38,512 bases of DNA from an uncultured Spartobacteria bacterium (lineage in GTDB: Bacteria > Verrucomicrobiota > Verrucomicrobiia > Chthoniobacterales > Chthoniobacteraceae). The notes below the pieces were generated by a model, which made no database searches, was not told the DNA's origin, and saw only the letters and a program-made list of their open reading frames with translations. A program made the translations under genes and the position numbers. The number at the start of each line of letters is the position of its first letter. Position 1 is the stretch's first letter. The stretch is from positions 1 to 38,512 of the forward strand of contig CAIXGS010000049.1 in assembly GCA_903919125.1 (NCBI GenBank), written 5' to 3'. Below, piece after piece: positions 1 through 38,512 of the stretch.

Positions 1-10
1 CATCGTTGGG

Positions 11-376
11 TTCCGCCCCTTCAGGGCGGGAATCATTATGCCGATGGAATCCAGGGCGTTGCCCTGGGCTATCGCAGATCGCCCCATTGGGGCTTCACCG
101 GATACGTTGCTCGTTTGGGGCGTTGCCCTGGGCAATCGCATTTCGCCCCGTTGGGACGATGGCTTTGCGTCTCGTTGGGACGATGGCTTTGCGTCCAATT
201 GGTGCGGTGGTTTTGCGTCGCGTTGCGGCGATGGCTTTGCGTCCAATTGGGACGATGGCTTTGCGTCGCGTTGCGGCGATGAACCATGATTCCCCAGCCC
301 CAACGGGGCATCCTGTGAAAGCCCGGGGCAACGCCCTGGGAATGTCCCCCCACATATTTCCAAGCCCTGAAAGGGC
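11..376. repeat. REP-like palindromic cluster upstream of Y1 transposase
   Basis: GC-rich palindromes fill this stretch. A unit at 51-93 contains CCAGGGC-GTT-GCCCTGG (51-67) followed by GCCCC-ATT-GGGGC (81-93). A second direct copy, diverged, is at 115-157, exactly 64 bp away. An inverted copy is at 297-340, where GCCCC-AAC-GGGGC comes first and the GGCAACGCCCTGGG arm second. Further hairpins are at 11-31 (CCGCCC-CTTCA-GGGCGG) and 364-376 (GCCCT-GAA-AGGGC); the latter ends 8 nt before the transposase start codon. Paired inverted palindromes next to a single-strand (HUH) transposase are the hallmark of REP/RAYT arrangements. That the transposase acts on these repeats is inference. The longer open frames through this region are products of the repeat, not convincing genes. 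Confidence 0.7.
149..280. repeat. 24-bp tandem repeat, about 5.5 copies
   Basis: Units start at 149, 173, 197, 221, 245 and 269, with exact 24-bp spacing and no indels. The core of each unit is GGACGATGGCTTTGCGTC or a close variant. From 173 on there is a 48-bp higher-order period, because units beginning CGTTG alternate with units beginning AATTGG. Within a unit, GACG and CGTC can pair around ATGGCTTTG; in unit 2 the stem extends to TTGG/CCAA with one bulge. Since 24 is divisible by 3, several reading frames stay open, which explains spurious small ORFs here. It is embedded between the direct and inverted REP-like units. Function unknown. Confidence 0.85.
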
Positions 377-384
377 GTAACCGT

Positions 385-837
385 ATGCCGCAATCGCTCG
401 CCCAAATCCTTGTGCATCTGGTCTTCTCGACGAAGAACCGGGAGGCTTTGTTGGCCGATGATATCCGCGATGAACTCCACGCTTATATTGGCGGCATCGT
501 GGAGAATCAAAAAGGCATTCTGCTCAAAACGGGCTCGGTGTCCGATCATATCCACCTGCTCATTGCCCACCCAAGAACCTGTGCGCCATCAGAGTTGGTG
601 CAAGAGATCAAGACAGGCTCGTCGAAATGGCTGAAAACAAAGTCAGCTCACTATGCTCAGTTTTACTGGCAAGGCGGATACGGCATTTTCTCGGTCAGCC
701 CATCGCATCGCCCGGCGCTGGAAAATTACATTGGAAATCAGGCAGAGCATCACCGGGAGGTGACGTTTCAGGAGGAATACCGGCACTTGCTGCAAAAATA
801 CGGCATCGAATACGACGAAGGATATGTGTGGGATTGA
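385..837 (+). CDS. IS200/RAYT-type Y1 (HUH) transposase
   Basis: A 150-residue single-domain protein of the Y1_Tnp family, which cuts and rejoins single-stranded DNA through a tyrosine. The sequence begins with the typical IS200-like QILVHLVFSTKNRE. It has the metal-binding HUH motif H55-I-H57 in SDHIHLLI, the WQGGYGIFSVS segment around residues 95-104, and the predicted catalytic Tyr115 followed by Gln119 in NYIGNQAEHH. The length is normal for the family and the frame is intact, so it may be active. It stands alone without a TnpB partner, directly downstream of REP-like palindromes; a hairpin ends 8 nt before the ATG and could hamper translation. It could be a domesticated RAYT that mobilises the REPs or a plain IS200-like insertion; the sequence alone does not decide. 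Confidence 0.88.
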   Translation: MPQSLAQILVHLVFSTKNREALLADDIRDELHAYIGGIVENQKGILLKTGSVSDHIHLLIAHPRTCAPSELVQEIKTGSSKWLKTKSAHYAQFYWQGGYGIFSVSPSHRPALENYIGNQAEHHREVTFQEEYRHLLQKYGIEYDEGYVWD

Positions 838-893
838 TACAACATGGACATTCGACAGGCAATAATCGGAAAGCAGACGCTGCCTTGACCTTA

Positions 894-922
894 TTGCAAA
901 TTCATTATGCAAATCGTATGAT
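894..922 (+). promoter_or_regulatory. Candidate sigma-70 promoter for hsdR
   Basis: TTGCAA (894-899) and TATGAT (917-922) are separated by 17 bp. The -10 box matches the consensus at 5 of 6 positions and the -35 box at 4 of 6. The site lies 113 bp before the hsdR ATG in the 198-bp gap after the transposase, where no gene is apparent. Prediction by inspection only. Confidence 0.4.
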
Positions 923-1035
923 GATCGGTCTGTGCAGGCAGTATGGTTGGTCAAGTTTAACCCAAAGCAGCCCTCGAAAAACACTCAATCGGCGGTCTGT
1001 TTTCGGTCTCACTCCCTCCTTAGATACAAAACGTC

Positions 1036-4000
1036 ATGAGCCTCACCGAATCCATCGTTGAAGCAGCCTCACTCGAATGGTTCGGGGAGCTGGGGTACGC
1101 CCTCACCCCGGCCCTCTCCCAAGATGAGAGGGAGTCGTTTGGAGACGTGGTCCTGTTGGGACGTTTGCGGTCGGCGATTCGTCGGTTGAACACAGCGATT
1201 CCAGAAGAAGCGCGGGAAGACGCACTCCGGAAAGTGCTCCGCGTGGCGACGCCTTCTTTGATCCAAACGAACCGGACTTTCCACCGGATGCTCCGGAATG
1301 GCGTGGATGTGGAATACCCGAGGCCGGATGGTTCGATTAAAGGCGACAAGGTGCGGTTGGTGGATTTTGCGGAGGTGAACGGGAACGATTGGCTGGCGGT
1401 GAACCAGTTCACGGTTGTGGAAAACCAGCACAACCGCAGGCCGGACGTCGTCGTTTTCGTGAACGGACTTCCGTTGGCACTCATCGAACTCAAGAACGCG
1501 GCCGACGAAGACGCCACAATCTGGAGCGCGTATTCGCAGCTTCAGACTTACAAAGCCGAGGTACCTTCCCTCCTCGCGTACAACGCGGCACTGGTGGTTT
1601 CGGACGGTTTGGAAGCACGGATCGGTTCGCTGACGGCGAATCAAGAGTGGTTCAAGGTTTGGCGTACAGTGGACGGCGTAAGTGACTCGCCCAAAACGGC
1701 GTTGGAGCTGGAGGTGCTGGTGCGTGGTGTGTTTGAGCGGCAGCGGTTCCTGGATCTGCTCCAGCATTTTATCGTTTTTGAAGAAGACCCGGATTCGGGG
1801 GCGATTCACAAGATCATCGCGGGTTATCACCAATTCCACGCAGTGAACGCTGCGGTTGAAGAAACGGTTCGGGCCAGCGGGCTGACCGAAACGGGCGTTT
1901 ACGACGAACAAGGCACGTATTGGGCGGGGCGAATGCACGGCGGAAAAGCGGGAGATCGACGGGCGGGAGTTGTCTGGCACACACAAGGAAGCGGGAAGAG
2001 TTTCACGATGTTGTTCTTTGCGGCTCGGGTCATTCGGGAAAGCGCGATGAAGAACCCAACGCTCGTTGTGTTGACCGACCGAAACGATCTTGATGACCAG
2101 CTTTTCGGGCAGTTCCAGCGGTGCAGCGATATTCTCGGACAAACTCCTGTGCAGGCTCCGAACCGCGACAAACTCCGCGAGCTTCTAGCCGTCGCAAGCG
2201 GCGGGGTTGTTTTTACAACCATCCAGAAGTTCCTTCCCGAAAAGGGAGCGGCTATGCCCGCACTGAGCGATCGGCGAAACATCATTGTGATCGCGGATGA
2301 AGCACACCGTTCCCAATACGACCTGATCGACGGACTTGCCCGGCACATGCGCGACGCGTTACCCAATGCCTCGTTTATTGGGTTTACGGGCACCCCGATT
2401 GAAAAGACCGACGCCAACACACGGGCGGTTTTCGGGGATTATATTTCGATTTACGACATCCAGCGAGCGGTTGCCGATAAGGCGACGGTGCCAATTTATT
2501 ACGAAAGCCGGATTGCGAAGCTGGGCTTAAACGCGAGCGAATTGCCGAAACTGGACGCCGAGTTTGAGGAAATCACAGAGGGCGAAGAGCAAACGAAGAA
2601 GGAGAAGCTCAAAACGAAATGGGCGACCTTGGAGGCGTTGGTGGGTGATCCCAAACGGATCGCGCTGATTGCGGCCGATTTGGTGAACCATTTTGAAAAA
2701 CGCGTCGAAGCGTTGGACGGCAAAGCGATGATGGTCTGTATGAGCCGCCGGATTTGCGTGGATTTGCACGAGGCGCTTATCAAGTTTCGTCCGGAATGGG
2801 CCAGCGCGAAGGACGACGATTCTGAAGCGGAAAAGGACCGTAATTGTGTGGCGAAAGTCATCATGACGGGCAGCGCCGAAGACGGCCCGGATTGGCAACC
2901 GCACATTCGTAACAAAGAAAAGCGCCGTAAGTTGGCGAACCGTTTTAAGGACAGCAAAGATCCGTTTCGTATCGTGATTGTGCGCGATATGTGGCTGACC
3001 GGTTTTGACGCGCCGTGTCTTCACACGATGTACGCTGACAAACCGATGCAGGGTCACGGGCTCATGCAGGCGATTGCGCGCGTGAACCGGGTCTTTCGGG
3101 ATAAACCGGGCGGGTTGGTGGTCGATTACCTCGGGCTCGCGGATCAACTCAAACACGCGCTCGCCAATTACACAGAGAGCGGCGGGAAAGGTGCACCGAC
3201 TTACGACACCAAACAGGCGATTGCCGTGATGTTGGAGAAACACGGAGTCGCGTGTGACATCCTGCACGGGTTCAACTGGGACAAGTGGACGACGGGAACA
3301 CCCACCCAACGACTTGGGCTGATTCCGGCCGGACAGCAACACATTTTGGAACAGGAAGACGGCAAGAAACGCTGGCTTCAGGTGGTCATGGAACTCTCCC
3401 GTGCGTTCGCCTTGTGCGCCGCCAGTGACGAAGCCACGGAGATTCGCGATGACGTGAGTTTCTTCCAGACGCTGCAAGCCGCGTTGAACAAACAGAGCGG
3501 TGAACGTCAGAAGTCTCCGGAGCAAATCGACGCAGCTGTGCGCCAACTGGTTTCCCGAGCGATCACGACTCACGGCGAGGTGATTGACGTGTTTAGCGCG
3601 GCGGGATTGGCGAAGCCGGACATTGGGATTTTGAGCGAACAGTTCCTTGCCGAAGTGCGCGGGCTCAAACACAAAAATGTCGCTGCCGAGTTGCTGGAGA
3701 AACTGTTGAAAGACGAACTCAAAGTGCGGGCGAAGAAGAACCTCGTGCAGAGTCAGGTGTTCTCCGAGAAGCTGAAAAAGACGTTGAATGCTTACCATAA
3801 CCGCGCCATTTCCACGATGCAGGTGTTGGAGGAGTTGATCAAACTTGCGAAAGAGATGGATGCCGCGACAAAACGAGGCGTGGACCTTGGACTCACCGAT
3901 GACGAGGTGGCTTTCTATGACGCGCTTGCCTCGAACGAATCGGCGGTGATTGCGATGGGCGACGATAAACTGCGAGTAATCGCGGCGGAGTTAATCACGC

Positions 4001-4173
4001 AGGTCCGGAAGAGCGTGACCATCGACTGGACTGTGCGTGAAGGGGCACGGGCGAAGATCCGGGTGATGGTGAAGCGGATTCTGAACAAGTACGGTTACCC
4101 GCCGGATTTGCAGGACGAAGCGGTCAAGACGGTGCTCCAGCAAGCGGAGTTGCTGTGTCAGGAATGGGCGTGA
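1036..4173 (+). CDS. hsdR: Type I restriction enzyme, R (translocase/nuclease) subunit
   Basis: 1045 residues, the normal size for HsdR, the subunit that translocates DNA with ATP and cleaves it in complex with HsdM and HsdS. The N-terminal nuclease core shows D137 in [10 protein letters not shown] followed by E151-L-K153 in LIELKNA, a PD-(D/E)xK pattern. The helicase part has Walker A HTQGSGKS (about 315-322), the DEAH box 421-424, motif III FTGTP (about 452) and motif [11 protein letters not shown] (about 676-684), then the C-terminal helical region. No hsdM or hsdS is visible: downstream lie unrelated convergent genes and upstream the repeats and transposase, so the partners are either left of the window or lost. 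Residues about 21-33 ([13 protein letters not shown]) are encoded by a REP-like palindrome that replaces the usual family sequence there. The frame is otherwise intact. Confidence 0.95.
1101..1134 (+). repeat. REP-like palindrome inside the hsdR coding region
   Basis: A CCTCACCCCGGCCCTCTC arm is followed by 7 nt and GAGAGGGAG. CCCTCTC (1112-1118) pairs perfectly with GAGAGGG (1126-1132). It encodes [12 protein letters not shown] in frame. This sequence type, translated as LTPALSQ(R/D)ERE, recurs in many bacterial genomes as a dispersed element. In HsdR the equivalent segment normally reads roughly as a GPD-I-AP stretch, so I infer insertion or conversion by the repeat without loss of frame. 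Confidence 0.65.
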
Positions 4174-4277
4174 TTGGGGATGGAGTTTGTTCCGGAAGGG
4201 AAGGCGGTGGGCTGGTTACTGAACGCGATTTGTCTCCCAATGATTTTCAAACCACTGACATCCTCACGCCTGAATGG

Positions 4278-6392
4278 TCATTCTTTGAGCAACCAACTCA
4301 CGGCCGACGCCTGTTTGATTGCGCCCTCGCTGCGCCCTTCCAGTACCGTCGGCAATTGGCCAACTAAAGTCTCTGGAACCTCGCCCGCGAGCCAGAGCGG
4401 AAGAGACGCATTCAGCGCGACCATCCCCGGAATATCCAAATATTTTGCACCTCCCGGCAGGAATGACGCATCCCGATAATCCAGCAGCTTTCCAAATCGA
4501 AATCCTTTTGTGTCAGCAGCCGCGCGCGCAACCGAGGATCCAGCGATGCACCGCGCTGCCAAAGTGATGGGACCGGCCGTATTCCATCCGACAACAGAGA
4601 CGGTTGTGGGATTCGCGTGAGAACCGACTTTAGCGGCTTGAACGAATTTCACCAACGTGAGGACGTCGTGCGTGCGCTGAGCAAAAAGCGAGTGGTTGTA
4701 ACCAAACGTATAGGAAGGGACCTGACGTTTGCTGTTAACCGTTCGAGTCGGCTCGGAAACGCCTGAAGTCTGGAGCAACAAGTCTGCTCCAATCACCGTG
4801 ATCCCCTGCTCAACCAATCGGCGCACTTCCTTATTTAGCGAACCGCCCGCCCCAAATAAGGCCGCTTTCCCAGTGTCATCCAGCCAGATCACAGCTCGGC
4901 CACCTTGTTTCTTGGGGTATAGAAACGTCACGGCAATTTCCTCCTTGAAGGTCCGATTCGTCACGAGCCCCGACATTTCCAAGTATTCCCCGCGATCCAG
5001 CTTCGCAGAGGGCTCCCAGGCCACGTCTCCAACTTCGGCAAACGTACGTCCAATGAGCGTTTCCACGGCCGGCCGAATCACGCGCTCCCGACCATCACTC
5101 GTCGCCACGCAATTCTTGAGCTGCGTTTCAGCGTCGGTGTTGAACCATTTAAGGAGGCTCCGCTCAAAGTCAGGATCCGCCGCTTTAGGCGCTGGATGTT
5201 GCTTGTCCCAAACGGTTAGCTCCTCACGGGAAAGCGGTTGATAGTCGCGCTCGATGACTGGAGAACTTTGGCCAAGCTGAAAATGCTTGTTCAAAAACGT
5301 GTAAAACGCGGACCGCGTGACCGCATTGTAGTTATGGGGGAAATGCTCGCCTCTCTCCAAAAAGACGTTGTCTTTTTTGCCGTAGAGACCGTAAAGCGCC
5401 TGTAATTCAGGGAAACCTTTACTCGCCATTTCCTTGGTCCAATCGTTCGCAGTATTCATCCCCTGCGGCCTCGGAGCACATAACGCGGCAAACTCAACGT
5501 TCCCCGTATTGAGCCGCAGCAGGCTCGCATTCTCACAAGAACAACCTCCCTGCATCGCGGTGCTCACCATGACAACGGGAAAGGAAAGCTTAATGCGATC
5601 GTCTATCGCGGCCAACATCATGGTTTGAGTGCCGCCGCCGCTAGACCCCGTGACCGCGGTGCGCGCGGGATCAACTTCGGGCAGGCTCAATAAAAAATCC
5701 AACCCCCGCACTGCGTTCCAAGTGTGAAGCCCCATCACACTTTGCAAATGAGCCTCAGCCTGCGGACTAAACAGTCCCCAGTCGGCCACGGCGTTCATTT
5801 CCGGGCGTTGAGTGGCGAACCCATGAATGACGTCTCGCGAGAACTGGAGCGCGTCTGAGTCGCTCAACATATCCCATTGCCAAACCACGCATCCCATCCG
5901 AGCCAACTGGACGCACATCGATTGAAACCGGCTCTTACCGCCACTTGCAAACCGCTCCGCACCGGAAGCGATCTCAACCCTAAGCTTGTCCTCCGGCTGC
6001 GAAGAAAGCCTCGCATCGGTCCAATGCCCGTGCGCGAACATAATTCCAGGAACCTTCCCTTGGACATTTTTCGGCCGATAAAGATTCCCTGTGACGAATA
6101 AGCCGGGCGCGCTCTGAAAATACACTTTTTCAACAGTGTAATCTTCACACTCCACTTTGCCGTGAATCACCGCATTCAGTGGAGTTTTTGTCGGCATCGG
6201 CCATAGACCTTGCGAAACAAGAATCCGCCTCTGGACCTCGGCTTTGCGACTCTCCCAACTCTTCAAATCAGACGGGGGCGTAAACGGGAAATATCCATTG
6301 AGATCCTTGAGAGCCTCAAGCCGGATGTCTGCGGCTAAGCCTGCGGCTGCAAAGGATAGAAAGGTAGAAAGGAAAAAGAGGGGGGATTTCAT
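4278..6392 (-). CDS. Secreted two-domain alpha/beta hydrolase (acetyl xylan esterase-like)
   Basis: 704 residues from the ATG at 6392, chosen because it gives an immediate signal peptide (MKSPLFFLSTFLSFAAAGLA); an in-frame ATG at 6440 would put 16 polar residues in front. The first half is an alpha/beta hydrolase resembling the acetyl xylan esterase/dienelactone hydrolase group: oxyanion segment GIMFAHGHWTD, nucleophile elbow TGSSGGGTQT and a late candidate catalytic His in ERGEHFPHNYN. The second half has the fold hallmarks of another hydrolase (AVIWLDDTGKAA, VSVVGWNTAGP), but its nucleophile position carries Asn instead of Ser, so it is probably inactive. Substrate unknown; deacetylation of plant or algal polysaccharide is a reasonable guess. 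It is convergent with hsdR and monocistronic as far as visible. Confidence 0.75.
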   Translation of the reverse strand: MKSPLFFLSTFLSFAAAGLAADIRLEALKDLNGYFPFTPPSDLKSWESRKAEVQRRILVSQGLWPMPTKTPLNAVIHGKVECEDYTVEKVYFQSAPGLFVTGNLYRPKNVQGKVPGIMFAHGHWTDARLSSQPEDKLRVEIASGAERFASGGKSRFQSMCVQLARMGCVVWQWDMLSDSDALQFSRDVIHGFATQRPEMNAVADWGLFSPQAEAHLQSVMGLHTWNAVRGLDFLLSLPEVDPARTAVTGSSGGGTQTMMLAAIDDRIKLSFPVVMVSTAMQGGCSCENASLLRLNTGNVEFAALCAPRPQGMNTANDWTKEMASKGFPELQALYGLYGKKDNVFLERGEHFPHNYNAVTRSAFYTFLNKHFQLGQSSPVIERDYQPLSREELTVWDKQHPAPKAADPDFERSLLKWFNTDAETQLKNCVATSDGRERVIRPAVETLIGRTFAEVGDVAWEPSAKLDRGEYLEMSGLVTNRTFKEEIAVTFLYPKKQGGRAVIWLDDTGKAALFGAGGSLNKEVRRLVEQGITVIGADLLLQTSGVSEPTRTVNSKRQVPSYTFGYNHSLFAQRTHDVLTLVKFVQAAKVGSHANPTTVSVVGWNTAGPITLAARCIAGSSVARAAADTKGFRFGKLLDYRDASFLPGGAKYLDIPGMVALNASLPLWLAGEVPETLVGQLPTVLEGRSEGAIKQASAVSWLLKE

Positions 6393-6563
6393 CTGGGAGG
6401 AGGAACCTACACAGCTGAATCCCGTGTAGCTTCGGTCCATAATTACCTTACGAACGCACCAAAAACAGGCTCAAATTTATGAACTTAGTGGACGACGCCT
6501 TTCGTGCTGCTTCCCGCTAAGCAACGGACAACCCTGTGTCTTTGCGATGCGGAGCGCTGAAGT

Positions 6564-7835
6564 TTAAGGCTGCTTTGCCGGAACCGCGTTTTCCTGCTGC
6601 ATTCCCGGCAGACGCGATGCAACCCAAAGCGCCATAAAGATCAACCCCAGTCCAGACGCTAGGAAAACCGCCCAATAACCGGGGATCGCCTTACCCGAAG
6701 ACTCAGCGGTTCCGAAAAACAAACCTAGAGCTCCCCCACCCTGAACCCCCAGTGACTGGCCAAGGAAAAAGAAGAAAGCGAAAAGAGACACCGCCGTTCC
6801 CCTAGCCTTCACCGCAAGCTCAGTGGCCTTGGTTTGCAAGGTGCTGTGGATGGAGTTAAATCCAAATCCCAGCAAGAGCATGGCAGGAATAATCGGCCAC
6901 CAGGCTTTCAAAACTGACAAGGAAGAGGCTAACACAAATCCGCAAGTCAAAAGCGTTCCTCCCAGCAACGCCATCTGAGGCTGTTTCAAGCTCTTGAGGA
7001 TGCGTTTTGCGCCCAAACTGTAAGCCAACCCTCCAATCCCGTAAAAGCTGATCAGAAAACCCGCGTGCAGAATTTTCATCTCGAATTGATCCTGAAGAAA
7101 ACTGCTGACGTAAACCAAGCCTCCAAACAAAAAGAGCCCCTCCAGAAAGATTGCGGGGTACACAATACGCGAGTTTGGGTTACTCAGGACCAACCCGTAA
7201 GATTGCAGGGTCGGCGTCGCGGGTTTGCTGGGATCACGCACTGGGCGCTTTTCTTTTTGCGCAGCGCGTAGCAAAGAAATCATCACCAACGTCGAAATTC
7301 CTCCCAAGAGCAGGAAGATATTACGCCAACCAAAATAATCCCCAAATATACCGCCCATCGGCCCACTGAAAACCGTGCCCATCATCAGGGCGCTCATAAA
7401 TTGGCCGAGAGTTGCCTGCCTTTGTTCCGGCGGAAATTTGTCACCAATGTAAGCAATAGAGAGAGGAATAATTGCCGCTGCAAAGATTCCTGTGATGAGT
7501 CGAAGTGCGATCAGCGCGTTCAATCCAATGCTTCCTTCCGGGACAAACGCACAGGCAGCGGTGCCCAACGCAAACAATGAAAACGCAAAGGCCATCACGC
7601 GCACCTTGCCGATGCGATCTCCGAGCGGCCCATAGATCAACTGGCAAAGACCGTAAGGCAGGGCGTAAGCGGAGACTGCGAGAGACGCCTTTGTCAGCGG
7701 CACATTAAAATCCGCTGCGATCGTTTTCATCAGCGGATCAATAACCCGTGCATCCGAGGCGACCATGAATGCAGCGGCGCCGAGGACTAGGAGTGAAACG
7801 CGATTTTCTGAGCTAAGAGAGGGTGATTCGTTCAA
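6564..7835 (-). CDS. MFS efflux transporter (DHA1-like)
   Basis: 423 residues with about 12 hydrophobic segments, the standard architecture of a proton-driven major facilitator pump in the inner membrane. MFS motif A is visible between the second and third helices (YGPLGDRIGKVRV), and an acidic residue sits in the first helix (FMVASDARVIDPL). The start is TTG at 7835: a strong Shine-Dalgarno AAAGGAG (7849-7843) lies 7 nt upstream and no ATG is nearby. It is the third gene after the TetR-like regulator and the UbiB-like gene on the same strand, 88 nt downstream of the latter, so a regulated efflux operon is likely. Its ribosome binding site is inside a stable hairpin, which suggests translational control. 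Substrate cannot be read from the sequence. Confidence 0.88.
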   Translation of the reverse strand: MNESPSLSSENRVSLLVLGAAAFMVASDARVIDPLMKTIAADFNVPLTKASLAVSAYALPYGLCQLIYGPLGDRIGKVRVMAFAFSLFALGTAACAFVPEGSIGLNALIALRLITGIFAAAIIPLSIAYIGDKFPPEQRQATLGQFMSALMMGTVFSGPMGGIFGDYFGWRNIFLLLGGISTLVMISLLRAAQKEKRPVRDPSKPATPTLQSYGLVLSNPNSRIVYPAIFLEGLFLFGGLVYVSSFLQDQFEMKILHAGFLISFYGIGGLAYSLGAKRILKSLKQPQMALLGGTLLTCGFVLASSLSVLKAWWPIIPAMLLLGFGFNSIHSTLQTKATELAVKARGTAVSLFAFFFFLGQSLGVQGGGALGLFFGTAESSGKAIPGYWAVFLASGLGLIFMALWVASRLPGMQQENAVPAKQP

Positions 7836-7838
7836 GGT

Positions 7839-7865
7839 TGACTCCTTTAATTGGGGAAGGAGTCA
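7839..7865 (-). promoter_or_regulatory. Hairpin sequestering the MFS ribosome binding site
   Basis: On the minus strand TGACTCCTT (7865-7857) pairs perfectly over 9 bp with AAGGAGTCA (7847-7839) around a 9-nt loop. The 3' arm contains the Shine-Dalgarno AAGGAG, and the TTG start follows 3 nt after the stem. There is no U-run, so it is not an intrinsic terminator. It most likely masks the ribosome binding site unless opened. Confidence 0.65.
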
Positions 7866-7923
7866 GGTTTCCATAGTGCGGTTCAAAAACCCAGCACAAG
7901 CTCATTGGGTCAGAGCCTGAATT

Positions 7924-9312
7924 CTATTCCTCCATGCCGCGCACCCATTCAGGCAGACCGACTCGCACTCGCGCACGAAGACGACTGAGCAAGCTATAGA
8001 GGCCAAAATACGCTCGGTGAACGTACACGCTGTCAGCGGAACCTCTTCGGCCCGAGAGATCACGAGATTGCTGTTCTCGAGCGTTGGCTTCGCCCATTTC
8101 GTAAATGGCCCGCATGAAATTGGGATCGCCAAAGTCAAAGGAGTCTCCCCAGAAAGGGAGCCCCAGCAAACGGATGGATCGCTCGCATACGGCAGTAATC
8201 CGAGCCTTTTTCTCAGGATCATCTTCTGGTAGAAGTATATCCAAAGAGACGAGCGCTGCCTCCAGTCGACTCGGATTATCAGCAAGCGTTGGGTCTAAAA
8301 ACCGGAATTGCTTACGGTAAAACACCTCATCCAACTCCTTGGTACAGCCGAAATCCAAGACCCAGAGCTCGCCGTCCTTCACTAAAAAGTTTCCGGGATG
8401 CGGGTCCGCGTGAAAAACACGGAGGGTGTGCACCTGATGCTCGTAAAAGTCCCAAAGAGCCTGCCCCACTTGGTCCCGTTCGAGTTGCGAAGCATTGCCA
8501 TCAGCGTACTTATCCAACGTGACACCATCCACCCAATCCATCGACAGAATCCGTGAGGTGCTCCATTCGGGATAGTACTTTACGAAACGCACATGCTTCA
8601 GATGCGCGGATTTCGAGGAGAGTTCTTGAGAGCGCCGCAGCTCCAACGAGTAGTCAGTTTCCTCGAGAAGCCGGGTTTCAATTTCACGGAGATAATCGGC
8701 AACATCGTGCTCCTTGAGCCCTAATACACTCAGCGCAATTGGTTTGAGCACGCGTATATCCGTTCGAAGACTGTCCGCAACACCTGGATATTGTACTTTT
8801 ACGGCATACTCCGCACCGTCTTTGCTCGCACGATGGACCTGCCCGATCGATGCCCCATGAGCCGCATGCTTGGAAAAAGAGTCAAAAATCTGGAGCGGTT
8901 CCCTGTTAAATTCACGTCGGAAAGTTCGAACCACAAGGGGGTAAGAAAGTGGCGGGGCAGAGTACTGGGCCTTGGCAAACTGATTGGCGTACGCCGGAGG
9001 CAAAAGATTGCGATCGATGCTGAGCATTTGCGCCAACTTCAGGGGACCGCCCTTCAGTCGACTAAAGGTTTCGTACACGGCGGAGGCATTTGCTTCCTGA
9101 AGCTCGTCAGCTCCCGAAGCCGCCCCGATCGCGCGCTTTCCGTAATGTTTGAGATAGTTCACCCCAACACGCATGCCCGTGCCAGCCATTGCAGCGACCC
9201 TCGAAAAACGAGTCGTCTCAATGGAATCCTGCTCCCCAACACCTTCCTTCACGCCTTCCTGAGCGTCTTTATTCACGCCTTCCTTGTCAAATTCCTGAGC
9301 CCCGCCTTTCAC
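7924..9312 (-). CDS. UbiB/AarF (ABC1) atypical kinase family protein
   Basis: 462 residues with the complete UbiB/ADCK signature: KxGQ-type motif as K92-L-A-Q95 with Ala in place of the usual Gly, Ala-rich-loop equivalent HGASIGQVH (152-160), K172 in YAVKVQYPG, ExD in LLEETD (217-220), catalytic loop HADPHPGN (301-308) and D320-F-G. Members are membrane-associated ATPases/kinases linked to isoprenoid quinone or lipid metabolism. No C-terminal transmembrane pair is evident. The first 30 residues are an acidic/basic repeat (EGVNKDAQEGVKEGV) of low complexity. Start is GTG at 9312, 3 nt after the TetR-like stop codon, so translation is probably coupled. The pairing of such a TetR-like protein with an ABC1 gene is one I recall from Bacteroidetes as well. 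Confidence 0.9.
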   Translation of the reverse strand: MKGGAQEFDKEGVNKDAQEGVKEGVGEQDSIETTRFSRVAAMAGTGMRVGVNYLKHYGKRAIGAASGADELQEANASAVYETFSRLKGGPLKLAQMLSIDRNLLPPAYANQFAKAQYSAPPLSYPLVVRTFRREFNREPLQIFDSFSKHAAHGASIGQVHRASKDGAEYAVKVQYPGVADSLRTDIRVLKPIALSVLGLKEHDVADYLREIETRLLEETDYSLELRRSQELSSKSAHLKHVRFVKYYPEWSTSRILSMDWVDGVTLDKYADGNASQLERDQVGQALWDFYEHQVHTLRVFHADPHPGNFLVKDGELWVLDFGCTKELDEVFYRKQFRFLDPTLADNPSRLEAALVSLDILLPEDDPEKKARITAVCERSIRLLGLPFWGDSFDFGDPNFMRAIYEMGEANAREQQSRDLSGRRGSADSVYVHRAYFGLYSLLSRLRARVRVGLPEWVRGMEE

Positions 9313-9315
9313 GGC

Positions 9316-9951
9316 CTAGTTGCCCTCCCGCCACGGAGCCAGAAAACGCGCTAAATCCAACGCAGAATCCACAATCTGCGTCCGGATCAGATCGAATGCA
9401 ACGGCGACGCTTTTCTCGATAAAGGCATCCGTTCGCTCATAGCCTTTACTATCGTCTTTTAGAGAGAAATCTATCACCCCCCGAAAGTGCGTGTACAAGG
9501 CGTCGGGATAAAGGGCGGAGAGTCGACCGCGTTGGGCGACTTCCCCGAGCGCGGCACCATGTTCAAGCACGCTCTTTGCAAAGGCCTTAAACCTCGCTTC
9601 AAACCCCTTTAGGAAAGCTGGCTTTTCAAGCGGCCCAAGTTCCGCAATACGGGCAAGCATTACAGAGCGGTGGTCCAGAGAGGCTTCACAGAACGCATAC
9701 AAAAAGCTCAGCAACCGTTGCTTGGCCGTAAACTCAGGCCACTCAGACCCAGCCTCAATGGCGCAGACCACTTGATCCACCAACTGTTCCCAGTACGAAC
9801 TTTCTACCGCAGCGAACGAAGCAAACTCCTGGAAGAATTCGCGTTCTGTAATTTCTAACTGCTTACAGAAGGCAAACACCGTTTCAGGTGGGCGACCATG
9901 TTCCCGAAGTGAGTCGCAAAAGGCCGATATAATTCGAGCGCGTGTGTCCAT
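9316..9951 (-). CDS. TetR-like transcriptional regulator
   Basis: 211 residues from the ATG at 9951; ATG at 9969 and GTG at 9979-9981 are alternative longer starts. The N-terminus (MDTRARIISAFCDSLREHG) followed by a helix-turn-helix-like region, with aromatic FFQEFASFAAVESSYW where TetR proteins have their recognition helix and YxHF segment, fits the TetR fold, although the usual TVxxIAxxAGVS pattern is weak. The remainder is helical and resembles TetR C-terminal ligand-binding domains. As the first gene of a probable operon with a UbiB-like protein and an MFS pump, it may control that operon. A 74-bp copy of the region spanning its start lies 4.9 kb away at 14804-14877. Confidence 0.72.
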   Translation of the reverse strand: MDTRARIISAFCDSLREHGRPPETVFAFCKQLEITEREFFQEFASFAAVESSYWEQLVDQVVCAIEAGSEWPEFTAKQRLLSFLYAFCEASLDHRSVMLARIAELGPLEKPAFLKGFEARFKAFAKSVLEHGAALGEVAQRGRLSALYPDALYTHFRGVIDFSLKDDSKGYERTDAFIEKSVAVAFDLIRTQIVDSALDLARFLAPWREGN

Positions 9952-10486
9952 AGGATCGTTGCCAAACATTACCACGAACACCGGCGACTTCTAATGGTAA
10001 TGCGAATAATTGCAAACCAGCGAAGTGCGACGCGAAGGCGACATCCGTTCTCATCTCAGCTCGTACCAGACACCCATCCCTTTTCAATTTTGTTTCAGGT
10101 GACGCTGTTCAACTAGGGTGCGAAAGTGCTTGGCTGCAAGGTTGCTACGGAAAAAGACACCAGACTCCCAAACATGGATCGCGTAGCCTCTGGGCATAAA
10201 AAATGCAGCCAACGTGAGCAGAGTCATCCACCACACGGAGTTATCGCAACTTCAGGAGAATGTTTCAGGGAATTTGAGGCGGTTTGTGTCTGAGAAAATG
10301 AAAGAAAATGAACACTGACCACTAGCTCTAGTTCTGCCCCCCAGTAGTTTGCCTTTAAACAATTTTTCCGAGGGTTGCTGAAGACGCGCAGTTGAAAGAC
10401 TCCATCCTTACAAAGGGAAAGGTCCGAGCAGCTCGGATAAAGCGCCCGGACCTCGAGACAGATCCACCTTCGATTCCCTTGAACCG
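9952..10486. other. Intergenic region, 535 bp, no gene recognised
   Basis: It separates the TetR-like gene from the broken ThuA/cytochrome gene. I see no convincing reading frame, RNA or strong promoter. It must hold the promoter of the minus-strand TetR-UbiB-MFS operon near its left edge and the 3' end of the minus-strand gene at its right edge, but no canonical -35/-10 pair or U-tailed hairpin stands out. Confidence 0.5.
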
Positions 10487-11452
10487 CTATTTGAGCGATT
10501 TTAAGTACGCTACGATGTCAGCAATGGATTGTCCGGTGAGACCTAGCATGGCGGGCTCGTACATGAGCGAGCGGTCCATTTTGCTCATGCTCTGGATCCG
10601 CGAACGCGGAATGGTTTGGATCACGCCTCCCATACATTTCATGAGAACGGGATCTCCGCTGGCAACCGCCATTCCAGTGATGGTCAGGCCGTCCTTGGTC
10701 TTCACAATGGAGCCTTCATAGCCGTGTGAAATCGAGGCAGACGGCTTGGCGATCGCTTCAATGATCGCCTCGCGAGTTTGTTGTTTGCCGTACTCGGTGA
10801 GCTCCGGCCCGAACTCCACGCCCGTTCCGGCGATCCGATGGCAGGCGTAGCAAACTCCAACAGCGGCTTTGCCACGGGCCTCATCACCGGTGAGCTTTGC
10901 AATTTCAGCGGACTCCGGCAGAGGCGTGGTGCCCACCGCAGGAGCCGGCATTTCCACGGCTGTGAGTTTGGCGTTTTCTGGGTCGTACACACCCCGTTCC
11001 TTCATGGCCTTGTCCAGGTTGAAGTCGGCCCAGTGGTTACTCTTGCGGTTGAGCAGCCACCACACCGCCTGCGCGCTTGCTTCCCCAGACTTGGCTGCGG
11101 CCACGTCCATCATGGCGTTGGCCGCTTCTTGCGTCGGAGAGAACGCGAGGGCCGTCACCATGCGCTTGCGCTGTTCAGTCGAGAGTTGGGTGGAGTTTGC
11201 GCGCGCCACCAAGGCAGGAACCGCCTCCGCAGGGTGAAGGCGCCACGCGATTGCTGAAGCAGCGTCATTCCACGCGACGGGATCTTTTGCGAATGACGCG
11301 GACGCCGCCCGATACACGGCGCTTTCCTTGCCTTCGCTTCCGAGGCCCAAAGCTTCCAGATAGGCACGATCCTTGCCGTCGTATTGCGCAGCCAGCTTTA
11401 CGAGAAGGGCCACGCTCTTTTCAGCGGGCACGTCTCTCAGGGCAATCGCCAC
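10487..11452 (-). pseudogene. C-terminal part of giant PVC protein: HEAT region and CxxCH heme domain
   Basis: This 321-residue frame continues the gene whose first part is at 11437-14583 but lies in another frame because of an 8-bp duplication. It starts with ALRDVPAEKSVALLVKLAA, which joins smoothly to the preceding VRRDVA, runs through HEAT-like helical repeats, and ends in the Pirellula/Verrucomicrobium-type heme-binding domain (TIGR02603) with CYACHRIAGTGVEFGPEL. The GTG at 11452 that would serve as start is inside the duplication and has no upstream signal, so independent translation is doubtful. Without the signal peptide of the first part, a product would stay in the cytoplasm and probably receive no heme. 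With 8 bp removed, both parts form one frame of 1362 residues. Confidence 0.85.
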
Positions 11453-14400
11453 ATCGCCACATCGCGACGAACGGCCGCGGACGGGTCGCTCACCAGTTTC
11501 TGGGCCAATGCAACCACATCGGCACCTGCTCGGCGTAGCGCACGAAACGCGACCAGACGACGAGTCGCATCTTCGGAATCCAGAAGTGCGCGGACCTTGG
11601 CCTCTCCAGCGGGACCCATCTGGGCGAGCAGAAAAATAGCGCGCCCAACGATGTACACATTCGAATCCTTCAACAACTCGGCAACCTGAGGAACAGCCTT
11701 TTCGCCTTGCGCTTTGAGTCGAGTAAACCCGCTGAAACGCACGTTCGGGGAAGGATTCTTGAGCGCTATGATTTGGCCCTCGGTCTTGCTGAGGTCCATC
11801 TTCGGAACTTCCGATTTAAAACCTTTCGGCGCAATTCGGTAAATCGCACCGGTGGCGCGCGGATCGTTCGTGCCATGTCCTCCGACCCTCGAATCGTACC
11901 AGTCCGCGACATAAATCGCGCCGTCCGGTCCCACGCAGACATCGCTTGGGCGGAAGTAATTCTTCAATTCCGATTTCTGGGGCTGGCCTGAGAGGAAGTC
12001 GGATCCGGACCATTCACGTTCCTTGTTGGATGTGAAGAAATCCATGCGTTCGAGTTTCCAATCAGCACCGGCCAATTTCGGAAGGTACCCGTAGACAACG
12101 TTTTTTCCCGACTCACAGGCAAGAAGGAGGCCCTGCCATTTGTCGCCCAGAGCGCCGTTCTCGTAGAACGCGACTCCGGTTGGTGCGCCGCCCCCATACA
12201 CATCGCCAGCCGGCATGGTACCGGGATCTTCCTGTCGCCATTCAGCGGTCGGGACATCTTGGCCAAGTCGCCGATCAGCCGCCCAGGAGCGCTTTCCGTC
12301 AGCAGAGGCGAACCCCGCATTGCCCCCCTCCATCATGGCCGTCACGCGGCACGCGGGTGGATCGTCATTGTCGCTTTGAAACACATCGCCAAGGGAGGTG
12401 ACCGACTGCTCGTAGCTGTTGCGGAAATTGTGGCCGATGATGGTAACATTTGAACCATCCGGATTCATCCGAGCGGCAAACCCACCAATCCATACATGGC
12501 CATCGTCACTGCGCATTCCCGCGATGTTTTGAAGCATGTAGGGACTTCCCATGTGAAACGTTTTGCCTGACTTGTCCGTAAACTCCGCTCCCGTGTTGCC
12601 TTGGTTCCAGTACCACAATCCGTCTGGTCCCGCCGTGACGCTGTGCAGACTGTGGTCATGCTGGCGCCCATTGAAGCCGGTGAGCAGGACTTCGCGTTTG
12701 TCGACGCTTGGATCGAACTTACCGTCTCCATTCACGTCAGTGTAAACGATCAAATCCGGTGGCTGTGAAACCACCACCTTGTTTTCAAACACCGCGACTC
12801 CAAGTGGCGCAGCAAGCGCCGTTTCCTGCACAAAAACGGTGGACTTGTCCGCCACACCAGCGCCTTTGGTGTCCTCGAGAATAACGATTCTGTCTCCCTC
12901 CGGTTGGCGTCCAGCTTTTCCCCGGTAGTTGACTCCCTCAGCCACCCAAAGCCGCCCTTGAGCGTCGAAGTCGATGTTGGTGGGATTGCTGAGCAAAGGG
13001 GATTTCGCCCAAAGAGTGACCTCCAGACCGTCAGGAAGGTTGAACAGAGCCGCAGGCACTTCGGTTGGAGCATCGTCCGGAATCCCACTGCCAGCAGTTG
13101 CGCTCTTAGGTGGCTCTTGATTATAGGCAAGGAACTTGATCTTCACTCCGCTGGGCTTGCCGCCCCGCTCCATCCCGCCGTCATCGATGGCAACCTTCGA
13201 AACGAATTTCTCCACACCTGCTGGAAGTTCGTATTTGATGATTGAAGCCGCATGGGTGCCGATGCCTTTTTGAAACTCTTTGCCGCCCACCAAAAGTGGC
13301 GATTTGGCATGTGACTTACCAACGTTCGGAGTGCCAGCGCCCGCAGAGGCCGACACCCACTTGAGCGTTGTCAGATCCACTGTGGCTCCGTCTGCGAGCA
13401 CCAGCGTGGGTTCAATCCAGTTTGCCCAAGCGCAGCTAATGCCATCTCCACCCGGAGCGACTACAAGGTAGAGTTCCTTCGCGCCCTTTAGTGGGGCTTC
13501 GAAGTTTACGAGGCGTTCTTTGGTGGCATTCGAGAGAACCGCACTTTCCGCAAGCGGTTTGGGTGCCTGCTTGGGAGATTCAGTGGCGGTTAATTGAGCA
13601 GGAGCGGGTTTGTGCGGTTGAACGGCTTCAGCGGACAGCTTTGGGAATTTAGATTCTCTTTCCGTCGGAATTTCGGCAGTCGGGAGGGACTTGAATTCGC
13701 CCGGCTGGGGGAGAGTTAATCGCGGCTTGTTCGGGCCCTTGTCATCGAGATCGGCGTTGAGCTGGTCTTCGGAAACCGGCACAGACTTCACGCCGTTGGC
13801 AGGAACTTCGAGTCCCGCAGTCCAGACCACTGCATTCAAAACCATTGTGCGAAAACCGTCGACGGCCCAGTTGCGGTGATTGTGCCCACCGCTAAAGCCC
13901 ACGCCACGACCGCCATCAGGACGTTCCACGCCCCACATCAAGGTTTGCGGCTTGTCGAGGCCCGCGACCCCGTGCTCGTTCCAAAGGTTGATGTAGCGTT
14001 TGACTCTCTCACGCGTCGGCGTGGCGGTTACAAGATCGAGCACTTCGCTCCGATTGGGACGAAAGCGCATGTGATAATAAAATTCGTCGTACGCCTCGAC
14101 GGGCGAACCGACCCCGCGAGAGATTGCATGATTCGGCAGGGTCTTCAGATCCGCGACCCAGTGAGGATTCACCGACCAACCCGTCTCAAACGCGCCACCA
14201 ATCCACGGACGATAGTATTTCTCGCCCTCCGGCGCATTGGGATGCACCGCGTAGTGCATAAACATGATACCGACGCCTTTTTTTGCCAGCGCATCCATCT
14301 TCTCCCAACCTTTCCCGACGACACTGGTTCCGTCTGCGTAAATCACCACGGCTTTGGCGCCGTCGAGAACCGAGTCATCACTGGGCCAGCCTTTAATGAC

Positions 14401-14583
14401 ATCTGCTTTGATGTTCAGACCGCTTTGTTCATTGAGTGCCTTCGCCAAAATTTGGCATCCGGCGTAAAATTCATGTTCACCGGGGCCGTGGCTCCGCCCT
14501 CCAGCAAGGAAGACAACACGGGGTTCAGCGACTGCTGTTGCAGCGAGGCTGAGCAGAACAAGGAGTGATGCGGGAATTTGCAT
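11437..14583 (-). CDS. Secreted ThuA-NPCBM-PVC dehydrogenase protein, frameshifted at C-terminus
   Basis: 1048 residues ending abruptly in VAMWRLP after the frameshift; the intact protein would have 1362. The signal peptide is MQIPASLLVLLSLAATAVA. Then come, in order: a ThuA-like domain (VVFLAGGRSHGPGEHEF, to about residue 255), a linker, an NPCBM-like carbohydrate-binding domain (about 355-475, KELYLVVAPGGDGISCAW), a PVC-type membrane-bound dehydrogenase beta-propeller (TIGR02604-like, LPDGLEVTLWAKSPLLSNP, about 510-900) and the first HEAT repeats. The missing end carries the heme-binding CxxCH. The family is thought to act on sugars in the periplasm with electrons passed to the cytochrome domain; the exact substrate is unknown. 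In this sequence the electron-transfer part is cut off. Confidence 0.88.
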   Translation of the reverse strand: MQIPASLLVLLSLAATAVAEPRVVFLAGGRSHGPGEHEFYAGCQILAKALNEQSGLNIKADVIKGWPSDDSVLDGAKAVVIYADGTSVVGKGWEKMDALAKKGVGIMFMHYAVHPNAPEGEKYYRPWIGGAFETGWSVNPHWVADLKTLPNHAISRGVGSPVEAYDEFYYHMRFRPNRSEVLDLVTATPTRERVKRYINLWNEHGVAGLDKPQTLMWGVERPDGGRGVGFSGGHNHRNWAVDGFRTMVLNAVVWTAGLEVPANGVKSVPVSEDQLNADLDDKGPNKPRLTLPQPGEFKSLPTAEIPTERESKFPKLSAEAVQPHKPAPAQLTATESPKQAPKPLAESAVLSNATKERLVNFEAPLKGAKELYLVVAPGGDGISCAWANWIEPTLVLADGATVDLTTLKWVSASAGAGTPNVGKSHAKSPLLVGGKEFQKGIGTHAASIIKYELPAGVEKFVSKVAIDDGGMERGGKPSGVKIKFLAYNQEPPKSATAGSGIPDDAPTEVPAALFNLPDGLEVTLWAKSPLLSNPTNIDFDAQGRLWVAEGVNYRGKAGRQPEGDRIVILEDTKGAGVADKSTVFVQETALAAPLGVAVFENKVVVSQPPDLIVYTDVNGDGKFDPSVDKREVLLTGFNGRQHDHSLHSVTAGPDGLWYWNQGNTGAEFTDKSGKTFHMGSPYMLQNIAGMRSDDGHVWIGGFAARMNPDGSNVTIIGHNFRNSYEQSVTSLGDVFQSDNDDPPACRVTAMMEGGNAGFASADGKRSWAADRRLGQDVPTAEWRQEDPGTMPAGDVYGGGAPTGVAFYENGALGDKWQGLLLACESGKNVVYGYLPKLAGADWKLERMDFFTSNKEREWSGSDFLSGQPQKSELKNYFRPSDVCVGPDGAIYVADWYDSRVGGHGTNDPRATGAIYRIAPKGFKSEVPKMDLSKTEGQIIALKNPSPNVRFSGFTRLKAQGEKAVPQVAELLKDSNVYIVGRAIFLLAQMGPAGEAKVRALLDSEDATRRLVAFRALRRAGADVVALAQKLVSDPSAAVRRDVAMWRLP
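11445..11468. repeat. 8-bp tandem duplication causing frameshift
   Basis: ATCGCCAC occurs at 11445-11452 and again at 11453-11460, followed by the one-mismatch copy ATCGCGAC at 11461-11468. Deleting one exact copy restores a minus-strand frame reading RRDVAIALRDVPAEK, which is what the two neighbouring frames predict. The distance from start codon to final stop codon is 4097 bp; minus 8 it is divisible by 3 (1363 codons including stop). Confidence 0.9.
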
Positions 14584-14620
14584 GGAGGTAGATAGGAAAC
14601 CCAGAAATTCCGTTTTTAAT

Positions 14621-14634
14621 CAGAAAATTTTCTG
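14621..14634. promoter_or_regulatory. Perfect 14-bp palindrome upstream of the ThuA gene
   Basis: CAGAAAATTTTCTG is perfectly palindromic and lies 37 bp upstream of the ATG at 14583. A smaller palindrome TAAAATTTTA follows at 14652-14661. The position fits an operator or promoter-proximal protein-binding site for the minus-strand gene; this is a guess from position and symmetry. Confidence 0.3.
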
Positions 14635-14803
14635 GGGTGCTGGAGACCAGTTAAAATTTTATTCCAAAAGGCAAAGGCGGGGAAAGGTGAAATGAGTTTG
14701 TCGACTTGGCCGTAAACCCAAGACAACGCGGCCAAATTACGCGTGTGCGCCAAACATCAAAACCAAACCTTCCTTCAGAAAGTGCCTGTCCTTTCTGGCA
14801 CAA

Positions 14804-14877
14804 TCAGTTGGGAGACCAGATTCCCGCAGCGAGTCGCAAAAGGCAGTTATAATTCGAGCGCCTGAGTCCATAGGATC
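14804..14877 (-). pseudogene. Remnant of TetR-like gene start region
   Basis: This 74-bp stretch matches 9884-9957, the start region of the TetR-like gene, at a constant offset of 4920 bp. Within 14821-14877 I count 51 identical bases of 57. The minus strand reads DPMDSGARIITAFCDSLRESG against DPMDTRARIISAFCDSLREHG in the intact gene. The similarity stops on both sides: the frame continues into an unrelated short tail ending at 14737. It is best read as the left-over of a duplicated or recombined gene. Confidence 0.75.
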
Positions 14878-15165
14878 ACCTCGAAACAATGAAAACAAAT
14901 CAAATTGCAGCGCGTGAGCTTTGGTGAACATCCCAGTTCGACGACCAAGAGATGATCCTCATCCGCCGTCGCTACCCATTCAGTTGTGAGTCGTTTCATA
15001 GAGGACGCGACCTTTAGAAAAAACATCCTGTAGGAAGCAATCTCCCTCTTCCCATCACCACGAGACGCCCTCGGGATCACGCACCCAAACATTAATAGAG
15101 AACGCCTTAGGGATTCCGGAGCGAATTACCAGCGCGGCGTGGACGCCTGTACGGCGTTTGCTGAC

Positions 15166-15546
15166 TTATATTGCCTCATCAGAAGCATCAAACCTTATGC
15201 CTATCAAAACGCTCTTTTGATCAAGTTCAACAAGGGAACAACTTTCTAACGCCTGCTCTATAGCCGGAAGGTGATTTTCAAACATACGTTTCGTCTCTTT
15301 GAGGCCCAAATTGCCAGTGCGAACCAACACCAGTTTCCATGGCCTCTTTTGGAGAATATGAGAGTAGTAGAAGTCCGTGTCCTTGGTCACGACGACCCGT
15401 TCTTCGACAACTGAAATCTCGTTCAGCAGACCGTCGCGAGAAAAATTTCTATCAGGCAGATCTAATGTGTGAATTGCATCGTGCCCTAACTGTCTGAACA
15501 CCTCTCTCAAAATTGGAGGTAGGTGCGCATCAATCAGAAACTTCAT
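15166..15546 (-). CDS. DUF5615 PIN-like toxin
   Basis: 126 residues from the ATG at 15546. The start overlaps the antitoxin stop in ATGA, the usual translational coupling of such pairs. The N-terminus MKFLIDAHLPPILREVFRQLG and the downstream VVTKDTDFYYSHI match the DUF5615 (Mut7-C-like PIN) family: D6 and the DTD acidic cluster are candidate metal ligands of the ribonuclease. Together with the DUF433 gene it forms a predicted type II toxin-antitoxin module. The frame is intact. The target RNA is unknown. Confidence 0.85.
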   Translation of the reverse strand: MKFLIDAHLPPILREVFRQLGHDAIHTLDLPDRNFSRDGLLNEISVVEERVVVTKDTDFYYSHILQKRPWKLVLVRTGNLGLKETKRMFENHLPAIEQALESCSLVELDQKSVLIGIRFDASDEAI

Positions 15547-15797
15547 GCCGCAACAAAGCGTTGGCTTTTGAGCTTCAGCGACAACGTGGCAAACTGAAGG
15601 CACGCTAAGAGGTCGTCCCGGGTTAAATCTGGGAACTCGGATAGGACATCTTCAAAGCCATCGCCACCCGCGAGATACTCAAGAATAGACTCCACCGTAT
15701 ACCGCATCCCTCTAACGGTTGGCTTACCATGACAAACCAACGGGTCAATCGTAATTCGGTCAAGTAGCAGTGATCCAGTCGAAGCTATTTGCGGCAT
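15543..15797 (-). CDS. DUF433 antitoxin
   Basis: 84 residues from the ATG at 15797; a TTG at 15830 would add 11 residues, but GAGG about 11 nt ahead of the ATG favours the shorter form. DUF433 features are clear: RITIDPLVCHGKPTVRGMRY, then SILEYLAGGDGFEDVLSEFP, and DLTRDDLLACLQFA, a helix-turn-helix-like small domain. It is expected to bind and neutralise the DUF5615 product and to repress their common promoter. It lies 145 bp from tRNA-Lys. Confidence 0.85.
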   Translation of the reverse strand: MPQIASTGSLLLDRITIDPLVCHGKPTVRGMRYTVESILEYLAGGDGFEDVLSEFPDLTRDDLLACLQFATLSLKLKSQRFVAA

Positions 15798-15941
15798 ATC
15801 AGACTTTACCTCATCAAGTGAGAGTTGCAACCCGGCGCTTCACCATTGGGCTTTGATCATGAATGGGAAGACAGCAATCGAGTTGCGCGTTTGCGCCAAA
15901 CTGGAGCAGAACCAACTGCATGAGCCTGTAAATCAGGAAAG

Positions 15942-16014
15942 TGCACCGCGTTGGAATCGAACCAACAACCTAGTGATTAAGAGTCACGCGCTCTACCAAT
16001 TGAGCTAGCGGTGC
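15942..16014 (-). tRNA. tRNA-Lys(CTT)
   Basis: The minus strand folds as a full cloverleaf: acceptor GCACCGC/GCGGTGC, D-arm GCTC/GAGC, anticodon loop CTCTTAA with anticodon CTT, T-arm GTTGG-TTCGATT-CCAAC, discriminator A. CCA is not encoded. The first anticodon-stem pair is a C-T mismatch, while the other four pair. It stands alone between the toxin-antitoxin pair and the PQQ-like gene. Confidence 0.95.
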
Positions 16015-16127
16015 TTTTCCTTTTGGAGGGAGGGACACTATCGGATTTCGACTTGGTTACAAGCAGGGAAATTGTGCTTTTTTTTCAAAGCGCTCCTAGA
16101 CGGTGAAGGCGCTCCTGATTGGCGTCA

Positions 16128-17423
16128 TTACTGGGCTGGCACCTCAACGCGGTAAAGGTGGGTTTTGGAACGCAAATACAGCGCCCCTCCTGCAACCGCT
16201 GGAGAAGCCATAAATCCTGCTTCAAACTGGCCTTCTCCCAGCAACTTAAAGGCGTCCTTATCCGGCGCAAAAACGAAGACTTTCCCCTCTTCGTTGCAAG
16301 CGTAAATCCGCCCATCGGCCAAGATAGGAGATGCAGAAAAATTGCCCCCAATACGCTGTGACCAAAGCGCTTCCCCTGTGAGCGCATCCACACAAGAGGC
16401 GATTCCAGAGTCGTCCACCATGAACAATGCCCCGTCGCGCAACAACATAGAAGGCTTGCTCGGAACCCCCTTTTTGACACGCCAAGCCAGTTGGGACTCC
16501 TCTAGGACGCCCGTTCCTCCCAATTTTACCGCCAAAATCTGCCCCTTAAAGCCACTTTGAAAAAAGACCTTTCCATCCCAAACCAAAGGACGCGAGCTCG
16601 CACTGTGCTGAGCGCGCTCTTCCAGCCGCCACAACTCCTTGCCCGTCAGGGGATCATACGCATAGTGGCACTTCGCACCGCTGCTCAGTAGCACTGGTCG
16701 CCCCTCCCACTCGATCACCGCTGGCGTCGCAAATGCTTTGCGGAAATCGCCTTCCCCAGTGATTTTCCCCTCCGCATTGAGATCCTTAAAATCGACAGAA
16801 CGCTCAGTGCGCCACACCGTTTTGCCCGTGTTACGATCCAAGGCGACGACGAATTGGAAATCACTACCGTCGAAATTCAGGAGCAGAAAGTCCCTCCAAA
16901 CAATCGGCGAGGATCCCGCGCCCCTGAAATGATTGCAGATAAAATCAGTCCTCTCCCAGATTTTCGCGCCGGACTCCTCATCAAAACAAGCCGTTCCAGG
17001 TGAACCGAAAGTGACGTACACCTTACCGTGCGCTATGGCAGGAGTTGGCGATGCGTAGCTATTAAATTTATGGCAAAATTGCGGGTTCTCGATGCGAAAA
17101 ATGACTTCATCTCTCAGGACTGCGCCCGTTTCACGATCAACAACCACAAGGGAAAGCGCGGTGCCGTCTTCGGTGGCTGAAGTGAGCCAGATGCGATTTC
17201 CAGAAACTACAGGCGAAGACCAAGCTTTGCCAGGAATGGGAGTCTTCCAACGCACGCCGAGATTTTCAGAGGGAGCCACTGGAAGCGATTTAGCCTCTGA
17301 AGATCCGTCCCCCATAGGGCCGCGAAACTGAGGCCATTCCTCTTTCGCCAAGACTGAACACGGGATTGAACTCAGTAGCAGAGCAACGCTGCTGGCCAGA
17401 AAACGGGGGACGAATTCGCGCAT
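16128..17423 (-). CDS. Secreted PQQ-like beta-propeller protein
   Basis: 431 residues with signal peptide MREFVPRFLASSVALLLSSI... ending near the VLA-K junction. The mature part starts EEWPQFRGPMGDG, the usual opening of the outer-membrane/periplasmic PQQ-repeat proteins abundant in the PVC group, followed by propeller blades with repeated D-x-x-T-G-x-x-x-W elements (DRETGAVL, DEESGAKIWER, DRNTGKTVWRT, DPLTGKELWRL, DALTGEALWSQ). It is related to BamB-like and alcohol-dehydrogenase propellers, but the PQQ-binding and catalytic residues of true dehydrogenases are not evident. Probably a periplasmic scaffold or sugar-oxidation accessory; role not known. Monocistronic as far as visible. Confidence 0.85.
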   Translation of the reverse strand: MREFVPRFLASSVALLLSSIPCSVLAKEEWPQFRGPMGDGSSEAKSLPVAPSENLGVRWKTPIPGKAWSSPVVSGNRIWLTSATEDGTALSLVVVDRETGAVLRDEVIFRIENPQFCHKFNSYASPTPAIAHGKVYVTFGSPGTACFDEESGAKIWERTDFICNHFRGAGSSPIVWRDFLLLNFDGSDFQFVVALDRNTGKTVWRTERSVDFKDLNAEGKITGEGDFRKAFATPAVIEWEGRPVLLSSGAKCHYAYDPLTGKELWRLEERAQHSASSRPLVWDGKVFFQSGFKGQILAVKLGGTGVLEESQLAWRVKKGVPSKPSMLLRDGALFMVDDSGIASCVDALTGEALWSQRIGGNFSASPILADGRIYACNEEGKVFVFAPDKDAFKLLGEGQFEAGFMASPAVAGGALYLRSKTHLYRVEVPAQ

Positions 17424-17686
17424 ATCTGGTAGCAGAGAACAAAGTTGCCCAAAGCGAAAGCGCGAAAATGAAAGGACATTTCTTTCAGTGCCGACATGGG
17501 TTTACCGCTCAAGCGGCGGCCTGATGCTCTGGGATGCGTGTAAAAGCTCACCGGACGATCAGGATAAACGCAGCAAGGCCTTCGCAGGCTCCCTGCTAAT
17601 GGGCCACTGGGCGACATCCCAAGAGCCCTCAATATTAAGGAATCGGCACGCCGTAAGCGCTGCATTAGATGTCAATGTATAGTCGG

Positions 17687-19081
17687 CTAATACGCTTGCT
17701 CAGGGGGATAAAAGACCTGTCCGGCCGTGCGTATGATCAGCCAAACATCCATCGCCAAGGTCCACTGCTGGACATACCGAATATCCCAGAGTACCCGATG
17801 TTCAATGTCCTTAGGCGAGCGCACCTCGCCGCGGCAACCGTTGACTTGGGCAAGTCCCGTGATGCCCGGCTTCACAAAGCTTCGCATGTGATATTGCTCC
17901 TGAACGGCAAAGATATCCGTGTGCTCCACAAAGTGAGGACGCGGACCCACGACGCTCATCTCCCCAGTGAGCACGTTGAGGAACTGGGGTAGCTCATCCA
18001 GACTGTGCCGGCGTAACCAACTACCAAACGGGAAAATGCGTGAATCCTCCCGCTGCGCTTGGACACCGGCCGGCACGGTAACCGCGGAGCTCGCATGCAT
18101 AGTCCGAAATTTCCAGACCTGAAACGGGCGATTGCTACGCCCATGCCGCCACTGTCTGTAAAAGATGGGCCCTGGAGATTCCCGCCTTTGCTTGAACCTT
18201 GTGATGAGAGCGAAAGGCAATACCACAAACATTAAAGCAGGAAGGGCCACGACAATATCCAAAGAACGCTTTAAAAGCCTGTAAACAGGGCTCTGCAAAG
18301 GCTCGGCATATGCTACGCCGAAGCACCAGTCCCCCTTTGCCTCCCAGCGGAAATGTCCGGGGTGAGCCAGAGCGAGGCTATTTGCCACAACCAATCGCAC
18401 TCCAAGGCGTTCACACTCCTTTTTCCAAAGAGCAACCTGCATGTCCGGTGGAGTTCCCGCCACAATCACCTGATCGACGGCTTCCTGACGAACCACTTCA
18501 GGAAGATTCAAAGCCAAGCCCAATTGAGGAAGCCCTGTGTCTTCGAACAAATCCAATGGATCCGGCTCCTCAGCCAACCAGCCCACTGCGTGGATTCCCA
18601 GAGGACGATGCAACCTCAAGACCCGCGCAAGATCCGCGACCTTTGACGCCGCGCCCACAATTATGGTCCGGTGAATATGCTGATCATAAAATAAGATTTT
18701 TGTGAGGAGTCGTGGCATCGTCCAATGCGTGCCCACCAAAAGCGCTAGAACTCCCGTCCAAAGCGCAACTGTTGCAGCCGGATGCTGGTGGTCGGCGAAA
18801 TGTTCCCCGCCTGCGATACAAGCCAAAATCGCGGCGGCGATAGTACGCACGCAACAGGCGCCGAAGCCAGGTGCCTGAGAATCCTTTTCCACGCCATGTC
18901 GCCAAAGCGCCTCACCCACAATTCCCAACATCCAAGGCCAAAGCATCGACCCCGTTCCCAGAGCAAGCATTCCCGCAATTGCGCCGCTGAAGTGAGCAGC
19001 CACAATCGGCACAAACCAAATCGCAATACACTGTCCACCCGCCACCAAAGATGCAAATCCGCGAGCACGATAGCCAAACAT
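17687..19081 (-). CDS. Exopolysaccharide polyprenyl-phosphate sugar transferase
   Basis: 464 residues with hydrophobic N-terminal segments, a Rossmann-like middle (RTIIVGAASKVADLARVL, about 140-225) and a C-terminal bacterial sugar transferase domain. The latter shows YRLLKRSLDIVVALPALM as its membrane anchor, GPIFYRQWRHGRSNRPF, VWKFRTM, LRRHSLDELPQFLNVL, GEMSVVGPRPH and KPGITGLAQVNGCRGE. Such WbaP/WcaJ-like enzymes start capsule or exopolysaccharide repeat units by moving a sugar phosphate to undecaprenyl phosphate. No other polysaccharide genes are nearby in the window, so it may be an isolated initiator. Divergent from mutS across 192 bp, which contains the hairpin TCGGAG-GCCAT-CTCCGA at 19116-19132. 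Confidence 0.9.
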   Translation of the reverse strand: MFGYRARGFASLVAGGQCIAIWFVPIVAAHFSGAIAGMLALGTGSMLWPWMLGIVGEALWRHGVEKDSQAPGFGACCVRTIAAAILACIAGGEHFADHQHPAATVALWTGVLALLVGTHWTMPRLLTKILFYDQHIHRTIIVGAASKVADLARVLRLHRPLGIHAVGWLAEEPDPLDLFEDTGLPQLGLALNLPEVVRQEAVDQVIVAGTPPDMQVALWKKECERLGVRLVVANSLALAHPGHFRWEAKGDWCFGVAYAEPLQSPVYRLLKRSLDIVVALPALMFVVLPFALITRFKQRRESPGPIFYRQWRHGRSNRPFQVWKFRTMHASSAVTVPAGVQAQREDSRIFPFGSWLRRHSLDELPQFLNVLTGEMSVVGPRPHFVEHTDIFAVQEQYHMRSFVKPGITGLAQVNGCRGEVRSPKDIEHRVLWDIRYVQQWTLAMDVWLIIRTAGQVFYPPEQAY

Positions 19082-19273
19082 ACGCGCCTCCTCCCATGTA
19101 AAGAGTCACCTCAGATCGGAGGCCATCTCCGACCTATCCCTGATTCGGTAAACGAGACAAACTTGCGCCTAAAAAGCAGTCCGTACCGCGCTATCCGTAT
19201 CGGATTATCAGTAAGTCCTCCACAAAGGCCCGAATTGCTTTGCGCGTCGCCTAAAATACTTTTTCCTTCCCCC

Positions 19274-21790
19274 ATGGCAACCTCCCTCACTCCGATGATG
19301 CAGCAGTATCTGGGCATTCGCAACACGCTGCCCGCGGATACCATCCTGCTGTTTCGTTTGGGTGACTTTTACGAAATGTTTTTTGAGGATGCCAAGCGCG
19401 CCGCCGCCGTACTGAACCTCGCGTTGACCAAACGTCACGAGACTCCCATGTGTGGCATTCCTTACCACGCAGCGGACAACTATTTGCGCAAACTTCTCGG
19501 CGCTGGAATCAGAGTGGCCGTTTGCGACCAAGTCTCGGAACCGCAACCAGGCAAGATTGTGCAACGTGAAATTACGCAAGTCATTTCGCCGGGCACGGTT
19601 TCGGATTTGCTGTTATTGGATGCGGGGAGGAATAATTTTTTCGCGGCCATTCATCCCGACCCCAAGCGCGGCTACGGCTTCGCCTACATGGACGTGATGA
19701 CAGGCGAATTTCGGCTCAGTGAGCTAGAAAATGAGCGAGAACTCACCGACGAACTCGCGAGAGTAAAGCCGGCAGAAGTGCTGGTGAGCGAAGCGGCGAT
19801 AAAAGGTCTCGAGCATATTCCAAACCTATTCGCTCGAGATGGATATGGTTTTTTATTCGACCAGGCTTACCACACCCTCAGAGAGCAATTCCGAGTGCAA
19901 GCCCTAGACGGGTTTGGGTGCGAAGCGATGCCAGCCGCCATTTGCGCAGCGGGTGCAATAGTCCATTATCTCAAGCACGAACTGAGACGTTCCCTCTCCC
20001 ATGTCACGCGCCTGAGCACCTACCAACGTAGCGAATTCATGGTGCTGGATGCCGCCACCCAGGCCAACTTGGAGTTGGTTGATTCCCGGGGTAACGGAAA
20101 AGACACCAGCCTGCTCGGGGCTCTGAATCGAACGCGCACCCCAATGGGCACCAGACGTTTGCGCGAATGGATTCTCCAACCCTTGTGCACGCTGTCGCCA
20201 ATCGAGGCCAGACAGCAGGCCGTGGCAACGCTATTACAGAACCCCAGCGGGCTACTCGAATTACGCGAGCGGCTCGGTGAAATCCGTGATATTGAGCGAA
20301 CCGTGGGCCGTCTGACGCAATCCGGCGGTACAGGGCGGGATTTGTTGGTGTTGCGTTCGGCACTGGAACAAGTACCGGCGCTACGCTCCAGCGTGGAACC
20401 TTGCACAGCGCTAAGCCCTTTGCTTGCACAAACCGCATCCGGCCTGCATCCCCTGCCCGCGCTATTGGACCTTTTGGGAAAAGCGCTCTTAGAAGAACAA
20501 CCCGCAATCATTCGAGACGGCGGAGTTTTTCGCGAAGGTTACTCCGATTTGTTAGATAGCTTGCGTAGCGCAGGCGAAGAGGGAAAACGATGGATCGCCG
20601 AGCTCCAGCACAAACTGGGAGAGGAAACCGGCATTCGTTCTTTAAAAATTCGTTATACGTCGGTATTCGGCTATTTTATAGAGATCACGCGCTCGAACTT
20701 ATCGCTAGTTCCTGAAGGTTGGATCCGCAAACAAACAGTCGCTAATGGGGAACGATTTATCACTCCGGAGTTAAAAGAAGTGGAATCGCGGATATTAGGA
20801 GCGGGTGAAAAGGCGAAGGCTTTGGAGCTGGAGTTGTTCGCACAACTGCGCGAAGAGGTCCTCACCGAGCTACGGGCTTTTCAACAGACGGCGGATGCGG
20901 TCGCCACGCTGGATGTCCTGGCGTCGCTGGCGGAAACCGCGCGCTTGTACGGGTATTGTCGCCCAGAACTGCACGAGGGCAGTGAACTGGAGTTTATCGA
21001 AGGACGACATCCCGTTTTGGATCAGGCTTTGGTCGAGGAAAAGTTCGTTCCGAATGACGTGCTTTTAAACAATGAAACCCATGCGCTTCTGGTGCTCACT
21101 GGGCCGAACATGGCGGGGAAATCTACCTATATCCGGCAAGTCGCACTTCTGACCCTCATGGCGCAGATGGGGGCATGGGTGCCCGCCAAGCGCGCGGTCG
21201 TCGGTTTGGCCGACCGCATCTTCACCCGCGTAGGCGCCAACGACGATCTCTCCCGAGGGCAGTCCACCTTCATGGTCGAAATGCACGAAACGGCCAATAT
21301 CACCAACAACGCCACACCGCGCTCTCTGGTAATTCTCGACGAAATAGGGAGAGGTACCTCCACGTTTGACGGCCTCTCAATCGCTTGGAGCGTAGCGGAA
21401 TACCTTCACGATGTGCTCAAAGCCCGTACGCTGTTCGCGACTCATTACCACGAACTTACCGAATTAGCCCGCACTCGGACTGGGGTTCAGAACTTCAACG
21501 TCGCAGTCCGAGAATGGAACGAGCAGATCATTTTCCTGCGCAAAATTGTCCCCGGCGGCGCAGATAAAAGCTACGGCATTCAGGTAGCCCGCCTAGCTGG
21601 ATTGCCCAAGGCTATTCTCGAGCGTGCCAAAGAAATTCTGGCAAACTTGGAGCGTTCCGAGCTCAGCGCTGACGCCTTCCCACTTCCGGCGGAAGCCGCG
21701 CCCGTCTCAGGCACCCAACCAGTCCGGCAAACGAGACGCCGGAGCGTAATGGCGGCAGAAGCTGAGCGCCCACAAATGACACTCTTTTAA
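19274..21790 (+). CDS. mutS: DNA mismatch repair protein MutS
   Basis: 838 residues, normal for MutS, which recognises mismatches as a dimer and recruits MutL. The start ATGGCA at 19274 puts the mismatch-reading motif F32-Y33-E34 (LGDFYEMFFEDA) where it belongs; the open frame upstream of it overlaps the divergent gene and is not coding. Other marks are TKRHETPMCGIPYHA, the Walker A GPNMAGKST (610-618), the signature SRGQSTFMVEM, Walker B with D689-E690 in LVILDEIGRGTSTFDG, and ATHYHELTEL. No Shine-Dalgarno is visible in the pyrimidine-rich leader. Intact. It converges on the LysM lipoprotein gene with 36 bp between them. Confidence 0.98.
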   Translation: MATSLTPMMQQYLGIRNTLPADTILLFRLGDFYEMFFEDAKRAAAVLNLALTKRHETPMCGIPYHAADNYLRKLLGAGIRVAVCDQVSEPQPGKIVQREITQVISPGTVSDLLLLDAGRNNFFAAIHPDPKRGYGFAYMDVMTGEFRLSELENERELTDELARVKPAEVLVSEAAIKGLEHIPNLFARDGYGFLFDQAYHTLREQFRVQALDGFGCEAMPAAICAAGAIVHYLKHELRRSLSHVTRLSTYQRSEFMVLDAATQANLELVDSRGNGKDTSLLGALNRTRTPMGTRRLREWILQPLCTLSPIEARQQAVATLLQNPSGLLELRERLGEIRDIERTVGRLTQSGGTGRDLLVLRSALEQVPALRSSVEPCTALSPLLAQTASGLHPLPALLDLLGKALLEEQPAIIRDGGVFREGYSDLLDSLRSAGEEGKRWIAELQHKLGEETGIRSLKIRYTSVFGYFIEITRSNLSLVPEGWIRKQTVANGERFITPELKEVESRILGAGEKAKALELELFAQLREEVLTELRAFQQTADAVATLDVLASLAETARLYGYCRPELHEGSELEFIEGRHPVLDQALVEEKFVPNDVLLNNETHALLVLTGPNMAGKSTYIRQVALLTLMAQMGAWVPAKRAVVGLADRIFTRVGANDDLSRGQSTFMVEMHETANITNNATPRSLVILDEIGRGTSTFDGLSIAWSVAEYLHDVLKARTLFATHYHELTELARTRTGVQNFNVAVREWNEQIIFLRKIVPGGADKSYGIQVARLAGLPKAILERAKEILANLERSELSADAFPLPAEAAPVSGTQPVRQTRRRSVMAAEAERPQMTLF

Positions 21791-21826
21791 ACGTTAAAAT
21801 CTGCTGACTTAACGCAGAACCGTTGG

Positions 21827-22507
21827 TTAAGGAATATAAAGATCCTGTCCCAGTTTTAATTTAGCAGCGGCATCGGAAGAGTAAAAATTCGCCTCCTGAA
21901 TTTCTTTCCAGCGATTTTTATTTTTATAATATTTCTGCGCGATGACTCCCAGCGTTTCACCCGCCTGAACCTTGTGGGTGCGACCACCCGGTGGAATGGG
22001 ACGCTGCGGCACGTCGCCTGCCTTACCAGCAACAGTCACACCGGTGGTTGGCGGCGGGGTTTTAATGGCGCGCAACTCCTCCAGTGTCTTACGGAGCTTG
22101 AGGTTTTCGTTTTTCAAACGCGCGGCCTCTTCCTGAGTCAGGGGCGCCCCCTTTCCCAAATAGGCCAGAAGCAATAATTCCCCTTCTTTCTGAAAGGATT
22201 TTGCCTCTTTTGCGAAAGGGCCATCTGGAGAAACGGCCACATACCGGGTGAAATGATAAAGTGCTCCAAGTGGATCCTTTAGTTTGTCCGCGTACACGTG
22301 GCCCAAGCGGTAATGTGCCTCGGCGGTGCGAGGAGTGCCGTCTAGAAGAGATTCGTACACGCGCACGGACCCTTCGAGATCCTCAGCTGAGAGTCGCTTG
22401 TCTGCCTCAGTCAAGCCGCGATGAAACCGAGCATCCCCCTTCGGGTCACAGCCCGTGAAGGAAAATAGCAACGAAATGCTAATGAGGGAAACGCGGAGAA
22501 TTCGCAT
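21827..22507 (-). CDS. LysM-domain lipoprotein with TPR-like region
   Basis: 226 residues. The N-terminus MRILRVSLISISLLFSFTGC is a lipoprotein signal with Cys20 as predicted lipidation site. Residues about 25-110 are helical and TPR-like (AEAHYRLGHVYADKLKDPLGALYHF), then a short coiled coil (AARLKNENLKLRKTLEELRA), a Pro/Gly linker and a C-terminal LysM domain (about 178-226, VQAGETLGVIAQKYY ... LGQDLYIP), which binds peptidoglycan. It likely sits in the cell envelope as an assembly or stress-related factor. Its ATG is 12 nt after the ppk2 stop, so it is the last gene of the moeZ-trm112-ppk2 operon. Confidence 0.85.
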   Translation of the reverse strand: MRILRVSLISISLLFSFTGCDPKGDARFHRGLTEADKRLSAEDLEGSVRVYESLLDGTPRTAEAHYRLGHVYADKLKDPLGALYHFTRYVAVSPDGPFAKEAKSFQKEGELLLLAYLGKGAPLTQEEAARLKNENLKLRKTLEELRAIKTPPPTTGVTVAGKAGDVPQRPIPPGGRTHKVQAGETLGVIAQKYYKNKNRWKEIQEANFYSSDAAAKLKLGQDLYIP

Positions 22508-22519
22508 GATTAGAAGAGC

Positions 22520-23272
22520 CTAAAATTTGATTCCAGAATCTTCAATTGCATCATTTACTGCACGAAGCGAGGCCAACCGTGCAAACCATTTGTAATTTCC
22601 CGGAAGAATAAGCCACGGAGAATGAGCCGAGTTCGTTCGCTCAAACATATCCTCAGCGGCCTGATTATGCTCATCCCACTTCCGACGGTTGCGCCAATCC
22701 TCATCGGTGATTTTCCAATGTTTGTAAGGATCAGCTTCTCTCCGTTTAAAGCGAGCGAGTTGCTCATCCTTGGAGATATGCAGAAATATTTTTACTATGA
22801 TCGTACCATCATCGCAAAGCATTCGCTCTGTTTGATTAATCTCTTCATACGCACGTTTCCATTCTTTTTCCGTCGCAAAACCCTCAACCCTCTCCACTAA
22901 AACCCTCCCGTACCAAGAGCGATCAAGCACCGCAATTTGACCGCGTTTCGGAATTTTACTCCAAAAACGCCACATATAATGATGCGAATACTCGTCTTCC
23001 GTCGGCTTAACGACGGAATGCACCCGGAGCAAACGAGGATCCAACCGCTCCAACATTCGCTTGATCGCCCCTCCCTTTCCCGCCGCATCCGGACCCTCAA
23101 AAATCACAAGCAACGGCCGCTTTTCCTCCACCAACGCCCGCTGGTACATTAACAGACGCAACTGGGCCGCTTTGAGCAGACGCTTATATTCATCCTCATC
23201 TACCGCTGGATGGTGCAAGGCATCCAGTCGCAGGCCTTTTTTAAATCGCAAATAATTCCCTTGTTCACTCAT
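22520..23272 (-). CDS. ppk2: PPK2-family polyphosphate kinase
   Basis: 250 residues, single-domain PPK2. It transfers phosphate between polyphosphate and nucleotides. Walker A FEGPDAAGKGG (58-68), the Walker B/lid segment DRSWYGRVLVERVEGF (117-132) and the substrate-binding WKITDEDWRNR are all present. The N-terminal LRFKKGLRLDALHHPAVDEDE resembles polyphosphate:nucleotide phosphotransferases. Whether AMP, ADP or GDP is preferred cannot be told. It starts with ATG at 23272, 30 nt after the trm112-like stop, within a four-gene minus-strand operon. Confidence 0.93.
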   Translation of the reverse strand: MSEQGNYLRFKKGLRLDALHHPAVDEDEYKRLLKAAQLRLLMYQRALVEEKRPLLVIFEGPDAAGKGGAIKRMLERLDPRLLRVHSVVKPTEDEYSHHYMWRFWSKIPKRGQIAVLDRSWYGRVLVERVEGFATEKEWKRAYEEINQTERMLCDDGTIIVKIFLHISKDEQLARFKRREADPYKHWKITDEDWRNRRKWDEHNQAAEDMFERTNSAHSPWLILPGNYKWFARLASLRAVNDAIEDSGIKF

Positions 23273-23302
23273 CGAAATAAATTTTCAGCTGCAAAATTAA
23301 GC

Positions 23303-23524
23303 TCACTCGCCCGATACACCCCTCACTGAACGAAGCTCTTCTGCTAACAGCACCGGGATACCACCGCGCACTGGATAAAAGCGTAAGCCGTCGGAGCACA
23401 GCAATATACCGGTCCAATCCACAGTCTCCCCGGCAGGAAGAGCCGCTAGCAATGGAGATTGCCTTGGGAGAAAAGCGAGGGGTTGCCCAGACGCCGGACA
23501 ACGCAGATTCCCAATTAATTGCAT
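23303..23524 (-). CDS. Trm112-like small protein
   Basis: 73 residues from the ATG at 23524. The strong Shine-Dalgarno GGAGGAGG (23540-23533) lies 8 nt upstream and decides for this start over the in-frame ATG at 23542. Trm112 family marks are QLIGNLRCPASGQPLAFL at the start and ILLCSDGLRFYPVRGGIPVLL at the end. Of the usual CPxC zinc pair only the first Cys is present. In bacteria these proteins are short and may stabilise methyltransferases; here the role is unknown. It sits 60 nt downstream of the moeZ-type gene and 30 nt upstream of ppk2, in the same operon. Confidence 0.85.
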   Translation of the reverse strand: MQLIGNLRCPASGQPLAFLPRQSPLLAALPAGETVDWTGILLCSDGLRFYPVRGGIPVLLAEELRSVRGVSGE

Positions 23525-23532
23525 ATCTAAAG

Positions 23533-23540
23533 CCTCCTCC
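23533..23540 (-). promoter_or_regulatory. Strong ribosome binding site of the Trm112-like gene
   Basis: GGAGGAGG on the minus strand, 8 nt before the ATG at 23524. It is one of the few canonical Shine-Dalgarno sequences in the window and places the start of the Trm112-like gene six codons inside the longest open frame. Confidence 0.75.
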
Positions 23541-23584
23541 ATTTCTAGAATATCGGAAAACCGCAGGGCTATCTCAATAAAGCC

Positions 23585-24775
23585 TTAGTATTTAGGCACC
23601 GTGCTATCTACCGTGTCGGACCAGGCTAGGATACCGCCTTCAACGTTCCACAGTTTGGCGAAACCCGCTTCTTGCAGAAGCTTAAGCGCGCGAGCCGAGC
23701 GCATCCCGCTCTTGCATTGCAACACAATTTCATCAGCGCTATCCAGTTCACTCATTCGCGAAGGAAGTTCCCCAAGCGGGATAAGGCGCGCCCCCGGAAT
23801 ACGACAAATGTCGTACTCGTACGGTTCGCGCACATCGACCAGAACGAATCGCTCGCCCTGATCGAACTTACCCTTGAGCTGGAGTGCTGTGATAGTCGGG
23901 ACAAGCGATTCCTGAGCCTCGGCAGCCTGGGCTTCGGGGATGCCGCAGAACTGCTCGTAATCAATGAGCTCGGTGATCGTCGGATGCTCGCTGCACACTG
24001 GGCACTTAGGATCGCGGCGGAGCTTGAATTCGCGGAATTTAAGCTTGAGCGCGTCAAAATGAAGGAGGCGACCGATTAAAGACTCACCGATCCCCACGAT
24101 CAGCTTGATCGCCTCAATCGCCTGCAACACCCCAATGACTCCAGGCAACACCCCTAGAACACCACCTTCGGCGCAGCTAGGCACCATCCCCGGCGGGGGC
24201 GGTTCAGGGAACATACAGCGATAGCAGGGGCCGCCAAGATGCGGGGCAAATACCGTGCACTGCCCATCAAACCGAAAGATTGAACCATACACATTCGGCT
24301 TTTTCAAAAATACCGAAATGTCATTCGAACAATACCGAGTCGGAAAGTTGTCGGTGCCATCGATGATCACATCATAAGGCTCTGCAATCTGCCGCGCGTT
24401 GGCAGCGGTGAAGAAGGTGTCATACAAGTCCACCTGCACATTAGGATTCACTTCCCGAATGCTATCGCGGGCGGAATTAAGTTTTTTACGACCTACATCC
24501 TTTGTCCCGTGCAGAATCTGGCGCTGCAAGTTGGAAAAATCGACGGTGTCCCCGTCCACGAGTCCTAGGCGACCGATACCAGCGGCTGCAAGGTAAAGTG
24601 CTATGGGTGAACCTAGTCCCCCAGTGCCGATACACAAAATGCTGGCGGCCTTGATGCGTTTTTGCCCCTCTAAAGTGACCTCCGGCATAATCAGGTGCCG
24701 AGAGTAACGGGCTATTTCGTCGTTGGAGAACTCGATGCGATCGAGGCGACTAGGATCGATGATGCTTTGGGCCAT
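23585..24775 (-). CDS. MoeZ/MOCS3-type adenylyltransferase and sulfurtransferase (ThiF-rhodanese)
   Basis: 396 residues. The N-terminal ThiF/MoeB E1-like domain activates the C-terminal glycine of a ubiquitin-like sulfur carrier by adenylation. It shows SRHLIMPEVTLEGQ, the nucleotide loop GTGGLGS (50-56), DGTDNFPTRY (139-148), candidate catalytic Cys201 in PSCAEGGVLG and the zinc ligands C184/C187 and C258/C261. The C-terminal rhodanese domain (about 292-396) carries active-site Cys354 in LQCKSGMRSAR and so supplies sulfur itself. This two-domain form serves molybdopterin, thiamine or cysteine sulfur transfer; no carrier protein gene is nearby, so the pathway is open. First gene of the operon with the Trm112-like, ppk2 and LysM genes. 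Confidence 0.93.
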   Translation of the reverse strand: MAQSIIDPSRLDRIEFSNDEIARYSRHLIMPEVTLEGQKRIKAASILCIGTGGLGSPIALYLAAAGIGRLGLVDGDTVDFSNLQRQILHGTKDVGRKKLNSARDSIREVNPNVQVDLYDTFFTAANARQIAEPYDVIIDGTDNFPTRYCSNDISVFLKKPNVYGSIFRFDGQCTVFAPHLGGPCYRCMFPEPPPPGMVPSCAEGGVLGVLPGVIGVLQAIEAIKLIVGIGESLIGRLLHFDALKLKFREFKLRRDPKCPVCSEHPTITELIDYEQFCGIPEAQAAEAQESLVPTITALQLKGKFDQGERFVLVDVREPYEYDICRIPGARLIPLGELPSRMSELDSADEIVLQCKSGMRSARALKLLQEAGFAKLWNVEGGILAWSDTVDSTVPKY

Positions 24776-25128
24776 AGAAAAGGAGAGTGGACACTATACG
24801 ACTGTTTTCGGTTTGAAAAGAGAGGGAGTTAGATTCCTTTCGGTCTAAATATTAAGGGACTTATCAAATATTTGCTAAGGCAACAATAGCAGCATTTTTG
24901 ACAAATTACTTATTCGCAAATTGAAGACGAAAAGAGCATGGGGACCCAGCCAACCACCTCGAACCGCCGCTCACAATGTCACCACCAACGGCATGCCAGA
25001 CACCATGGGAACCGAGGTCGATCGGCGCAGACCGCTCAGAATTTACTGGTTTGAAAATACCCGAAAGTCCGTAATTGCTCTCATTCTCACGAGGAATTTC
25101 AGCCTCCGAGCAACCCTTTAAAGCACTC
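24776..25128. other. Intergenic region, about 350 bp, AT-rich near the moeZ start
   Basis: The 24780-24910 part is AT-rich and probably carries the promoter of the minus-strand moeZ operon. The short minus-strand frame at 24906-25130 begins next to the terminator and resembles no known protein. I see no RNA gene. Confidence 0.45.
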
Positions 25129-25163
25129 AAAAAAAACGAGGCCCCAATAAAGGAGCCTCGTTT
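25129..25163 (-). terminator. Rho-independent terminator of the RRM protein gene
   Basis: On the minus strand AAACGAGGCTCC pairs with GGGGCCTCGTTT over 12 bp (one U-G wobble) around the 6-nt loop TTTATT, and the stem runs into a stretch of 8 T. It lies 56 bp downstream of the RNA-binding protein stop codon, separating that gene from the moeZ operon. Confidence 0.9.
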
Positions 25164-25218
25164 GAAACATCGTCAGAACGCAGCTTTAAAGCGCATCCTT
25201 TGAAGATGGAGCTTGGGT

Positions 25219-25662
25219 CTAGTAACGACCGCCGCCGCCGCGATCGAAACCGCCGCCACCACCGCGGCTTCCGCCACGATCGCCGCCACGGCCACCGCCA
25301 CCACCGCCGCGATCGAAGCCGCCACGGCTTCCGCCGCCGCCGCCACCACCACCGCTGCTACGACGCTCAAAGCCGCCGCCACCACCGCCACCACCACCGC
25401 CGGGTCCACGGGCTTCCCGGGGACGCGCTTCATTAACCGTCAACGGACGGCCTTCCACTGACTGGCCATGAAAGCGAGTTACTGCTTCCTGTCCTGCTGC
25501 TTCGGTCGCCATCGTCACAAAGGCGAAACCGCGCGATTTATTCGTAAACTTGTCGAAAATGATCTGAACTTCAGTGACATCACCGACTTGGCGGAACAAG
25601 TCCTCCAATTCGCCTTCTGTCATCGTGAACGCTAGATTACCGACATACAATTTGGTACCCAT
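25219..25662 (-). CDS. Glycine-rich RRM RNA-binding protein
   Basis: 147 residues. Residues 1-80 form one RNA recognition motif with RNP2 LYVGNL (5-10) and RNP1 RGFAFVTM (44-51). The tail from about 88 to the end is almost only Gly, Arg, Ser, Phe and Asp, with RGG-like GGSRGGFDRGGGGGGRGG blocks. Small proteins of this kind are cold-induced RNA chaperones in cyanobacteria and other bacteria. Here a candidate promoter at 25795-25823 would give a leader of about 125 nt, as in cold-shock genes, and a strong terminator follows, so it is probably transcribed alone. The Gly codons make a GGC/GGT-rich simple-sequence tract that could vary in length. Confidence 0.92.
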   Translation of the reverse strand: MGTKLYVGNLAFTMTEGELEDLFRQVGDVTEVQIIFDKFTNKSRGFAFVTMATEAAGQEAVTRFHGQSVEGRPLTVNEARPREARGPGGGGGGGGGGFERRSSGGGGGGGGSRGGFDRGGGGGGRGGDRGGSRGGGGGFDRGGGGRY

Positions 25663-25794
25663 TCCGTTTTCTCAATTAGCTGCCAAGCAAAGAATTCGGT
25701 AAGGTTTCCGGTCATCGGATCTCAAGCTCCCAGCACGGCGTTGTCGCCCTTCTGATTACTCCCCGTTGCCGAGGCTCTGCTCAACTGAACCATC

Positions 25795-25823
25795 AACCTA
25801 ATGCAGGCCAATAGTCTTGGCAA
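25795..25823 (-). promoter_or_regulatory. Candidate promoter of the RRM protein gene
   Basis: On the minus strand TTGCCA (25823-25818) and TAGGTT (25800-25795) are 17 bp apart. The -35 box matches the consensus at 5 of 6 positions; the -10 box keeps the key T1, A2 and T6. It would leave a long untranslated leader. The remaining intergenic stretch 25663-25985 shows no gene. Confidence 0.35.
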
Positions 25824-25985
25824 CATAAAAAGAATATAAAACACCAACTGAGTCAAAAAACCACCCAAACGCCCTCACACGCTCATTGTAAATCGCAAAC
25901 CAAATGAATCACGAACCGAAAACAAAGAGCACTAATCAGTCGCTGTCCTAGCGCGGTGATGCAAACCGCTGCTCTTTTCACGCGG

Positions 25986-26441
25986 TTATTTGACCGCTAC
26001 AAGCTCCACCTCAAAAATCAACGTCTCGTCGGGCCCAATCGAAGCGCCCGCGCCCCGTGGACCGTATGCCAAGTCAGAGGGAATGTAGAGCTCAGCTTTG
26101 CCTCCTTCTTTCAGTAGCTGCAGCCCTTCCGTCCACCCCTTGATCACCTGATTCAACCGAAATGTAGCCGGTTCTCCCCGCTTGTAAGAATTGTCAAATT
26201 CCGTTCCAGAAATGAGTCGCCCGCGATAATGCACGACCACCGTGTCCGTCGCCTTGGGCTGGCGACCTTTCCCTTCCGACACCATTTTAATCTGCAAACC
26301 GCTAGGAAGCGTTTTCACCCCCTCCAACTTTCCATTCTGCTTCAGAAAAGTTTCTCCCTTGATGATCGCTGATTGAGCCATCCCCGAAACAGGAATCAAA
26401 GCAAACGTTAGTCCAAGCCAAAGGAGAGAAAGTTTTTGCAT
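25986..26441 (-). CDS. Secreted FKBP-type peptidyl-prolyl isomerase
   Basis: 151 residues from the ATG at 26441, chosen because it starts a signal peptide (MQKLSLLWLGLTFALIPVSG, cut near MAQ); the longer frame up to 26519 would mask it. A short FKBP_N-like piece (LKQNGKLEGVKTLPSGLQIK) precedes the isomerase domain with VHYRGRL, GTEFDNSY, VIKGWTEGLQL, YIPSDLAYGPRG and IGPDETLIFEVEL, so the active-site aromatic and acidic residues are in place. It acts as a periplasmic folding helper. A 6-bp hairpin overlapping the stop codon (25964-25987) lacks a U-run and is not a convincing terminator. Confidence 0.93.
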   Translation of the reverse strand: MQKLSLLWLGLTFALIPVSGMAQSAIIKGETFLKQNGKLEGVKTLPSGLQIKMVSEGKGRQPKATDTVVVHYRGRLISGTEFDNSYKRGEPATFRLNQVIKGWTEGLQLLKEGGKAELYIPSDLAYGPRGAGASIGPDETLIFEVELVAVK

Positions 26442-26567
26442 ATAAAAGAAGAACAGAAGCGCCCCTCGACGCAGGTTGAGTGAAGATGATTTGCGGAAAC
26501 TCACTTCCCACGCAAGCACAACTCCGACGCTCCGACCAACTCACCAAACCTAACCAAACCGCATCAG

Positions 26568-28046
26568 TTACGCGAGCAGCGCCTTCACCACGTTCGCTTT
26601 TTCCACCCCCGTAAGCCGGAAATCCAGTCCTTGAGACCGGAACGTAAAACGCTCGTGGTCGATTCCCAGAAGATGCAAGACCGTGGCGTGCAAGTCGCGC
26701 ACATGGACGGGATCCTTGACGATGTTGTAGGAAAAATCGTCAGTCTCTCCGTAAATCGCACCGCCCTTCGATCCCCCGCCCGCAAGCCACATGGTGAAGC
26801 AGCGCGGATGATGGTCGCGACCGTAATTCTCCTTGGTCAAGCCCCCTTGAGAATAAATGGTGCGACCGAATTCACCACCCCAAATAATGAGGGTTTCTTC
26901 GAACATTCCCCTCATTTTCAGATCTTTAATGAGCGCCGCCGTGGCCTGGTCAATGTCCTTACACTGGCTGGGCAACCGACCGGTCAGATTACCATGGTGA
27001 TCCCAATTATTGAGGTACAACTGCACAAAGCGCACCCCGCGTTCCACCAACCGCCGCGACATCAACGCGCAGTTTGCAAAACTCCCCGGCTTACGCGCCT
27101 CCTCACCGTAAAGGTCGAACACACTTTGAGATTCCTGCGAAATATCAGTGAGCTCTGGAACGCTACTTTGCATGCGAAACGCCATTTCATACTGCTGAAT
27201 GCGAGTGCGAGTCTCTGGATCGCCCAAGTTGTCCAGCGTCATTGCGTTCAGTGCATTCAAGCCGTCCAAACTGCGGCGGCGAAGCTCGGGCGAAACTCCA
27301 GGGGGATTATTGATAAAAAGAATGGGGTCGCCCTTGCTGCGGAAAGAAACTCCGGCGTGCTCGCCCGGTAAATAGCCGCTACTCCAGAGTTTCGAGGAAA
27401 TCGCCTGCTCCTGCTCGCGGTTGGTGGGGTTGGCTACCAGCACGACGAACGTCGGTAAATTTTCGTTCAACGCACCAAGCCCGTAACTCAGCCAGGAGCC
27501 CATGCAGGGCCTGCCGCCAATCTGCGAACCTGTCTGCATTTCAGTAATGGCAGGTTCGTGGTTGATCGCCTCGGTGTGCATCGAACGAATGAACGCCATG
27601 TCGTCCACGCACTGCGCGGTTTGAGGGAGCAGCTCGCTCACCCACATCCCACTCTGACCGTGTTGAGCGAAGGAAAACTTCGAGGGCGCCACAGGAAACC
27701 GCGCCTGACCGCTGGTCATGCCCGTGAGACGCTGGCCGTTGCGCACGCTGTCTGGGAGATCCTTGTCGAACATCTCCGCCATACCTGGCTTGTAATCGTA
27801 CAGGTCCAACTGCGAGGGGCCGCCGACCATGTGGAGGTAGATCACCTGCTTGGCCTTCGGGGCAAAGTGAGGCACCGAACGGGCGACAGCCTCCGCTCCC
27901 ATAGCGTGATTGTTTTGCCCGCCCAAAAGAGAGCCGAGCGCGGCGGCCCCCAGCACATTAGTACCCGCGCCCAAAAACTGACGGCGAGTCAGAGCGAGGC
28001 GCACTTCCGGGGGCAAGTTGTGAAACAGATGGGAATTACAGTTCAT
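26568..28046 (-). CDS. DUF1501 protein (Tat-exported, sulfatase-like fold)
   Basis: 492 residues. A twin-arginine signal is visible (LTRRQFLGAGTNVLGAAAL, R21-R22). The body is typical DUF1501: QVIYLHMVGGPSQLDLYDYKP, FPVAPSKFSFAQHGQSGMWVSELLP, SMHTEAINHEPAI, MGSWLSYGLG, and WGGEFGRTIYSQGG with the metal-binding-like DHHP following. These proteins share the alkaline phosphatase/sulfatase fold, but their reaction is not established. The start is 53 bp after the stop of the DUF1549/DUF1553 protein; the two families are regularly found as this pair in PVC genomes and are probably cotranscribed and work together in the periplasm. Confidence 0.93.
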   Translation of the reverse strand: MNCNSHLFHNLPPEVRLALTRRQFLGAGTNVLGAAALGSLLGGQNNHAMGAEAVARSVPHFAPKAKQVIYLHMVGGPSQLDLYDYKPGMAEMFDKDLPDSVRNGQRLTGMTSGQARFPVAPSKFSFAQHGQSGMWVSELLPQTAQCVDDMAFIRSMHTEAINHEPAITEMQTGSQIGGRPCMGSWLSYGLGALNENLPTFVVLVANPTNREQEQAISSKLWSSGYLPGEHAGVSFRSKGDPILFINNPPGVSPELRRRSLDGLNALNAMTLDNLGDPETRTRIQQYEMAFRMQSSVPELTDISQESQSVFDLYGEEARKPGSFANCALMSRRLVERGVRFVQLYLNNWDHHGNLTGRLPSQCKDIDQATAALIKDLKMRGMFEETLIIWGGEFGRTIYSQGGLTKENYGRDHHPRCFTMWLAGGGSKGGAIYGETDDFSYNIVKDPVHVRDLHATVLHLLGIDHERFTFRSQGLDFRLTGVEKANVVKALLA

Positions 28047-28099
28047 AATTGGAGGCCGTTTAAGAGGGAGGGAGCATCGAAATTTCGATTGAGCACGAC

Positions 28100-31000
28100 T
28101 TACTTGTTCAACATTTCATCTAAATTGAGGACTTCGTTGCATACCATCGTCCAAGAAGCCAGTTGCGCGGGAGTCACTAGCGCCGCCGGAAGCACCGGTT
28201 TGGTTTCCCCCACTCCAAGCAGCGCCGTCGCGTCTTCCGGTTTGGCTTCGTAGTGCTTCAAAAAGTCTCGGCGGCTGCTCATTAACACTTCGCGCTCGGC
28301 GGGCTTAACTGGACGGGAAAGCGTTTTTTCGATCATGAAATCAATCACTTTTGCGTCCTGGTCGCCCGCCGCCTGAATCGCCGTCTCAGCGAGATGCCGG
28401 GCAGCCTCGACGAATTGCGGGTCATTCAAAGTCACCAAGGCCTGCAAAGGCGTGTTGGTGCGCTCCCTACGCAGGCAACTGACCTCGCGACTCGGGGCGT
28501 TGAACAAGTCGAGACTGGGCGGGGGCGCCATACGCTTCCAAAAGTTGTACAATGTGCGGCGATAAAGCGAATCGCCGTGGTCCTGCACATAAAGGCGCGT
28601 GTTGCCGTTGGGCAGCCCAACTACATCCCAGATGTTTTCTGGCTGATATGGGCGCACGGGCGGGCCATACAGCTTTGAAACCAGCAGGCCGCTCGTCGCC
28701 AACGCATTATCCCGCACCATCTCTGCGTCCATCCGGAAGCGGGGTCCGCGCGAAACGAACGAATTGTCGCGGTCTTTTTCGAGCTTCTCGGGGGTGACTT
28801 TCGCAGACTGGCGGTAAGCGGCGCTACTGAGCATGAGCTTGAAGAGGTGGCGCACATCTCCCCCGTTATCGCGGAAATCAGCAGCGAGCCAGTCCAACAA
28901 CGCCTGGTTGCTGGGGATAGCACCCATAAGCCCGAAGTCGTCGCTAGTGCGCACAAGGCCCTGTCCAAAAACTTCCTGCCAAAAACGGTTAACCGTCACG
29001 CGCGGCGTCAACGGATTACGCTTGTCCACGAGCCACTGCGCCAAACCCAGCCGGTTTTTCGGCGCCCCTTCGGGCAAGGGATGCAGCGACGCTGGCGGCA
29101 GTGCTTCCACAACGTCTCCAAGCTTATTGTATTGTCCGCGCAAGAGGATATTCGCCATGGGCATTTTGTCTTTCATCTCTTCCTGAATATGGGTCAGCGG
29201 GCTGCGCTCCCGGATGGCGTCTTGTTCGCTGGTCAATTTAACAAAGCTCGCGTTCAGCGCCATGTACGCCTTGTCCGTAAAGTTGAAGTAATGCTCCTGC
29301 AATGCAGTGCGCTGCGCCGGCGTACGCTTCTCAGGAACGGCCACCAGCGCCGTTTTGAGCGCCGGTAAACCTCCTAACCCCTTCACGTCTGCGGCGGAAA
29401 GCACCTTGCCGTACACGCGAACGTCCTGCACCGCTCCGCCCTCGAAACCGGAACTGTCCCCGCGTTGCCCAACGAAAAACTCCCCCTGTGAAAGGATGGT
29501 TCCCCCGGCAAGGTCGTTCTTTTCCACCTTCAACTTCTCCTCCTTGCCGTCGACGTAAATCTTAACGCCCGTCCCCTTTCTCGATCCATCGTAAGTCACA
29601 AACACATGCTGCCACACGCCCGGACGCACCACTGCTCCCGTCGTCACCTTCAAGGCCTTCTCCGGCCACGCTTCGATAAGGTGCACCGCAAAAGCCTTGT
29701 CCAATTGAAACAAGTCGTACCCTCGCAACTTCGATTTCGTGTCCATCCGCGACAGAATCCCGCCGCTCACCCCCGCTTTCGCCTTCACAAATGCGCCATA
29801 ACTAAACGGCTTCGAGCCGTCAAAATCCGCCACATTGCCAAGCGAAATCCCCGTTGCCTTCCCAAAAACCGGCGCCGAACCGTACTTTCCAGCCGGACTC
29901 CATTCCAAATCAGCCTTGCTTTTTAAAAGCACAGGCTCACTCCCTGCTGCGGCAAAGCTCTTTACATCGTTCCCGTTGCCCTCATCCAGCGGCGCGTTGA
30001 CAATCAATTTGTCAGACCAAGCTCCGGCAGCCAAACCGTCAACCTTCACGGAAGCCAGCCAAGCCTCAAACTCAGCAGAACCATTCGTCATGCGCAGCTT
30101 ACGCTCCTCGGCGTTTTTCGCGAGCGCTTCGGGCAACTCCCTCCAACGCACCCGATCCATTTCATTCGGCACCACCAACACCGGTCCCTTGCCATCCTTC
30201 ACGTTCCCGTCCGAAGCGCCTTGTGTGGTGTTCCGGAAAAAGGCCGCCATGGAATAGTAATCCCGCTGCGTAATGGGATCAAATTTGTGGTCGTGACACT
30301 GGCTGCAATTCATCGTCAAACCGAGGTACACCCAGCCCATCGTCTGAACGCGGTCCGCAGCGTAGTTGGCGAGATTTTCCTCCGCAATAGTGCCGCCCTC
30401 GGCCGTGGTGATGTTGCAGCGCTGAAAACCGGTTGCAACCAACTGATCCTGTCTTGGATTGGCCAGCAAATCCCCAGCAATCTGCTCCATCGTGAAATCC
30501 GAGAACAATTTATTGGAGTTGAATGCGCGAATCACCCAATCCCGGTAAAGCCACATCTCCCTGTAGTTGTCGATGTGCAGTCCGTGCGTATCGCCGTAAC
30601 GCGCGGCATCCAGCCAGTAACGCGCCCGGTGCTCGCCCCAAGCAGTAGAGTTCATGAGACGATCGATCCACTGCGACAGTGCCAACTCTGGCTCCGCCGC
30701 GTAATCCGCCAAAAACGCCTCCATGTCTTCGCCACGGGGCGGCAGTCCGGTCAGATCCAAATGCAAACGACGGAAAAGCACGCGCGGTTCAGCCTCGGGA
30801 GCAGGTTGCAGCCCCTTGGACTCAAGCGTTGCCAAAATAAACCGATCCAAAGGCGTTTTCACCCAAGCCTCGTTTTTGACAACCGGCGGCTTTGCCTTTT
30901 GCGGTGGAATAAACGCCCAATGCGGCTGCCAAGGCGCCCCTTGTTTCACCCAACGCTCGAGCAGCGCAACTTCCGCTGGGTTAAGCTGCTTGTGGGACTT

Positions 31001-31351
31001 CGGCGGCGGCATTACCTCCTCCGCGTCCGTGCTTCTAATGCGTCGAACTAGTTCGCTCTCCGAAACCTTCCCGCGCAACACCACCGCAGGTTCATCCTTG
31101 CGGGCATTAAAAAGGCCCGCCTCCGTATCCAAGCGCAATTCAGCCTTTCGCGTACCGGGATCGGGCCCGTGACAAAAAAAACATTTCTCCGCCAAAATCG
31201 GGCGGATATCCCGGTTAAAAACCAAATCCCCCGTCGGGGCCGCAGCGTTTTCCGCAACCAGCGCAATCGAGGAAACCGCTGACTGCGAATAAATGACCGC
31301 AGCAAAACTGAAGACGGTTAAAAAGGTAAAACGAACTGTAGGGAGGGTCAT
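28100..31351 (-). CDS. PVC cytochrome-type protein: PSCyt1, DUF1549, LamG, DUF1553
   Basis: 1083 residues from the ATG at 31351, which begins a signal peptide (MTLPTVRFTFLTVFSFAAVI); the TTG at 31447 would add 32 polar residues. After the signal comes planctomycete-type cytochrome PSCyt1 with C57-F-F-C60-H61, then DUF1549 (WVKTPLDRFILATLESKGL, LDAARYGDTHG), a concanavalin/LamG-like insert (about 520-680, GVWQHVFVTYDGSRKG, IYVDGKEEKL) and C-terminal DUF1553 (NPLTPRVTVNRFWQEVFGQG, SCLRRERTNTPLQALVTLND). The heme domain suggests redox use in the periplasm and the LamG module suggests glycan binding. Followed by its DUF1501 partner 53 bp downstream. Confidence 0.93.
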   Translation of the reverse strand: MTLPTVRFTFLTVFSFAAVIYSQSAVSSIALVAENAAAPTGDLVFNRDIRPILAEKCFFCHGPDPGTRKAELRLDTEAGLFNARKDEPAVVLRGKVSESELVRRIRSTDAEEVMPPPKSHKQLNPAEVALLERWVKQGAPWQPHWAFIPPQKAKPPVVKNEAWVKTPLDRFILATLESKGLQPAPEAEPRVLFRRLHLDLTGLPPRGEDMEAFLADYAAEPELALSQWIDRLMNSTAWGEHRARYWLDAARYGDTHGLHIDNYREMWLYRDWVIRAFNSNKLFSDFTMEQIAGDLLANPRQDQLVATGFQRCNITTAEGGTIAEENLANYAADRVQTMGWVYLGLTMNCSQCHDHKFDPITQRDYYSMAAFFRNTTQGASDGNVKDGKGPVLVVPNEMDRVRWRELPEALAKNAEERKLRMTNGSAEFEAWLASVKVDGLAAGAWSDKLIVNAPLDEGNGNDVKSFAAAGSEPVLLKSKADLEWSPAGKYGSAPVFGKATGISLGNVADFDGSKPFSYGAFVKAKAGVSGGILSRMDTKSKLRGYDLFQLDKAFAVHLIEAWPEKALKVTTGAVVRPGVWQHVFVTYDGSRKGTGVKIYVDGKEEKLKVEKNDLAGGTILSQGEFFVGQRGDSSGFEGGAVQDVRVYGKVLSAADVKGLGGLPALKTALVAVPEKRTPAQRTALQEHYFNFTDKAYMALNASFVKLTSEQDAIRERSPLTHIQEEMKDKMPMANILLRGQYNKLGDVVEALPPASLHPLPEGAPKNRLGLAQWLVDKRNPLTPRVTVNRFWQEVFGQGLVRTSDDFGLMGAIPSNQALLDWLAADFRDNGGDVRHLFKLMLSSAAYRQSAKVTPEKLEKDRDNSFVSRGPRFRMDAEMVRDNALATSGLLVSKLYGPPVRPYQPENIWDVVGLPNGNTRLYVQDHGDSLYRRTLYNFWKRMAPPPSLDLFNAPSREVSCLRRERTNTPLQALVTLNDPQFVEAARHLAETAIQAAGDQDAKVIDFMIEKTLSRPVKPAEREVLMSSRRDFLKHYEAKPEDATALLGVGETKPVLPAALVTPAQLASWTMVCNEVLNLDEMLNK

Positions 31352-32019
31352 CGTATCGTATTTTAAAAGCTCACTAGTATGAGGAGCAGGCAAGCGTTTA
31401 GACAACCTGCAAAGACCAGTTTTCTTGGGCCTTGGCTGGGTAGACAAGGGCGAAGAATAAGACGCGGATTAATTTCTGATTGCGAAAATCAGATACGCAG
31501 GTGTTTACCAAGCACCGCATCCTTCAGCTAAAGATGAGAGTCACAATGGCGATGCGCCTCGCTAGTGTTACGGTCGCGACAAATCCCAAAACTCCTTTAC
31601 ACAAACTCAATTTGTGGTTTTATTTACAGCAGAGTAATGATCGCGATTATCTCCACAGCTGCCGCCAAGTTTATGGATAGGCTTGGCAAATATGCGGTGC
31701 GATCGGCTTTCGACAGGGCCACCGAAATCACGGGGCAACGCACAAAGAAATCCTCAGCAGAGCCATACCGAAGCGCGTTCAAGGACTGCCCATGCGACGG
31801 CTCTGATCTGCAAAGTGAGGCTCAACGCTCCGCGAAAGGTTAGCTCCCCGCATCTCGCTGCGGTGTTGTCAGTTGCTTCCGCGGAAATACTAAAACGGGC
31901 TACCTGCGCTCTGGTTCACTTGCTCCGAACCGCTCACTACGCTTAGAACACTCGGGTTAGACGGTTGCTTTCAAACAATCCTCTAACAGAATAAAGCCCC
32001 ACCCGATTCACCCTAAGTC
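31352..32019. other. Divergent intergenic region with small inverted repeats
   Basis: 668 bp between the divergent DUF1549/DUF1553 gene and the sulfatase gene. Perfect inverted repeats are TCTGATT-GCGAA-AATCAGA at 31475-31493 and CACAAA-CTCAA-TTTGTG at 31600-31616, placed 124 and 249 bp upstream of the minus-strand ATG. The part 31700-31960 carries short imperfect palindromes such as GGTTC...GAACC and CCGCA...TGCGG that may be decayed repeats. No credible gene. Promoters for both neighbours must lie here. Confidence 0.45.
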
Positions 32020-33561
32020 ATGAAATCCCCCCTCCCTCGCTTGATCCTTGCGCTGCTCTGCCTCGCCACACTCCCCGGCCACGCGCAAACAACCGACAAA
32101 ATCCGTCCAAATTTCGTCTACATACTTGCAGACGACCTCGGCTACGGAGACGTGCGCTGCCTCAATCCCAATGGCAAAATCCCAACCCCCCACATGGATC
32201 GACTGGCCGCAGGTGGAATGCGTTTTACAGACGCCCATTCCAGCAGCGCCGTTTGCACGCCCACCCGGTACGGACTCCTCACGGGGCGCTATAACTGGCG
32301 TTCGCGACTCAAAAGCGGCGTTCAAGGGGGATTGAGCCCCGATCTGATTGAACCGAGCCGCCCTACCGTCGCCTCCTTCCTCAAAGGTCAAGGCTACCAC
32401 ACAGCGTGTATCGGCAAATGGCATCTTGGATTTGACTGGCAACGCCGACCCGGAACGCCTCCGTTTAACGATCAAATTCAAAAGACCGAAGAGGGTTGGC
32501 GCGCAGACTTCACCAAGACCTTCGCTGGCGGACCGCTAGCCGTAGGGTTTGACGCTTACTTCGGCATCGCCGCCTCGCTGGACATGGTGCCGTACACTTT
32601 CCTCGAAAACGATCACGTCACACAGGTCCCCACCATCGAAAAATCCTTCCCCATGATGGCGGGTCGTGAAAAGAAAGGTGGCAACACTCGGCTAGGTCCT
32701 GCCGCTGCCGACTTCGAGGCAGAAAACGTCCTTCCAGAACTCACCAAGCGCGCTGTCAGCTACATCGCATCCCGCGCGCAGGATGCCAAAAATGGAAAAC
32801 CCTTTTTCCTTTATATGCCGCTGAACTCCCCGCACACACCCATCGTCCCCTCCGCAGAATGGCGCGGCAAAAGTGGCATAAACCCCTACGCCGACTTCGT
32901 GATGCAGACCGACGCGACCCTCGGCTCCATCCTTGACGCCTTGGAAAAAGCCGGCCTCAACGATAACACCGTCGTGGTGATGACGAGCGACAACGGCTGC
33001 TCGCCCCAAGCTGACTTCGCCGAACTCGCGGTGCACGGACACAATCCGAACTTCACCTTTCGCGGTGCCAAGGCGGACATTTTCGATGGAGGGCATCATA
33101 TCCCCTTCCTCGTCCGCTGGCCGGGCCATGTTCCCGCCGGCAGCGCTTATAAGGAAATGGTTTGCCAAAATGACTGGTTTGCCACCGTGGCGGCTATTCT
33201 CGAACAGCCACTGCCCAAACACGCCGCAGAGGACAGCGTCAATCTCCTCCCCGCCCTCACCGCACAAACCGTCGCCCCGCTTCGCAAGACGCTGGTGCAC
33301 CATTCCGCAAACGGCACCTTTGCCATCAGACAGGGACTTTGGAAATTGATCATGGCGCCCGATTCTGGCGGCTGGAGCGAGCCCAAACCAAACACCGCCG
33401 CCGCAAAAGCTCTTGCCCCCGTCCAGCTTTACCACATGCACGACGACGGCACTGAACTGCGCAACCAACAAGCCGAACACCCCGAAATCGTCACGCGAAT
33501 GACCAAGGAACTGCTCCAAGAAATCGCAAACGGTAGCACCCGAAGCGCCGACGGCCTTTGA
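32020..33561 (+). CDS. Secreted sulfatase (arylsulfatase family)
   Basis: 513 residues with a signal peptide (MKSPLPRLILALLCLATLPGHA). The sulfatase family S1 marks are complete: metal ligands D38-D39 in LADDLGYGD, the formylglycine site C79-T-P-T-R in SSAVCTPTRYGLLTGRY, GKWHLG around residue 135, and D324-N325 in MTSDNGCSPQ. Cys79 requires maturation to formylglycine by a separate enzyme, not in this window. Expected to remove sulfate esters from polysaccharides in the periplasm. Divergent from the DUF1549/DUF1553 pair and convergent with the DUF1592/DUF1552 pair, a setting typical of glycan-degrading regions in this phylum. Confidence 0.95.
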   Translation: MKSPLPRLILALLCLATLPGHAQTTDKIRPNFVYILADDLGYGDVRCLNPNGKIPTPHMDRLAAGGMRFTDAHSSSAVCTPTRYGLLTGRYNWRSRLKSGVQGGLSPDLIEPSRPTVASFLKGQGYHTACIGKWHLGFDWQRRPGTPPFNDQIQKTEEGWRADFTKTFAGGPLAVGFDAYFGIAASLDMVPYTFLENDHVTQVPTIEKSFPMMAGREKKGGNTRLGPAAADFEAENVLPELTKRAVSYIASRAQDAKNGKPFFLYMPLNSPHTPIVPSAEWRGKSGINPYADFVMQTDATLGSILDALEKAGLNDNTVVVMTSDNGCSPQADFAELAVHGHNPNFTFRGAKADIFDGGHHIPFLVRWPGHVPAGSAYKEMVCQNDWFATVAAILEQPLPKHAAEDSVNLLPALTAQTVAPLRKTLVHHSANGTFAIRQGLWKLIMAPDSGGWSEPKPNTAAAKALAPVQLYHMHDDGTELRNQQAEHPEIVTRMTKELLQEIANGSTRSADGL

Positions 33562-33594
33562 CAGCATTTTATGCTAAATCGTCTTTGGGCAGCA

Positions 33595-33866
33595 GATGCC
33601 GGAAGCATCGGAGCTTGTTTGCCGGTGGTTGAGAGTAGCGACACCACCGGATCAACCCCTGCAACAAAAGGCATCCCGTAGGTATACCAGATTCTCCGCG
33701 TATGCCCTCCAAGTGTATTACGCAATTGAGACAGACTCAGCATCCCTTTGGCTGGCATCCCTTTTGGGATGCAGTTGTGTGGGAAGAAAGGTACCGGTGG
33801 TGTCGCTCGCGCTCAACCACCGGCAAATGGCTATGAACCCTTCGGGTTCAGGCCGCTGAGGCTACC
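33595..33866. repeat. Composite REP/BIME-like palindromic element
   Basis: Five stems lie close together between two convergent genes: GATGC-CGGAA-GCATC (33595-33609), CCGGTGGT...ACCACCGG (33622-33650), GCATCCC-TTTT-GGGATGC (33755-33772), CCGGTGGT...ACCACCGG (33794-33823) and GAACCC-TTC-GGGTTC (33835-33849). The second and fourth are also inverted copies of each other, so about 200 bp is bounded by inverted repeats. A CTACCGG arm follows near 33862. The layout is that of bacterial interspersed mosaic elements. The sequence family differs from the repeats at 11-376. Confidence 0.75.
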
Positions 33867-34059
33867 GGCACATGGACGCTTGCGGGCGCAGTCATGTCTT
33901 TACCAACTTTGGGCACAGCTCACAGAAACTCACCCAGCGGCTGAGTTTAAAAAGAGCGATTTTACGCTACATTTCGCATTTCAAAAGATACTTACATCAA
34001 ATTCACAAAGCTTTCATCGCCGCATTTAGGTTTGTTAAAGTAGTTAGGAACCAACCTGC

Positions 34060-35442
34060 TTAGGCGTTCACCGTCATCTCTTTTATCTGTTTAGTTGCAA
34101 TACCCAAAGGACGATCCAGCGGGATGCCGATACAGGTGAGCAACGTAGTGAGCAGGTCGCCTTGGTTGCCTTGGATACCAGTCAAAAAACGTCCACTCTG
34201 AATAGAACCACCTCCCCTGCCCGCTATAATAAAAGGCAAGTTCTCCCGTGAGTGCTTGTTTCCGTCCTCGAGGCCGGAGCCCCACATCATGATGCAGTTG
34301 TCGAGAAGGGTACCGTCGCCTTCTCTGAGGCTGTGCATCTTCTTCACCATGTATGCGAATTGAGCGATGTTGAAGGCGGTGATGGCGGCGACTTTATCAC
34401 GCTTGTCAGCTTGGTTGTTGTGATGAGTCTGAGAGTGATGCTCGTCCTTGAACCCTAATTCTGGATAGGAAACGCCGTTCGGTGTGGAACCAATGTAGGT
34501 ACTGACTCGCGTCGTGTCGGTTTGGAAAGCCAGCACGTTCAGATCACACATGACCTGCATGTATTCACTACGTTTGTCACCCACAGGAATCTTAATCTCA
34601 ATGGGCGGCGAATCCGATGCGTTGCGCTTGCTGGCGCTCACTCCGGCCTTCTCCAAAGCCGCCTCTTTCTGCCGATACTCCATAGCCGCAATGCGACGTT
34701 CCACCGAACGCACGCTGTCCAAATATTCGTCGAGTTTGTGTTGGTCGTCCTGTGGCAACCTGCGACGAAGTTCCTTTGCCCCGCCAAGGACCAAGTCCAG
34801 CATTTGTCGGTCTAGCGGATCCGCCTGAGCCGGACGCCCAGACTCATCGCCCTTTCCAAAGAGCCGATTCAACACATTGCGTGGATTTGTCTCCGCAGGA
34901 ACTGCCTGCGTGGCAGAACGAAAGCTGCAATGCGAATAATACCCTTCATTCAGCCCCTCCTGGTTTTCCTTGTGCGTCTGCGGCATCGTTGCCAACTCCA
35001 AGGAAGGCAAAGAGGTAAGACCGCCCACATAGTTTGCGGCAATCTGATCTGCGGAAATCGAAATGTTAATTTGCTTGCGCCGATTCGGGTCCGGGAGCGC
35101 CGCTGTGAGCCAAGTGGACAACTCAAGCGCGTGCGGTGCGCCATTGAACGGAGCAATCGGAACGCCCGATATCCCCTTCATCAGCAAACACTCTTGGAGC
35201 ACCGGCCCAAGCGCTTCCAAAGCAGGCGGCGGCGCCGACAAAAAGCTTTCCTCTGTTGCGGGCCAAAATTGATCCATAATGACCCCGTGCGGCATATACA
35301 TGAAACCGAGACGAACCGGCGGTTTCACTGCCTTCATCTTCCTCGAATCCGCCCAGCCCATAGTCTCCAAAAGCGGAAGTGCGAGCGAGGCCCCGATGCC
35401 CTTGAGACAAGCGCGGCGACTGAGTCGAAAGTTATTTAACAT
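34060..35442 (-). CDS. DUF1552 protein (Tat-exported)
   Basis: 460 residues from the ATG at 35442, which overlaps the last codons and stop of the upstream gene by 11 bp; a longer frame to 35472 would overlap more. A twin-arginine type signal is present ([22 protein letters not shown], split here only by eye, with R9-R10). The body is standard DUF1552: [71 protein letters not shown], and a C-terminal [18 protein letters not shown]. Function not established. Nearly always paired with a DUF1592-type cytochrome protein, as here, and cotranscribed with it. Confidence 0.93.
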
Positions 35443-37384
35443 TGGACGCGGAGGTGACGGGTTCACGGACACGCTGATTCATGAAAGGATAACTGCGCAC
35501 CACCTCAGAGATTAGCGTCTGAATGCGATAGTCGTCTTTGGCGAGGGTCTCCATCAGAAAATCCACCACAATTTCGTCGTAGCCTTCCAGTTGCCTGCAC
35601 AAAGCGTAAGCCAGCAGCTTCTCTGTCAGGTTTCGCGCAAGCTCAGCCTTTCGCCCAGCGATAATCCCCTTGAGCTCACGGGGGGAGGAAAAGCGCTTCC
35701 CGCCCGGAAGCTCACCGGCTGCGTCGATCACTCCACCCGAATCATCCCGCTCGCGCCAGCGCCCGATCGCATCAAAGTTTTCGAGGCCAAACCCTATAGG
35801 GTCGAGAATTTTGTGACAGTTGGCGCATACCGCGTTTGTACGATGCAATTCCGTACGCTGCCGCAAAGTCAAATCCGCGACCGTCTTCTTGTCCTGTTTT
35901 TCCAAAGCAGGAACATTCGGCGGCGCGGGCGGGACGTGTTCTCCCAACACCTGCTCGAGCACCCACACACCGCGTTTCACTGCACTCGTCCGGTTGGGAA
36001 ACGAGGTCACCGCCAGAACTCCCGGCATGCCTAAAATTCCCCCACGATTTGCATCCGTGAGCTTCACTTTGCGCATTTCGGGCCCGGTGACGGCATTTTC
36101 CAAACCGTAAAGCGGGGCGAGGGTCCCATTGAGAAAAGTGTAATCGCTATCCACGAAACTGACGACGCTCCGGTTTTCGCGCACGATGCTTTCAAAAAAC
36201 AGCCTCGCCTCGTTGTACATTGCCTCGCGCATCTCGCCGCTCATAGAGGGGAATTTTGCGGTGTCGAAGGTCTTCGTCTCCAGAGTATCAAGCCCAAGCC
36301 ACTGCGCGCCAAAACCATCGAACAACGCTCGAGAACGCTTGTCCTCTAGCAAACGCCTGACTTGCGCCCCGAGAGTCGCCGGTTCGTGGAGTTTCCCCTG
36401 ATCCGCCAAAGCCGACAATTCTGCATCGGGCGTCGTCGACCACAATAAGTACGACAAACGGCAAGCGAGCTGATGATCATCCAGTGCCACAAATTCGCTT
36501 CCAACCTCAACCTCCTTGGCTGGAGTGATAAAAAGGAACTGCGGAGAAATGAGCACCGCTTTGAGCATTAGGCGAAGTGCCTCTGAATAAGCCAGTTTAC
36601 GTGCACTCGCCAAATCAAACACGCTCAGCAACACCTCCAACTCTGCATCAGTAGGCGGACGACGATAAGCGTCTCGGGCAAGCGAGACAGCGACCTTTCG
36701 CGCTGCCGCACGCGCATCCGTTCCCGGTGATGGCGGCTCACCAAAAAGGCGCTTCTGGATTTCAGTAGGCGGCGCATCCTTAGGCGCCAGAATCTTATCC
36801 AACACCTCATTCGCAATCCCAAGATATTGCTCGGATTGAAGAGACGACAAAGTGTTCAGATACCCTTCCCCAAACACTTCGTCTGGCAACCGATTCGCAA
36901 TCGCTGGATCGACTCCGAAAAGATCGTGCAGTGTGTTGCCGTACTCCACCTTGGTAAGACGACGCATCACGAAGGGACCGGGATCTTTCGGACTAAGGTA
37001 CTTAATCTTGCCGATCCACTTAGCAAACTTTTCACGCTCTTCCTCCGTCGGTTGATTCTTCGCATCATCCGGCGGCATATCATGAGCCTTAACATTAAGA
37101 AGGCCCTGCTTCCAACGTTTGCTGGACATCATGTCTCCAGGCTTTTTGAGCGCGGCCAGATAATTGATTCCGCCCTTCCTCTTTTTCTCCCCGTGACACT
37201 CCGCGCAATAGTTTTTTACAAACGGAGTCATTTCGTCACGAAACGCCTTTATCGCATCAGCCTGAAGCGCAGCGAAATCCAGACCTTCCACTGAATCAGC
37301 CTTTAACGAAGTAGGCAGCAACACCGCCAAGCCAAAAACGGTCAGAGCGACAATGCCGCGGCTAAGAGTTCGTTGCTTAATCAT
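35432..37384 (-). CDS. PVC cytochrome-type protein with DUF1587-1595-1592-1588-1585
   Basis: 650 residues with a signal peptide ([20 protein letters not shown]). A heme site C60-A-E-C63-H64 opens the mature part; then DUF1587 ([19 protein letters not shown], about 141-205), DUF1595 ([17 protein letters not shown]), DUF1592 ([20 protein letters not shown]), DUF1588 ([19 protein letters not shown], with CANCH of the second CxxCH near residue 527) and DUF1585 ([20 protein letters not shown]). The length is at the low end for the family but all modules are seen. Periplasmic, probably redox-active; substrate unknown. Its final codons overlap the start of the DUF1552 gene. Confidence 0.93.
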
Positions 37385-37612
37385 GCGTGCTAAATACAGA
37401 CGTGGATCAACCTTTGATTATAATTTGTTCTGCCTGAAATGGTGAGAGGAGATCCCTTTTAAAAATCAAGAGTTGAGGAGATACCAGTTCGTGTGCACCG
37501 CATCGAGTGGTTTCACACCGCCGTTCCCACACGGAATGGGTTGCTTAAAAGTGCGACGAGTTCGGGTTTGACTCGACAACCCAGAACTGTAGTTGAGAAT
37601 AGAACTGAATTA

Positions 37613-37689
37613 GCACTCGTAGCTCAACTGGATAGAGCGCTGCCCTCCGAAGGCAGAGGTTATGGGTTCGACCCCCGTCGAGTGCACCA
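37613..37689 (+). tRNA. tRNA-Arg(CCG)
   Basis: Full cloverleaf: acceptor GCACTCG/CGAGTGC, D-arm GCTC/GAGC, anticodon arm CTGCC-CTCCGAA-GGCAG with anticodon CCG, T-arm ATGGG-TTCGACC-CCCGT with one wobble, discriminator A, and an encoded CCA (37687-37689). It stands alone, 244 bp before a toxin-antitoxin pair. Confidence 0.97.
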
Positions 37690-37933
37690 ATTTTAAAGCA
37701 CTTCAAACCAACGGTTTACAGAAGAAAAGAAGCGAGGTCTACACTAGGGTCTACCGCACGCAATGGAATGCGCAAATCTAAAGCAAAGTCCCTCAGGGGC
37801 GACTGACTGCGCTCTTGGATGACGCCAATGCGGACTATTACGCGGGGGGCTGCACTCCGCTTGAATTGGGGGCGGCCAGAGAATTACTCTAATTGAGCTC
37901 CACTCGCAGCGCATTTCCCTGTATGCTACATAT
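37690..37933. other. Intergenic region between tRNA-Arg and antitoxin gene
   Basis: 244 bp without a recognisable gene. No repeat of the tRNA 3' end is evident inside the window, so an attachment-site duplication is not demonstrated. The small palindrome CATATATG (37929-37936) covers the antitoxin start codon. Confidence 0.4.
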
Positions 37934-38182
37934 ATGAGTGCTTTCAGTGCAGTTCTTGCTCCCAGTTCCGATGGAACCCTGCATGTGCCGATTCCAGAAA
38001 ATTGGATTAAGCAGGGCGTAACAGCCGTTTTGATTAAGGCGGACATTGAACCACTTGGGGGCATAAACTTGAATCCTGAACAAAACAAAGCACTTAAAGG
38101 TTTCGGATGTCTTAGAGGCAAGGTCTCATTAGCACCGGACTTCGACGAACCGATTGCGGGCTTCAAAGAATACTCGGCGTAA
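37934..38182 (+). CDS. DUF2281-type antitoxin
   Basis: 82 residues. The C-terminal part GCLRGKVSLAPDFDEPIAGFKEYS is typical of DUF2281 antitoxins, whose acidic tail blocks the partner ribonuclease. The N-terminal half (GTLHVPIPENWIKQG) is less conserved and may dimerise or bind DNA. The stop TAA at 38180-38182 overlaps the expected start position of the PIN toxin. A type II module of the VapBC kind is clear from the order and overlap. Confidence 0.85.
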   Translation: MSAFSAVLAPSSDGTLHVPIPENWIKQGVTAVLIKADIEPLGGINLNPEQNKALKGFGCLRGKVSLAPDFDEPIAGFKEYSA

Positions 38183-38512
38183 GGCTTCTTCTTGATACCC
38201 ATGCTTTGCTGTGGTTTTGCGAGGGGCACGCATCTCTGAGCGATGCGGCTAAAAATGCCATTCAAAATCAGGACAATGAACGATTTGTCAGTTTGGCAAC
38301 GGCTTGGGAGGTGGCGATCAAAATTAGCCTCGGCAAACTTCAGCTCGGCATAGACTTCGACGTTCTCTTCTCTGACGTCTTGCACGCTAACGGGTTCAGC
38401 TTGCTTCCTCTAAAATTAGACCTCTATTCCCGGCTCATTTCGTTACCTCAGCATCATGGAGACCCATTTGACCGCGCCCTAATTGTGCAGGCTCAAATAG
38501 AGGAACTTCAGA
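38179..38512 (+). pseudogene. VapC-type PIN toxin, start codon altered, cut by window end
   Basis: The frame from 38179 reads VRLLLDTHALLWFCEG, then SLATAWEVAIKISLGKL, and HHGDPFDRALIVQAQ, the pattern of Sll0205-like PIN domain ribonucleases with acidic residues in LLDTH, WEVAIK and DPFDR. It is uninterrupted to the window end at about 111 residues, so only a few residues are missing. The first codon is GTA where GTG overlapping the antitoxin stop would be expected; no ATG, GTG or TTG lies shortly before the conserved LLLDTH. The nearest alternatives are ATA at 38170 or an internal TTG, which would remove the first catalytic Asp. Either it is silent or it uses a rare start; a sequencing error is possible. 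Confidence 0.7.

Follow-up and report, generated by a model that had tools for sequence, protein, structure and literature searches.

Inverted Hairpin Ends Beside a Y1 HUH Transposase Gene of a Spartobacteria Genome and Their Correspondence to the Acido-Lenti-1 (RF01687) Family

The Locus

The window, a stretch of 38,512 nucleotides, lies at the start (first base) of contig C49 of the source genome (4.34 Mb in 87 contigs). The reversed contig C3 overlaps positions 1–118 of the window exactly (118 bp) and contributes one further repeat unit, which indicates that the assembly broke inside a repeat. Across the C3/C49 junction, hsdM and hsdS (on C3) are followed by two units that form an inverted pair, then by a degenerate unit, a tandem array, another unit, a Y1 transposase gene and hsdR.

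In the full unit, hairpin A (AGCCCCAAnGGGGC) is joined to hairpin B (CCCAGGGCAACGCCCTGGG) by a linker that has (A/T)AG at its end, and about 20 nt separate B from hairpin C (GCCCTGAAAGGGC). It was searched for with R1, a covariance model of A-B built from the source genome. On the minus strand a three-hairpin unit occupies 13–94 (C 13–30, B 50–68, A 81–93; R1 match 50–94, 67.2 bits); it is the right half of the inverted pair, the left half of which is on contig C3. A degenerate A-B unit on the same strand (114–158; 24 bits, E 1.6e-5) overlaps at its end a 24-bp tandem array of 5.6 copies (147–281), found with Tandem Repeats Finder. On the plus strand follows the left-end unit of the transposase element (296–377; A 297–309, B 322–340, C 364–376; R1 match 296–340, 64.1 bits). 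Two copies in the same orientation and one inverted were what the initial annotation had described, and R1 recovered all three. The arms 51–94 and 296–339 are 84% complementary, the third hairpin is present for the units at 50–94 (13–30) and 296–340 (364–376), and folding of the two as DNA gave z-scores of −2.69 and −2.00, respectively. When the 38.5 kb were searched with R1 up to E 1, the only matches besides the three units were three fragments within them.

The gene at 385–837 (plus strand) encodes a Y1 HUH transposase of 150 amino acids of the TnpA-Y1 subclass 1.2 type (Pfam Y1_Tnp, 86 bits). His55 and His57 of the HUH motif (547–555) and the catalytic Tyr115 together with Gln119 in the YxxxQxxHH motif (727–741) are invariant in 34 aligned relatives, in agreement with the earlier statement that both motifs are intact. 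In relatives an inverted unit stands about 50 bp past the stop codon; here the corresponding stretch, 838–900, is empty both by R1 and by end comparison, there being no R1 match beyond 340 and an end-to-end score of 16, which is at the level of the controls. Downstream of the transposase gene lies hsdR (1036–4173).

Copies of the Unit in the Source Genome

R1 found 17 matches in the source genome, which reduce to about 15 copies after merging of two contig-end overlaps (C3/C49, 118 bp; C7/C12, 121 bp). Most are arranged as inverted pairs, five in number, with outer lengths of 184, 184, 184, 183 and 183 bp. The unit is thus not unique to the window, and the recurrence of the palindromes elsewhere in the genome, which the initial annotation had made the point to be checked by a genome-wide count, is confirmed. 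The transposase of the window is single copy, with no other close relative in the source genome. At the four other Y1_Tnp matches of this genome, which served as an internal control, there was no unit.

The A-B part of the unit corresponds, on the opposite strand, to Rfam family RF01687 (Acido-Lenti-1; 46 positions). RF01687 has 10 matches in the source genome, seven at or over the gathering score of 37 bits and three under it, the latter including both window units (29.3 bits each; 50–94 on the plus strand for the unit at 13–94, and the minus strand for that at 296–377). None of 14 control genomes gave a match to RF01687.

In the window units the bases in front of hairpin B are GATAG or GAAAG; in 23 unique ungapped units they are mostly A[TCA]AG. 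Pyrimidines prevail at position −3 ahead of the unit (97 of 111), and no fixed target site emerged from the bases preceding the units.

Gene and Unit in Other Genomes

Two sets of loci were compared. The named-genome set comprised 63 loci, of which seven that were partial or distant (L089, L091–L096) and six encoding fewer than 130 amino acids were removed, leaving 50. The phylum sample comprised 29 loci from 37 gene-bearing genomes of the phylum. With R1 matches counted up to E of about 0.001, a unit was present within 150 bp of the gene at 37 of the 50 loci (32 upstream, 32 downstream, 27 both) and at 16 of the 29. The density of units was 4.87 (named genomes) and 3.38 (phylum sample) hits per kb near the gene; farther than 800 bp away it was 0.07 and 0. 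Plus-strand units predominated upstream (28:7 and 11:4, respectively), minus-strand units downstream (27:10 and 12:2). At many loci 44 nt separate the unit from the start codon, and about 50 nt lie between the last codon and the inverted partner.

The ends were also compared with no unit sequence assumed, by aligning the 250 bp upstream of the gene with the reverse complement of the 250 bp downstream; 48 named-genome loci (two with short flanks were dropped) and 28 loci of the phylum sample (the flank of L121 being too short) entered this test, and 177 pairs taken 500–1250 bp out were the controls. A score above 24 was reached by 39 of the 48 and 23 of the 28 loci and by 4 of the 177 controls. 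These counts exceed those with R1, which indicates that many loci whose units have drifted past R1 keep inverted ends. By at least one of the two methods, 47 of 50 and 26 of 29 loci were positive; the remaining ones are L049, L063 and L085 in the first set and L124, L125 and L121 (the last judged by R1 alone) in the second. RF01687 matches above the cut-off flank the gene on both sides, inverted to each other, at L082 (Tannerellaceae; 58.9 and 53.3 bits), L047 and L065, and adjoin it at further loci.

At the level of whole genomes, the gene was scored as present at E 1e-20 or better, which selected 37 of the 48 genomes with any match among 194 genomes of the phylum; RF01687 was present in 43. 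Both occurred in 32 genomes, the gene only in 5, the unit only in 11 and neither in 146 (Fisher p 4e-22, uncorrected for kinship). RF01687 was found in each of 16 gene-bearing genomes probed individually, with 1 to 114 matches per genome. A profile search of the 11 unit-only genomes revealed gene remnants in two and nothing in nine, so the units can survive the disappearance of the enzyme. Quentin et al. (section 28 of PMC6006769) likewise suspect that genomes retaining REPs have lost the gene.

Two loci have peculiar arrangements. At L073 (Terriglobia SRVP_39) more than 10 A-B units are arrayed around one transposase gene, in a genome with 60 RF01687 matches. At L055, when compared with L053, the B hairpin of the right end runs on into left-end sequence, in the order B-C rather than B′-A′, as if a strand switch had occurred at the hairpin palindrome.

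The Transposase and Its Family

Quentin et al. (2018; PMC6006769) characterize subclass 1.2 of TnpA-Y1 by the signature DH[IV]H, WQ and Y---Q--HH, a length of about 148 amino acids and a conserved C-terminal domain, the subclass being distinct from IS200 TnpA yet a close relation of it; their table enters 'no' for REP, section 15 of their text has its members generally without typical terminal IS200 structures, and the members are mostly from Cyanobacteria and Bacteroidetes. The window protein has DHIH, WQ (in WQGGY) and YIGNQAEHH, and a C-terminal tail, FQ.EYR..L.KY...DERYVWD, that is conserved among its relatives; of 80 full-length proteins, 79 carry YxxxQxxHH. A quick tree puts 82 rows with this motif across a moderately supported branch (SH-aLRT 81) from six IS200/IS605-type rows (88), and sets the RayT of E. 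coli and another Y1 protein of the source genome apart (92). By motif, length and position in this tree, which held no published subclass 1.2 sequence, the window transposase fits subclass 1.2, and it shares the low copy number of that subclass. It differs in that the subclass was published without REP or IS ends, whereas inverted hairpin ends were found here in most relatives, and in that the relatives with ends are largely from Verrucomicrobiota and Planctomycetota. A collection of plasmids yielded a whole-protein match in two records only, both Bacteroidota plasmids (43%), the other matches being distant; a phage collection yielded two distant matches.

The protein exceeds the cut-off of the IS200 equivalog profile (66.2 bits; cut-off 55), and its AlphaFold2 model (pLDDT 87) has the TnpA proteins of IS608 and ISDra2 as nearest folds (Z about 16; VIA), E. 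coli TnpA-REP following at 10.9. With IS200/IS605 the present family has in common the HUH-Y1 fold, hairpin ends and a small single-gene element. Unlike in IS200/IS605, the YxxxQxxHH tail is present and the gene is low copy. The ends of IS608 are not known to be inverted copies of one another. A classical multi-copy IS200 was rejected as an identity on the one gene copy in the source genome.

The initial annotation had proposed a REP/RAYT system, and in its full form this would mean a domesticated RAYT maintaining its REPs. As far as the layout goes, the proposal stands. There is one transposase copy, units lie ahead of the gene, and dispersed inverted palindrome pairs outnumber the gene, some beside it, as in REPtrons; hairpin B is preceded by a short foot, (A/T)AG, that is reminiscent of the REP foot GT[AG]G, although the present units do not carry GT[AG]G itself. 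The family is another one. The REP-transposase model (REP_Tyr_transpos; cut-off 80 bits) gives 18.5 bits, the motif is YxxxQ instead of YxxxNP, the phylogeny that had been called for places the protein outside the class 2 rows, and tree and fold are both closer to the TnpA of IS200; on these grounds RAYT/TnpA-REP (class 2) was rejected. Moreover, each unit has three hairpins, and the gene of the relatives lies within a bounded element that has inverted ends on its two sides. A true REP/RAYT system is therefore unlikely.

The TIRYT elements (subclass 2.1 type) also combine a Y1 transposase with terminal inverted repeats, but their proteins are of the YxxxNP type and their TIR is GGGG[AT][CG]A[CG]. 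Repeats of the source genome that fit this TIR consensus, GGGGACAGACACTTT, cluster around several of its units (L009, L011, L012 and L138 on contigs C7, C12, C48 and C24); there are none in the window. A Y1 protein of the YVDLNP type is encoded elsewhere in the source genome (L017, contig C36).

Acido-Lenti-1 as RNA or DNA

RF01687 describes the same A-B double hairpin of 46 positions with the opposite strand convention. It is filed as an sRNA, whereas here it is interpreted as the end of a DNA element. If it were a functional small RNA that transposons merely carry along, the curation by Rfam as sRNA, the entry 'y' for RNA in Table 1 of Weinberg 2010 and the covariation would be explained: in an alignment of 137 distinct units, which was fitted to the structure, 12 of the 13 stem pairs have changed on both sides. 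The same covariation is, however, expected from DNA palindromes. On the RF01687 strand there is no preference for wobble pairs (18 G-U versus 30 A-C cells), a weak indication, given the structure-fitted alignment and the relatedness of the cells. For hairpin A, the unit strand shows 18 G-T versus 3 A-C cells, so that an RNA role on that strand is conceivable. Against a functional small RNA speak the inverted arrangement of the ends at a fixed distance from the transposase and the wide range of copy numbers given above, the copies often being inverted pairs. We regard this explanation as improbable.

That the units are nothing more than bidirectional terminators, or GC-rich hairpins arisen by chance, as their short, GC-rich stems and the unexceptional RNA fold of 296–400 (z −0.53) would allow, is hardly credible in view of the contrast in unit density near to and far from the gene, the lack of units at the four other Y1_Tnp places of the source genome, a sequence-specific match that extends past the stems, and the absence of RF01687 from the control genomes.

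Gene-less Copies and Traces of Mobility

The two gene copies L070 and L076 of one MAG share about 740 bp of similar sequence bounded by the ends of the element; outside the ends, across 6.4 kb, there is no likeness except short end-unit repeats. A comparison of the paralogues L067 and L074 gave unit-level matches only.

The Tannerellaceae genome G194 has 114 unit matches, many of them as inverted pairs of about 203 bp. Of 20 copies examined most end with AGTCC...GGACT, and the copies L153, L155, L159, L171 and L172 have unrelated flanks. For the copy at C96:2240–2408 of this genome, the two flanks were joined and compared with 40 relatives, of which 8 gave an uninterrupted match; seven of the eight junctions were aligned, and none contains an element. 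The spacers have diverged, that of the nearest relative (G212) being different and longer, and the comparison is thus one of presence and absence at a conserved gene pair rather than a base-exact empty site. Many of the 203-bp elements (L153–L172) are central in a longer shared palindrome, gatctttatctctta and its complement, which is either a nested insertion into another repeat or a longer form of the ends.

In genome G059, locus L193 has both ends and between them residues 1–26 of the enzyme joined directly to residues 118–150, with nothing in between. Such a form, judged from its sequence, is the expected step between a full element and a MITE. Gene-less copies with the same ends, of uniform length and dispersed over the genome, as MITEs are, were found as the five pairs of 183–184 bp in the source genome and as the pairs of about 203 bp in G194.

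The Proposed Element and Its Mechanism

From the anatomy of the unit, its fixed spacing from the gene, the adjacency of the two across phyla, their co-occurrence in genomes, the dispersed copies of uniform length, the presence and absence at one site and the deletion intermediate, we conclude with good confidence that the locus is a member, truncated at its right end, of a family of small single-stranded DNA transposons, that the gene-less inverted pairs are its MITEs, and that RF01687 represents the end hairpins A and B.

A complete element would be about 630–740 bp long and consist of an A-B-C unit, the gene for the subclass 1.2 Y1 HUH transposase of 150 amino acids, and an inverted C′-B′-A′ unit. 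The gene-less pairs of 183–184 bp (source genome) and about 203 bp (Tannerellaceae) would be the non-autonomous derivatives. On single-stranded DNA, probably that of the lagging strand, the enzyme would bind hairpin B together with the (A/T)AG foot on its 5′ side; this foot, which resembles the REP foot GT[AG]G, is the candidate guide. As in IS200/IS605, Tyr115 would cleave the strand, His55, His57 and Gln119 would hold the metal, and strand joining would paste the element. Hairpin C ends 8 nt ahead of the start codon of the transposase; it would limit translation of the transposase and may hide the ribosome site. By these analogies the element resembles IS200/IS605 in its putative action while also making REPIN-like inverted pairs. 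As its right end is missing, the window copy is predicted to be immobile by the usual route; it may act in trans on the approximately 15 units of the genome.

What the Correspondence Would Mean

We are inclined, with some reserve, to go further and to regard RF01687 not as an RNA family but as the hairpins at the ends of single-stranded DNA transposons of one widespread class, in which the two ends are mutually inverted; subclass 1.2, described as having no ends, would comprise the enzymes of this class, and its MITEs would seed inverted hairpins in at least four phyla. If so, the identical order of hairpins on either strand would permit strand-symmetric Y1 action, unlike in IS200/IS605. Two orphans would be paired, namely a transposase subclass published as having no palindromes of its own, and an 'sRNA' family that is curated but has no function assigned. 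The natural series of full element, internally deleted element, MITE and orphan units would lend itself to studying how single-stranded DNA transposons yield REP-like repeats.

The ends of subclass 1.2 and the identity of Acido-Lenti-1 appear to be new; a literature search, with subscription papers mostly outside its scope, found no paper that connects such repeats with subclass 1.2 or with RF01687/Acido-Lenti-1. Acido-Lenti-1 copies beside protease genes of Tannerella were suggested as possible regulators of these genes in a report of 2026 (PMC13298647), which found no evidence of mobile elements at that place. If the hairpins are transposon ends, these repeats at the protease genes would themselves be mobile DNA, and annotations would have to be corrected.

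Genomic Setting

The closest relatives of the window transposase (L034, L035, L037, L038, L040, L041, L042 and L044) are located inside related type I restriction-modification operons, in some in the gap between hsdS and hsdR, in others in that between hsdM and hsdS. Homologues of Hsd proteins were found at 10 of 92 loci tested. A type I restriction-modification cassette and its element may travel jointly between phyla; the phylum labels of lone MAG contigs (e.g., L037 and L044) are possible binning errors.

Near the other end of the window there is a tRNA-Arg (CCG) gene at 37613–37689, and just after it, at 37936–38512, inspection by eye suggests an antitoxin-like gene followed by a gene for a putative PIN-domain (VapC-like) toxin.
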